Below, in pieces: positions 1 through 42,669 of a DNA stretch of 42,669 nt; positions within the stretch are counted from its first letter, which is position 1; the number at the start of each line of letters is the position of its first letter. A model generated the notes under the pieces. The model saw only the letters and a list, made by a program, of their open reading frames with translations, made no database searches and was not told the DNA's origin. The stretch lies in IMG/VR virus record IMGVR_UViG_3300009285_001108, positions 1 to 42,669 of that record, one strand, 5' to 3'. A program made the position numbers and the translations under genes. Origin of the DNA: a virus.

Positions 1-74
1 AGCGTCAATCCTACAAACGTCGGACTTGATGTAGTAAAGAGTAATTGGTTAGATTGGATTGGGTAGATTAGCAT
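1..74 (-). CDS. Tail fibre protein, N-terminal fragment (cut by window edge)
   Basis: An ATG at 74 directly follows the stop of the gp16-like gene (TAAATG) and opens a frame that runs off the left edge after 24 codons. It contains the phrase SSPTFVGLTL, which is typical of environmental phage fibres. If the first base of the window and the last base are the same nucleotide, the frame continues without a stop into the truncated gene at 42669..41021, giving one fibre of about 573 residues. The joined sequence GLTLSRDTSG matches the internal repeat LYLSRLVTSG of that gene, which supports the join. An AAAGG about ten bases upstream could serve as the ribosome binding site. Confidence 0.7.
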   Translation of the reverse strand, partial: MLIYPIQSNQLLFTTSSPTFVGLT

Positions 75-3000
75 TTACTTAGCCTTTGCCATACTTAAAG
101 CGGTCTTATAGTTTTCAATCCATTTATTTTGTAAGCTGATTAGTTCTTTTTTATCGGGGGCATTAAGCTGCTTAAGAAATTCTTTTCTGTTTTCTTTTGG
201 TATGAAACCCATCGGAGAATGACTGTTCATGGAAACTTTTATTCCGGTTAATAAATCCTTTCTTTCCTCGCCCTTTGAATCGTCAAGAATCATTCTTAAA
301 TAATCCGAAGCATCTATAATATCACCTTTGGTTATTTGTTCAGATGCGAGTTGGAGAGGGAAAGTACGGTCAGTTTTGCCATAGCCTATAGTTTCAAATA
401 TACGCTCATATATCTTAGTGGCTTTATCTTTTATCGTTACAAATTTTTGTTTATCTGCCCACTCTCCAGACCTACTTCTCCACTTGTTATATTCACTGGT
501 AACATTTTGAGAATTTAACTGGCTGTCAATTTTGTTTATAAGCGAACTGGCCAACCTGACTACGGGTGCTTGCTTGGCGAACTTAGCTATTGACTGAGGT
601 GCGAGTTTCGGATTCCTGATTGCTTCTCCGCCAAGTACGACTAATTTTCCTACTGTTGACTTGGCTGGCCCAAGTAATAAATCTTCCATTCCGTACATTA
701 CATTGGCTATAATAGGCCCAAACCCACCAGCCACTAAGTCATTCTTTATGGCGTTAATAATCTTGCCGGTATTTGTATCGCCAGATTTAACCTGATAGAG
801 AACGGACTTTTCGCTGTCGAACGCCCAATCTCTTATTATATTCTGCAATTCGCCCGCTATTCCAAGTCCAATTATAAATCTTATGAACTGTCCAATATCC
901 CTCGGTTCTCCTTTGGGCGGTAAGACTGCTTTTTTTGCGCTTTGTGCGATATTTTTAATCTGCTCAACCTGCCAACTCTTGAACTGGAATAATGTCTTTA
1001 GCCATTCGGCCATACTGTTTGCGTTCATCCACACGTTTTTAGTGGCGAGTGTTCTTGGGAACATCTCATCTCTTACTGTTCTATAGAGGCAAGCACCAAC
1101 GACTTCTGCGTCCCTACCGGCAGTATCAATAAACACATTAGCAAGTTCTTCATTTGATAATTTTGTAAGTTCTTTTATTCTAACATCATTAAAACCAGCT
1201 TTTTTAAGCCTGCTTAATGCGCGTTCTTCGCCGCCAAGAGACGCCTGAACAAGAGCGGTATATCTTTCAAGACCCCTTGTCCTGTCGGGGTCTATATCTC
1301 TTAGCAATTTTACATCTCTTTCCAAACTGAGCAATTTTACAAGAGCTATTCTCCGGTATGATGCTTCTTCGACAAGACTTCTTACTGTTCCAATTCCGCC
1401 AGATTTAACGCCGAGATTAGTTTCGGGCATTATACCCATATAATCAGGTATCCCGCCAAATTTAACCAAAGTTTTTCTCATCTCTTTTGCTGATTTTTTC
1501 CAATCTAAAGCAAGCGGCGGCAACTTCACAAAGGATTTACTTAATTGCGATAATCCACCTATCTTGTAACCCTTTACCGCACCTTCAATGGCATTAGCTA
1601 TGATATTTACTGCGTTAGTAGATGTTCCTATAGCAGCATGGTATTGTCTTATTTTGCTGGTTATGAATTTGCTGGCTGGACTACCAGGTGATTCCTGCAA
1701 ACCAAATTCAACCCTTAGATATGTCCTTAATTTATCTTCTATTTGTGAACCAAATTCATTCCCTATTTTCTTCAGAGAAACCTCAAGTTTTGGAAATCCA
1801 TTTGCTCCCCATATTCTTTGTGCTTCAATGAGAGTCCATTTTTTCCATAAAAAATTATGCGCGAATGTTCTTGCATTCCACTCTATATATTCAGTAGGCA
1901 TATCAAGTCTTGTACTCATAAAGTACGGATCAAGCCCTTCAAGTTGTGCCTTTTTGAATCTAACCATCTTCTTTATAGCGTCAGAAATACTGCTAGCTCT
2001 ACCTTCTGCCACCATTTCTCGTGCTGCTGTAAATGCCCTTGCATCTTTCGCACCTTTAGAATACGCACCCTCTACAGCCTTTTGGCCTTCTTCGCTCAAT
2101 ACATGAGGATGGGCATCGCCTTTTCCCGTTGGCAACATAGACAGCCATTTACCTTTAACTTTCCTCATTCCGCCAGTAGCCGTATATTCTGTTTGGAGTT
2201 CATCCAGGACAGCACGGTACAATTCTGAGTGTTTAATAATCTTGGGCGTTACACCTTCCGAATTAGGACTTATTCGATGATTTGTAAGTTTGGTAACGAG
2301 TTTTGTTTCTGCGACACTAAGGTCTTTGAGTGCTTCATCCATCTTTATTGCGGAATTATTGAATACTTTCTGTATTCTCCAATCAAGTCCCCGTGTTCCA
2401 GATTCGGCAGTGTCAGAAATTTGGGCAGATAATTTTTTACCTTCACTGCCAAGCCTATTCATAACACCGGAAACTCTGGATAGATTATCTTTTGCGATAT
2501 TTACCACAGATTTACCAAATAATCCAGTTTCTTTTGTAGTGTCAATGGCTGTATCAACAACCTTTTGGAGTGGTTCTATATCAACAAACCCGCCACGTGT
2601 ACCTTGAATTGGCTTCACTGCTGCCTCGCTGGCTTGCGATAATGGCTGGGGGGGGAGTATTTGCTCGGCATTCTTTTGCAAATCTCCACTTAACCTGATT
2701 TCTTTGGGGGAAACAAAATCGCTATTACTTTGCCACATTAAATCGGATGCCTTAATCGTAACTTTATATATTGCTCCGCTTTCTGAATATTGTTTTGCAT
2801 AGTTATAATCGGGTGTCCAATACTTGCCAATTTTTGCTGTGGTGTCTGATTCAAACGGTTTAGGTTTTTTAAATGGAGTAATTCCCCTGTATAGTATAAT
2901 CTCTGGATCGCTACCGTATTTTTGTATTAGGAAATTTGTAATAGCTTCTTTTGAATATACAGAGGGGGATACAAACTTATCAATATCTTTACGTATATTA

Positions 3001-4091
3001 TTATATAGTTTTACGTTTCCCGCTTCAGTTGGTACTATGACGCCCCCCTTTTCAACCTGGGGCATTGTGGGGGGCTTAGTGGATAATTGGGTAGATTTAC
3101 CAGGAGTAACATCTCCTGTTTTTGTAACAGGTTTGGCTTTTGTTGGCGGAGATATATATTTATCTCTTAAATCCTGCGGAACACCTTTGCCAGACCTTAT
3201 TGATTCTTTGGCTCTGTTTATATCTCGTAACTTTTCTGCCGCTTGGATTGCCTTTTGCTCTTGTAGTGTTTTCCCTATTACACCAGACTTGGCTAATTCT
3301 ATCTCTCTTGAACCCCAATATTTTTCAAATCCTTTGGCAAGGCCAGAAACCGCTGCTGTTACTGCAACTTCACCAACACCCCATAAAACTCCTATTCCCG
3401 ATGCAAAGTGAATAGCGTTCCAGTCAACAGGTTTTCCCTCTGTTATATTTTTACTGAATTGCATAGCAGATTCGACAGAACCAAATGTAAGTCCACTTGC
3501 AAGAATAGTTTTTAACGCTTGAGCTGCCGGTATCTTTGCAACTCCAGCACCAATACCAGTAGATGCTGTTTTAAATGCACCAATATATTTCGCTGCTGTT
3601 CCAGCGGAGACTTCTCCTGGTGTAGGTTCAAAGCCGGAAATTCTATCGACTAATTCTGCCAATGTTTTATCTCCGGTTATCTTATTAGCCAAAACATCGG
3701 TAACAGTTAATGATAATCCGCTTATGGTTTCTGCGACAGTTCTGGCTCCGAATTGTGCAACAGTTTTTAATTTGTGTTCTTCTCTAAATTCACGAACACC
3801 GTAGATAGGCGGTTCAAAATAACCAGTCTTTTCGTTGATATAACTTTTTATTTTGTCTATTTGTCTACCAAAAAAAGATGGTTCAGGCCCTGCAATAAAC
3901 TGTTGCGCATTTGATATTGGTACTTTATAATCCTTAGCTATGCCAAGTGCTATCTTCGCACGTTCTCTGGCCTGTTCTGGATTGATAGATTGAGTTTGTG
4001 GAACTAAACTGAAAAACCTGCCAATAGATTTTTCTTCCACGAATGGCTGTTCATTGTTTGTTTGAGTTGTAAGACCTTCAAATCTTCCCAT
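75..4091 (-). CDS. gp16-like internal virion (ejection) protein with ADP-ribosyltransferase-like segment
   Basis: This 1338-residue protein is the last of the gp13-14-15-16-like set, so it probably belongs to the internal core that is ejected into the host with the DNA. Residues about 165-250 are rich in Gly/Ala and hydrophobic, suited to membrane insertion. Residues about 360-475 resemble an ADP-ribosyltransferase fold: an Arg in ILYRGI (402), then GKYWTPDYNYAKQY (422-435), a beta-rich stretch IYKVTIKASDL, and SPKEIRLSGD with a candidate Glu (464). Before this lies a Pro/Lys/Thr-rich linker (310-350). The rest is long, helical and charged, as in phage polyvalent or injected proteins. There is no lytic transglycosylase motif like that of T7 gp16. 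The start ATG overlaps the stop of the upstream gene by one base. Confidence 0.75.
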   Translation of the reverse strand: MGRFEGLTTQTNNEQPFVEEKSIGRFFSLVPQTQSINPEQARERAKIALGIAKDYKVPISNAQQFIAGPEPSFFGRQIDKIKSYINEKTGYFEPPIYGVREFREEHKLKTVAQFGARTVAETISGLSLTVTDVLANKITGDKTLAELVDRISGFEPTPGEVSAGTAAKYIGAFKTASTGIGAGVAKIPAAQALKTILASGLTFGSVESAMQFSKNITEGKPVDWNAIHFASGIGVLWGVGEVAVTAAVSGLAKGFEKYWGSREIELAKSGVIGKTLQEQKAIQAAEKLRDINRAKESIRSGKGVPQDLRDKYISPPTKAKPVTKTGDVTPGKSTQLSTKPPTMPQVEKGGVIVPTEAGNVKLYNNIRKDIDKFVSPSVYSKEAITNFLIQKYGSDPEIILYRGITPFKKPKPFESDTTAKIGKYWTPDYNYAKQYSESGAIYKVTIKASDLMWQSNSDFVSPKEIRLSGDLQKNAEQILPPQPLSQASEAAVKPIQGTRGGFVDIEPLQKVVDTAIDTTKETGLFGKSVVNIAKDNLSRVSGVMNRLGSEGKKLSAQISDTAESGTRGLDWRIQKVFNNSAIKMDEALKDLSVAETKLVTKLTNHRISPNSEGVTPKIIKHSELYRAVLDELQTEYTATGGMRKVKGKWLSMLPTGKGDAHPHVLSEEGQKAVEGAYSKGAKDARAFTAAREMVAEGRASSISDAIKKMVRFKKAQLEGLDPYFMSTRLDMPTEYIEWNARTFAHNFLWKKWTLIEAQRIWGANGFPKLEVSLKKIGNEFGSQIEDKLRTYLRVEFGLQESPGSPASKFITSKIRQYHAAIGTSTNAVNIIANAIEGAVKGYKIGGLSQLSKSFVKLPPLALDWKKSAKEMRKTLVKFGGIPDYMGIMPETNLGVKSGGIGTVRSLVEEASYRRIALVKLLSLERDVKLLRDIDPDRTRGLERYTALVQASLGGEERALSRLKKAGFNDVRIKELTKLSNEELANVFIDTAGRDAEVVGACLYRTVRDEMFPRTLATKNVWMNANSMAEWLKTLFQFKSWQVEQIKNIAQSAKKAVLPPKGEPRDIGQFIRFIIGLGIAGELQNIIRDWAFDSEKSVLYQVKSGDTNTGKIINAIKNDLVAGGFGPIIANVMYGMEDLLLGPAKSTVGKLVVLGGEAIRNPKLAPQSIAKFAKQAPVVRLASSLINKIDSQLNSQNVTSEYNKWRSRSGEWADKQKFVTIKDKATKIYERIFETIGYGKTDRTFPLQLASEQITKGDIIDASDYLRMILDDSKGEERKDLLTGIKVSMNSHSPMGFIPKENRKEFLKQLNAPDKKELISLQNKWIENYKTALSMAKAK
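2667..3011 (-). other. ADP-ribosyltransferase-like domain within the gp16-like protein
   Basis: This segment encodes residues about 361-475 of the ejection protein. Seen: YRG, then WTPDYNYAKQY, then a beta strand with IYKVTIK, then a conserved-looking SPKEIRL. In ADP-ribosyltransferases of the R-S-E class an early Arg, a mid Ser/Thr-containing strand and a late Glu line the NAD site. The order here fits, though the middle motif is WTP rather than STS and the Glu is not in an ExE. Known precedent: T4 injects Alt, a virion-borne ADP-ribosyltransferase. Enzymatic activity is inference. Confidence 0.5.
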
Positions 4092-5566
4092 TATTGTTTT
4101 AGTACCCTAAGTATTTCAGTAATATTATTCGGGTCAGATTCTAATGCTTTATATATTTCTCGCCTTTCTACTTCTGGAATATCGTCCCAATATATGTCTA
4201 ATGACAAATCAGGGGCAAGGATCATATCTAATGAATCGGCAGTGTCAATAGGAGGTTCAATCGCATCTTTAACCGCTCTTTCTTCGTATAATAGTGCTGT
4301 TTCAGGATACTTGCCATTTTGTTGAAAATAGGTATCAGCCCATCTTATAAGTTCTGCATTTACTTTTTGCGACCTTGCCAGAACCCTTGCCTGTTCTGCT
4401 TTTGTATATATCCATGAATCTTCTGCTTTTCGTATTTCCTCTGACTTACTATCCATTACCGATTTAAGACTTTCCGCAAATGTTCTTGGATAAGGCTTGT
4501 TTACCTTTTCCCATGCGTTATTAAAATCTTCTCTTGATATATTTCCATCTACGAATTGGTCTAAAAGCATATCGTATGCTTCTTGTTTGCCCATCTGGCT
4601 AGTTGGTATTCCTATTACGATATTACTTATGGCAACCTGGCCGGAAACGCTTGTTTGCATTGGAGGAGTGCCAAGCCGTTTAAGATAACCGTTGTATCCA
4701 ATCCATTTCTCTTTTGTGTCATCTCCTTCCTGGTCTTTAGCAAAATTAGCAAGCTCTACATCATCGTAAGTTACAGGTTCTTTGGTTGGGTCTGCCATTC
4801 TTTCACCGAAATCTTTATAAGAATTCATATTATCAGTGAATCTTTCGGCTTCTTCTCTTCTCTTTAATGTAAGTTCATAACTGTCTATATTTGCCAGCAT
4901 TGCTTGTGCCTGTTCTGGGTCTAATATAGCAGAACTCTGAATAATATCTCTGGCCTCGTCAAATTTCCTGAGTCCTTTTAATTTGGCAACTTTATTTTCC
5001 ACGGATTGTATTTGCAGTTTTGATTTGTAGGCATTTATTTTTGTTTGTTCGACGCCGACTTCTCTCAATAAATCAGCCTGTTTTAATGCCGAATCTACGT
5101 CATCGCTTTTAATATATGCATCCGCATTTATCTGAATATCGGCTATGGCATTATCCTTCTCTATCGCCAATCCCTTAATAGTAAATGTTCTCTGCCAGTC
5201 GGGCATCACCCTGTCTTTGTACGTTTGAAGCTCGGTATTAACCCACTCATTCTTACCCTGAACCTTGTCTATATCGGATTCCCACTGGGATACGAGTTTG
5301 TCTCTGGTTTCTTTGTCATAGGTAGTTTCCAATGTAACCAAAAGGGCATTGCTTTTCTCGTCAACCTCCCTTTGCTTAGTGGATAAATCGACTTTGTTCC
5401 TAGTCTCTTGTATCTTCATTCCTAAATCGAATATCGTTCCACCTAACTGGGACGCTGCCCGCCCAATCATCTGTGAGCCGGTATCAACGTCAAGATTGGC
5501 TCTTACTGCCCCTGCTTGGCCAGATATTGTTCTTTGGGAAAACTGGACTGGAAATTCGCTTGTCAT
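4091..5566 (-). CDS. gp15-like internal virion protein
   Basis: A 491-residue, strongly helical and charged protein with Gln/Glu/Lys-rich heptad-like stretches (roughly residues 30-240 and 350-400), no signal peptide and no cysteine motif. Position decides the call: it lies between the gp14-like and gp16-like genes with one-base spacing or overlap on each side, exactly as gp15 does in T7-like phages. It probably forms part of the internal core or periplasmic tunnel during DNA ejection. No enzymatic motif is visible. Sequence similarity alone would not identify it. Confidence 0.65.
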   Translation of the reverse strand: MTSEFPVQFSQRTISGQAGAVRANLDVDTGSQMIGRAASQLGGTIFDLGMKIQETRNKVDLSTKQREVDEKSNALLVTLETTYDKETRDKLVSQWESDIDKVQGKNEWVNTELQTYKDRVMPDWQRTFTIKGLAIEKDNAIADIQINADAYIKSDDVDSALKQADLLREVGVEQTKINAYKSKLQIQSVENKVAKLKGLRKFDEARDIIQSSAILDPEQAQAMLANIDSYELTLKRREEAERFTDNMNSYKDFGERMADPTKEPVTYDDVELANFAKDQEGDDTKEKWIGYNGYLKRLGTPPMQTSVSGQVAISNIVIGIPTSQMGKQEAYDMLLDQFVDGNISREDFNNAWEKVNKPYPRTFAESLKSVMDSKSEEIRKAEDSWIYTKAEQARVLARSQKVNAELIRWADTYFQQNGKYPETALLYEERAVKDAIEPPIDTADSLDMILAPDLSLDIYWDDIPEVERREIYKALESDPNNITEILRVLKQ

Positions 5567-5567
5567 A

Positions 5568-6224
5568 TTAAAAACCCATTCCTGTTATTGGATTAACACT
5601 AAAACCTGCTCCCCCTGCCCCTGTAGGATTTGCTCCGCCAGTTCCAGTTGGTACTCCGCGTCCATTACCAAATGCACCCGCTGACTTTGCCGCACCAAAT
5701 CCCTGTAGAAGCGTACCGCCTGCCTGCATGTATGAGGCAGTTTGAGCAGCCTTACCCTTCCTAGTATAGATTTTCGACTGCATACGGTCAAGATTAGCCT
5801 GGCTTCTCAGTCTTGCGGCCTGAGTTGCGCCTTCATAACCCATGAGCATATTGTCAAGTTCAAACTCCGCCGCCTGTTTAGCCTGAATAAGAAGCGGTGC
5901 GCCTTCGGTTGTAATAGCCCCACTTGCCCCTAGATTGGCCGCTAGTGTACCCATCTGCCTATCAGAGGCCTCAACCTGCCTTCTCTGTTCTAAAGCCGTT
6001 TTGGCCTCAACCTGCTTAGCCTCTTGGTCTGCTAAGGCAGCATTGTATTTAGACATATTCGCAGCAGATTTCGCTTCTTGCCTTGCCGCTTCGCCCTGAT
6101 AAAGCTGACCACCGGCCATAAGACCTGCACCGGCAATAAGAAGAGCGGCGGGCCCATATCTCCTACTACATAGTTTTTCCGGTACTCTAAAGACTATACC
6201 ATTTCGTTCAATATAATTTACCAT
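5568..6224 (-). CDS. gp14-like internal virion protein
   Basis: About 218 residues from the ATG chosen here. A Gly/Ala hydrophobic stretch (YGPAALLIAGAGLMAGG) is followed by a long helix of the type EAARQEAKSAANMSKYNAAL..EAKQVEAKTALEQRR and then ASDRQMGTLAANLGASGA, the pattern of gp14-like internal proteins in podoviruses. The C-terminus is Gly-rich. It overlaps the end of the upstream acetyltransferase gene. The frame is open back to 6275, and an AGGAG-like sequence just before YGPAALL leaves the exact start uncertain. gp14-like proteins form the outer-membrane part of the ejection channel in T7; the same role here is inferred from position and the hydrophobic segment. Confidence 0.7.
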   Translation of the reverse strand: MVNYIERNGIVFRVPEKLCSRRYGPAALLIAGAGLMAGGQLYQGEAARQEAKSAANMSKYNAALADQEAKQVEAKTALEQRRQVEASDRQMGTLAANLGASGAITTEGAPLLIQAKQAAEFELDNMLMGYEGATQAARLRSQANLDRMQSKIYTRKGKAAQTASYMQAGGTLLQGFGAAKSAGAFGNGRGVPTGTGGANPTGAGGAGFSVNPITGMGF

Positions 6225-6627
6225 AGCAAATTGCATTTCCACCATCGGGATAATAACATTCTTTGAAACCATCACGCTTAAAACCTAGAAACTCTACGAG
6301 TTCTCTTGCCTTTGGGAAATCTTCCCTCACCGTTGCTTCAACCCTTTTGAGTTTGTGTATATCAACCAATTCTTCCAGTGCATTGTTCATGCACAAAACC
6401 AGTGCGGTCTTGTAGGTTAGTGCGTCTTTATGGAGTATAATCCACACCTCGCCCATACCTTGCCAATAAATAACGACACCGCCAACCCCGATGATACTAT
6501 CATTAACTATCGCGGTTCTCGCGTAGCCTGACAAGTCTAAAGAAGGGTATCTTTTAACCGCTTCTTCGATTGGATTAGCGGATACGTAATCTATATCAGA
6601 TTGCACCGAAGGACGAAGTACTATCAT
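6208..6627 (-). CDS. GNAT-fold acetyltransferase-like protein, gp13-like
   Basis: 139 residues beginning MIVLRPSVQSDIDYV, a usual GNAT start, with a central GVGGVVIYWQGMGEVWIIL strand pair and a C-terminal FPKARELVEFLGFKRDGF motif, which is typical of GNAT motif B. T7 gp13 has the same fold and the same position ahead of gp14. Its start ATG overlaps the stop of the upstream gene (ATGA-type junction at 6627). The acetyl-CoA loop (Q/RxxGxG/A) is poorly preserved, so it may be a structural or assembly protein without acetyltransferase activity. Confidence 0.75.
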   Translation of the reverse strand: MIVLRPSVQSDIDYVSANPIEEAVKRYPSLDLSGYARTAIVNDSIIGVGGVVIYWQGMGEVWIILHKDALTYKTALVLCMNNALEELVDIHKLKRVEATVREDFPKARELVEFLGFKRDGFKECYYPDGGNAICYGKLY

Positions 6628-7040
6628 TAGAATATATAGCCAAATACCGCAATTGTGGCAGTTGCGGCAATAGAGGATGCTCCAGCAACTATGTAAATTC
6701 CAAACTCCCTATCGACAGCAGCGGTTGCATCTCCATCAATTACTTTGTAATCATCACTGACTGCAACCAAGTGCATATAATCGGTAGTAGTTATCATGTC
6801 GGCTATGCCCGCTTCGGCATTGAGAAAACTTTGCGTTGCGCTTGCCGCGCCAGTTCCAAAATCCACATCAGTACATCCGGCCAAGGATGCACTAGGATTT
6901 CTGATTATAACATCGGTAATAACGCAATCCTTGCCTTTGGGGACAGTATATAATATCTGTTTTGTCGAATTGGCATTTGTTCCCATAGTAACGCTGGTAC
7001 TGCTGAGCAATGCTATTCCTTTTTCTTTCAAATCTGCCAC
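6627..7040 (-). CDS. Small beta-rich virion protein
   Basis: 137 residues, rich in Thr/Ser/Ala/Val, with strand-like alternation and the phrase ILYTVPKGKDCVITDVIIRNPSA. A very similar phrase (LIYTVPTGYDLVITDAYGYK) occurs near the C-terminus of the repeat protein at 15720-17186, so both probably share a beta-sandwich module. It sits between the tail spike and the ejection-protein cluster. The start follows an AAGGAG-type ribosome binding site. Likely a minor structural, decoration or head-fibre component; no family could be named with certainty. Confidence 0.6.
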   Translation of the reverse strand: MADLKEKGIALLSSTSVTMGTNANSTKQILYTVPKGKDCVITDVIIRNPSASLAGCTDVDFGTGAASATQSFLNAEAGIADMITTTDYMHLVAVSDDYKVIDGDATAAVDREFGIYIVAGASSIAATATIAVFGYIF

Positions 7041-7058
7041 GCTATAACTCCTTAAAGT

Positions 7059-9254
7059 TTATATTGATACTAGTTCGTTTTCATAAAAAACAATGTCGTT
7101 CTCGTAAGATACTATATTGGGAATAATTAACGGAACACCCAGTTCGGTCGGCATGGCGTAAATGTCACCCTCAAGATACGTTAATGCGTCATTCTTATTA
7201 TCAAATTGAACTACCTGAACAGCAGAAAAACGCACTTTTGCAACAGATGCAATCTCGTTATATAAAAAGAACCTGTCGTTGCCGCTTGCATCAGAAAGAG
7301 AAATACCAGATACCGTCTGCCAAACACCGTCCTTAACGGCTATTTTGCTATTATGCGTAGAATGTAAAACATCATCACCAGTCAATGATACCGTTAAACT
7401 GGAGTCTGCTCCCACACCCTTAACATTATAAGACCAGACATACCACTTTCCGCTTGTAACTACAAACGGCCATATCTGTAACGAGTCACCGTATGCCATA
7501 CTGGCTTCAAAATCCACCTCTATACATCTTCCGAACTGGCCATCATGTACCTGATACCTCACAACTGAATTCGGAGTAGCCGATGGGGTAAATGTAGTTA
7601 TGCAAGCTGCACCAGTGGTAACTAAATTGATATGGTCTGAGGTTAATCCCGTTCTTCTGGTAGTTAGATAAGAAACGCCATAATTAGATGTATTAAACAC
7701 ATTAGGATTAATTAGGTAACTATTGAAATGGTTTCCGCTAGAGGCACTATTGATTGAACTGTGATGCGTTACTATGCTGCTGGTTTCAGTTTGAACCCAC
7801 GTGGCTTGATTTAGATTGCAATTAAACGTATTCACCCGACATGTATCGAATGTGTAACTTTCAAGTTTCGTATTATTTATAACAAGGTTCTGAACATCCT
7901 TGAAATACGTGGCTATTGGCGTTATTGCGTCAATGGTATGACCATATCCAGAAGCAACGCCGTTGCCTTCGAGATGAATATTGTCTATCGTCAATGGACT
8001 ATTATCTATCGTAAATCCATAACTTGTCACATAAATCGCGAAGTTGTTTAATTCAAATAAATCATATTCAAATCTAGTCTCATAACCGTCGTTACTTGCC
8101 CCGCCATCGCCATTAATATACACGGCAGCGTATCTATTCCCTGTCCAGTAATTAAACCGGAAAATCTCATCCCCTACATGCCCACTTGTCCCTCCGCTGG
8201 TTGCATACCAGCCGTAATTATTACTTGCAAATTTACAGTCATGGATATTATTGCCCATTCCCCATACAGCCTTAATGGCGTAATCGCATTCACTGAACCA
8301 GCAATGAGATATTTCGCAGGATGTCTCACCGGCATTAAGATAAATTCCATTACCTTCTCTTGCGGCGGCAATATTACCATCAAACTTAAGATCAGATATT
8401 AACCTCTTTTTCCAGTTTCCAACGCCGGTAATAGTTAGTGCGTAATTCCCCGCCGAGTTTGCTTTTAAGATTGTACCGTAACCCGCCCCCTTATAGCTCA
8501 CTAATGAGTCGGTATTAGCATCTGTAACTTCTATACGATAAGTACCATCTGGAAAATATACCGTTCCGTTGCCGGCCGCAGCGGCCGCAGCAATAGCAAG
8601 GTCAACATAAGCGGAATCGTCCGTAGTGCCATCTCCTGTTGCTCCGTAATCTCTCACATCGAATACATGGTCAATATTCAGTAAAACCTTTGCATCTTGA
8701 GCATCGGCAGCTTCAACTAAACTCGTGCCGAACGCCGTCATTGACACAGAACCAGTAGCAACAGAAACAGAAGCGGTTGGTTTGCCGGCAGAATCGAAAG
8801 TCAAATTCTTACTTGCTCGGTCTATGGAATTTGGAAGCACATCTATCGAAGATGTTGGGTCTGTATCTGGAAATCTTAGAGTTCTTTCAATTGCATCGCT
8901 GTTTTCTACAATGAGTCTTGTATTCTTGTCCAGTGCCGCTTCGACGTTATCAGCATTAAACGTACCGCCCTGCTCTAAGTCCAGAGTCTGGGTCATGGCA
9001 GTATCTCTTATGACGTGAATCTGATAACTGCTCGATACGAATGGTGTAATTGTAGTAATTGTTCCACCGGCAGAACCATTATTGAGAAGCGTATAATGCG
9101 TATCTTGAGTTAGGGCTGTTTCATCGCCGGTAGAAATTTCTCTTTTTATTACCGTAATATCGCTGTCATTGACTATCGGAAAAGAAAACGACACTGTCTG
9201 TGCTGCACCAGTTCCAACTGCCGATGTTCTTGCTGTTTGATTGGAAATTGTCAT
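7059..9254 (-). CDS. Tail spike/fibre with T7-fibre-like N-terminus and pectate-lyase beta-helix
   Basis: 731 residues. The first ~150 residues (TARTSAVGTGAAQTVSFSFP ... LDKNTRLIVENSDAIERTLRF) match the virion-attachment domain found at the N-terminus of T7-like fibres. Residues about 200-240 carry FDVRDYGATGDGTTDDSAYV and GTVYFPDGTYRIE, the start motif of the Pectate_lyase_3 right-handed beta-helix. The helix continues to about residue 480, followed by a beta-sandwich, carbohydrate-binding-like C-terminal part. It probably binds, and may cleave, host surface polysaccharide. The ATG overlaps the stop of the tail tubular B-like gene (ATGA at 9254-9251). Confidence 0.85.
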   Translation of the reverse strand: MTISNQTARTSAVGTGAAQTVSFSFPIVNDSDITVIKREISTGDETALTQDTHYTLLNNGSAGGTITTITPFVSSSYQIHVIRDTAMTQTLDLEQGGTFNADNVEAALDKNTRLIVENSDAIERTLRFPDTDPTSSIDVLPNSIDRASKNLTFDSAGKPTASVSVATGSVSMTAFGTSLVEAADAQDAKVLLNIDHVFDVRDYGATGDGTTDDSAYVDLAIAAAAAAGNGTVYFPDGTYRIEVTDANTDSLVSYKGAGYGTILKANSAGNYALTITGVGNWKKRLISDLKFDGNIAAAREGNGIYLNAGETSCEISHCWFSECDYAIKAVWGMGNNIHDCKFASNNYGWYATSGGTSGHVGDEIFRFNYWTGNRYAAVYINGDGGASNDGYETRFEYDLFELNNFAIYVTSYGFTIDNSPLTIDNIHLEGNGVASGYGHTIDAITPIATYFKDVQNLVINNTKLESYTFDTCRVNTFNCNLNQATWVQTETSSIVTHHSSINSASSGNHFNSYLINPNVFNTSNYGVSYLTTRRTGLTSDHINLVTTGAACITTFTPSATPNSVVRYQVHDGQFGRCIEVDFEASMAYGDSLQIWPFVVTSGKWYVWSYNVKGVGADSSLTVSLTGDDVLHSTHNSKIAVKDGVWQTVSGISLSDASGNDRFFLYNEIASVAKVRFSAVQVVQFDNKNDALTYLEGDIYAMPTELGVPLIIPNIVSYENDIVFYENELVSI

Positions 9255-11503
9255 CTGCCTGTTACCTCAATTCTGGGAATAATCGCCCTGACCGTGCAGG
9301 GCAGTGGGTCAGAACCCGATATAATAAATGTGTCCTCTACGTTAAATCCGCCGTCGAATACTACTACTTTATCACCGGTAAACAAACTCGGTGGAGAACC
9401 GTAATCTTCTGTTGTTCGCCAATCTATTGTATTAGTCGTATTACCATCGCCATATTCAGCGTTAAGTGTGTCCTGAAAACTAATAACGACTTCCGCTATT
9501 TTCTTTATACTCCCTTTTGTAGTCCCGCCTCTTCCCGCTATATCCATTCTCATCGGGGAGAGTCTATAGGTATAAGGCAATCCAACAATACATTTATCTG
9601 CTGCTTCTGAAATTGTAATTTGACCGCCATCAACTACTTTGTCCGGATATACAGCGCCATCACCTAGAATCTTTACAGTTTCACCTTCTAAATGACTAAG
9701 TCCTGTAATGGTTGTAGAACCACTAATATCTATAATTCCGCAATCGACAAAGAAACAATCAGATTGTGAATCAAATAATCTCGGCTGCACCTGCTCTATA
9801 TATCGCTTCGTAGAACCGTTTATCTGTCTTATAGTAGAAAACCATATTTCATCTTCAGTTGCCCCTGGTATTCTTGCAACCGATTCAACTGAATCGCCCG
9901 ACCTGAGTGGTTGTTTAGACCATGCTACGACACCTTGATCCCTTTCGTAAACAAGTGATAAGAGTGTACCATCGTCAAGAACAGACCAATACATAATATC
10001 GGGGTTCTTTTGGTACGCAGAAGATACAATTCCGCTCTCTGTTATATCTTCGGCCAATACAGTTAAATCGGGTGATGCGTATTCCTGCGTGGAATCGTTA
10101 TATGTCATTTCCCTGACTTTTCGTCCTACGAAATCAACGAATAATACTGAATTATTTATCTTGACAGGCTGGACGGTATTACCGCCAAAAGACGATTGCT
10201 GTCTAACTGAAAAGTTAGTCGGGGTTATTACCGTTCCAAGTTTATTGGATGATATAATCCATTCATCATCTTTCGTGCCGATTACGATAACATCCAACGC
10301 CTCTACCCATCTAACCTCATCTGTAGTAGTAAGTGAAATCGAAAAGGCGTCATCATCATTTAAGCCTTCCTCAAAGTTTTCATAATCACCAGTTTTACTC
10401 AACCATACAGTGGCAATGCCGTCTTTTGAACCGACATACACCGCTCTATCATTAAAAAATGCTATGGATACAGGATAACCCTGAACTCCAGACCAACACC
10501 CCTCCGCCCATCTTTTAGTTGCAGCCGTAGTTTCCACTTCGGCAAGAACAGTTATATTGACGACTGTAGGCGATGATATGCTATCTATTCTAACGATACC
10601 TTCTTTTATAGAGTTATCAATGTTTATTTCAGCACTAAAAGCAGCAGACATTGCGCCTGGAGTTACTATTTTATACTGGACATTATCTTCTTTTTCGGTT
10701 GTGCTGAGTTGTATATTTCTATCACCATTACCTACATAAGTTCGGTAATCGTCCCAGTCGGTATCGTTCTCGTTCCTCTGTAATTTAACCGTTCCCGTCC
10801 AAGTGCCATGAGTATCAAATCTAAATGTACCCTTGACATCGATAGCGTCACTATCGGTTGTACTGGACGCCGAAACACTAGTCACTGTGCGGGGATGGAT
10901 TAGTTTGAATATTGCTCCGACATGACCGGATTCAAAAATAGACGATGAAGCCGTAAGTGTACCGGTTGTACCAACAGTAGTAACGCTTGATGTCATTGTA
11001 ACGTCGTCGTCATTTGCTATGTCATTTCTGGTTAAAAATGGGCCTTTGGTAAATGCTATATTGCCTAACGAAAACGCTGTCACACTTGTCCTTGTGAGTT
11101 TAGCCGGTGCATAACCGCTATGAACTATCCACATAGTATCAGCAATCTGTCTGGTATGAAGTGCAAACAAATCCGCTTCTACATAAGAAGTAGCTACTTC
11201 TACCGGATTAGTTGGGTCTAAAAGAATACTACCGTCATAGTAGAATCTTATATACTCATCGCCAAATTCTGTCATATATGCAATATCAGATGAATATATA
11301 AATGGAATCAATCTAACGGCAGTGTCGTTACTCTTTGCGCCATAGACGTATTTCGTGCCAGGTCTCCTTACGGCGCAACCGTAAACTAAAGGAAACATAT
11401 TCTCTATTATTCGACAGCCAGCACCATACTTTTCGGTATCGCTTCTGGCGTCGATTTTAGGAGAAAAATAACCCGAATTGAATGATAATATGGGATAATT
11501 CAA
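9251..11503 (-). CDS. Tail tubular protein B-like (gp12-like tail nozzle)
   Basis: 750 residues, almost entirely beta strand. It opens with SFNSGYFSPKIDARSDTEKYGAGCRIIENMFPLVYG and GCAVRRPGTKYVYGAK, the hallmark start of T7 gp12-type nozzle proteins in many podoviruses. A propeller-like middle has short PVSIAFFNDRAVYVGS and WSKTGDYENF blocks. It should form the distal nozzle of the short tail, below the tubular A ring and next to the spikes. Overlaps of four bases with the genes on both sides suggest translational coupling. Confidence 0.85.
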   Translation of the reverse strand: MNYPILSFNSGYFSPKIDARSDTEKYGAGCRIIENMFPLVYGCAVRRPGTKYVYGAKSNDTAVRLIPFIYSSDIAYMTEFGDEYIRFYYDGSILLDPTNPVEVATSYVEADLFALHTRQIADTMWIVHSGYAPAKLTRTSVTAFSLGNIAFTKGPFLTRNDIANDDDVTMTSSVTTVGTTGTLTASSSIFESGHVGAIFKLIHPRTVTSVSASSTTDSDAIDVKGTFRFDTHGTWTGTVKLQRNENDTDWDDYRTYVGNGDRNIQLSTTEKEDNVQYKIVTPGAMSAAFSAEINIDNSIKEGIVRIDSISSPTVVNITVLAEVETTAATKRWAEGCWSGVQGYPVSIAFFNDRAVYVGSKDGIATVWLSKTGDYENFEEGLNDDDAFSISLTTTDEVRWVEALDVIVIGTKDDEWIISSNKLGTVITPTNFSVRQQSSFGGNTVQPVKINNSVLFVDFVGRKVREMTYNDSTQEYASPDLTVLAEDITESGIVSSAYQKNPDIMYWSVLDDGTLLSLVYERDQGVVAWSKQPLRSGDSVESVARIPGATEDEIWFSTIRQINGSTKRYIEQVQPRLFDSQSDCFFVDCGIIDISGSTTITGLSHLEGETVKILGDGAVYPDKVVDGGQITISEAADKCIVGLPYTYRLSPMRMDIAGRGGTTKGSIKKIAEVVISFQDTLNAEYGDGNTTNTIDWRTTEDYGSPPSLFTGDKVVVFDGGFNVEDTFIISGSDPLPCTVRAIIPRIEVTGR

Positions 11504-11889
11504 TTTATTACCACCTTTGGAGTTGCTTCTGGTATTTCATCGTAAACATTTAATACTGTCTGCTGAGCCGCTAAAATCGCATCGGCCTGGTCTGATAAAG
11601 TTTCAAGAGTATCGCTTGCCGTACCAATAACATCAGAGAGAATATATGCTTCCGTATCGCTTGCGGAAACTTCCGGCTTGTATTCACCAAAACCGACGAC
11701 ATTTGTTCCTGATTTTATTACAACCAAATCTTGAGCTTGTATGCTGCCATCAGTTGCCGTATAATATCCTGTTCCAGCTATTTCAGGCAATGATGTTCCT
11801 GCTGCCGTGCGAACAGTACCATCCGGTTGATATGCACCATAAGTAAGCGTGAAACCGGTTGGAAACCCAAATGTAATTTCGTTGGCCAT
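11500..11889 (-). CDS. Hypothetical virion-module protein
   Basis: 129 residues: a beta-rich first half with FGFPTGFTLTYGAYQPDGTVR and GTGYYTATDGSI, then a helical tail LSDVIGTASDTLETLSDQADAIL. It lies between the short Pro-rich protein and the tail nozzle and overlaps the nozzle start by four bases. Small proteins with this layout are frequent in environmental phage tail modules. Function unknown; a tail or fibre accessory role is inferred from position only. Confidence 0.6.
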   Translation of the reverse strand: MANEITFGFPTGFTLTYGAYQPDGTVRTAAGTSLPEIAGTGYYTATDGSIQAQDLVVIKSGTNVVGFGEYKPEVSASDTEAYILSDVIGTASDTLETLSDQADAILAAQQTVLNVYDEIPEATPKVVIN

Positions 11890-12072
11890 TTAGTAACCTA
11901 ATACTGTTTTTTTGCCGGTATTTGGCGTAAGTTTTCCCGTTAAAATTGTCTTCTTGAACCCCGATGCCCTCTGTATCCTTTTCATTGTTTCATCTGAAGA
12001 TTCTTCTGCCGTCTCAGGTATTGCCTGTGGAGGAGGAAGAGGCGGTGCTTTAACTGATTTGGGTCTACTCAT
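11890..12072 (-). CDS. Short Pro-rich/basic tail protein, gp7.3-like
   Basis: 60 residues: an N-terminal Pro run (KAPPLPPPQAIPETAEESSDE), a helix, and a C-terminal KKTILTGKLTPNTGKKTVLGY. The Arg/Ala/Ser-Gly-Lys-Lys-Thr-hydrophobic-Gly ending is shared by small podovirus proteins such as T7 gp7.3, a tail component needed for assembly. It is placed between tail tubular A-like and later tail genes with a two-base gap. The match is short, so the assignment is tentative, but the reading frame and spacing are convincing for a real gene. Confidence 0.55.
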   Translation of the reverse strand: MSRPKSVKAPPLPPPQAIPETAEESSDETMKRIQRASGFKKTILTGKLTPNTGKKTVLGY

Positions 12073-12074
12073 AT

Positions 12075-12698
12075 TTAACTCCTGTTTTGTCTATAAAGGT
12101 CTGAATATCTCGATTCGAACCAAGGCGCATTATCTAATCTGCCCGACGTGTTTGTTTCTTGCCTGTCTAAAACTCTTACCTTAGGCATTATCTCTCTTAT
12201 ATCCATTTTAATACTCTCTTTAAGTTTCGCATCCTGCGTAAGCGGCATTATCATTTTTAACTGTAACTGAAGTACAAGTACCTCGACGAAAAGAGGGTCA
12301 AATTCATTTGGGTCATCTACGTTTTTTATGTATCTAATTGAAACGGAACTATCATTAGTTAACAGTCTCTGTCCTTCTATGGCAAAATTGTATCTTGTAT
12401 TCTTAGTCGGGGTATTGTTATCAGCATAAAACGACTTGAGTCTTAAAAAATCATTGGGCAGTTTATATTGGTAATCATATTCAAAAGCAGGAGTTTCAGT
12501 ATCTTGCGACAAATTAGCTCTTGTCTGTGCAAACCGCCAGTAATGACTTCTTATAAGAGCCTTCTTTGTTTGCTCGTAGTAAAGTCTGCATTGAATTACT
12601 TCCGACTTAGTATCGGTATTGTCATCAAAGTCATTTATTCTCTTTGCACCAATACCGCCGAGAGCCATATTACAAATGCTAGTTATAGAAACTGTCAT
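12075..12698 (-). CDS. Tail tubular protein A-like (gp11-like adaptor)
   Basis: 207 residues starting MTVSITSICNMALGGIGAKRINDFDDNT, the typical start of gp11-type adaptor proteins, followed by a helical core (CRLYYEQTKKALIRSHYWRF) and YDYQYKLPNDFLRLKSFY. This family forms the ring that joins the portal to the nozzle in short-tailed phages. Length (about 200 residues) agrees with the family. It follows the small protein at 12709-12996 with a ten-base gap and precedes the gp7.3-like protein. Confidence 0.85.
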   Translation of the reverse strand: MTVSITSICNMALGGIGAKRINDFDDNTDTKSEVIQCRLYYEQTKKALIRSHYWRFAQTRANLSQDTETPAFEYDYQYKLPNDFLRLKSFYADNNTPTKNTRYNFAIEGQRLLTNDSSVSIRYIKNVDDPNEFDPLFVEVLVLQLQLKMIMPLTQDAKLKESIKMDIREIMPKVRVLDRQETNTSGRLDNAPWFESRYSDLYRQNRS

Positions 12699-12708
12699 AT
12701 TTCACCTA

Positions 12709-12996
12709 TTAGTCTCGCCAAAGTACTTGAATGACATCCGCTGCCGTACCAATAAAATGCAATCTATTGAGATTGTTTATGGGTATAGATATTGGGCCGG
12801 TAGAAGATAACTTCCACGTGCTTGACGTTGCGGCGGCATCTATATTAAGATATGCCTGCGTACCGGACACCTGCTGAATAAGGCAACTCTTACATACCTG
12901 ACTACTTGGAGTTACGTCGACCGCCGGATTGGCAACAGTTACCAAAACCACACCCGAAGATTCCGAGTTTGTACTCAAATTGCTTCTTTTAATCAT
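12709..12996 (-). CDS. Small beta-rich virion protein
   Basis: 95 residues, beta-rich, with CKSCLIQQVSGTQAYLNIDA, SIPINNLNRLHFIGTAADVIQVLWRD and no helical regions. The end pattern (I-P-I-N-N-L-x-x-L-x-F-I-G ... V-x-V-L-W-R-D) is typical of small jelly-roll or head/tail accessory proteins in environmental phages. An AAAGG-type site precedes the start at 12996, and the gene sits between the beta-helix protein and the tail adaptor. No precise role can be given. Confidence 0.55.
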   Translation of the reverse strand: MIKRSNLSTNSESSGVVLVTVANPAVDVTPSSQVCKSCLIQQVSGTQAYLNIDAAATSSTWKLSSTGPISIPINNLNRLHFIGTAADVIQVLWRD

Positions 12997-13008
12997 ATTA
13001 AACCTTTC

Positions 13009-15672
13009 TTACCACCCCCACCATTCAAAGAACGTATCTATCCAGTGGACATCTTTTTCTGGTTCTGTTTCGTGTGGGGTAGTTATTGAACATGGGTCTG
13101 AAACTGTATTTGTGTTATTATTAGAGGATTTATCCCTCGCTTGTACCGTGTAAGTGTATAATGTATTAGCTGAAAGGTCAGAATCCGTATATGAACCACT
13201 ATCCTGCCAGCCAGAAGATGTTCCGTTGGTATTTCCAGTAGTCTCTAAAAATCTATATTCCACACCGGCATCATCTGTTGCTGTTTCCGCCGTCATTGAT
13301 ACCGTATAAGTATTTACAACATATGGCGGTGTGGAAAATGACATCTGAGATGGGGTAGGTGGGGTTTCGTCCGGCAATGCGTCAGTAGTAGCAGAGGCTG
13401 CACCGCTAACCGTATTCGTGTTTTGATTAGTCGATTTATCGCGAGCCTGTACCGTATATGTATATTGAGTATTAGCAGTTAAAAGTGTGTCAACGTATAT
13501 AGGGCTATCCTGCGTACTATTATGACCGCCTCCTGCCGTGCAAAGAAAGATATACTCAACCCCGCTGGCATCGGTTGCGGTAGTCGCAGTCATGGTTATC
13601 TGTGTACTGTCAACGGCAGCCGGAGCGGATGTAAATGTCATTGGTTCTGGCAATGGGTCAGTAGTATCTGCCACCGGCACGCCTGTAGTTTCGTAAGCCC
13701 CTATACTTCTTGGAGAGGCCCACGTCGTCCCAGCTAAATCCTTTGTAAAATCATAGTTCGGCCAGATGGTATTCATCTTGGTCGTATATGCGGTTATATC
13801 ACCGCCAACACTTACTGCGCACGAATCGGCTATTAGATTGTAATCGTAAACCGTATAATTTACAAATGTAAGAGCGTATCCTTCATCAACGAAAGATTCG
13901 CCAGTCCCTAATGCCCAACTATTATCCCAGTCGCCAGTCTGCGCTTGGTTATTTTGATATGAAGATTTATCCAGATAAAGGTTATAAGTATGTGTCATTA
14001 CCGGATACCATGCACTGTATATTACAAGGCCATCGGCAATATTGTTAATTATCACAAGACATGGGTCGTTTGTTGGTGCAAGAGAATCGTTTATTGAAAT
14101 AGCAGTGTCGGAATTGGCGTTTATTACCGTATTATGAAGGATATATATATCACCTTCCATGTTGTCTGATGCGTAAGCCCATACGTTTAGTGACCCACTT
14201 TCGTCATCTGCTTCCAGTACGTTTCCAAAAACATAAATATTGTTTGTGTCGTGGGTCGCAACAGCGTTATTTGCCCTAGTAACGTAATTATGAGCAAATA
14301 GTATCTGGTGGTTTAATGTATAACTCGAAAAAGCGTTACCATGCGTAGCAGCCTCGCCTATTCTATTATGCGAAATTTCCAGTTGGTCGTTTCCGGTGGG
14401 TTTTACAGATGTTTCCTCAATCCTATCGAAGTAGCTATTAACAATCTTACTTGAATTTCCTCTAAGAGAATTTTTTGCAAACTGAACGCCGAAGCCGTCT
14501 CGTACATCTAAAACATTGCAGTCGTTTACTTCGCATGCTCTTGGACAAATAAACGATATGGCAGCTCCGCTAGTAGAACAAACCATATTCCTAAGGGTGC
14601 AACCCCTAACCCATACTTCACGCACAACTTCCGCAGACGGAGCTGTTGTATATGGTTTAATAATCCCTCCTCCATTATACGGTTGAGTCGCACTCGATGG
14701 CGCGAAATTTTGAAATATCAAATTCTCATAAGTCAGATATTGACCGTAACTAAGATATACTCCGTACGGCCTCGTGCAGAATTTTATCTTTGCAGTTAGG
14801 TCTGCCGCGTCTCTAGGCCAGATATAAGCGGTATAAACGCCGCCAACGGCAGTAGTTGTATGATACGTCTCAGCCTCTTTGTTTAAGACAGACCAATGAT
14901 TCTGTATCGCATACCTATCGCCAGATTGCAAATTGTAACTTAAAACAGAATTTAACGAGAATCTTTTTAGTGTATTGTCCCATGCCGTTACTTTTTTGGT
15001 AGATACCGTATTGGCATTAGCTTTTACATATATTTGTAATGTAGCTCCAACATAATAACCATCTGGCTTGTCTAGAGTTGTATCATATACATAGGTAGCT
15101 TGTGAATAAGAGTCAGAACTAACATTTCTAAACTCATCATCTCTGTTGTATGTGTACCTTGTCTGGTCTGGGTCTGATGATACGAAAAGAAAAGTATCAT
15201 CCTCGACCATGTGAACATAGTCCGTCCTTGCGGCCTGAGAAGATGTATAGGTAGCCTTGTATATATTGGCAAAGTTGGCATTGCCGGCAAAACCTGCGGT
15301 TTCTATATCTACGCCTGCGGGAGTTAAAAAGTCACATGCGTCGGCACATTGAGTCCAGCCAGTAATAACAGTTCCGCCATCGACGATTGCAGTTTCACCA
15401 GCATAAGCCTGTATCGTTATATGTGAACCGCTACTTCCGCTATCTGTCGTGGAAATAGATTCGTAATAATTACCGCCACGAACGATAAGGGTATCGCCGT
15501 CATTCATCTTAGACTCAGACGAATCGATTGTTCGCCACGGAGTAGCTATATTCTGTGCCTGAGCAGTCGTTCTGGAATCCAGACCATCTGTAGCGCAATA
15601 ATAAGTTGCAGCCAAAGACAGTTTAGCAACAAACATGGTAAATAGAAACAATATTACTCTAAATTTAGACAT
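13009..15672 (-). CDS. Secreted-type beta-helix protein with two fibronectin type III repeats
   Basis: 887 residues from the ATG at 15672, chosen because AGGAG lies five bases upstream; the frame is open to 15762 but without a better site. The N-terminus is a clear Sec signal peptide (MSKFRVILFLFTMFVAKLSLA, cleaved before ATYYC). A right-handed parallel beta-helix follows (NDGDTLIVRGGNYYESISTT; many short N-x-I/V-x turns to about residue 630). Two FN3-like repeats of about 100 residues close the protein, both containing YTYTVQARDKS, and the end is aromatic (WIDTFFEWWGW). Signal peptides are unusual in late virion genes. It may be a secreted surface-acting enzyme or adhesin, or a spike acquired from a bacterial gene. 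Confidence 0.75.
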   Translation of the reverse strand: MSKFRVILFLFTMFVAKLSLAATYYCATDGLDSRTTAQAQNIATPWRTIDSSESKMNDGDTLIVRGGNYYESISTTDSGSSGSHITIQAYAGETAIVDGGTVITGWTQCADACDFLTPAGVDIETAGFAGNANFANIYKATYTSSQAARTDYVHMVEDDTFLFVSSDPDQTRYTYNRDDEFRNVSSDSYSQATYVYDTTLDKPDGYYVGATLQIYVKANANTVSTKKVTAWDNTLKRFSLNSVLSYNLQSGDRYAIQNHWSVLNKEAETYHTTTAVGGVYTAYIWPRDAADLTAKIKFCTRPYGVYLSYGQYLTYENLIFQNFAPSSATQPYNGGGIIKPYTTAPSAEVVREVWVRGCTLRNMVCSTSGAAISFICPRACEVNDCNVLDVRDGFGVQFAKNSLRGNSSKIVNSYFDRIEETSVKPTGNDQLEISHNRIGEAATHGNAFSSYTLNHQILFAHNYVTRANNAVATHDTNNIYVFGNVLEADDESGSLNVWAYASDNMEGDIYILHNTVINANSDTAISINDSLAPTNDPCLVIINNIADGLVIYSAWYPVMTHTYNLYLDKSSYQNNQAQTGDWDNSWALGTGESFVDEGYALTFVNYTVYDYNLIADSCAVSVGGDITAYTTKMNTIWPNYDFTKDLAGTTWASPRSIGAYETTGVPVADTTDPLPEPMTFTSAPAAVDSTQITMTATTATDASGVEYIFLCTAGGGHNSTQDSPIYVDTLLTANTQYTYTVQARDKSTNQNTNTVSGAASATTDALPDETPPTPSQMSFSTPPYVVNTYTVSMTAETATDDAGVEYRFLETTGNTNGTSSGWQDSGSYTDSDLSANTLYTYTVQARDKSSNNNTNTVSDPCSITTPHETEPEKDVHWIDTFFEWWGW

Positions 15673-15682
15673 GAAACTCCTG

Positions 15683-15711
15683 AAAAAATAAGGGGCGAGT
15701 TTCCCCGCCCC
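15683..15711 (-). terminator. Intrinsic terminator inside the late operon
   Basis: Read on the minus strand: GGGGCG, an eight-base loop, CGCCCC, then TTATTTTTT. It lies nine bases after the stop of the repeat-protein gene and ends only about ten bases before the AGGAG ribosome binding site of the next gene. It would reduce transcription of everything downstream (spike-like protein, tail and ejection genes) unless antiterminated. Confidence 0.8.
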
Positions 15712-15719
15712 CATTAAAA

Positions 15720-17186
15720 CTAATCTGCTGTTTTTAAATAACCGACAACCGTAATTATGCAATCAACAGATGCACCTTCATTTGCAACACAATCAAGAGT
15801 ATTGCCTGCTTCAACTTCATTTTCGGTGTCAATCAAACCATCAAATTGAAATCTGACAGTATCGTTAACGCCATTAAGTTCTTCTTCTGTAAATATATCA
15901 GCAGCAGAAGCATCATTATTTTGTAGTTGAATATCATCGTCTGCGCTAGAACCATTGGCTGCTATCTTATAACCATAAGCATCGGTTATTACTAAGTCAT
16001 AACCAGTCGGTACTGTATATATCAAAGTCTCGATGGCTGTTGGCCTAAACTCTATAAGTATAGGAGTCCCAGATACCGCTTTTGTTCCTGCATTGACGGC
16101 ATCATAAATCGCAGAATCATTGTCGAGTTCAATATTGGTTCCGACAAATTTAAGCGATTCAGCATCTTCGTCCCATACAGAATAATCACCAGCCGTATTT
16201 GAATAGAAAGTAGTATCAATACCAGTGCCATCTACTCCTATTGCTATTGCTCCGGTATCAGCAACTATCTGACCAAAAGTAAGCACATCTGTTTGGTCTG
16301 ATATCGAAAAGTCGCCAGTACCCAATGTATCTCCGAATAGTATCTTGTCGCCGTCACCCAAAGCAATATTTGCGGCATCTAAAAGCAGTTCGCCATTGGT
16401 ACCTGCGTTTTCGTCCCATTTCATGTAACTCGAAGCAATATCGCCATAAAATGTTACATCAACGCCTTCTGCATCCGCGCCAAAAAACCATTCATCACCA
16501 GATGCGTCCCACCAAGCCTTTTGTGATGCCGTATCACCAAACAGGGTGAAATCGACTCCGGCATCATTTACGCCAAGTCGAACATCGCCAGTTCCGGCAA
16601 CTACTTGTCCTATTGTCAGAACATTAGTAGTGCATTCGACATACATATCACCTGTATTAAGGGCATCGCCAAACAGAATCTTTGTCCCATCGCCCATTGT
16701 TATAGGACAATCCTCAAACTGTAGTGCGCCATTTGTTGCACCATCTTGGTCAAATTTAACAAAATCAGATGCTGTTTCGCCATACCAAGTCTGGTCTAGA
16801 CCTTTGCCATCGACGCCCCATGCAACCGAACCAGTTCCGGCAACTATCTGAGCAAATGTCAACACGTCGGATTCATCACTTACTGAAAAATCACCAGTTC
16901 CAAGCGTATCGCCAAATAAAATCTTTGTACTATCGCCAAGAGCAAGTTTAAAATCTTCCAATAAAAGCGAATCAGCCGATACATCAAACAAAGCATAGTC
17001 GCCAGATGTTGCACCGAAAATCTTCAGGTCGTAACCCGCATCATCAATGCCCATATTTATTGGCGCATTGGACTGAATATAAGTCTGACCTTTCGCTAAT
17101 TCAAGTGTAGCTATGCGGGCTGAGCCAATAGGCCTCGCATAAAGACAGGCGCACAAAATCAGAACTAAAATTATAATTCTTTTCAT
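15720..17186 (-). CDS. Signal-peptide protein with tandem GDxxKILFGD repeats
   Basis: 488 residues. The N-terminus is a signal peptide (MKRIIILVLILCACLYARPI) with a possible lipobox LCAC. Residues 45-355 are built of repeats: GDxxKILFGDxLxTGDF units near 84, 165 and 277, and Gly-x-Asp-x-Thr-x-Tyr/Phe-Gly-x-x-Ala units near 50, 128, 210, 240 and 321, separated by about 80 residues. The C-terminal 120 residues form a beta module with LIYTVPTGYDLVITDAYGYK, like the small protein at 6627-7040. Repeats of this kind occur in phage capsid-fibre or decoration proteins, but the signal peptide is odd for a virion protein. An intrinsic terminator follows the stop. Confidence 0.65.
   Translation of the reverse strand: MKRIIILVLILCACLYARPIGSARIATLELAKGQTYIQSNAPINMGIDDAGYDLKIFGATSGDYALFDVSADSLLLEDFKLALGDSTKILFGDTLGTGDFSVSDESDVLTFAQIVAGTGSVAWGVDGKGLDQTWYGETASDFVKFDQDGATNGALQFEDCPITMGDGTKILFGDALNTGDMYVECTTNVLTIGQVVAGTGDVRLGVNDAGVDFTLFGDTASQKAWWDASGDEWFFGADAEGVDVTFYGDIASSYMKWDENAGTNGELLLDAANIALGDGDKILFGDTLGTGDFSISDQTDVLTFGQIVADTGAIAIGVDGTGIDTTFYSNTAGDYSVWDEDAESLKFVGTNIELDNDSAIYDAVNAGTKAVSGTPILIEFRPTAIETLIYTVPTGYDLVITDAYGYKIAANGSSADDDIQLQNNDASAADIFTEEELNGVNDTVRFQFDGLIDTENEVEAGNTLDCVANEGASVDCIITVVGYLKTAD
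16122..17054 (-). repeat. Coding tandem repeats (about 80-residue unit) in the signal-peptide protein
   Basis: The encoded unit reads approximately GDxxKILFGDxLxTGD, then xDVLTFxQIVAxTG, then GVDxxGxDxTxYGxTAS, then a WDxDxxTNG stretch. Three full units and at least two half units are visible (KILFGD at residues 88, 169 and 281). Copies differ by many substitutions, which suggests an old duplication under selection rather than recent copying. Confidence 0.7.
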
Positions 17187-17201
17187 GTTTTTGTCCTTTC
17201 T

Positions 17202-17996
17202 TTATGGGATTAGTAAATTGACTAAAGCATATTCCGTATGTGCCACGAATGAAACACAAGTTCCATATACAGCATCCGTACCATCATTAGCTACAAGGCC
17301 AACTGAACCGGCAGTACCAGCAGTACCGGCTTTACCTACAGGTTCGCCATTAACGACAGTATCACTTGCGTCGACTAAACAGCAAGTAACTCCTCTGTAT
17401 TGCGCCCAGAAATAATAACTCGCTGTAACAACGGCTTGCGTAACACCAACAGCACAAGCATCCAGCGACGTAGGGTTGACCTTGACATTACTGCAAAGAT
17501 TCGGCTGTAATGAAATATCATCGGTGGCTGCAATAGCAACTCTGATACCACCCTCATCGGCAATCGTTACCATCATAACGGTATCACTGGTTACCCAGTA
17601 ATTATCCTTTATAATGTAAAAAGTACCTGCCGCTGAGCCTGGAGTAGAGGCGTTTATCCACAAATAACCGTCTTTTAACTCGTGGTCTGTAATACCGTTG
17701 CCGGTAGCCAAGAGAATATCAAACTTTGTTTCACCGATACTTACACCGTAAGCAGTCTGCGCATTTCCAACGGTCTGTGCATCCGGTGGTTCACCACAAA
17801 CCACAAGATTCTGACCAATACCAGTTCCACTGTCTTTGCAATAGCGAAACTTACGACCGTCGTTAGTCTCGTAAATACAACCAAGCATGAATTTCTGGTC
17901 TGATGTTGGAGTAAAAATGTTCACATCAGCAGTAAGTTGACTTGGTTCGGAGATTTTGTTTCTCCGAAAACTATAATTATAATTAGTATAACTCAT
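17202..17996 (-). CDS. Capsid-adjacent hypothetical structural protein
   Basis: 264 residues, beginning MSYTNYNYSFRRNKISEP and continuing as mixed beta structure with several cysteines (CIYETNDGRKFRYCKD, CGEPPDAQTVGNAQTAYG). It is directly downstream of the major capsid gene, with an AAGGAG-type site before the ATG. Environmental phages often carry a protein of this size after the capsid gene, where it may act as decoration or minor capsid protein. No enzymatic motif or signal peptide is present, in contrast to the next two genes. Confidence 0.6.
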   Translation of the reverse strand: MSYTNYNYSFRRNKISEPSQLTADVNIFTPTSDQKFMLGCIYETNDGRKFRYCKDSGTGIGQNLVVCGEPPDAQTVGNAQTAYGVSIGETKFDILLATGNGITDHELKDGYLWINASTPGSAAGTFYIIKDNYWVTSDTVMMVTIADEGGIRVAIAATDDISLQPNLCSNVKVNPTSLDACAVGVTQAVVTASYYFWAQYRGVTCCLVDASDTVVNGEPVGKAGTAGTAGSVGLVANDGTDAVYGTCVSFVAHTEYALVNLLIP

Positions 17997-18060
17997 TAGA
18001 GTCTCCTTAAATGTTTAGGGTCTTAACCGGCACGTTGATTAACCGCCGACCCGTTAATGT

Positions 18061-19026
18061 TTATGCTACACATTCCACATAACAAACTTTATCTTCGTCC
18101 ATTCTCATTGCGCCCATATTCATATGAACATAAATCTGTTGAGAATAAGACAAATCGCTGCGAATACTCATCTCGGTACTCAACATATCCTGAACGCCGA
18201 GAATGATTCCGTCCTGAACCCAGAATGGACAACGAATAACAATGGTGTCCGCATCAACATCATTTGCTGAAGTACCAACAACTATTTTATTGGAAACTAT
18301 CCAGTTGACGCCATGCCAGTTACGGATAATACGACCAGTTGCAAGAGGAGAATTTGGGCCGTAATCACGGTTGACATACTCTTCTTGGCCGAAAAGATTT
18401 GTTGCCTGACGAGGTGAAATCGCACCCCATATTGGACTGTCTTCGTCAACATCGTTATAAGAAAAATATTCTTTTACCAATTCTATCTTCTCGACAGTCA
18501 TTCCGGTATCAGTAGCTAAAGCATTGCCAGTGGATGTATCCCAAGCAATTGTACGACCTGTGTCTTTTCCGGTATATTTAGTAGTTCCACTCTGTGAAGC
18601 CCACGTGATGGTGCTTCCAGCCCTGCGACCGCTCGTTACTGTTCCATCGATAGAAGCAAGGATAATGTCGTCTTTCTTGCGAGCGACGGCACGAGAAAGT
18701 TCTATCATAATATCGCTTGCAGGGTCGATAATCATCGACAAATCATCGTCTTTATCTTTTAAGACGCCTTGATGGAATGGAGTCGTTGAAACCCAACGCC
18801 TCTGTGCCGTCAAGTCGATTGTCGGGGTGGCTACATTGCGACCCGTTTTCTCTTCGAGTTCAAGTAGTCCGATTGAATCGAACGACTTGTCCTCTGCATT
18901 AAGTACAGGTTCTACTCTTACTGCCTGTGCGAATTTGGATTCTTTTTGCTGACACAGATGGTATAGGGTATTAGAAAACTGGTCAACAAAGTAGGTGGGA
19001 ACTCCACCTGTTAGTGTAATTGCCAT
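18061..19026 (-). CDS. Major capsid protein
   Basis: About 321 residues from the ATG at 19026 (MAITLTGGVPTYF), preferred over an upstream TTG because AAAGG lies eight bases before it. Features expected of an HK97-fold coat protein are present: KFAQAVRVEPV, the N-arm/E-loop stretch TAQRRWVSTTPFHQGVLKDK, a long spine helix (IELSRAVARKKDDIILASID) and a C-terminal VHMNMGAMRMDEDKVCYVEC. It follows the scaffold gene, as in T7-like phages. A 150-base leader with hairpins separates it from the scaffold gene, consistent with separate regulation of coat synthesis. Confidence 0.85.
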   Translation of the reverse strand: MAITLTGGVPTYFVDQFSNTLYHLCQQKESKFAQAVRVEPVLNAEDKSFDSIGLLELEEKTGRNVATPTIDLTAQRRWVSTTPFHQGVLKDKDDDLSMIIDPASDIMIELSRAVARKKDDIILASIDGTVTSGRRAGSTITWASQSGTTKYTGKDTGRTIAWDTSTGNALATDTGMTVEKIELVKEYFSYNDVDEDSPIWGAISPRQATNLFGQEEYVNRDYGPNSPLATGRIIRNWHGVNWIVSNKIVVGTSANDVDADTIVIRCPFWVQDGIILGVQDMLSTEMSIRSDLSYSQQIYVHMNMGAMRMDEDKVCYVECVA

Positions 19027-19077
19027 AATTAAACCTTTCAATAAATTGTTCTTGGTTGTAAAATTCTCTGTTCGGAA

Positions 19078-19164
19078 AGGTTGTCCTTATGGTTCTTTCC
19101 TGCGTTACGCTCGTGAGCGGGCAGGTTACTGCCATTTTTAGGTTCTCTTAAAAAGAGGTTGTCC
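19078..19164 (-). promoter_or_regulatory. Structured leader of the capsid gene with competing hairpins
   Basis: The 167 bases between the scaffold and capsid genes hold no convincing gene. Read on the minus strand, GGCAG-TAAC-CTGCC (19133-19120) shares bases with a nested hairpin CCTGC(CGCT-CACG-AGCG)GCAGG (19125-19099), so the two cannot form together. The nonamer GGACAACCT occurs twice in direct orientation (19164-19156 and 19086-19078). A promoter, RNA processing site or attenuator for capsid expression is inferred. Confidence 0.4.
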
Positions 19165-19193
19165 TGAAAATGTACCTTAATCGGGTCAGATGG

Positions 19194-20045
19194 TTATCCG
19201 GTTAAAGATGCTTTCTTCTTGTACAAATCTGTTATTTTTTTAATGGTGATATTGTGTTCTGGATGATTTCTCTTGAGAAAAGCATCCGATTGCTGAACTT
19301 TCAAAATCTCGCTTTCAATTTCCTGTTTCGTCAATCCCGTAGTTGATGGTTTTGGTATCGCCCCTGATTCTACGAATAATCCACCAAGATTAGCGGAGTA
19401 TTCTATAAAGTCGGGGTCGTTTCCGAACTTCTGTAAAAGTCTCTGTTTGTGATCTTCGTCTGTAATGCCCTTTTCAATGGCAGCATTTCCTATATGAATC
19501 TTGGATTGATACTGATTGCCCCACTTTGAAACCAATTCAGCTTCCGCTTGTTCAATAGCCAGTTTAGAATTGGTCTGCATAGTCTGTAATTCGCCGAGGA
19601 CATCAGAATTGTAAGCCTCAATTATTGCATCAGATTGTTTCTTGCTGATACCGGCCTTATGGAAAACATCCTGAAATTTCTTCGCTCGATTATCGTCCCA
19701 GTATTCCTCTGGTAATTGTTCCGGTCTTTTGAAACCATATTCATCGGCTTTTTCGGGCCTGCCGCCAACCTTAAAGAATCTATCCCATTCATCCTGCGTT
19801 GAGTTCTCGTTTGGTATCGGAATCTTATCTTTGCCTATCATTCTTTCCGCACTGGCAAGACTCCTCATCGCCCCTTCAAAATTCTTTACTCTGTCAAAAA
19901 TCTTCTCACTTCTAATTTCTTCCGGCAATGAATCTCGCCAGCCATCCTTGAAACTACCGTCTTCCCCTATAAAAGATGTTAATGTTTTTGATTCTGCGGT
20001 CGGTTTTCCGGTTGACACCGGTTCGGTTATCGCATTTTCATTCAT
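19194..20045 (-). CDS. Capsid assembly scaffolding protein
   Basis: 283 residues, highly charged and helical, with FIGEDGSFKDGWRDSLPEE, FEGAMRSLASAERMIGKDKI, GRPEKADEYGFKRPEQLPEE and long Glu/Gln/Lys coiled-coil stretches ending in basic KKITDLYKKKASLTG. These phrases are typical of scaffolds encoded just upstream of podovirus coat genes; the basic C-terminus would contact the coat. It overlaps the preceding small gene by eight bases. It directs procapsid assembly and is expected to leave before or during DNA packaging. Confidence 0.85.
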   Translation of the reverse strand: MNENAITEPVSTGKPTAESKTLTSFIGEDGSFKDGWRDSLPEEIRSEKIFDRVKNFEGAMRSLASAERMIGKDKIPIPNENSTQDEWDRFFKVGGRPEKADEYGFKRPEQLPEEYWDDNRAKKFQDVFHKAGISKKQSDAIIEAYNSDVLGELQTMQTNSKLAIEQAEAELVSKWGNQYQSKIHIGNAAIEKGITDEDHKQRLLQKFGNDPDFIEYSANLGGLFVESGAIPKPSTTGLTKQEIESEILKVQQSDAFLKRNHPEHNITIKKITDLYKKKASLTG

Positions 20046-20280
20046 TTGTTATTCCTTTACTTTGTTTTTCTTCGTTTATATTCTTTGCGAGCATCTTTCT
20101 GATGTGCAAAATAACGCTTCTTTGGCCTTCCTTGTATGCAGTACCCATCGAATTACCATCTACATAGCACGGCTCGTTTTCGTTACATAACTTAGATAAT
20201 CTTTCGAGGACTATCTTGCCATCCTCAGTATCAAAACACTTCTGCATAGCAAGGGTTATTCTTCCTCGTTCATCCGGCAT
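20038..20280 (-). CDS. Bbp19-like small phage protein
   Basis: 80 residues with FDTEDGKIVLERLSKLC, YVDGNSMGTAYKEGQRSVIL and HIRKMLAKN. The pattern F-x(3)-D/E-G-x-x-V-L-x-x-L ... E-G-x-R-x-V-x-x-x-I is that of the Bbp19-like family found next to portal and scaffold genes in many podoviruses. Function is unknown. A GAGGAAGA ribosome binding site precedes the ATG, and the gene overlaps both the small 41-residue frame upstream and the scaffold gene downstream, suggesting coupled translation. Confidence 0.65.
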   Translation of the reverse strand: MPDERGRITLAMQKCFDTEDGKIVLERLSKLCNENEPCYVDGNSMGTAYKEGQRSVILHIRKMLAKNINEEKQSKGITNE

Positions 20281-20381
20281 TCTTCTTCCTCTAAAATAAT
20301 AGTATCAGCGGAATCATCTGTGACATCTGGACTTTTAACAACATCTTTAACTTTGTTTCTTAAACTTTTCCTTATGCTCAT
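20256..20381 (-). CDS. Possible 41-residue overlapping protein
   Basis: MSIRKSLRNKVKDVVKSPD followed by an acidic tail (DDSADTIILEEEE...MNEEE). The frame starts inside the end of the zinc-ribbon gene (overlap 35 bases) and ends inside the Bbp19-like gene (overlap 25 bases), filling the only gap between them. Its basic-then-acidic composition differs from a random overlap. No family is recognised. An AGAGGT-like sequence lies upstream of the ATG. It could also be a chance frame. Confidence 0.45.
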   Translation of the reverse strand: MSIRKSLRNKVKDVVKSPDVTDDSADTIILEEEECRMNEEE

Positions 20382-20712
20382 TTTTAACCTCTCTAATTTT
20401 TTTCAAAAATACATCATCTGGACGCAAAAACCCAAACACATGTTTTTGTTCGCAACGCTTACAAAAGAATAAGGCTTCATTTTCTTTCATATCTGAACGA
20501 TATGTAAGGAATCGCTTACAATCACATTGAAGTTCAATTTGTATTTCTTTTTCGATACCAATTAATTTATGCCAATCATTTATGGGTTGATATATATAAA
20601 AAAATTCTATCTTGGTGCAATAATCAACTTCCAACCAATTAAACGAACCCTTAGAAACTCTTATACTTTCTTGTTTCTCTACAAAATCATTCTTCTTTTT
20701 CCTATTAAACAT
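20347..20712 (-). CDS. Zinc-ribbon-like hypothetical protein in head module
   Basis: 121 residues: a basic N-terminus (MFNRKKKNDFVEKQES), then a domain with CDC at about 74-76 and CKRC at about 93-96, spaced as in a small zinc ribbon, then a basic helical C-terminus. Directly downstream of the portal gene with a one-base gap. Not recognised as a known head protein; a nucleic-acid or protein-binding role is only suggested by the cysteine pairs. Confidence 0.55.
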   Translation of the reverse strand: MFNRKKKNDFVEKQESIRVSKGSFNWLEVDYCTKIEFFYIYQPINDWHKLIGIEKEIQIELQCDCKRFLTYRSDMKENEALFFCKRCEQKHVFGFLRPDDVFLKKIREVKNEHKEKFKKQS

Positions 20713-20713
20713 T

Positions 20714-22354
20714 TTATACTCCCATACTTTCCATAACTTTTTCAGCGGGACTATCCCGCTCTGGTTTCTTTGACGTTTGCCCTAATCCCTGTGCTGCTAT
20801 CTGCGCCATCTGCATTGCTTCTTGCCTTTGCTGTGCCTCGGCACGAGCCTGACGCTTGGCGTTTCGCTCTTCCTCAGATGTCATATCCTCGATACTAACA
20901 CCTAATGTCTCACCTAATCTTCTGTATCCGCCGTCAATATTGACGTTATCAAGTACGCCGCTGCCAGGAAAGACCTGCTCGAATTCCGCACCAGCCATCG
21001 CCCATTGCTGGAATCCTCTTGCTTGCTGACTTTTTAATTCCATAGCCAATCTGCCGACATATTCAATCTTAAACTTCTGACCCTGCATTTCGCGTGGTAA
21101 AGGCGGCAATTCTCCGTTTCTAATAAGCAAAAGAATATCACGGGTTACAACTGGATTGAGCCATTCAGTTTGAATACGACCTATGGGCGGGCCTAATCTT
21201 TGTAAACCCTCGGCAAGCAGCGCTCTAATCTCTAACGTAGTTCTTCTATCACCCTTTAAGTCTCTTAATTGGACAAATACATCGTTAAAGAACATTCTCT
21301 TAACGAGTTCTTGTTCGTATTCCAGTAAATCTTTTGTAATTGGGAAATTACCCCTAACACCCTGCTCTATCGCTTTGATAGAACCCATTTCAGGTACCCA
21401 GTTAAGAGCGCCAGCGAAAGTCCTGACTTCTCCTTCAAAAGTATCCAAAACTTCTTTGGGTGAATTGTTCCATAAATTTCCGCACTCTATTAAGTCTCCA
21501 TGCATCTTTTGTAAGTTACGGACAAATGGCAGAGCAAATACCCCCTGACCCCTGCCACGCGATTCTTTAGATGACTTACTCCATCTTGGCACTGCCCCTG
21601 GAAATTCATGGTATCCACCTTCTTTAACTATTTCCTTATCGGTTACACTGATACAAATAAGCTCAAAAGGCAAATTCATAGTATCCTGCAACATGAGGTT
21701 TCTTTTTGTTCTGGGTCTTATAATATAAATAAATTCGAATTTATCGGATTGAGTTTTAAGATTTTCCATCTTTTTAATAACTGTTTCGCCGGCTTTGTCG
21801 CCAAACTCTTCATGCGCCTGACTAGCAGTAAAGATTGTCTTAAATAGTACCGTATCTACAATACCCTTAGAATTTTCCAGTGGTATGTAATCGGCTATAT
21901 CGTAATCCGTGTAATTAAGACCTGTTACAGATGTCCAATCAGAGAACATGAAGGCTTCGCCAAACACGCTTAATCCCCTTAACGTCTCGTCCGATTGGAG
22001 CATGAAATTAGAATTAGCTCTTTTTTCGTGACTGATTTCAGTTATAAACCCCAGTGTTCTTTTGACGGACTCTACCTCGTTCAATCTGCCATCGCTCATC
22101 GTGATATTGTAAAACTTCTGGCCTGGAGGGAATAGATTGATAGAAAGACCAGACGCCATTTCAATAGACGCCATTTGGCCGGTAGGATCGATAATATCCC
22201 TGCCTTTTTCCTCACCTTCCGAATGCGTAACGGTAATATCGGATTCACGAGGGAATATTAAATTTGCCGTTTCCTGGTATAAATTCAGAAAATTGGCGTT
22301 TTTGTTTCTATGATGGTCATATAAGGCTATCAGTTCTATCGCTTTTTCATTCAT
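20714..22354 (-). CDS. Portal (head-to-tail connector) protein, T7 gp8-like
   Basis: 546 residues. The N-terminus (FLNLYQETANLIFPRESDI, EGEEKGRDIIDPTGQMASIEMASGLSINLFPPGQKFYNITM) and the wing/stem region (RMFFNDVFVQLRDLKGDRRTTLEIRALLAEGLQRLGPPIGRIQTEWL) match the T7-type head-tail connector family in length and phrase order. The C-terminus has the usual Ala/Gln-rich helix (RNAKRQARAEAQQRQEAMQMA). It forms the dodecameric DNA gate. It follows the HNH gene, which separates it from the terminase genes. Confidence 0.92.
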   Translation of the reverse strand: MNEKAIELIALYDHHRNKNANFLNLYQETANLIFPRESDITVTHSEGEEKGRDIIDPTGQMASIEMASGLSINLFPPGQKFYNITMSDGRLNEVESVKRTLGFITEISHEKRANSNFMLQSDETLRGLSVFGEAFMFSDWTSVTGLNYTDYDIADYIPLENSKGIVDTVLFKTIFTASQAHEEFGDKAGETVIKKMENLKTQSDKFEFIYIIRPRTKRNLMLQDTMNLPFELICISVTDKEIVKEGGYHEFPGAVPRWSKSSKESRGRGQGVFALPFVRNLQKMHGDLIECGNLWNNSPKEVLDTFEGEVRTFAGALNWVPEMGSIKAIEQGVRGNFPITKDLLEYEQELVKRMFFNDVFVQLRDLKGDRRTTLEIRALLAEGLQRLGPPIGRIQTEWLNPVVTRDILLLIRNGELPPLPREMQGQKFKIEYVGRLAMELKSQQARGFQQWAMAGAEFEQVFPGSGVLDNVNIDGGYRRLGETLGVSIEDMTSEEERNAKRQARAEAQQRQEAMQMAQIAAQGLGQTSKKPERDSPAEKVMESMGV

Positions 22355-22366
22355 TTAGGTCTCACG

Positions 22367-22981
22367 TTAACTCGCTATTTTATAATTTAACTTTGCATGT
22401 TTTATCTTGTTGTCTATTCCCCACATTGGCTGTAAATTATCTAGGCTCCAGCAATACTTAAATTCAACATCATCAACACTGCCAAATACAAAAAAGGACT
22501 TTGGTATGATATGGTCTATATGCCACTTACCATAGTTTTCCCACGACATACCATTATTAAATTTATTTTCAAGATGTCGTTTTAGTTCTTCTGGTGTATA
22601 GCCAACTAATTTTTGCCATTTAACAAGACCTTTCTTGCCTTGAAGGTAATTACATAATGCTGTTCCAAAATTAGAATTTATCTTACCTATGATGCTTTTT
22701 CTGTATTTTCTCGCAGCCAATCGCCTTGATTCTCTTGCTTTTTCTGTATTTCTTTCAATATACTTTCTGACATAAAGCCGATTCTTTTCTGGATTTAAAG
22801 TCCTGCTCTTTCTTGCATTAGCATTGCGAACTTCTTTGTTCAAATTTGCCCATTCAGCACCCTTGCTTAAATGACATCTCTTACATTTACCAAAATACTT
22901 ATTGGTATCTTTTCTAAAATAGTATTCAGTTAACGGCTTAACCTTGCCGCAACCAACACACTTTTTATTTTGGTTTAACAT
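22367..22981 (-). CDS. HNH endonuclease (free-standing, homing type)
   Basis: About 204 residues from the ATG at 22981, which overlaps the terminase end and is preferred over a GTG at 22993. N-terminal zinc motif CVGCGKVKP ... CKRCHLSKG, a basic middle region, and a C-terminal HNH core with YGKWHIDHIIPKSFF and WSLDNLQPMWGIDNKIK. Phage free-standing HNH enzymes of this type usually cut intron- or gene-free alleles near their own locus and spread by homing. Its insertion between the large terminase and portal fits that behaviour. A role in terminase cutting is possible but less likely for a protein of this architecture. Confidence 0.85.
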   Translation of the reverse strand: MLNQNKKCVGCGKVKPLTEYYFRKDTNKYFGKCKRCHLSKGAEWANLNKEVRNANARKSRTLNPEKNRLYVRKYIERNTEKARESRRLAARKYRKSIIGKINSNFGTALCNYLQGKKGLVKWQKLVGYTPEELKRHLENKFNNGMSWENYGKWHIDHIIPKSFFVFGSVDDVEFKYCWSLDNLQPMWGIDNKIKHAKLNYKIAS

Positions 22982-24509
22982 TGATAGATGCACGCTGCCT
23001 ACTCCTGTTCAGATTTGTTGCTGATGAAATGCGACACTTTGACGCTGCTAAAGCAAAGTAATTGACTGCATTCCTGTAATGGTCGTTAGTGCCTTTATAT
23101 ACATATTCTCTTGCACCGTTTCTCTTGTTCGTTACCAATATCTTGTACGCATCGCACATCTGTTTGGCAAAATCCTTAATTTCCGGACAATATCTGGGTA
23201 TCTGTAACATGCCAGGCGTAGTTATCCAACGATGAATTTCATCGAATAATGCCGTACGATAATCTTTAACCACTCCTGATTTAGTGTCCCATGTCCGCAT
23301 GTAAGCTGGGTTATTAGAATATTCGCACAGGAACACGGGATAAGGTTCTTTACTCTGAAATTCCTTCGCACTGTCCTGATAAGGACGAATATCTACAACA
23401 GCACTGCGAACATTGAACCTCTTAGCTAAATCATGTATGTCATTCCAACTGGAAAGACATGCAGTCTTTACTATCCTATATTGGTCGTTGCCAGTCCTTT
23501 GCCCTATAACTATGTGCTTCTTGATGCCAACGTCAACGCCCATTGCGCATGGGCCAGCGTGGGAATAACTCATTAACTCATTAGTGCAGCAGGCATAGAC
23601 CTGAGCCTCGGTCAGTCTGTCCTCGGCGGCGATGTAAGGAAGGCCAAGCCTCAAACGGTAAACATCGGCCAAATTGCCGTTGGGGGGATTAGTGAATGCT
23701 CCAAGTATCTCGGCGGGGTCATTATAAGAACTGGATAACTGGCTCCACCGGTAACCGTGCATAAAGTCAGAATTAGAGGGAGAAGAAGCTACCCATTGCC
23801 CATCCCGTACAAAAACCTCTTTGCCACACTTGTTACACTTGATATAACCAGTACCATCTTCCCTTGTACCTACACATTCGGGAAACGACAGTTCTGCGCA
23901 CGTCCACTCGCCACAACCACACTTTCTAAACCAATGCCTCTGATCCGAAGTCTGGAAAATCTTGTCTATGCCCTGACCAGGAACAAGAGGATTAGATAAG
24001 TATCTCTCTTGTTTGATTTTAGAATGACCGTACCGACCCTTCGCCTTCTCAATAACATCCTCGTCCATGTGGTCCACTTCGTCAAATACAACCCTATCGA
24101 CGGGAATACCCTTTATGCTGGACGACTCGTTCAAATCGCCTATCTTCTGACTTAATCTCGCCCCGCGAAGATATAAAAAAGCATCATTTATCTTCTTCAA
24201 AAAAGTAGCGTCCGTATCCTTGACGTACTTGCCGATAGCCAACTTATTAGACGATATCAAAGGATTAAACCTAGACTTGCTAAAATCCTCAACGTCATCC
24301 TGTTTGGGAAATAGATACAAAACACCATGCGGCAAACGCCTGTACCTCATGCCGTGCAAACTGTCCAAAACCTCCAACTCGGTAAATCCGCCCTGCGTAG
24401 CCTTCATTACGCATTTTCTTCGACAGTCATCCTGTAAATAACCCAACTGATACTCGTGGTCTGTAAATGAAAAGACAGAACTCTGCAACTTTATCTTCTT
24501 CAATATCAA
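22965..24509 (-). CDS. Terminase large subunit (GpA-like ATPase-nuclease)
   Basis: 514 residues from the TTG at 24509. ATPase: a Walker A-like KATQGGFTE (about 38-46) and Walker B DRVVFDEVDHMDEDV. A zinc-ribbon insert CGCGEWTC ... CNKCGKEV, typical of the GpA branch of large terminases, sits between ATPase and nuclease. Nuclease: GVDVGIKKHIVIG and AVVDIRPYQDSAKEF supply the expected acidic residues. The frame is open for 20 more codons upstream (GNDLTPEQIASVDCAYWL), which reads like genuine terminase sequence, but there is no ATG or GTG in it, so the start is uncertain. It packages DNA into the procapsid with the small subunit. Confidence 0.9.
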   Translation of the reverse strand: MILKKIKLQSSVFSFTDHEYQLGYLQDDCRRKCVMKATQGGFTELEVLDSLHGMRYRRLPHGVLYLFPKQDDVEDFSKSRFNPLISSNKLAIGKYVKDTDATFLKKINDAFLYLRGARLSQKIGDLNESSSIKGIPVDRVVFDEVDHMDEDVIEKAKGRYGHSKIKQERYLSNPLVPGQGIDKIFQTSDQRHWFRKCGCGEWTCAELSFPECVGTREDGTGYIKCNKCGKEVFVRDGQWVASSPSNSDFMHGYRWSQLSSSYNDPAEILGAFTNPPNGNLADVYRLRLGLPYIAAEDRLTEAQVYACCTNELMSYSHAGPCAMGVDVGIKKHIVIGQRTGNDQYRIVKTACLSSWNDIHDLAKRFNVRSAVVDIRPYQDSAKEFQSKEPYPVFLCEYSNNPAYMRTWDTKSGVVKDYRTALFDEIHRWITTPGMLQIPRYCPEIKDFAKQMCDAYKILVTNKRNGAREYVYKGTNDHYRNAVNYFALAASKCRISSATNLNRSRQRASINVKPK

Positions 24510-24817
24510 CCAGTATGCACAGTCAACACTCGCTATCTGCTCTGGAGTTAAATCGTTACCTATCTTAACATCCCCTTAAAATTCATAAAATATATATTCC
24601 CGTCTTTTCGGCCACTTTCTGCGTTTTTAAGTTTAAAACCGCTTACCCATCTTAACACAAGATAAGAAATGTCCTGAATTGCCAAAATCGTAATACAATT
24701 GGGGTGAGACTATACGCATCACAGCCCTGCCGCCTTTGGGGGTGAAGGGGTCTCTTACCCCCCCCCATGCCTGAATCGCTCTAGGATAAGCCATAATCGA
24801 CGAACTCGACCTTAACC
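24510..24817 (-). other. Gap between terminase subunit genes
   Basis: 308 bases with no convincing gene. The first ~60 bases are in frame with the large terminase and may be its true N-terminus. An AAGGGG sequence (24577-24572) is followed at once by an ATG that reads only three codons before TAG. A G-rich/C-rich hairpin surrounds a run of nine C (plus strand, 24748-24756), a place where replication or sequencing slippage is likely. Nothing else is recognised. Confidence 0.5.
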
Positions 24818-25261
24818 CTAGCCAATAGCCTGCTGCATGACATCGCTTAACCTAATCGAAGCTATGCGCTTGGCTTCAACAGCTTCGGATTCGCTCAGCT
24901 CTTTAGCCTTGTCAAGGTCCGAAGTCTGCAAGGTATCCTTATAAGCGGCTATGGTCTTGCCCAGGAGCTCAAGATTGCGCGTAGCAGTGGATAAATCTCC
25001 CTTAGCTTCAGCTAGAGTAGCTAATCGCTCGTGTTCAGACTGAATATGGGCAATGGTTATATCAGTTTTTAGCGCTGTTTTGGCCTGTAAACGCTCAATT
25101 TCAGCCTTTAAGCGTATATCTTCGTATATTTTCATCCCCAAACCAGAGTGCGCATAGCTAGGTTTATAGCCAATAGCTAGTAGTGCCTTTTCTTTGCAAT
25201 AGCCATTACTTATATATTCTATGGCCAATGCTTTAATCTTTTCTATATTTATTTTAGCCAT
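24818..25261 (-). CDS. Terminase small subunit
   Basis: 147 residues. The N-terminal helix-turn-helix has the Terminase_2-like pattern EYISNGYCKEKALLAIGYKPSYA, in which a genome-recognition HTH is followed by a helical oligomerisation region (AEIERLQAKTALKTDITI, LATLAEAKGDLSTATRNLELLGKTIAAYKD). It is the first gene of the late operon and is divergent from the first plus-strand gene. It recognises the packaging site and loads the large subunit. Confidence 0.85.
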   Translation of the reverse strand: MAKINIEKIKALAIEYISNGYCKEKALLAIGYKPSYAHSGLGMKIYEDIRLKAEIERLQAKTALKTDITIAHIQSEHERLATLAEAKGDLSTATRNLELLGKTIAAYKDTLQTSDLDKAKELSESEAVEAKRIASIRLSDVMQQAIG

Positions 25262-25476
25262 TGTTTAGTACTGGTTTAGTCATTATCTCTTGTCATAATC
25301 AATTCTGAGCGTTTTGTTATCTGCCATAATTGATACATGTGATACTTTAAGTTAGTTTTGGTCTTAATAATCATATTTTGGTTATTTTCTCAAGTTTAAT
25401 TTGGATCATGCCGATATATATATTATGCTTTAGTTAGAAGGTTAAATTGGGTTATTTATTATTGAAAGGGAAAATC
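25262..25476. promoter_or_regulatory. Divergent intergenic region between late and early transcription
   Basis: AT-rich 215-base gap between the small terminase gene (minus) and the first plus-strand gene; it must contain promoters for one or both. It includes ATAATTGATACAT (25326-25338), which recurs at 25668-25680. No consensus -35/-10 pair is convincing on either strand. A weak minus-strand candidate is TTGAGA with TTATTA at 17 bases spacing. Late transcription may need an activator. Confidence 0.4.
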
Positions 25477-25632
25477 ATGGTTACACTGGCAGACTGGAAA
25501 GGCCGTAAAGTAAACTTAGTCAATGCAATGAAGTCAGCTAAAACACAACAATTCAGACGAGAACTACAACTAGCTGTTCGCTTGTGCCAAAAGCATATCA
25601 GCCAAATCGAGTGCAAAGTTTTAATCGGCTAA
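25477..25632 (+). CDS. Small basic early protein
   Basis: 51 residues (MVTLADWKGRKVNLVNAMKS ... RELQLAVRLCQKHISQIE), basic and helical. The ATG at 25477 has GAAAGGG upstream; an in-frame ATG at 25447 has none. It is the first gene of the rightward early region. A DNA-binding or host-takeover role would be typical for the position, but no family is recognised. A seven-base-pair hairpin follows the stop codon. Confidence 0.55.
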   Translation: MVTLADWKGRKVNLVNAMKSAKTQQFRRELQLAVRLCQKHISQIECKVLIG

Positions 25633-25639
25633 TCACATC

Positions 25640-25663
25640 GGCAAGGTTTATTATTGCCTTGCC
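25640..25663 (+). terminator. Hairpin after the first early gene, weak terminator
   Basis: GGCAAGG, ten-base loop, CCTTGCC, seven perfect pairs, eight bases after the stop codon. The following bases (TGTTATAATT) contain only a poor U-tract, so termination would be partial; it may instead protect the 3' end. Confidence 0.4.
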
Positions 25664-25744
25664 TGTTATAATTGATACATACATAATAAAAGGATTAAGA
25701 TTGCTAAATATTGTTATAAAGTATAATTATTTGTTATTTTTAGT

Positions 25745-25773
25745 TTGACTTTTAATTAATAATAGCCGATAGT
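25745..25773 (+). promoter_or_regulatory. Early promoter candidate
   Basis: TTGACT at 25745-25750, 17-base spacer, GATAGT at 25768-25773, in an AT-rich region upstream of the 25828 gene. The -35 is one base from consensus, the -10 two. It would drive the short early genes up to the terminator at 27019-27043. Confidence 0.45.
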
Positions 25774-25827
25774 ATATATAGATTGATAAGTGAATAATAA
25801 CTTAATAAAGAAAAAAGGGGTAACACT

Positions 25828-26070
25828 ATGACTACCTTTGAAAAACAAAAAAAGGCACTTGAGAATCTAGATTTTATCGTTTCCGTAAACACCAGCGGAC
25901 AAGCTCTATATGTTATTTACGACGGCAGTATAACAAAAAGCAAAGCTAGAAAATTATGTGATGAAGCACTCTGTAAGGCAGGGCTAACGCCAATCACATT
26001 ACATTTTTTCCGCAATAGCTTCGCGCCAAGCTGGGTTAAAAACATCACACCACTATATAAACAAGCCTAA
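25828..26070 (+). CDS. Hypothetical early protein
   Basis: 80 residues (MTTFEKQKKALENLDFIVSV ... SKARKLCDEALCKAGLTPITLHFF). Mixed alpha/beta, no signal peptide or membrane segment. A strong AAAAAAGGGG site precedes the ATG. First gene after the early promoter candidate. Not recognised; such small genes at the beginning of phage early regions often modify host functions. Confidence 0.55.
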   Translation: MTTFEKQKKALENLDFIVSVNTSGQALYVIYDGSITKSKARKLCDEALCKAGLTPITLHFFRNSFAPSWVKNITPLYKQA

Positions 26071-26089
26071 TATGAAAAGGAATAATATT

Positions 26090-26266
26090 ATGAGACTAAC
26101 ATGTGAAGAGTGCAAACAAACCCATAACCTGGACGACGATAAACTGGACGACTTCAACATCTATTGGATATTAAGACCGAATGCCAATGTTGATTATCAG
26201 CCGCATTATCTATGCCACAAATGCACTGAAAAAGTAATTAAAGAAAAACTATTAGAAAGGGATTAA
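26090..26266 (+). CDS. Zinc-ribbon microprotein
   Basis: 58 residues from the ATG at 26090, chosen because AAAGG lies upstream, whereas the in-frame ATG at 26072 has no site. CEECKQTH near the N-terminus and CHKCTEK near the C-terminus form a likely four-cysteine zinc knuckle. No function can be assigned. One of about ten such small zinc-binding proteins in the plus-strand region. Confidence 0.55.
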   Translation: MRLTCEECKQTHNLDDDKLDDFNIYWILRPNANVDYQPHYLCHKCTEKVIKEKLLERD

Positions 26267-26267
26267 A

Positions 26268-26309
26268 ATGAGAAGAGATATAATAACTTTAATTGAAAGG
26301 GTAAAATAA
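26268..26309 (+). CDS. Possible 13-residue leader peptide
   Basis: The frame MRRDIITLIERVK starts one base after the previous stop, with AGAAAGGG upstream, and its stop overlaps the next start (TAATG). It may be a leader that couples translation of the 58-residue gene that follows, or a chance frame. Confidence 0.25.
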   Translation: MRRDIITLIERVK

Positions 26310-26485
26310 TGAAGTGGCAAAGGACAAAAACAGGTATTACAAAAGCCCGATTACAAAAAATATGTGACGAAAATAATCTGCCTTATATAATCGACAATTG
26401 GGCGGCTTCGACAATACGAAATTTTGTGAGGCAGGGCGAAGTTTTAACCGCTGAATTAATCAATGATTATTACAAACATAACTAA
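26309..26485 (+). CDS. Small HTH-like early protein
   Basis: 58 residues (MKWQRTKTGITKARLQKICDENNLPY...AASTIRNFVRQGEVLTAELINDYYKHN). The spacing of helices, ITKARLQKICDENNL followed by AASTIRNFVRQGE, suggests a helix-turn-helix DNA-binding protein. A GAAAGGG site precedes the ATG. Overlaps the tiny upstream frame. Possible early repressor or Cro-like regulator; this is inference from the secondary-structure pattern only. Confidence 0.5.
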   Translation: MKWQRTKTGITKARLQKICDENNLPYIIDNWAASTIRNFVRQGEVLTAELINDYYKHN

Positions 26486-26502
26486 CTTTAAAGGGTAAAA
26501 AA

Positions 26503-26781
26503 ATGAGAACACAAATAATACAAGTCAATATGACCGATGAACAGCCACAAGGTTATATGTTTGCGATTGAGGAATTAGACAACGACGAATGTTTGTTGCA
26601 AACAAGGGGCTATGCTTTTTTAAGCTCCGATGCTAATTTATGGGCAGCAGCGCCGGATTTACTCGAAGCATGCAAGGCAGCAGACGGCGCAATAATAGCC
26701 ATGCAAATAGACGGGGTAGACCGATTAGACTTCATTCAAAAAACATTACAGCAAGCCATTGAAAAGGCAGAAAGTAGGTGA
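26503..26781 (+). CDS. Hypothetical phage protein with WAAAPDLLEA motif
   Basis: 92 residues. The stretch LWAAAPDLLEACKAADGAI, followed by a C-terminal helix LDFIQKTLQQAIEKAE, occurs in a large set of uncharacterised phage and prophage proteins. The N-terminal half is beta-rich. The gene has an AAAGGG site and lies in the same short operon as its neighbours. Function unknown. Confidence 0.6.
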   Translation: MRTQIIQVNMTDEQPQGYMFAIEELDNDECLLQTRGYAFLSSDANLWAAAPDLLEACKAADGAIIAMQIDGVDRLDFIQKTLQQAIEKAESR

Positions 26782-26785
26782 AATT

Positions 26786-26995
26786 ATGGAAACTATAAAA
26801 TCCGAGCAGGGCGTTTGCCCCAAATGCGGTTCAGAAGACCTGGATTATGGAGTAATGGAATTAATGGAAGAAAGCATTTTCTACCCATACACTTGCAATA
26901 AATGCGGGTTTCGTGGGAAGGAGTGGTATTCAGTAACGTTCTCTGAACACCAAAACGAAGATAACCCTGATGAGGTATTCCTAAAAAACTCTTAA
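26786..26995 (+). CDS. Zinc-ribbon protein
   Basis: 69 residues from the ATG at 26786, which has AGGTG upstream; the frame is open to 26759 inside the preceding gene. CPKCGSEDLDYG and CNKCGFRGKEWY form a classical zinc ribbon; the C-terminus is acidic. Last gene before the terminator at 27019-27043. Function unknown. Confidence 0.6.
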   Translation: METIKSEQGVCPKCGSEDLDYGVMELMEESIFYPYTCNKCGFRGKEWYSVTFSEHQNEDNPDEVFLKNS

Positions 26996-27018
26996 TCCCT
27001 ATTAACTTGTGAAAGAAC

Positions 27019-27043
27019 AGCCCTCAGAAATGGGGGCTTTTTT
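27019..27043 (+). terminator. Intrinsic terminator of the first early operon
   Basis: AGCCCTC, loop AGAAAT, GGGGGCT (seven pairs with one G-T), then a run of T, 24 bases after the stop codon. A classical Rho-independent terminator on the plus strand. Confidence 0.85.
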
Positions 27044-27072
27044 ATTGCTATTTGTGTATTATAATTTACAAT

Positions 27073-27163
27073 ATACGTCAATTTGGCGTATTACGGGAAT
27101 TTTAGTACAATGACACTTATTAATAAATGATGTTATTATTGACGAGTATGTGCAATAATTGCA
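27073..27163. promoter_or_regulatory. Two inverted repeats between convergent operons
   Basis: ATACGTCAA-T-TTGGCGTAT (27073-27091; nine-base half-sites with one mismatch) and the perfect TGCAAT-A-ATTGCA (27151-27163). Both have the size of dimeric repressor operators, yet lie in a spacer between converging genes, so they might control a transcript that has not been identified. Confidence 0.35.
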
Positions 27164-27168
27164 TGTAG

Positions 27169-27321
27169 TTATGACCGTTCTGCAAAAAAACGCTTTTTGA
27201 TTGCATTAAAACTCTTTTTCAAGTCATCATACGCAATATTACACTTATAGTCATCGCTTAAATGATGCTTAAGCTCCTCAATTTCCTCCAGTAACGCTCG
27301 CAAATGATCTTCAATCTCCAT
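27169..27321 (-). CDS. Small coiled-coil protein
   Basis: 50 residues (MEIEDHLRALLEEIEELKHHLSDDYKCN...KKSFNAIKKRFFAERS), almost entirely helical with an acidic N-terminal heptad pattern. Its ATG overlaps the stop of the upstream gene (TGATG at 27323-27319). Second gene of a two-gene minus-strand unit on the opposite strand to surrounding early genes. Function unknown. Confidence 0.5.
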   Translation of the reverse strand: MEIEDHLRALLEEIEELKHHLSDDYKCNIAYDDLKKSFNAIKKRFFAERS

Positions 27322-27470
27322 CAAACCTTTCCCTGCCAAACCTGCCTATGAACCTTTTCACAATAGTCGTCTTTTGCCTGAGAAACAATCAAGTCATACA
27401 AAGCAGCTTTGCGAGCGAGTTCTTTTAATGTTTCTTTCTTAATATAAATGTACTTACTATTCTTTCCCAT
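27321..27470 (-). CDS. Small basic helical protein
   Basis: 49 residues (MGKNSKYIYIKKETLKELARKAALYDLIVSQAKDDY...). Basic N-terminus and one long amphipathic helix. Overlaps the next gene by three bases. The perfect palindrome at 27502-27517 lies just upstream, at the distance expected for an operator controlling this unit. It may be an antitoxin-like or regulatory peptide, but no family match is claimed. Confidence 0.5.
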   Translation of the reverse strand: MGKNSKYIYIKKETLKELARKAALYDLIVSQAKDDYCEKVHRQVWQGKV

Positions 27471-27501
27471 AAGTCTTTTCTTAATATTGGTTTATCTAAA
27501 A

Positions 27502-27517
27502 GTTAGGCGCGCCTAAC
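27502..27517. promoter_or_regulatory. Perfect 16-base palindrome, operator candidate
   Basis: GTTAGGCGCGCCTAAC, self-complementary throughout, 32 bases upstream of the minus-strand gene starting at 27470. It has no T-tract on either side, so it is more like an operator than a terminator. Confidence 0.5.
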
Positions 27518-27836
27518 AATATACCTAAAGCACTTCTACCAATCCATCCCCTTTCTTTTAAAGCTCAAGGCTGACTTTAATACTAGCTTAATACATTTAG
27601 TCTAAGACTAGCAAGAAAGAAAGAACCACAAGAGGACGATTGGCTATCAGTGAAGGGAAGACCTTTTTATATCATAACCAAATTGCGCTTTTAACCGTTC
27701 GTTTAATTAAGCCGTTTGCCCGAAAGCAGATGGAAATTTGGCAGGGCGCTAGTCCAGTCCATCAGAAAACTAGTTGTGCTTGTGCCCTTTTATCCTTGAA
27801 ACGGTAGTTATAGGTCTTTTTTAACACTGCGCTCTA
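27518..27836. other. 319-base non-coding stretch in minus-strand early cluster
   Basis: No frame longer than a few codons with a ribosome binding site was found on either strand. It contains a local stem GCTAGT...ACTAGT (27748-27773) inside GGGC...GCCC, and a TAGTCCAGT (27750-27758) that recurs in the structured element at 28723-28731. It lies between two minus-strand gene pairs and may carry a non-coding RNA or a processed leader. Confidence 0.4.
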
Positions 27837-27995
27837 TTAACTTTTATATACTTTACCCTTACGGGCATAACTTCTCATTTTCGCTTCGGCCTGGCCTTCA
27901 ATGATAGCTTTAATATCTATTGAGTCTATACCTGGATTGTCTTTAAGGTTTTTCATTTCCTTTGGACTTAGCCATTTTTTAATAAATTTATTCAA
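27837..27995 (-). CDS. Small hypothetical protein, TTG start
   Basis: 52 residues: NKFIKKWLSPKEMKNLKDN ... IDIKAIIEGQAEAKMRSYARKGKVYKS. The TTG start overlaps the last codons of the upstream zinc protein (CTTGAATAA), giving an eight-base overlap that suggests translational coupling. Basic, helical. Not recognised. An internal ATG would give a 39-residue product. Confidence 0.45.
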   Translation of the reverse strand: MNKFIKKWLSPKEMKNLKDNPGIDSIDIKAIIEGQAEAKMRSYARKGKVYKS

Positions 27996-28179
27996 GTCTA
28001 TTACTCTTATAGTTACCTGTTTGCCGCTCTGTTTCTAGCTCTGAATTGGACTGAGACCATTTGCGCTTGCAGCTAAGAAACTCGTGCGCATTTGGATCGC
28101 TAATCGTCCGAAACTCGTCTTTTGAGCATAGAAAGCAGGTAGGCTTATTTGATTTAGCTCCGCATATTCTACATTCCAT
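27988..28179 (-). CDS. Zinc-ribbon protein, first gene of the divergent minus unit
   Basis: 63 residues: CRICGAKSNKPTCFLC at the N-terminus gives two CxxC pairs 11 residues apart, followed by a charged helical region. Its start lies about 50 bases downstream of the consensus promoter at 28257-28230. First gene of the minus-strand unit that diverges from the RHH-like gene. A regulatory role is inferred from position. Confidence 0.55.
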   Translation of the reverse strand: MECRICGAKSNKPTCFLCSKDEFRTISDPNAHEFLSCKRKWSQSNSELETERQTGNYKSNRLE

Positions 28180-28229
28180 TGTTTGACTTTCATAGTATCC
28201 TTACAAACCATCTATCCCTCACAATGTTA

Positions 28230-28257
28230 ATTATACCTTATTTAATGGCCTTGTCAA
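28230..28257 (-). promoter_or_regulatory. Consensus sigma-70 promoter, leftward
   Basis: On the minus strand: TTGACA (28257-28252), 16-base spacer, TATAAT (28235-28230). Both hexamers are perfect. It drives the minus-strand unit starting at 28179, leaving a leader of about 45 bases. Confidence 0.85.
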
Positions 28258-28311
28258 GTTTTACACTTAAAAAACCAAAAAAGGGGATTTTCAGGCTAAA
28301 AACAGCGATTG

Positions 28312-28360
28312 AATCGGAAATCTTCACCTCGATAAAAAGCATAAAAATAATTTTCCGATT
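28312..28360. promoter_or_regulatory. Inverted repeat between divergent promoters, operator candidate
   Basis: AATCGGAAA (28312-28320) and TTTCCGATT (28352-28360), perfect nine-base arms 31 bases apart. A shorter CGATT-G-AATCG palindrome overlaps the left arm. The site lies between the leftward and rightward promoters and could bind the RHH-like protein encoded next to it. Confidence 0.45.
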
Positions 28361-28450
28361 AAACCTTAAAATCTGCATAATGTAAATAGTTGTTATGCAT
28401 AGACTTATAGAAGCAAATGAAAATATCGCAAATAATTTTTTGAAATATGC

Positions 28451-28479
28451 TTGACAAATTGTGGAATATACTTTAAAGT
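28451..28479 (+). promoter_or_regulatory. Rightward early promoter producing a leaderless mRNA
   Basis: TTGACA (28451-28456), 17-base spacer, TAAAGT (28474-28479). Transcription would begin about seven bases later, at or next to the ATG at 28487, so the first gene would have essentially no 5' leader. Confidence 0.65.
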
Positions 28480-28486
28480 TAAATAT

Positions 28487-28663
28487 ATGGAAACGCCGAA
28501 AAACATAAAGACAATAAACTTAACCAGTAGCAACTACCCCGATTTGTTTACGATGATAAACGAATATTGCCAGCGGAATCCTGGCTTTACAGCAACGAGT
28601 TTGGTGGTAAACCTGCTAATAGTTGAGTTGCAAAAAAGACTAAAAAGTGAATATAGAATTTAA
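28487..28663 (+). CDS. Ribbon-helix-helix-like regulator
   Basis: 58 residues from the ATG at 28487 (METPKNIKTINLTSSNYPDL...). A short strand (KTINLTSS) followed by two helices (PDLFTMINEYCQRNP, TATSLVVNLLIVELQKRLKSE) is the Arc/CopG-type ribbon-helix-helix plan. The frame is open to a TTG at 28451, but that TTG is the -35 box. No Shine-Dalgarno is present and the promoter places the start of the mRNA at the ATG. It may regulate the divergent promoters next to it. Confidence 0.6.
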   Translation: METPKNIKTINLTSSNYPDLFTMINEYCQRNPGFTATSLVVNLLIVELQKRLKSEYRI

Positions 28664-28679
28664 GGCTTGCGACAAAATA

Positions 28680-28909
28680 GACCATCGGCACTAGTCCACG
28701 CAGAGATAGCGTATTTCTGGATTAGTCCAGTATGCTTGCCCGATGGTCTGAAAAGATATGAATGGCAATCCGCAGCCCGTGTCTGCATGACCTTGTTGGT
28801 TGGTTGGTCATAATGCTGTAATCGTTCACGGGTGAAACCAACTTGCTTATTCATTATCTGTAAGGTACTGCCTGGCTTTAATAGCTCTATGGAGCTAAGG
28901 CTGGGCAGT
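28680..28909 (+). ncRNA. Candidate structured non-coding RNA
   Basis: The 311-base gap between genes is richer in G and C than its surroundings and packed with pairings: GACCATCGG/CCGATGGTC (28680-28688 with 28740-28748) enclosing CTGGA-TTAG-TCCAG; CCCGTG/CACGGG (28776-28781 with 28827-28832) enclosing ATGACC/GGTCAT; and an 18-pair hairpin at 28867-28909 (12 + 6 pairs, UAA bulge, UAUG loop). GTTGGT repeats near 28795 can pair with ACCAAC near 28838. No T-run follows, so the 3' end is not clear and may extend to about 28960. Strand is assumed from the neighbouring genes. No Rfam family could be recognised. Confidence 0.6.
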
Positions 28910-28974
28910 CGCACTCATCTCTCCTCCAACAGGGCGGTGCGGCCTACCCGCTCCATTATTTAAGGAAAAGAAAA

Positions 28975-29148
28975 ATGGAAATTGAACTGTATTATAAATG
29001 TCCAAACTGTCAACTGCTAACAAAAATAAACGAGGCGGACATGGAGTTTACGGGCTGGATAGCAGATTCCTGTGAGAGTATTGAGATTTCACTCGTAACA
29101 TCCTGCCAATGTGGCAGTATCATTGAATGTCTTGTTTACGCAAGGTAA
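28975..29148 (+). CDS. Small zinc-ribbon protein
   Basis: 57 residues: CPNCQLLTKINEAD near the N-terminus and CQCGSIIEC near the C-terminus suggest a zinc ribbon. AAGGAAAAG precedes the ATG. First gene after the structured RNA region. Function unknown. Confidence 0.55.
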   Translation: MEIELYYKCPNCQLLTKINEADMEFTGWIADSCESIEISLVTSCQCGSIIECLVYAR

Positions 29149-29153
29149 TTAAA

Positions 29154-29351
29154 ATGGCAAAATATATAATCAAAAAAGAATTAACAGTGGATGGTGATGT
29201 AGTTTATTGGGCTTATGAAAAAGTTTACGGTACAGATGTTCTTTTCGCCGGAAGCTGTGCATATTCAATAGAAGGTTGCGAAAACAAATTAAAGAGTATT
29301 ATTAAAAAAAGAAGTTTTGTTCCCGAGGTAGTCAAAGAGTTGGAGATATAA
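29154..29351 (+). CDS. Hypothetical early protein
   Basis: 65 residues from the ATG at 29154 (MAKYIIKKELTVDGDVVYWAYEKVYGTDV...). An in-frame ATG at 29127 lies inside the upstream gene and is less likely. Beta-rich N-terminal half and a basic helical end (ENKLKSIIKKRSFVPEVVKE). Followed after one base by the lysozyme-like gene. Not recognised. Confidence 0.55.
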   Translation: MAKYIIKKELTVDGDVVYWAYEKVYGTDVLFAGSCAYSIEGCENKLKSIIKKRSFVPEVVKELEI

Positions 29352-29352
29352 C

Positions 29353-29769
29353 ATGAAAACACTCTTGATAATATTATCACTGTATAGCGTAGGCTATACA
29401 ATAAACTGGGAGAAAGAATATCCCATTATAGAAAAAGCAGCTTTGAGAAACAACTGCGAGGGTGATGATTTTTTAATCCTGTTGGCTATAAGACTAGCCG
29501 AGCGAGGCGGCGAAGGAAAAGAGTTTGGGATTGTTCACCCGAAGGCATGGGGGACAAATTTAGATACGCAGGCAGGATGGGCAGCTTGCACCGTAGTTAA
29601 GAACCGCAAGCGATATGAAAGCCAAGTAAGGTCAGGGACGACCTGTGATTTTATTACGTTCCTGGGTAATCGTTATTGCCCAATCGGGGCGGCCAACGAC
29701 CCCAAAGGCTTGAACCGTAACTGGGGAAAAAACGTAACATATTTTTACAACAAATTAAAAAGTGAATAG
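29353..29769 (+). CDS. Lysozyme-like/transglycosylase protein, endolysin candidate
   Basis: 138 residues. A short hydrophobic N-terminus (KTLLIILSLYSVGY) could be a signal sequence or signal-anchor. The body has AIRLAERGGEGKEFGIVHP with a likely catalytic Glu at about 50, TQAGWAACTVVKNRKRYE, and FLGNRYCPIGAANDPKGLNR with NWGKNVTYFY. These phrases recur in a phage family with the lysozyme-like layout. GGAGATATAAC precedes the ATG. It would cut peptidoglycan from the periplasmic side. The lysis partners (holin-like) lie at the end of the late operon, so expression timing is unusual. Confidence 0.65.
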   Translation: MKTLLIILSLYSVGYTINWEKEYPIIEKAALRNNCEGDDFLILLAIRLAERGGEGKEFGIVHPKAWGTNLDTQAGWAACTVVKNRKRYESQVRSGTTCDFITFLGNRYCPIGAANDPKGLNRNWGKNVTYFYNKLKSE

Positions 29770-29875
29770 CCAGTAGTGGCGGAATATAGACGCTAATGAC
29801 CGGAAGGATGCCTCCTGTGAATATCCGGCTAAGGGCGGGGCAATCCCGTGCAGGTGGAAATCCTGCCTACTGGCT
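29768..29875 (+). ncRNA. tRNA-like structured RNA (class II-like, non-canonical)
   Basis: Nine base pairs AGCCAGTAG/CTACTGGCT (29768-29776 with 29867-29875) close the element. Inside, TGGCGGAATATAGACGC matches the tRNA-Leu/Ser D arm (GCG/CGC stem); CGGG-GCAAT-CCCG (29836-29848) matches a long variable arm; GCAGG-TGGAAAT-CCTGC (29850-29866) has T-arm geometry. Deviations: the D loop lacks the GG pair, the T loop reads TGGAAAT rather than TTCGAAT, and the anticodon region is a 42-base arm (CCGGA-AGGA/TCCT-TCCGG) with no clear anticodon. No CCA is encoded. Directly abuts the lysozyme-like stop codon. Confidence 0.6.
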
Positions 29876-29890
29876 CTTATAAGTTAATAA

Positions 29891-30023
29891 CGGCGGCTGA
29901 AAAAAGATAAAAAGAGAATTTTAAGAAGTGCGTTAAAAACGCTTTATGAAAGGCTCTAATTTATGGTGAACTGGATTGGACAGTATTATACAACTCACTT
30001 GCCAACGTTGGCGACAGCCGCCG
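29891..30023 (+). ncRNA. Second candidate structured RNA
   Basis: CGGCGGCTG (29891-29899) pairs perfectly with CAGCCGCCG (30015-30023), closing 115 bases. Inside are GCGTT-AAA-AACGC (29930-29942) and the palindrome GCCAACGTTGGC (30001-30012). The interval is A-rich and has no gene. It lies 15 bases after the tRNA-like element and 20 bases before the next ATG, so it could be an independent RNA or a leader of the downstream operon. Confidence 0.55.
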
Positions 30024-30043
30024 ATATTTTAGAAAGGTGAAAA

Positions 30044-30262
30044 ATGAGTACTAAAGAATGTCGTGAAACTTGTGATGTGTACAAGGACTGGTGCAGACTC
30101 CGCTCTTTGTTAAATGACGTGCTTGCAATCCACATGACACATTATGGTGGCACGGCGGGAATAGTAAGCAAAGACTATCTTGACTGCATCAGAGAACAGA
30201 TGAAAGTAAGTAAAGGCTATCTCGACAGCATAAGAGGGCAACTGAAAGAAGGTGAAAAATGA
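30044..30262 (+). CDS. Hypothetical small protein
   Basis: 72 residues, Cys-rich N-terminus (MSTKECRETCDVYKDWCRLR) and a C-terminus with a near repeat, YLDCIREQMK and YLDSIRGQLK. AGAAAGGTG precedes the ATG. Overlaps the next gene by four bases. Not recognised; helical throughout. Confidence 0.55.
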   Translation: MSTKECRETCDVYKDWCRLRSLLNDVLAIHMTHYGGTAGIVSKDYLDCIREQMKVSKGYLDSIRGQLKEGEK

Positions 30263-30444
30263 AAACTTTTTATTGTTTTGACTGCGAGCACAAATGGGAG
30301 GTGGATATATTCGCTTGTGAAGCCGGTGCGGTATGCCCTAAATGTCATGGCGAAGATATTTGGGATTATGAGAATTACAAAAAAGCCCAGAAAGAAAATG
30401 CTTATTATGATAGGAAAGAGGATAGAAGATTATGGAAAAATTAA
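30259..30444 (+). CDS. Zinc-ribbon protein
   Basis: 61 residues: CFDCEHKWEVD and CPKCHGEDIWDYEN form a zinc ribbon of rubredoxin/transcription-factor type, followed by a charged tail. Starts with an ATGA overlap with the previous gene. Function unknown; the first half resembles small regulatory zinc ribbons of the FmdB type. Confidence 0.6.
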   Translation: MKTFYCFDCEHKWEVDIFACEAGAVCPKCHGEDIWDYENYKKAQKENAYYDRKEDRRLWKN

Positions 30445-30608
30445 AAAAGACACATTATACAGAGTTGCTCAGCAAAATATTGGTTGCCGCAAATGGCACA
30501 ATAGAGTTAGTGTCGGCAAATTATTGCTTGGACGGTATCGAGGCAGTAATTAAGAATATAGACGACGACCAGGAATATATCATAACAATTACTCCGAGGG
30601 AATTATGA
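30432..30608 (+). CDS. Hypothetical small protein
   Basis: 58 residues (MEKLKKTHYTELLSKILVAANGTIELVSANYCLDGIEAVIKNIDDDQEYIITITPREL). Compact alpha/beta. It overlaps the end of the preceding zinc ribbon by 13 bases and the start of the exonuclease gene (ATGA), which argues for a real coupled gene. Not recognised. Confidence 0.55.
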   Translation: MEKLKKTHYTELLSKILVAANGTIELVSANYCLDGIEAVIKNIDDDQEYIITITPREL

Positions 30609-31204
30609 GACAGATAATAGATTGCATACAGGGTAGCGAGGAATGGTATCAAGCTAGAATTGGCAGGGTAACATCGAGTTGCTTCGATAAAGTCTTGAAT
30701 AAGAAAACTGGACGTGGCTTGTATATGCGTAAAGTTGCAGCAGAATGGATAAGTAACGAAAAAGAAGATAGCTACACAAACGCGGCAATGGAAAAGGGCA
30801 AGGAAAGAGAGGCTTTGGCTAGAGCAGCTTATGAGACAGAAAGAAACTGTAAAGTTGACCAGGTGGGTTTGATTATATTGGATAACTGGATCGGCTGCTC
30901 TCCTGATGGTTTAGTCGGAGACGATGGGTTGATTGAGATTAAATGCCCATTTGGTTCAACCCACATACAATATATCGAAGATGATAAATTGCCGTCCGAG
31001 TATGTTCCGCAGATACAGGGGCAGCTTTGGGTAACAGACAGAAAGTGGTGTGACTTTATAAGCTATCATCCCGCGTTTAATATTAAGTCATTATTTATTA
31101 AAAGAGTTGATAGAGACGAAAAATATATAGAAAATCTTAAAAAAGAAGTTGACAAATTTGTTGATGAATTGCAAAATATGATAGCCAAATTACAAGGAGA
31201 ATAA
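30605..31204 (+). CDS. YqaJ-like viral recombinase exonuclease (lambda exonuclease fold)
   Basis: 199 residues. N-terminal GSEEWYQARIGRVTSSCFDKVL is the YqaJ signature; NAAMEKGKEREALARAAYE follows. The catalytic PD-(D/E)xK core is visible as GCSPDGLVGDDGLIEIKCP (Asp ... Glu-x-Lys at about residues 101-115), then PQIQGQLWVTDRKWCDFISY. It degrades one DNA strand to give a 3' overhang for the annealing protein encoded next. The two genes are two bases apart, as expected for a recombination pair. Confidence 0.88.
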   Translation: MRQIIDCIQGSEEWYQARIGRVTSSCFDKVLNKKTGRGLYMRKVAAEWISNEKEDSYTNAAMEKGKEREALARAAYETERNCKVDQVGLIILDNWIGCSPDGLVGDDGLIEIKCPFGSTHIQYIEDDKLPSEYVPQIQGQLWVTDRKWCDFISYHPAFNIKSLFIKRVDRDEKYIENLKKEVDKFVDELQNMIAKLQGE

Positions 31205-31206
31205 AA

Positions 31207-31854
31207 ATGAAACACAGCGAGCAAATAAACGAGCTGGCAACCGCACTAGCAAAAGCACAAGGGCAAATCGAGGGCGCAAAAAAGACAAGCGACAATCTTT
31301 ACTTCAAATCAAAATACGCCGATTTGGCAGAGGTTTGGGAGGCATGCAGGAAGCCTTTAGCCGATAACGGGTTGGCTGTAGTGCAGGGCGATGGTATCGC
31401 ATCTGAAGATGGGAATGTTTCTATCGAAACTATGTTACTGCATGTTTCGGGACAATGGATTTCATCTTCATTGGAAGCTAAGCCGACAAAAACCGATCCC
31501 CAGGGAATCGGCTCATGTATTACATATTTGAGACGGTATGGATTACAGTCGCTAGTAGGCATATCGCCCGAAGATGACGACGGTAATGCAGCAAGTCAGG
31601 CTGACCAGAAGTCAAAACCCCAAAAACCGCAACCCCAAAAACCAGCATTGGATAAAACCAAAGAAGTAACAGACCAAGCGTTTTTTGAATATTGCACTGT
31701 AAACGCTGAATTTCTAGCCGATTATGACGGCAAGGTCGAATTTGACCGCCAGAAGTTTGAAGCTGAAATTATCAAAGAGTTTAAGGGTTTACCGACAAAA
31801 AACGAAAGCATACAAAAAATCATAGAGACCATTAAACCGGAAAATTGTATATAA
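31207..31854 (+). CDS. ERF-family single-strand annealing protein
   Basis: 215 residues: LATALAKAQGQIEGAKKTSDNLYFKSKYADLAEVWEACRKPLADNGLAVVQG is the standard ERF start, and DPQGIGSCITYLRRYGLQSLVGI with DDDGNAAS closes the core domain at about residue 135. A Pro/Lys/Gln linker and an acidic C-terminal region follow. It anneals complementary single strands made by the exonuclease, supporting concatemer formation or end joining. Its stop overlaps the next start (TAATG). Confidence 0.88.
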   Translation: MKHSEQINELATALAKAQGQIEGAKKTSDNLYFKSKYADLAEVWEACRKPLADNGLAVVQGDGIASEDGNVSIETMLLHVSGQWISSSLEAKPTKTDPQGIGSCITYLRRYGLQSLVGISPEDDDGNAASQADQKSKPQKPQPQKPALDKTKEVTDQAFFEYCTVNAEFLADYDGKVEFDRQKFEAEIIKEFKGLPTKNESIQKIIETIKPENCI

Positions 31855-32264
31855 TGCACAAGTACCCAGTCATACAAATAGTAAATAACCAGCCATGTTT
31901 CGACGAGCCAATTGAAAAGATTCTCGAAGATTGTGAAATCGGAGGAGCCTTACAGATATTAAATGCCGATGAGTTTTACACAGACAGGCAGCGTAAATGG
32001 TGGAAAGGCGTCTTATTGCCCTCTCTTGCAAAAGATTCAGGTGATACGGTGGTGTGGTGGGAGACTAAACTTAAACTGGCAGTTTTACCCGATGATTTTC
32101 AACCTATATACGTGGCAGTGGGCAAGCAAATATTCCCAATAATACCTTCAATCAATATTTTATCAAAAAGAAAAATGAATATACTAATCGAAGGCTCGGT
32201 CGAGAAATGTCACGAATGGGGCTTTGATTGGGTAACCTTGCCGGATGAAAATTTAAGGAGATAA
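31854..32264 (+). CDS. NinB-like recombination mediator
   Basis: 136 residues from the ATG at 31854, which overlaps the ERF stop. The pattern FYTDRQRKWWKGVLLPSLAKDSGDTVVWWETKLKLAVLPDDF, then PSINILSKRKMNILIEGSVEKCHEWGFDWVTLP, has the layout of NinB/lambda Orf proteins (Q/R-x-x-x-W ... D/S-x-x-x-L-x-x-x-x-M-x-x-L-I-E). NinB helps load annealing protein on SSB-coated DNA. The location between ERF and SSB fits. Similarity is judged from motifs only, so a distinct family is possible. Confidence 0.5.
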   Translation: MHKYPVIQIVNNQPCFDEPIEKILEDCEIGGALQILNADEFYTDRQRKWWKGVLLPSLAKDSGDTVVWWETKLKLAVLPDDFQPIYVAVGKQIFPIIPSINILSKRKMNILIEGSVEKCHEWGFDWVTLPDENLRR

Positions 32265-32265
32265 C

Positions 32266-32664
32266 ATGGCAAACTTTAATCAAGTTATACTAATCGGAAA
32301 CTTAACACGTGATCCAGCATTATCATATCTGCCAAGCCAAACATCAGTTGTAGATATTGGATTGGCCGTCAATCGAGAATGGAAGGATAAGGACGGCAAT
32401 AAAAAACAAGAGACTTGTTTTATTGATTGTCGGGCATTTGGCAAATCGGCGGAAACAATCAATAAGTACGTCAAAAAGGGAGACCCCTTGCTTGTATCGG
32501 GAAGATTATGTTTTGAACAATGGGATGGCAAGGATGGTATGAAGCATTCTAAACACAGAATAACGATAGAAACTTTCCAGTTTTTAGGCACGTCCAATAA
32601 TACCAAAACTAATACACAAAGTGAACAGGCAAACGAAACAGATAACGGAGACATTCAATTCTAA
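32266..32664 (+). CDS. ssb: Single-stranded DNA-binding protein
   Basis: 132 residues: MANFNQVILIGNLTRDPALSY, VDIGLAVNREWKDKDGNKKQETCFIDCRAFGKSAETI, KKGDPLLVSGRL and QWDGKDGMKHSKHRITIE give a complete OB fold of the bacterial SSB type. The C-terminal linker is Asn/Thr/Gln-rich and ends with an acidic tip GDIQF, which normally recruits partner enzymes. Follows the recombination genes by one base. Confidence 0.92.
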   Translation: MANFNQVILIGNLTRDPALSYLPSQTSVVDIGLAVNREWKDKDGNKKQETCFIDCRAFGKSAETINKYVKKGDPLLVSGRLCFEQWDGKDGMKHSKHRITIETFQFLGTSNNTKTNTQSEQANETDNGDIQF

Positions 32665-32688
32665 AACTTAAAGGCATGGAGGCCAACC

Positions 32689-32829
32689 ATGGAAAACCTC
32701 GAAATACTTAGCACACGAACTTACTATAACCTTTCAACAGACGAAGCCTACACGAAGGCCATGACCTATCTTTTTGAAACAGGCCAACTAAACAAAGCAA
32801 TGGAGTATGAGAGCAAGAACGATGAATAA
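32689..32829 (+). CDS. Small hypothetical protein
   Basis: 46 residues (MENLEILSTRTYYNLSTDEAYTKAMTYLFETGQLNKAMEYESKNDE). TGGAGG precedes the ATG. Helical, acidic. Overlaps the following gene (ATGAATAA). Not recognised. Confidence 0.45.
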   Translation: MENLEILSTRTYYNLSTDEAYTKAMTYLFETGQLNKAMEYESKNDE

Positions 32830-33115
32830 GTTTATTAATACTTATTGCAAAATACGGAATGTACCCCCCCGTGTTCTTTCTGAAGATTTGATTCAATACC
32901 TATGGGATATTCGAGCCTTAGATAAAATCGTCGATAGGATTAAATCCAAAGATAGGATTAGCGTACAAGTATGTAAAAAATGTAACGAGATTAAAGACAT
33001 TGGTATGTTTTATTTTAACTTGAACTTAAAAACCGGCAGAAGTAGAACGTGCAATCAGTGTGATTCAAATCGAGTAAAGACGCGTTACCGAAAAAAGAAA
33101 GAGGCCGAAAAATGA
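32822..33115 (+). CDS. Zinc-finger protein of phage early region
   Basis: 97 residues from the ATG at 32822 (an alternative ATG at 32807 adds five residues). C-terminal CKKCNEIKDIGMFYFNLNL ... CNQCDSNRVKTRYRKKKEAEK is the Cys4 motif that often precedes HNH domains, but the HNH part is absent. It may be a stand-alone DNA-binding protein or the remnant of an HNH endonuclease. Overlaps the downstream gene by four bases. Confidence 0.5.
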   Translation: MNKFINTYCKIRNVPPRVLSEDLIQYLWDIRALDKIVDRIKSKDRISVQVCKKCNEIKDIGMFYFNLNLKTGRSRTCNQCDSNRVKTRYRKKKEAEK

Positions 33116-33570
33116 ACGACTTTGAAATATTCTGGAAGGCATATCCAAAGAAAAGGTCTAAAGGACAGGCTGAGACGACATGGGAAAAGCTGGAAAAACA
33201 AAAGAAGCTACCCGAAATTACCGTTCTTGTCTCCGCTATTGACATGGCCAAAATGAGCGATGATTGGAAAAAGGAAAAAGGCCAGTTTATACCTTACCCG
33301 TCAACATGGCTTAATAGCAAGGGTTGGCTGGATGAGCATAAAGCCGACGGCCCGCTTAAGTCTATGAATCTGTGTTTTGTTTGCCGAAAGCCAGCGGGGT
33401 TTAAGTTATTCAGTACTAAGTATCTGTGTGAAGTATGTAGGCGGGCATATATAGACATGCCGAACTTTAAAACGCATAAACAAATTGTTATACCAAAGCA
33501 CCAATTAAATGAAAGCACGTTAGAGTCGATGATCCTTAAACAAAAAGCAAGGAGAAATACGAATGAATGA
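33112..33570 (+). CDS. Replication protein O-like fragment with zinc motif
   Basis: 152 residues beginning FEIFWKAYPKKRSKGQAETTWEKL and QFIPYPSTWLNSKGWLDE, the C-terminal signature of phage replication initiators and DnaT/O-like proteins (F-W-x-x-Y-P-K-K ... P-S-T-W-L-N). The usual N-terminal winged helix is missing. A zinc motif CFVCRKPAG ... CEVCRRAY follows. It may recruit host helicase to the phage origin, as O and DnaT-like proteins do; inferred from motif and from its place after SSB. Confidence 0.6.
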   Translation: MNDFEIFWKAYPKKRSKGQAETTWEKLEKQKKLPEITVLVSAIDMAKMSDDWKKEKGQFIPYPSTWLNSKGWLDEHKADGPLKSMNLCFVCRKPAGFKLFSTKYLCEVCRRAYIDMPNFKTHKQIVIPKHQLNESTLESMILKQKARRNTNE

Positions 33571-33751
33571 ACTAAAGCTATGTCCGTTCTGCGGCGGCAA
33601 AGCCAAATTTGAGCCTGTTGGATTGCTGCAAAAAGAATACGAACTAGAAAGTGGGTTTGTGGCATGTCAAAGCAAAAAGTGCGGTGTTGTGCTTTACGGT
33701 GAATCTAAAATTAAAGCAATTAAAGTTTGGAACAGGAGAATAAAAGGATAA
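33563..33751 (+). CDS. Lar-like (restriction alleviation) zinc protein
   Basis: 62 residues: LKLCPFCGGKAKFEP, VACQSKKCGVVLYGES, and AIKVWNRRI are the Lar-family landmarks (CPFCG ... C-x(4)-C ... A-x-x-x-W-N-R-R). Rac-prophage Lar modulates host type I restriction; most family members are uncharacterised zinc ribbons. Overlaps the upstream gene by eight bases. Confidence 0.75.
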   Translation: MNELKLCPFCGGKAKFEPVGLLQKEYELESGFVACQSKKCGVVLYGESKIKAIKVWNRRIKG

Positions 33752-33753
33752 TA

Positions 33754-34125
33754 ATGGCTAAGACCACCAAAAGGAAACTGAAAGACCAATGTGACGGGTT
33801 ATGGTCTGAGATTGTCAAGCATAACGCAGGAAATAAATGCGAAATGTGCGGCAAGACTACTTATCTCAACTCACACCATATCTTTTCCAGGCATAATCAT
33901 TCTGTTAGGTGGGACACTTCTAATGGGTGTGCTTTGTGTTCTGGACACCATACATTGAGGACAGATTCCGCACACAAAGCCCCTGCTGACTTTATCGAAT
34001 GGATTAAAGCTATCAGGGGTATAGAGTGGTACGAATCTTTACGGGAAAAAGCACATGAGACCTGGAAACCGGATATGGAAGCCACCCTAAAAATATTAAA
34101 GCTAACGAAAGCAGGTGAGAAATGA
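33754..34125 (+). CDS. HNH nuclease-like protein (recombination-type)
   Basis: 123 residues from the ATG at 33754. CEMCGKTTYLNSHHIFSRHNH, then NGCALCSGHHTLRTDSAH, fits an HNH zinc-finger nuclease with C-x-x-C ... H-H ... C-x-x-C-x-x-H-H. The position in a recombination/replication operon recalls the NinG/Rap or HNH genes of lambdoid phages. It could act on branched DNA or restrict competitors. Start overlap with the downstream gene is ATGA. Confidence 0.65.
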   Translation: MAKTTKRKLKDQCDGLWSEIVKHNAGNKCEMCGKTTYLNSHHIFSRHNHSVRWDTSNGCALCSGHHTLRTDSAHKAPADFIEWIKAIRGIEWYESLREKAHETWKPDMEATLKILKLTKAGEK

Positions 34126-34289
34126 ATAAAAACCTATTGAAAAAGATAATACATAAAATCAAGTATAACCGCATAACTTTGTTTTTAAGTATATTATGGA
34201 GGAGGTGGGATGCTGATTGTGAACGCATAGATTGGAAAACCGCATGGGAAGTATGCAATATCGTATATAGAGATTCCAGCAAACAATAA
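34122..34289 (+). CDS. Small hypothetical protein
   Basis: 55 residues (MNKNLLKKIIHKIKYNRITLFLSILWRRWDADCERIDWKTAWEVCNIVYRD...). Basic N-terminus; amphipathic rather than truly membrane-spanning. ATGA overlap with the HNH gene supports translation. Not recognised. Confidence 0.5.
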   Translation: MNKNLLKKIIHKIKYNRITLFLSILWRRWDADCERIDWKTAWEVCNIVYRDSSKQ

Positions 34290-34307
34290 TTTTAAGGAAA
34301 TGTAAAA

Positions 34308-35684
34308 ATGAAAAAAGCACTGATAGCACTAACATTAAGTTGTATTATAGGATTGATGGGTTGCGATACTATTAACCCAGCCGATCCGAACCAGTTGCAG
34401 GCATTGCCAGCCGATGTCAATAGCTGGATTGCAGATATTGAGTTTTATGAGGTTCAAGTAAAATTGCTTGTTCAGCAGATGGTTGATGCCGGTACGTTCA
34501 CCTCTGAGAAGCAGGCTCAGATTGCAAGAATTTACGCTGAAATTGGCGCGGCAAAATCAGAGCTAAGGAAGATAGCAGATGCTATCGCTTCGGGTAATTA
34601 TCAGCCTGGCGATGAGCAGATAACTACGATTATTAAAGCCCTCATGGCTGCCAATTCAGCAACGGCAGCGTGGAATCCGTATGCCCCGATGATAAACCTT
34701 GTACTGGGTTTGGCTCTTATCGTTCTAGGTATATTTTTTAGGAATAAAGCTAAGGCATTGTCTGAGGTTGTTATAGGTAATGAACTTTTCAAGAGGGCGG
34801 CTGATATTAACGGGAGAGTTGCCTTCAGAACCGCTCAGAACTCAATGCAATCAGGCTCAACGATAAAAGCAGTTGATAATATAGCCATAAACGCAGCTAA
34901 AGTTATAAACACGAAAGTAGAAGTTTTCCGTGAAGTTAGGCGGGTGCTGAAACCGGAAGGGACGCTGTGGCTGAATCTGGGTGATAGCTATAATGGCTCA
35001 GGTGGTGCTGGTGGGGATTACAACACTGGCGGATTAAAAGAAGGACAGCCTAAATATGGTAGAAAAGATACGCCAACATTAAAGCCCAAAGACCTTGTTG
35101 GTATCCCCTGGATGGTAGCGTTTGCTTTGCGTGCGGACGGATGGTGGCTAAGGCAGGACATAATTTGGGCCAAGCCCAATCCGATGCCAGAGAGCGTAAC
35201 TGACCGATGCACAAAATCGCATGAGTATATTTTCTTAATGAGCAAATCCGCTAAGTATTACTATGATAACGATGCGATAAGAGAACCTCACGCAGAGCCA
35301 TTAAGGGGAAAAAAGAAACACGAATCAGATAATCCCCATAATGCTCCAAAAGAATCTATGGCTATACGGTGGACGCCAGAAGTAAGGGAATATAATCCTG
35401 CTGGCCGCAATAAACGCTCCGTCTGGACAGTTAATACACATTCTTTTAGCGAGGCTCATTTTGCGACTTTTCCGCCTAAGTTAATTGAGCCGTGTATTTT
35501 AGGTGGCTGTCCGGAAGGCGGTATTGTACTTGATCCGTTTATGGGAGCGGCGACCACAGCATTAACAGCCTATCAAAATAGGCGTAACTACTTGGGAATA
35601 GAATTGAACCTAGAGTATATCAAGATGGCTGAGCGAAGATTAAATGTGGCTAAAGAGAAATTCGGTTTATTTGAAAGCAGTTAA
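34308..35684 (+). CDS. Fusion of lipoprotein/holin-like membrane protein with truncated DNA methyltransferase
   Basis: 458 residues in one frame. Residues 1-200 are a lipoprotein (signal KKALIALTLSCIIGLMGC, lipobox LMGC at 16-19), a helical region, and a membrane segment PMINLVLGLALIVLGIFF (128-145) followed by a basic amphipathic part. From about residue 204 the sequence switches to a site-specific DNA methyltransferase: VEVFREVRRVLKPEGTLWLN, GIPWMVAFALRADGWWLRQD, WAKPNPMPESVTDRCTKSHE and DPFMGAATTALTAYQNRRNY (motif I, about 408). The N-terminal part of that enzyme family, with the catalytic (S/D)PPY motif and the GLE-x-T-x-E-E-Y stretch, is absent. A deletion joining two genes, or an assembly chimera, is the simplest explanation; methylation activity is doubtful. 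Confidence 0.75.
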   Translation: MKKALIALTLSCIIGLMGCDTINPADPNQLQALPADVNSWIADIEFYEVQVKLLVQQMVDAGTFTSEKQAQIARIYAEIGAAKSELRKIADAIASGNYQPGDEQITTIIKALMAANSATAAWNPYAPMINLVLGLALIVLGIFFRNKAKALSEVVIGNELFKRAADINGRVAFRTAQNSMQSGSTIKAVDNIAINAAKVINTKVEVFREVRRVLKPEGTLWLNLGDSYNGSGGAGGDYNTGGLKEGQPKYGRKDTPTLKPKDLVGIPWMVAFALRADGWWLRQDIIWAKPNPMPESVTDRCTKSHEYIFLMSKSAKYYYDNDAIREPHAEPLRGKKKHESDNPHNAPKESMAIRWTPEVREYNPAGRNKRSVWTVNTHSFSEAHFATFPPKLIEPCILGGCPEGGIVLDPFMGAATTALTAYQNRRNYLGIELNLEYIKMAERRLNVAKEKFGLFESS

Positions 35685-35702
35685 GAACATAACGGCTTGA
35701 GG

Positions 35703-35715
35703 TCACAAATTGTGA
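35703..35715. promoter_or_regulatory. Perfect 13-base palindrome, operator candidate
   Basis: TCACAA-A-TTGTGA in the 86-base gap before the Dam-like gene. Perfect dyad with one central base, no T-run. It has the size of a dimeric repressor site. No promoter hexamers are clear nearby. Confidence 0.35.
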
Positions 35716-35770
35716 TGTCAAGTTTAGAGCAAAGGTCAGGTCAGTTAGCCTTATTCAAGGGGACAATGGA

Positions 35771-36409
35771 ATGAAAACAGGGTTTACGCACGAAAGCACG
35801 TTTAACGAGTCTAAAGAATGGTATACACCTAGATATATATTTAAGGCATTGGGTATCAGCTTTGATTTAGACCCGTGCAGCCCAGGACAAGATATTGTCC
35901 CTTGGGTGCCAGCACAGATACATCATACATATTTAGATGATGGATTAAATACTGAATGGTTCGGTAAAGTGTGGATGAACCCGCCTTACGGTATGGATAC
36001 CCCGAAGTGGATGGAGAAATTAAAGGAACACAATAACGGAATCGCTCTCGTCTTTTCACGGACGGATACACAGTGGTTTCACGATTATGTACCAACTGCC
36101 GGTGCGATATGTTTTATAAAAGGCCGTGTCCAATTCGTCAAGTCAGAAGATGCTTTATATTACGCCGATGGCCAAAGAAATCCAAAGGGTGGCTGCGGTG
36201 CCGGCTCAATGTTAATTGGCTATGGCGATTGGTGCAGTCATGCAGTTTTAACTTGTAACCTGGGTTTAGCCCTGCCAGTAAGTAGATACACGGAGACGTT
36301 CAGGACATCAAGAGACTTCGCGGGTGGCGGTCAGTGTCCTAATGAGAACCCGCCGCGTGTCATCGAACCTGTGCAGGGCAGTTTGTTTAAGAAAGAAGGT
36401 AAAAAATGA
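35771..36409 (+). CDS. Phage DNA N6-adenine methyltransferase (Dam-like)
   Basis: 212 residues: ESKEWYTPRYIFKALGISFDLDPCSPG is the start signature of the phage N-6-adenine methyltransferase family, WMNPPYGMDTPKWMEKL carries the catalytic NPPY, and ALVFSRTDTQWFHDYV with CFIKGRVQFVKS follows. The last ~45 residues are a Pro-rich extension. It methylates adenine in host-like sites and would shield phage DNA from restriction. Unlike its upstream neighbour it has the intact catalytic motif. Confidence 0.9.
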   Translation: MKTGFTHESTFNESKEWYTPRYIFKALGISFDLDPCSPGQDIVPWVPAQIHHTYLDDGLNTEWFGKVWMNPPYGMDTPKWMEKLKEHNNGIALVFSRTDTQWFHDYVPTAGAICFIKGRVQFVKSEDALYYADGQRNPKGGCGAGSMLIGYGDWCSHAVLTCNLGLALPVSRYTETFRTSRDFAGGGQCPNENPPRVIEPVQGSLFKKEGKK

Positions 36410-36912
36410 CACATGCGGAAAGATGCCCAGTATGTGGAGGTAGTGGAGAGGTTGCAGAAAAATATCAAGGCACAAGCAGCTCAATGCCGCTGATGCGGCC
36501 TTGTCATGGCTGCGGCGGAAAAGGGTGGATAGTTGTATGGGATGAAATGAAAGATCAGGTGAATAAAATGACTCTTATAAATGGAGAAGATTACACAGTT
36601 TTTCAGGAGAACGAAAGGCTGAAGGTTGAAAACAATGAGTTGAAAGGGCAAATTGCGTGGCTTATGAATTTGGACTGCGACAGATGCACTCTGGCGGCAC
36701 AACAGAAAGAAATAATCAATTTAACAGGACAAAGAGATAATTTGCTGGCTTCTAACCTGCTCTTATTGGAAAAGGAAAAGGCCAAAGACAAACAGATTGA
36801 AAAACTAAAGGCAGCAATCAAAAGAGTAGGGCATGCCTTTGATTGTGAAATCAAAATGGGTGGGGAATGTAATTGCGGTTTAGAAGAAGTATTGAAAGAA
36901 GGTGAAAAATGA
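36406..36912 (+). CDS. DnaJ-type zinc motif plus coiled coil protein
   Basis: 168 residues: CPVCGGSGEVAE and CHGCGGKGWIVV are two CxxCxGxG repeats of the DnaJ zinc domain, here without a J domain. A long Lys/Glu/Gln coiled coil follows (residues about 65-145), and the C-terminus is CEIKMGGECNCGLEEVL. Could act as an adaptor or a chaperone-like protein. ATGA overlaps on both sides link it to the methylase and the next gene. Confidence 0.6.
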   Translation: MTHAERCPVCGGSGEVAEKYQGTSSSMPLMRPCHGCGGKGWIVVWDEMKDQVNKMTLINGEDYTVFQENERLKVENNELKGQIAWLMNLDCDRCTLAAQQKEIINLTGQRDNLLASNLLLLEKEKAKDKQIEKLKAAIKRVGHAFDCEIKMGGECNCGLEEVLKEGEK

Positions 36913-37094
36913 AAGACTTTGGCGGAATTAAAGGCTTAGACAAAAAAGAGGTTATCACTCTGATAGGCAAATCTCGCTGGAAAGAGTTTAGTAAATGGAT
37001 GGGTGGTCAGACAATCGGATATGATGAGGGGACTATTTATTACTACGAGCATGATATTCAAAGGTTTATCGATGGCAGACCAATAGTGGATTAA
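36909..37094 (+). CDS. Hypothetical protein, winged-helix/excisionase-like
   Basis: 61 residues: LDKKEVITLIGKSRWKEFSKWMGGQTIGYDEGTIYYYEHDIQRFIDGRPI. The pattern helix - Y/D-x-G-T-x-Y-Y-Y-x-x-D-I-x-x-F resembles small winged-helix (MerR/Xis-like) DNA-binding proteins, in which the wing carries the basic/aromatic end. The N-terminal start overlaps the previous gene. Assignment is by layout only. Confidence 0.5.
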   Translation: MKDFGGIKGLDKKEVITLIGKSRWKEFSKWMGGQTIGYDEGTIYYYEHDIQRFIDGRPIVD

Positions 37095-37140
37095 ATGTCA
37101 AAGTATTGATATTTATGAACAAATGTAAAGGAATAGTAAA

Positions 37141-37350
37141 ATGAAAAAGAAAAAATATGTAAATAGGGAATTTGTGTTGTTTTGGGCAGTGCTCTTAGTG
37201 TTCTTTATTGTATTTGTAGGAATAATAGCATTGGGAGCGTATGCCCCATATAGAGAAAAGGAAGTATTCAATAAATTCCGTGACCCTAACACTCCAGAGG
37301 CAACGTACATAGACGCATTATTTTCAAATCTTCGAGTTACTACTAAATAA
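37141..37350 (+). CDS. Single-pass membrane protein
   Basis: 69 residues: basic MKKKKYVNRE, a hydrophobic segment of about 22 residues (FVLFWAVLLVFFIVFVGIIA), then a soluble tail. Probably anchored in the inner membrane with its C-terminus outside, by the positive-inside rule. AAAGGAATAG precedes the ATG. No role can be given; a lysis-regulator or superinfection-exclusion role would be possible. Confidence 0.55.
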   Translation: MKKKKYVNREFVLFWAVLLVFFIVFVGIIALGAYAPYREKEVFNKFRDPNTPEATYIDALFSNLRVTTK

Positions 37351-37362
37351 AGGAATAGAAAA

Positions 37363-37833
37363 ATGAAAAAGAAACTAATAGGAATCGCTGTAATATTAGC
37401 ATTGTTAATTTGGGCATGGTCTGCACGTGGTATCGAGTACGACCCTGCTCTTTGCAAGTACCAAGTGGTAAGGGCTGAGCAGGGTATAGCAGGGCAGACG
37501 TGTCGTGTATATGCCCCCTGGAAATGGGACGACCCCTGTTCAATTCAACAGACAGATGTCAGGGTAGTTTGTGAGAATCCGCCGATAGGCTCTACATTTG
37601 ATGCTAATACTTTAATATTGACATGGCACACAGACGTTAATGATGCGGGTACTTACTACCTTAACTGGCGAGTGGGAGTGATGATAGACCCGAACCTTCC
37701 GCCCACAGAGGATAACTTCATGCCCTTGCATTCCGTACTGGGTCAGCCAAGTGCGGTTACTACAGTGATAGCGTTAAAGAGATGGGCAGTGCCAGTGTTT
37801 GATGTAACAAATTTCAGGGTATGGTTTGAATAG
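37363..37833 (+). CDS. Exported protein with immunoglobulin-like domain
   Basis: 156 residues: signal peptide or anchor (KKKLIGIAVILALLIWAWSA), then a domain with cysteines and a putative Ig/cadherin-like section (CENPPIGSTFDANTLILTW, DAGTYYLNWRVGVMIDPN) and an aromatic end FRVWFE. In bacterial proteins the phrase P-P-x-G-S-x-F-x-x-x-T-x-x-L-x-W belongs to Ig-like putative binding domains. Translocated to the periplasm; may affect adsorption or exclusion. AAGGAATAG precedes the ATG. Confidence 0.55.
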   Translation: MKKKLIGIAVILALLIWAWSARGIEYDPALCKYQVVRAEQGIAGQTCRVYAPWKWDDPCSIQQTDVRVVCENPPIGSTFDANTLILTWHTDVNDAGTYYLNWRVGVMIDPNLPPTEDNFMPLHSVLGQPSAVTTVIALKRWAVPVFDVTNFRVWFE

Positions 37834-37842
37834 GAGTGAATA

Positions 37843-37977
37843 ATGGAAAGAATGGATATTAAAGAGTTTAGAGAAGCAATCAATATGGTTGACAGGCAAA
37901 AAGAATATTATGAAACTTTAATTGAGGATTACGAAGATGGAAGAAATTACGAAAACGATTTTAGAACTAGCAAGTAA
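37843..37977 (+). CDS. Small coiled-coil protein
   Basis: 44 residues (MERMDIKEFREAINMVDRQKEYYETLIEDYEDGRNYENDFRTSK), charged and helical. TAGGAG precedes the ATG by seven bases. Overlaps the start of the following membrane-protein gene by 41 bases. Not recognised. Confidence 0.45.
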   Translation: MERMDIKEFREAINMVDRQKEYYETLIEDYEDGRNYENDFRTSK

Positions 37978-38128
37978 AGGCGGTTTAACTGCGGTATGGC
38001 TGTATAGTATTTATATGTTGGGTGCAGTTCTTAAATTTGTAATAGGATTTAGCTGTTTGATAGTGTCGGTAAGGATGGCATGTAAAACGGCAATGAATAT
38101 TGCAGAGAGAAACGGCAATGAAAAATAA
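37937..38128 (+). CDS. Small membrane protein, possible holin
   Basis: 63 residues from the ATG at 37937; GAAGAT upstream gives a modest site. One to two hydrophobic segments (AVWLYSIYMLGAVLKFVIGFSCLIVSV) and a charged C-terminus (CKTAMNIAERNGNEK). It belongs to a run of small membrane proteins (37141-38494). A holin or spanin-like role is one possibility; without an adjacent lysin it is not secure. Confidence 0.45.
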   Translation: MEEITKTILELASKGGLTAVWLYSIYMLGAVLKFVIGFSCLIVSVRMACKTAMNIAERNGNEK

Positions 38129-38279
38129 ATGGATCGTAAGTTATGGGGTAACTGTGGCATGGGCATCGTTGGGGATGTGCGTGTTAGGCGAGTGGGAATG
38201 TATGATAGTTTTTTTAGTGTTGTTCGCTCCCGTATTATTTGCGACATGTGCCCTCTTAAAATCTGAGATAAATAAATGA
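38118..38279 (+). CDS. Small membrane protein
   Basis: 53 residues: MKNKWIVSYGVTVAWASLGMCVLGEWECMIVFLVLFAPVLFATC... Two hydrophobic stretches separated by GEWEC. Overlaps the previous gene by 11 bases and the next by four (ATGA), so it is likely expressed in the same unit. Not recognised. Confidence 0.5.
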   Translation: MKNKWIVSYGVTVAWASLGMCVLGEWECMIVFLVLFAPVLFATCALLKSEINK

Positions 38280-38494
38280 TAGACTATATTTGCCAAGCGA
38301 TAATCTTTGTTTGCGGCTGCCTATCCATTTATCTCCTCAGCAGGAAGAAAAGGATAGGCAACTTAGTAGGTTTGTTCTCTGAGCCTTTTTGGTTCTATAC
38401 GGCTTACGTTCACAACCAGCCTTCTATAATGATAATGGCTATTCTTTACGGTGTTATATATTTAACGGGATGGATTAAATGGTCAAGCGAATAA
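38276..38494 (+). CDS. Multi-pass membrane protein
   Basis: 72 residues with hydrophobic segments around residues 5-22 (ICQAIIFVCGCLSIYLLS) and 50-66 (IMIMAILYGVIYLTGWI) and the phrase GLFSEPFWFYTAYVHNQPSI. Small proteins with G-x-x-x-x-P-F-W-x-x-x-A are common in phage genomes as uncharacterised membrane proteins. ATGA start coupled to the upstream gene. Confidence 0.5.
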   Translation: MIDYICQAIIFVCGCLSIYLLSRKKRIGNLVGLFSEPFWFYTAYVHNQPSIMIMAILYGVIYLTGWIKWSSE

Positions 38495-38823
38495 AGCGGT
38501 TCAAGAAGAACGATATTCTCATGGTTTACTGGATAGATATTCACCAAGACCCACGCTGGAAATCCAACGAAGAAGCTGAAAAGAGACCAGAGATAGACTG
38601 TGCTACGGTAGGATTCTTTACTAAGAAGGATAAGGAAGCCATATATTTGTCTCATACAGTAAGTGCCAGTGAAAGAGACCAAACGGTTATCCCTTTAGGG
38701 GTTGTAAGTAAAATTACTCAATTATTTAAGGACGAAGATAATGACCTACAAGGAAGTGGAAAAGGAAATGGTGCAGATAGCAAGAAAACACGGATTCAAA
38801 GTCAAGAGAAAGCCGATAGTTGA
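38479..38823 (+). CDS. Hypothetical protein
   Basis: 114 residues: an N-terminal basic region, then ILMVYWIDIHQDPRWKSNEEAEKRPEIDCATVGFFTKKDKEAIYLSHTV and VIPLGVVSKITQLF, then a charged Ser/Gly/Lys-rich tail. The phrase W-x-D ... W ... A-T-V-G-F-x-x-x-x-D ... I-P-x-G-x-V-x-x-I occurs in uncharacterised phage proteins. Overlaps the downstream metalloprotease gene by 83 bases, so one of the two starts or ends may be mis-set. Confidence 0.5.
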   Translation: MVKRIKRFKKNDILMVYWIDIHQDPRWKSNEEAEKRPEIDCATVGFFTKKDKEAIYLSHTVSASERDQTVIPLGVVSKITQLFKDEDNDLQGSGKGNGADSKKTRIQSQEKADS

Positions 38824-39178
38824 GATTATAGACGGCCAGTTTTATCGTTGGGCTGGGCAAATTTGCTATTCAGATAAGATGATAGAAATTGCCCCTAGCA
38901 ATAACAAGACGTTTGAGTTGTTAGTGCTTAGCCACGAATTAGGGCATGTCATTGACAAGGAAAAGCGGGGATTGAAAAGACCTTTATTCTGGCGTGAATA
39001 TCATGCCTTCAAATTCGCTCTTGAAAGGGCATGCGAATATAGGAAAAGGCGTTTACTCAAAGAGACGCTAAAGAGGATCATGGCCAACGCCATATCCTTT
39101 AAGTACCCAGTACACTCAGCAGCGTGCAGGCGTCTAATGAAAACCAAATTATTCAATCAGGCAAGGAAGCTATTATGA
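38741..39178 (+). CDS. Zinc metalloprotease-like (HExxH) protein
   Basis: 145 residues. The active-site helix FELLVLSHELGHVIDKEKRG carries HELGH (about residues 66-70). A Glu further on (ALERACEY, about 92) is the likely third ligand, giving an ImmA/IrrE-like zincin layout. ImmA proteases cleave phage repressors to release lysis; here an action on host or phage regulators is possible. The C-terminus is basic. The last four bases overlap the phosphoesterase gene. Confidence 0.7.
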   Translation: MTYKEVEKEMVQIARKHGFKVKRKPIVEIIDGQFYRWAGQICYSDKMIEIAPSNNKTFELLVLSHELGHVIDKEKRGLKRPLFWREYHAFKFALERACEYRKRRLLKETLKRIMANAISFKYPVHSAACRRLMKTKLFNQARKLL

Positions 39179-40080
39179 ATATAGTAGAAACGAAGATTGA
39201 CGTTAAATCAAAGACTGATAAGTTCTACCTTTACCCGATAGGCGATACTCATGTCGGGGCTTATAACTGTGCGGAATCACACCTGAAACAGTATGTGGAC
39301 TATATTAAGAACAAAGAAAATGCCTATTGGTTCGGAGGGGGTGATTTGTGTAATTGTATAATCCCTCAGGATACCAAGAGATTCGACCTGAGAGCCTTGC
39401 CGGACTGGCTGTTTCTCGGCAGTGCTATGAATATCAAAGAAGCCCTGTTAGATATAGCCAAGCAGGAAAGAAACAGGCTCTGCGAGATTCTTGACCCTAT
39501 CAAGGATAAGTGCATTGGTTTATTGGAGGGCAACCACGAATATTCAATAATGAAAACGACCAATAGCGGACATCACTATCTGGTTTGCGAAACGCTAAAA
39601 ACCCAAAACCTTACCGACTGCGCATTCATCAGATTAAATTTCAAGATTAAAGGCGGTTCGGGAACGAGTGTGGTGATGTGGGTTGAACATGGTTGCGGAG
39701 GAGGCAGGACTAAAGGGGCTGAGCCTAACCACTTAGGCCGTATGGGACAGAAAGCCGATGCTGATTTTATGCTCAGAGGTCATTCCCATACATTCAGAAT
39801 AGAGCCATCCGAACCCCATCTTTACATACCTAAAAGCGGTGCATTGCCGGATGAATGCTATCAAAGGGAGGTGTTTATTGGCAACTGGGGCTGCTGGGTT
39901 AAGAGCTATGCAGTAGGACCATCAACTTACGATTCAAGAGCTTCGTATCCACCTAGACCACTGAAGGCTATTGAGGTGGAGATTAAACCTTTTCACAATA
40001 CCGGAGTCAATGTGGGCGGGAAAAGAATCGTGCAAACCCAGTCGAGAATAAGAATGAGAGAATGTGATTATGAGGAATAG
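39175..40080 (+). CDS. Calcineurin-like metallophosphoesterase
   Basis: 301 residues from the ATG at 39175, which overlaps the previous stop (TTATGA). The metal-binding motifs are in order: GDTHVG (about 21-26), GGDLCN (about 58), GNHEY (about 121) and GHSHTF (about 202). This gives an intact dinuclear centre. Large phages often have such enzymes; substrate is unknown (nucleic acid or signalling nucleotide). Last gene of the rightward early operon. Confidence 0.8.
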   Translation: MNIVETKIDVKSKTDKFYLYPIGDTHVGAYNCAESHLKQYVDYIKNKENAYWFGGGDLCNCIIPQDTKRFDLRALPDWLFLGSAMNIKEALLDIAKQERNRLCEILDPIKDKCIGLLEGNHEYSIMKTTNSGHHYLVCETLKTQNLTDCAFIRLNFKIKGGSGTSVVMWVEHGCGGGRTKGAEPNHLGRMGQKADADFMLRGHSHTFRIEPSEPHLYIPKSGALPDECYQREVFIGNWGCWVKSYAVGPSTYDSRASYPPRPLKAIEVEIKPFHNTGVNVGGKRIVQTQSRIRMRECDYEE

Positions 40081-40090
40081 AATAAGGGCA

Positions 40091-40106
40091 GGGCGCAGAT
40101 ACGCCC
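40091..40106. terminator. Hairpin between convergent operons
   Basis: GGGCG-CAGATA-CGCCC lies between the phosphoesterase gene (plus) and the last minus-strand gene. Five G-C-rich pairs, no T-run on either side, so it may only slow polymerase or stabilise 3' ends. Confidence 0.4.
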
Positions 40107-40135
40107 CACCCCAAGGGAGGAAAGAAGAATGAAAG

Positions 40136-40285
40136 TTAGTCAAGAACCTCATCTATAAAATTATAAGTGCGAGAGACTTCTTTTTTGATAACATTCACTC
40201 TCTGTTCAATATCGGAAATATCAGCCAGTATTTCCATACATAGCCGAAGTTTTTCCTGCAAGTTTTTTCGTTCTTCATTTTCCAT
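40136..40285 (-). CDS. Small coiled-coil protein at end of late operon
   Basis: 49 residues (MENEERKNLQEKLRLCMEILADISDIEQRVNVIKKEVSRTYNFIDEVLD), a single charged helix. Its ATG lies within the end of the holin-like gene (AATGGAAAATGAAG). Last gene of the late unit before the convergent early operon. Could be a lysis accessory factor; not recognised. Confidence 0.5.
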   Translation of the reverse strand: MENEERKNLQEKLRLCMEILADISDIEQRVNVIKKEVSRTYNFIDEVLD

Positions 40286-40574
40286 TTGGATGAGCGGCAA
40301 AGAAAGTTACAAGTGCGTAAATGCCTTTAGAGATTAAGCCTATCATAACAACAGTGATAACGCCGAATACCCATTTCCAATATTTCTCCTGCGCCTTTAT
40401 GTCCAGCTCGTGCCGATTTATTTTGGATTGCAGGCATTCAGCCCCATTATCGTGGAACAGCTTTTTATCCAAGCAATCAATCTTGGATATGACGGCGTTA
40501 TTACTCTCGGTTATCTTGGTTTCAATGGAATCGAATCTGTCTTTGCATACACTGTCATATTGCTGGACGCTCAT
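40275..40574 (-). CDS. Holin-like protein (XhlA-type layout)
   Basis: 99 residues: soluble helical N-terminus with coiled-coil pattern (RFDSIETKITESNNAVISKIDCLDKKLF), a central KINRHELDIKAQEKYWKW and a C-terminal transmembrane helix VFGVITVVMIGLISKGIYALVTFF with a short tail HPNGK. This is the layout of XhlA-like lysis proteins. AGGAG precedes the start by several bases. It would act in the inner membrane with the lysozyme-like protein (29353-29769) at the end of infection. Confidence 0.6.
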   Translation of the reverse strand: MSVQQYDSVCKDRFDSIETKITESNNAVISKIDCLDKKLFHDNGAECLQSKINRHELDIKAQEKYWKWVFGVITVVMIGLISKGIYALVTFFAAHPNGK

Positions 40575-40590
40575 AGTGGTCTCCTGTTTA

Positions 40591-40761
40591 CTATTTAATA
40601 GCGGCTTCTTTTGCCTGTTTGCGTTTTTCTACTTCTTGGTTGATTGCACGAATATTATGCTGGCACTGCATAAGGATATTGTATTGATTAATAAGTTCTA
40701 GTGCCAACTGCTCTGTAGATAGTTCTTGTGCTTCCTGCGGTGTTTCTGGTTTCTTAGCCAT
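40591..40761 (-). CDS. Small helical protein
   Basis: 56 residues (MAKKPETPQEAQELSTEQLALELINQYNILMQCQHNIRAINQEVEKRKQAKEAAIK), charged and helical with a basic C-terminus. Two bases after the stop of the upstream gene, with GAGGAATGA nearby. Small proteins of this kind often sit between fibre and lysis genes in podoviruses. Not recognised. Confidence 0.5.
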   Translation of the reverse strand: MAKKPETPQEAQELSTEQLALELINQYNILMQCQHNIRAINQEVEKRKQAKEAAIK

Positions 40762-40763
40762 TT

Positions 40764-41021
40764 TCATTCCTCTAATAAAACATCATTGATATTTGTAATT
40801 TGCTGATTTAACTGTTCATACTGAATATTATACTTCTTAAACTCATGGGTAAGGATTCTGGGTATCAACATCTTCGCCCATTGAGTTACCGTGTATTGCC
40901 TTATCATTGGGCTTTCGGGGTTGTTCGGGTCAGAAAGAACCATTGGACAGGGATATTTCCAGTTGAGAACGGTAATAATCTTCTGGATAGAACTGTCCGG
41001 TATGTTTATTTTCAGTATCAT
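40764..41021 (-). CDS. Small hypothetical protein after the tail fibre
   Basis: 85 residues (MILKINIPDSSIQKIITVLNWKYPCP...QYTVTQWAKMLIPRILTHEFKKYNIQYEQLNQQI...). The first helix and QWAKMLIPRILTHEFKKY fit a common phage family found near lysis genes. AGGAGTGTAAACTG precedes the ATG, which overlaps the fibre stop (TGATG). Function unknown. Confidence 0.55.
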   Translation of the reverse strand: MILKINIPDSSIQKIITVLNWKYPCPMVLSDPNNPESPMIRQYTVTQWAKMLIPRILTHEFKKYNIQYEQLNQQITNINDVLLEE

Positions 41022-42669
41022 CAGTTTACACTCCTTGAAATCTCGTACCAGCTAGTACCATCATATATAAGTTCCAGTGTAGTATCATCCGCACTGGTAA
41101 AGGCGGCTGATAAATCCACCGTATTGGCCGTGTGGGCATCGGTATCTGTAATCGTAACTAAAGCATCGACGAATAACAAAGTCAGTCTCATGCCATCCAC
41201 GCCACCTGTGATTGTGGCTATAGTATTAGTCGCTCCGTCTCCTGTTATGACGTGAAAACTTTTTGTTGCCGCTATTGCCGTTGCGCTGGCTGCTAGGGTA
41301 ATTGCCCCTTTTGGCGTGGCTATTCCCCCCGTTGCCGTTGTGAGACCGGTAATGTCGAGAGTAGTATTGCAAGTTGTTGGGCCTGCAAAGTAATTTAAAG
41401 AACTCGCATTTGCAGCGTAAATGTCATAGTTCGTATCCGAGCCAGTACCAGAGAAATAACCGCCATAAGAAGTGGAATTTCCAACTGAATTACCAACAGC
41501 AGAAAAATAACCGCCGTAATACTTTAATGTTAACGTACCCGAACCGGTATAATTAAGATTAGCCCCGTAACTACTACTAAACCTGCCACCATACATATTA
41601 CCGTTTATAGTCTTAGTACCGGCATAGATACAATCATTCAGGGTAGCCGTTTCTGCGCCGTAAGCATTTATATTCAGTGTACTAGCTAAACTTGTACTGT
41701 TGTCTATGGTTGTGCCGCTTTCAAGCCTTGTTTCCCCATATAAACATTCAAAAGCGAGGGTTTTAGATACGGCAGTAACGCCCGTGCGTGATATTGACGA
41801 ATTGACTTTTATTGTAGGCTTAGAACAATAAATGGTATTTACACTATTTGACGGATTGCCGCTCATTGTGTGATTCCAGTTAAGAGGCATATCAAACAAT
41901 ATAAAAGAAGATGGCCATTGCGCACTTGAACCGGCAATATCCCTACTAATCGTATTTATTGTAAGAATGCCACTGGAATAACTATAATCATTCGTTGTGC
42001 CATCAATGTTAAAACCTGTTGCATCGGCAGCGGCCATTGTATTCGTGAATAAACCGGCCATTGTAATATCATCAGTAGAGGTTAATTGTTCGGCTTCTAT
42101 CGTGTAACTGGTAGTTAATTTATCAAGAATTGTATTATATCTGAATGCCTCGCCTACAGTCCCAGCTCTGCTGACATTAAAGACTAAATCGCAATCCTCC
42201 GAACCATCGGTAACATCGGTTAGAACAGCGTCGATAGTAGCTCTTTCTTCAAGCTCTCCTATCCCGTTTTCAGTATAGAAACTTAATCCCACCCCCACTC
42301 CGGCAACACCAACGCCAGAAGTAACCAAACGGCTGAGATATAGAGGACGCAATACGGTATTCGTTAATGTACTGGCATTACTAAAATAATTTAGTTGTCC
42401 ACCAGAATTTATATTTACCATGCCGGTGGAAACAATATCTGATGTCCCGAAATCCACAGTATCCACACTGGAGTCGTAAGTAAGCCATGTAGTTAATGCC
42501 CCATTCCTTCGGCTCTTAAAAATCATATCTGTAAATTCAGAACCGCTCGTAACGGAATCAACTACCACATTTATTCTAGCCTGTTCTATCAGACCGGCAG
42601 CAGATTCTACGTAGAAAGGAATACCAACCCCTATCCCAGTGGCAGGAGTTCCCGAAGTATCACGGCTCA
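41021..42669 (-). CDS. Tail fibre protein, C-terminal part (5' end beyond window edge)
   Basis: The frame is open from the right edge (SRDTSGTPATGIGVGIPFY...) to the stop at 41021, 548 residues visible. Two diverged copies of an N-terminal unit, GIGVGIPFYVESAAGLIEQA and GVGVGLSFYTENGIGELEER, are each followed by a D-x-V-T-x-G-S-E stretch. The middle has YGGYFSG-type repeats; the C-terminal ~100 residues carry a common fibre-tip module (HVITGDGATNTIATITGGVD ... SWYEIS). Joined across the window ends to the 74-base fragment at the start it gives about 573 residues. A GTG at 42568 could be taken for a start, but the repeat continues upstream of it. Confidence 0.8.
   Translation of the reverse strand, partial: SRDTSGTPATGIGVGIPFYVESAAGLIEQARINVVVDSVTSGSEFTDMIFKSRRNGALTTWLTYDSSVDTVDFGTSDIVSTGMVNINSGGQLNYFSNASTLTNTVLRPLYLSRLVTSGVGVAGVGVGLSFYTENGIGELEERATIDAVLTDVTDGSEDCDLVFNVSRAGTVGEAFRYNTILDKLTTSYTIEAEQLTSTDDITMAGLFTNTMAAADATGFNIDGTTNDYSYSSGILTINTISRDIAGSSAQWPSSFILFDMPLNWNHTMSGNPSNSVNTIYCSKPTIKVNSSISRTGVTAVSKTLAFECLYGETRLESGTTIDNSTSLASTLNINAYGAETATLNDCIYAGTKTINGNMYGGRFSSSYGANLNYTGSGTLTLKYYGGYFSAVGNSVGNSTSYGGYFSGTGSDTNYDIYAANASSLNYFAGPTTCNTTLDITGLTTATGGIATPKGAITLAASATAIAATKSFHVITGDGATNTIATITGGVDGMRLTLLFVDALVTITDTDAHTANTVDLSAAFTSADDTTLELIYDGTSWYEISRSVN

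Follow-up and report, generated by a model that had tools for sequence, protein, structure and literature searches.

Mimicry of tRNA is already known from YrlA, plant-virus RNA ends and tmRNA. The plant-virus tRNA-like structures are the aminoacylated 3′ ends of genomic RNAs. Staphylococcal cell-wall tRNA-Gly, which has GUGC for GUUC in its T loop and a changed D loop, acts outside translation and is charged, with anticodons and CCA. In the engineered "tRNA scaffold" an RNA of interest takes the place of the anticodon arm and is held by the tRNA core; we know of no natural counterpart with an exchangeable arm. The bacterial Y RNA YrlA (RF02553), which has been reported from phages too, imitates tRNA naturally: it joins arms resembling the acceptor, D and T arms to a non-tRNA arm, and its two ends make a Ro-binding basal stem (PMC8394870). 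In tRNA itself, residue 19 pairs with 56, residue 18 contacts 55, and U55 is universal (PMC4810234); plant-virus structures such as that of TYMV mimic this elbow and have another topology elsewhere (PMC4810234).

We analysed a 42,669-base phage contig from IMG/VR, the whole of which we call the window. A first-pass annotation had reported a tRNA-like cloverleaf with a long variable arm at 29768-29875 on the plus strand. The minimum-energy fold of 29768-29876(+) agrees, giving a cloverleaf of -44.0 kcal/mol (z -2.5 against shuffles) with, in order, a 9-bp acceptor-like stem, a D arm, a forked hairpin, a variable-type hairpin and a T arm. Because the reverse strand folds about equally well (z -3.6), fold energy alone is little proof.

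All parts of the cloverleaf lie on the plus strand. In the fold, the 5′ strand of the acceptor-like stem (29768-29776) has a 7-bp core, CCAGTAG at 29770-29776, with an AG extension; the 3′ strand (29867-29875) is CTACTGG plus CT, all 9 bp are intact, and the element ends CTACTGG-C-TCT with no CCA after it. The U8-G9 linker (29777-29778) is TG, as in 115/115 aligned family members. The D arm at 29779-29793, found in the fold, in the family table and by R1 (a covariance model built from 40 family members with the window excluded), has the stem GCG/CGC and the loop GAATATAGA with A14 and A15. The T arm at 29850-29866, found in the fold, in the family table and by R1, has a 5-bp stem GCAGG/CCTGC and the loop TGGAAAT, with T54 at 29855, G55 at 29856, G56 at 29857 and A58 at 29859. 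Between these, the fold places a variable arm (29794-29849) that replaces both the anticodon and the variable arms. It runs from the linker TAATGA through a forked hairpin at 29800-29828, in which CCGGA (29800-29804) and TCCGG (29824-29828) enclose AGGA/TCCT, to the linker CTAAGG and the hairpin GCGGG/CCCGT at 29835-29849. The end base of the latter, 29849, is U48, and a T precedes the T stem in 115/115 family members. The fork had been called a 42-base hairpin; about 42 nt are reached when the single-stranded linkers are included, and the hairpin proper is 29 nt.

Several canonical tRNA features are missing from the element, as the earlier reading had noted. GG is absent from the D loop and TTCRANY from the T loop, and the fork occupies the place where a readable anticodon would sit in a 7-nt loop with U33. 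CCA is not encoded, and an enzyme might yet add it. ARAGORN found no tRNA in the window. No known unrelated RNA family claims the element in Rfam, which gave zero matches across the entire window at gathering scores; at E <= 10 the sole match was a chance CRISPR repeat at 29916-29939, with no match to a tRNA model. Scanning both strands for a structure with T54, A58 and stems of 7 bp (acceptor), 3 bp (D) and 5 bp (T) returned this element plus a single weak A/T-rich site. One check proposed earlier was a covariance model of homologues, and R1 finds the element as its sole match in the window, at full length (model 1-113, positions 29770 to 29873), with 44.2 bits and E 2.4e-9. Judged from its sequence, 29768-29875 is a real small-RNA gene, tRNA-shaped and lacking both an anticodon and a CCA end.

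The relatives of this element were found through its conserved parts. BLAST of the whole element against named phages gave chance matches only, and scanning for the exact pattern of the window element found nothing besides the window. A T-arm pattern yielded one relative, L001, whose acceptor stem is different yet pairs over 9 bp; from its genes we read L001 as a T4-like contig. Combining the D arm with GTGGAAATC in one two-part pattern yielded L041, L066, L088 and a short L105, and a final viral scan, in which the T loop could read TGC or TGG, yielded a large group. Pattern matches at L004 and L014 came through an apparent intron-bearing tRNA-Leu and were discarded. L105 and L267 proved to be decoding tRNA-Leu with CCA, normal anticodons and the same altered loops. 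BLAST with the T arm gave candidates in Bacillus SBSphiJ1-7 and in SPbeta-like, Listeria, Enterococcus, Leuconostoc and Lactobacillus phages, most of them at places without annotation. R1 confirms those of SBSphiJ1, SPbetaL1, EFDG1, LP-101, LNTR3 and Goe27, and scores the copy of P100 at 37 bits. None of the named phages examined has the element annotated, no Rfam family covers the loci of the named-phage members scanned (a set without P100), and Rfam 15 has no entry for the family. The open-access papers searched hold no description of it, and an earlier one may exist in subscription papers or preprints. Of the earlier suggestions, that of a tRNA mimic or a new RNA class is supported by the element's place in a widespread RNA family without an Rfam entry.

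Homologues in unrelated viral contigs carry changed stems, and compensating changes keep these stems across the family. Among the 101 pattern matches whose T stem is 6 bp long, 73 have a perfect 7-bp acceptor, against 0.9 expected when the 5′ and 3′ sides are drawn from different matches (cross-pairing). A slide control over all matches pooled was uninformative, which was resolved by splitting the matches on T-stem length. When 40 members were aligned, the D-loop core was near-invariant and the acceptor and T stems covaried strongly, with both-sided changes in 11/16 pairs and a covariation score of 0.73 versus 0.04-0.12 when slid; this set was prefiltered for pairing, the unselected figure being 73/101. 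With R1, most of 79 loci score 50-88 bits (the family includes the 40 training sequences), and ordinary tRNA-Leu genes of ~940 bacterial genomes from three classes score at most 43.0 bits among the matches listed. Longer matches of 46-82 bits occur in eight Bacilli genomes; the G55 rule makes five of these members, and in a further one, L419, the T loop is ordinary. The window element exceeds the best ordinary tRNA-Leu by only 1.2 bits (44.2 vs 43.0). The score thus barely separates the two, and the separation comes from G55 and from the lack of a tRNA-model match, an anticodon and CCA.

By its features the window element appears to belong, as an outlying and divergent member, to a large family of phage RNAs. 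U8, A14, A15, U48, U54, A58 and G55 are all present in it, and its D loop is two bases shorter than the family standard. The T stem is 6 bp in most members and 5 bp in the window, L001 and L041, which may form a sister subgroup. The alignments indicate that the family retains the D and T arms, the acceptor stem and the elbow of tRNA-Leu. Features in common with bacterial and phage class II tRNA-Leu are the acceptor/T stack, U8-G9, the 3-bp D stem, A14 and A15, a long arm before the T stem, U54/A58 and U48. The family differs from tRNA-Leu in having G55 for U55, mostly a 6-bp T stem, a single hypervariable arm instead of two, and no anticodon, CCA or fixed discriminator. CCA is encoded in 2/101 members, A73 is present in 54% of the 101, and there is no G1 preference.

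The D-loop/T-loop contacts had been thought missing from the element; the family argues for a rewired contact instead. U8, G9, A14, A15, U48, U54, G55 and A58 are invariant in 115 aligned members, some of these positions, e.g. G55, being required by the search pattern itself. In members with a standard D loop, positions 19 and 56 are G-C in 101, U-G in 2, C-G in 1 and A-U in 1, with 3 mismatches, after removal of one duplicate row. Fisher's test of G19 against C56 on these rows, done by hand, gives ~7e-6, a value to be taken only as a guide since the sequences are related and non-independent. The copy of Listeria phage P100, at 126403-126543 on the minus strand of DQ004855.1, has A56, and a U is available in its D loop. 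L041, L105 and the Leu-CAG tRNA of L267 combine A18 C19 with G55 G56, and the window combines A18 U19 with G55 G56. We propose that A18 and U19 of the window are 29786 and 29787 and that U19 is the partner of G56, a register inferred within a short D loop. Because 19 and 56 change together, the contact is compensated and not lost, and the elbow of the family is rewired. The family offers a clean natural experiment on the tRNA elbow, in which the near-universal G19-C56 is replaced by A-U, U-G or C-G. Altered loops also occur in decoding tRNAs: in the 205-kb phage contig L267, the tRNA cluster at 2165-7810 has mostly G55 and altered D loops (A18 in most), together with CCA and normal anticodons.

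The stretch from the D arm to the T arm is 31-95 nt long and nearly unrelated in sequence among members, so that 101 cores fall into 84 arm clusters. Many members have one hairpin that closes immediately 5′ of a conserved CAT, itself before the T stem. At L292 and L337 the downstream flanks score 294 of 300 and the acceptors are near-identical, and the arms, with an identity of 0.52, resemble each other no better than random arms do, which have a mean of 0.43 and a 95th percentile of 0.69. L356 has the arm of L294/L337/L401 on a different acceptor, and Goe27 differs from SBSphiJ by a single exchanged hairpin inside the arm. These comparisons indicate that one arm, swapped for unrelated sequence between close phage relatives, replaces the anticodon and variable arms. 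The exchange is seen in other members; for the window phage itself, searching with its proteins turned up a single distant locus, and no close relative for comparing arms or covariation. Arms showed no antisense match of >= 13 nt to their own loci (mean 8.7 vs 8.1 in controls).

Our comparative analysis shows a tRNA-like core under selection joined to an exchangeable arm. We consider the window element to be probably a non-coding, non-decoding tRNA-mimic gene, a divergent member of a tRNA-Leu-derived phage family that serves as a scaffold for the exchangeable arm. The scaffold reading is well supported, and the target of the arm is inferred. The RNA would be transcribed with the late or tRNA operon and would fold as the outer half of a tRNA, which host tRNA processing would trim and protect. 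G55, hence no pseudouridine 55, and the lack of CCA would keep it from translation. The scaffold would then present the arm to its target, most likely a host RNA-/tRNA-handling or defence factor or a factor of a rival phage, and pressure to track that target would explain the arm turnover. We favour such targets by analogy, because rapid exchange of an arm at a fixed place resembles arms-race genes. The CCA enzyme and synthetases, which had been named as decoy targets, are disfavoured because the family has no CCA, fixed discriminator or G1. More tentatively, a natural tRNA scaffold might serve phages as a frame for delivering exchangeable RNA effectors, with the arm a cassette-swapped anti-defence or inter-phage weapon and the elbow rewired so that the RNA folds like tRNA and is ignored by translation.

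Since the family lacks the features of tRNA and YrlA that were tested, and we know of no natural counterpart, we regard it as new in kind; on a stricter view it could count as one more variant of tRNA mimicry. Its members differ from plant-virus tRNA-like structures in being stand-alone DNA-phage genes without CCA, and from staphylococcal cell-wall tRNA-Gly, with its charging, anticodons and CCA, in having neither anticodon nor CCA. Compared with the engineered scaffold, the family would be natural and phage-borne. Annotation seems to have overlooked a structured RNA family even though its carriers include such well-studied phages as SBSphiJ, SPbeta relatives, P100, EFDG1 and those of L. plantarum and Leuconostoc. 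If the arm is an exchangeable effector, these RNAs would form an RNA-made class of phage counter-defence or competition factors, testable in B. subtilis phages.

The genomic setting of many members could instead suggest that the element acts in cis, as a processing or regulatory structure, shaped like a tRNA, with which the transcript of a late (here early) operon begins, and that it has no trans-acting role. Carriers are phages of Bacillus, Listeria, Enterococcus, Lactobacillus and Leuconostoc, and in many temperate Firmicutes phages the element lies on the same strand between a RinA/ArpU-type activator, ~50-900 bases upstream, and HNH, terS and terL downstream. In Listeria phage LP-101 (L465:2218-2643), the gap between RinA and the late genes holds two Rfam RNAs, rli62 and mcrA, with the family member between them in series. 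The window element likewise fills a gap between two same-strand ORFs, and its first two bases also belong to the stop codon, at 29767-29769, that ends the ORF upstream. However, copies in tRNA clusters (Herelleviridae, Tybeckvirinae, L066, L088 and L299) have no fixed downstream gene, and a cis role leaves the wholesale exchange of arms at one locus unexplained; we regard such a leader as unlikely, although the best placed of the alternatives. In Enterococcus phage EFDG1 (L464:976-1529), the family member abuts the end of a phage tmRNA match.

Less likely still is a role like that of YrlA, in which the RNA would tether a Ro60-type protein, here DUF2828/DUF7788, to a nuclease. DUF2828 genes are present in the contigs of L066, L088, L105, L346 and EFDG1 and in P100. 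In addition, the P100-like Listeria phage CKA15 makes extremely abundant unannotated RNAs near its tRNA genes and upstream of a Ro-like gene, for which the authors suggested Y RNAs (PMC12282133). These RNAs are our nearest literature lead and may be candidates for this RNA. Yet 18/20 records carrying the RNA lack DUF2828, the window contig has neither DUF2828 nor TROVE (Ro60/Rsr), and a search of the window with RF02553 up to E <= 10 is negative. The family also differs from YrlA in that its ends form an acceptor stem and not a Ro-binding basal stem, and in that most carriers have no Ro-like gene. Better candidates for phage Y RNAs are separate AACAGCAA hairpins that lie directly before the DUF2828 genes in L088 and P100. 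DUF2828/DUF7788 (vWA) genes, whose proteins are possibly Ro60-like, lie at L066:2225-3778(-), L088:9664-10434 and L470:21571-23091(-). The idea that arms bearing AACAGCA bind DUF2828 was dropped, as both contigs with such arms lack the gene.

A packaging RNA acting with terminase in the manner of phi29 pRNA would suit the frequent location directly before terS/terL, but the Herelleviridae and other copies sit in tRNA clusters far from terminase. In the window, the minus strand encodes the terminase, head-tail adaptor and head proteins, and the plus strand has the recombination genes; the element is ~5 kb from terL on the opposite strand and adjoins neither terminase nor a tRNA cluster, so a packaging role is very improbable. 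We hold it equally doubtful that the RNA is a tRNA that works after removal of an intron-like insert, or one charged for non-ribosomal use. In favour of this, LeuRS does not read the anticodon. At L066:3875-4487(-), four true tRNAs are interrupted, in the D loop or the anticodon arm, by inserts of ~45-55 nt with a stem-loop and the motif ACAGCAA, and removal of the inserts would give near-normal arms. In the window we saw no cut that restores an anticodon loop, there is no CCA or conserved A73, and U55, universal in tRNAs (PMC4810234), is G in 115/115 members.

Decay, the earlier suggestion of a phage tRNA-Leu gene that lost its anticodon arm and is drifting, would account for the clearly tRNA-Leu-like D and T arms and for tRNA-Leu genes reaching 43 bits with R1, but it is already refuted at the family level and has very little chance at this locus, given compensating changes that preserve stems, the 19-56 elbow covariation, ~100 distinct copies that share the non-decoding form, and the window's complete 9-bp acceptor. 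A related tRNA-Leu-like element without an anticodon, which adjoins a normal tRNA-Leu and would suit decay, lies at L299:64-176 and L387:11662-11774(-), after that tRNA and before a terminator-like hairpin; a palindromic hairpin is apparently inserted in its D loop.

Two further features of the window were noted. Directly 3′ of the element, 29886-30028(+) is a second strongly folded non-coding stretch (z-score -5.6) without an Rfam match, in which 14-nt closing arms, AATAACGGCGGCTG and CAGCCGCCGATATT, enclose three hairpins. At 28679-28749, a perfect 10-bp inverted repeat (AGACCATCGG/CCGATGGTCT) surrounds 51 nt; it lies in a stretch that has only short ORFs in all six frames.
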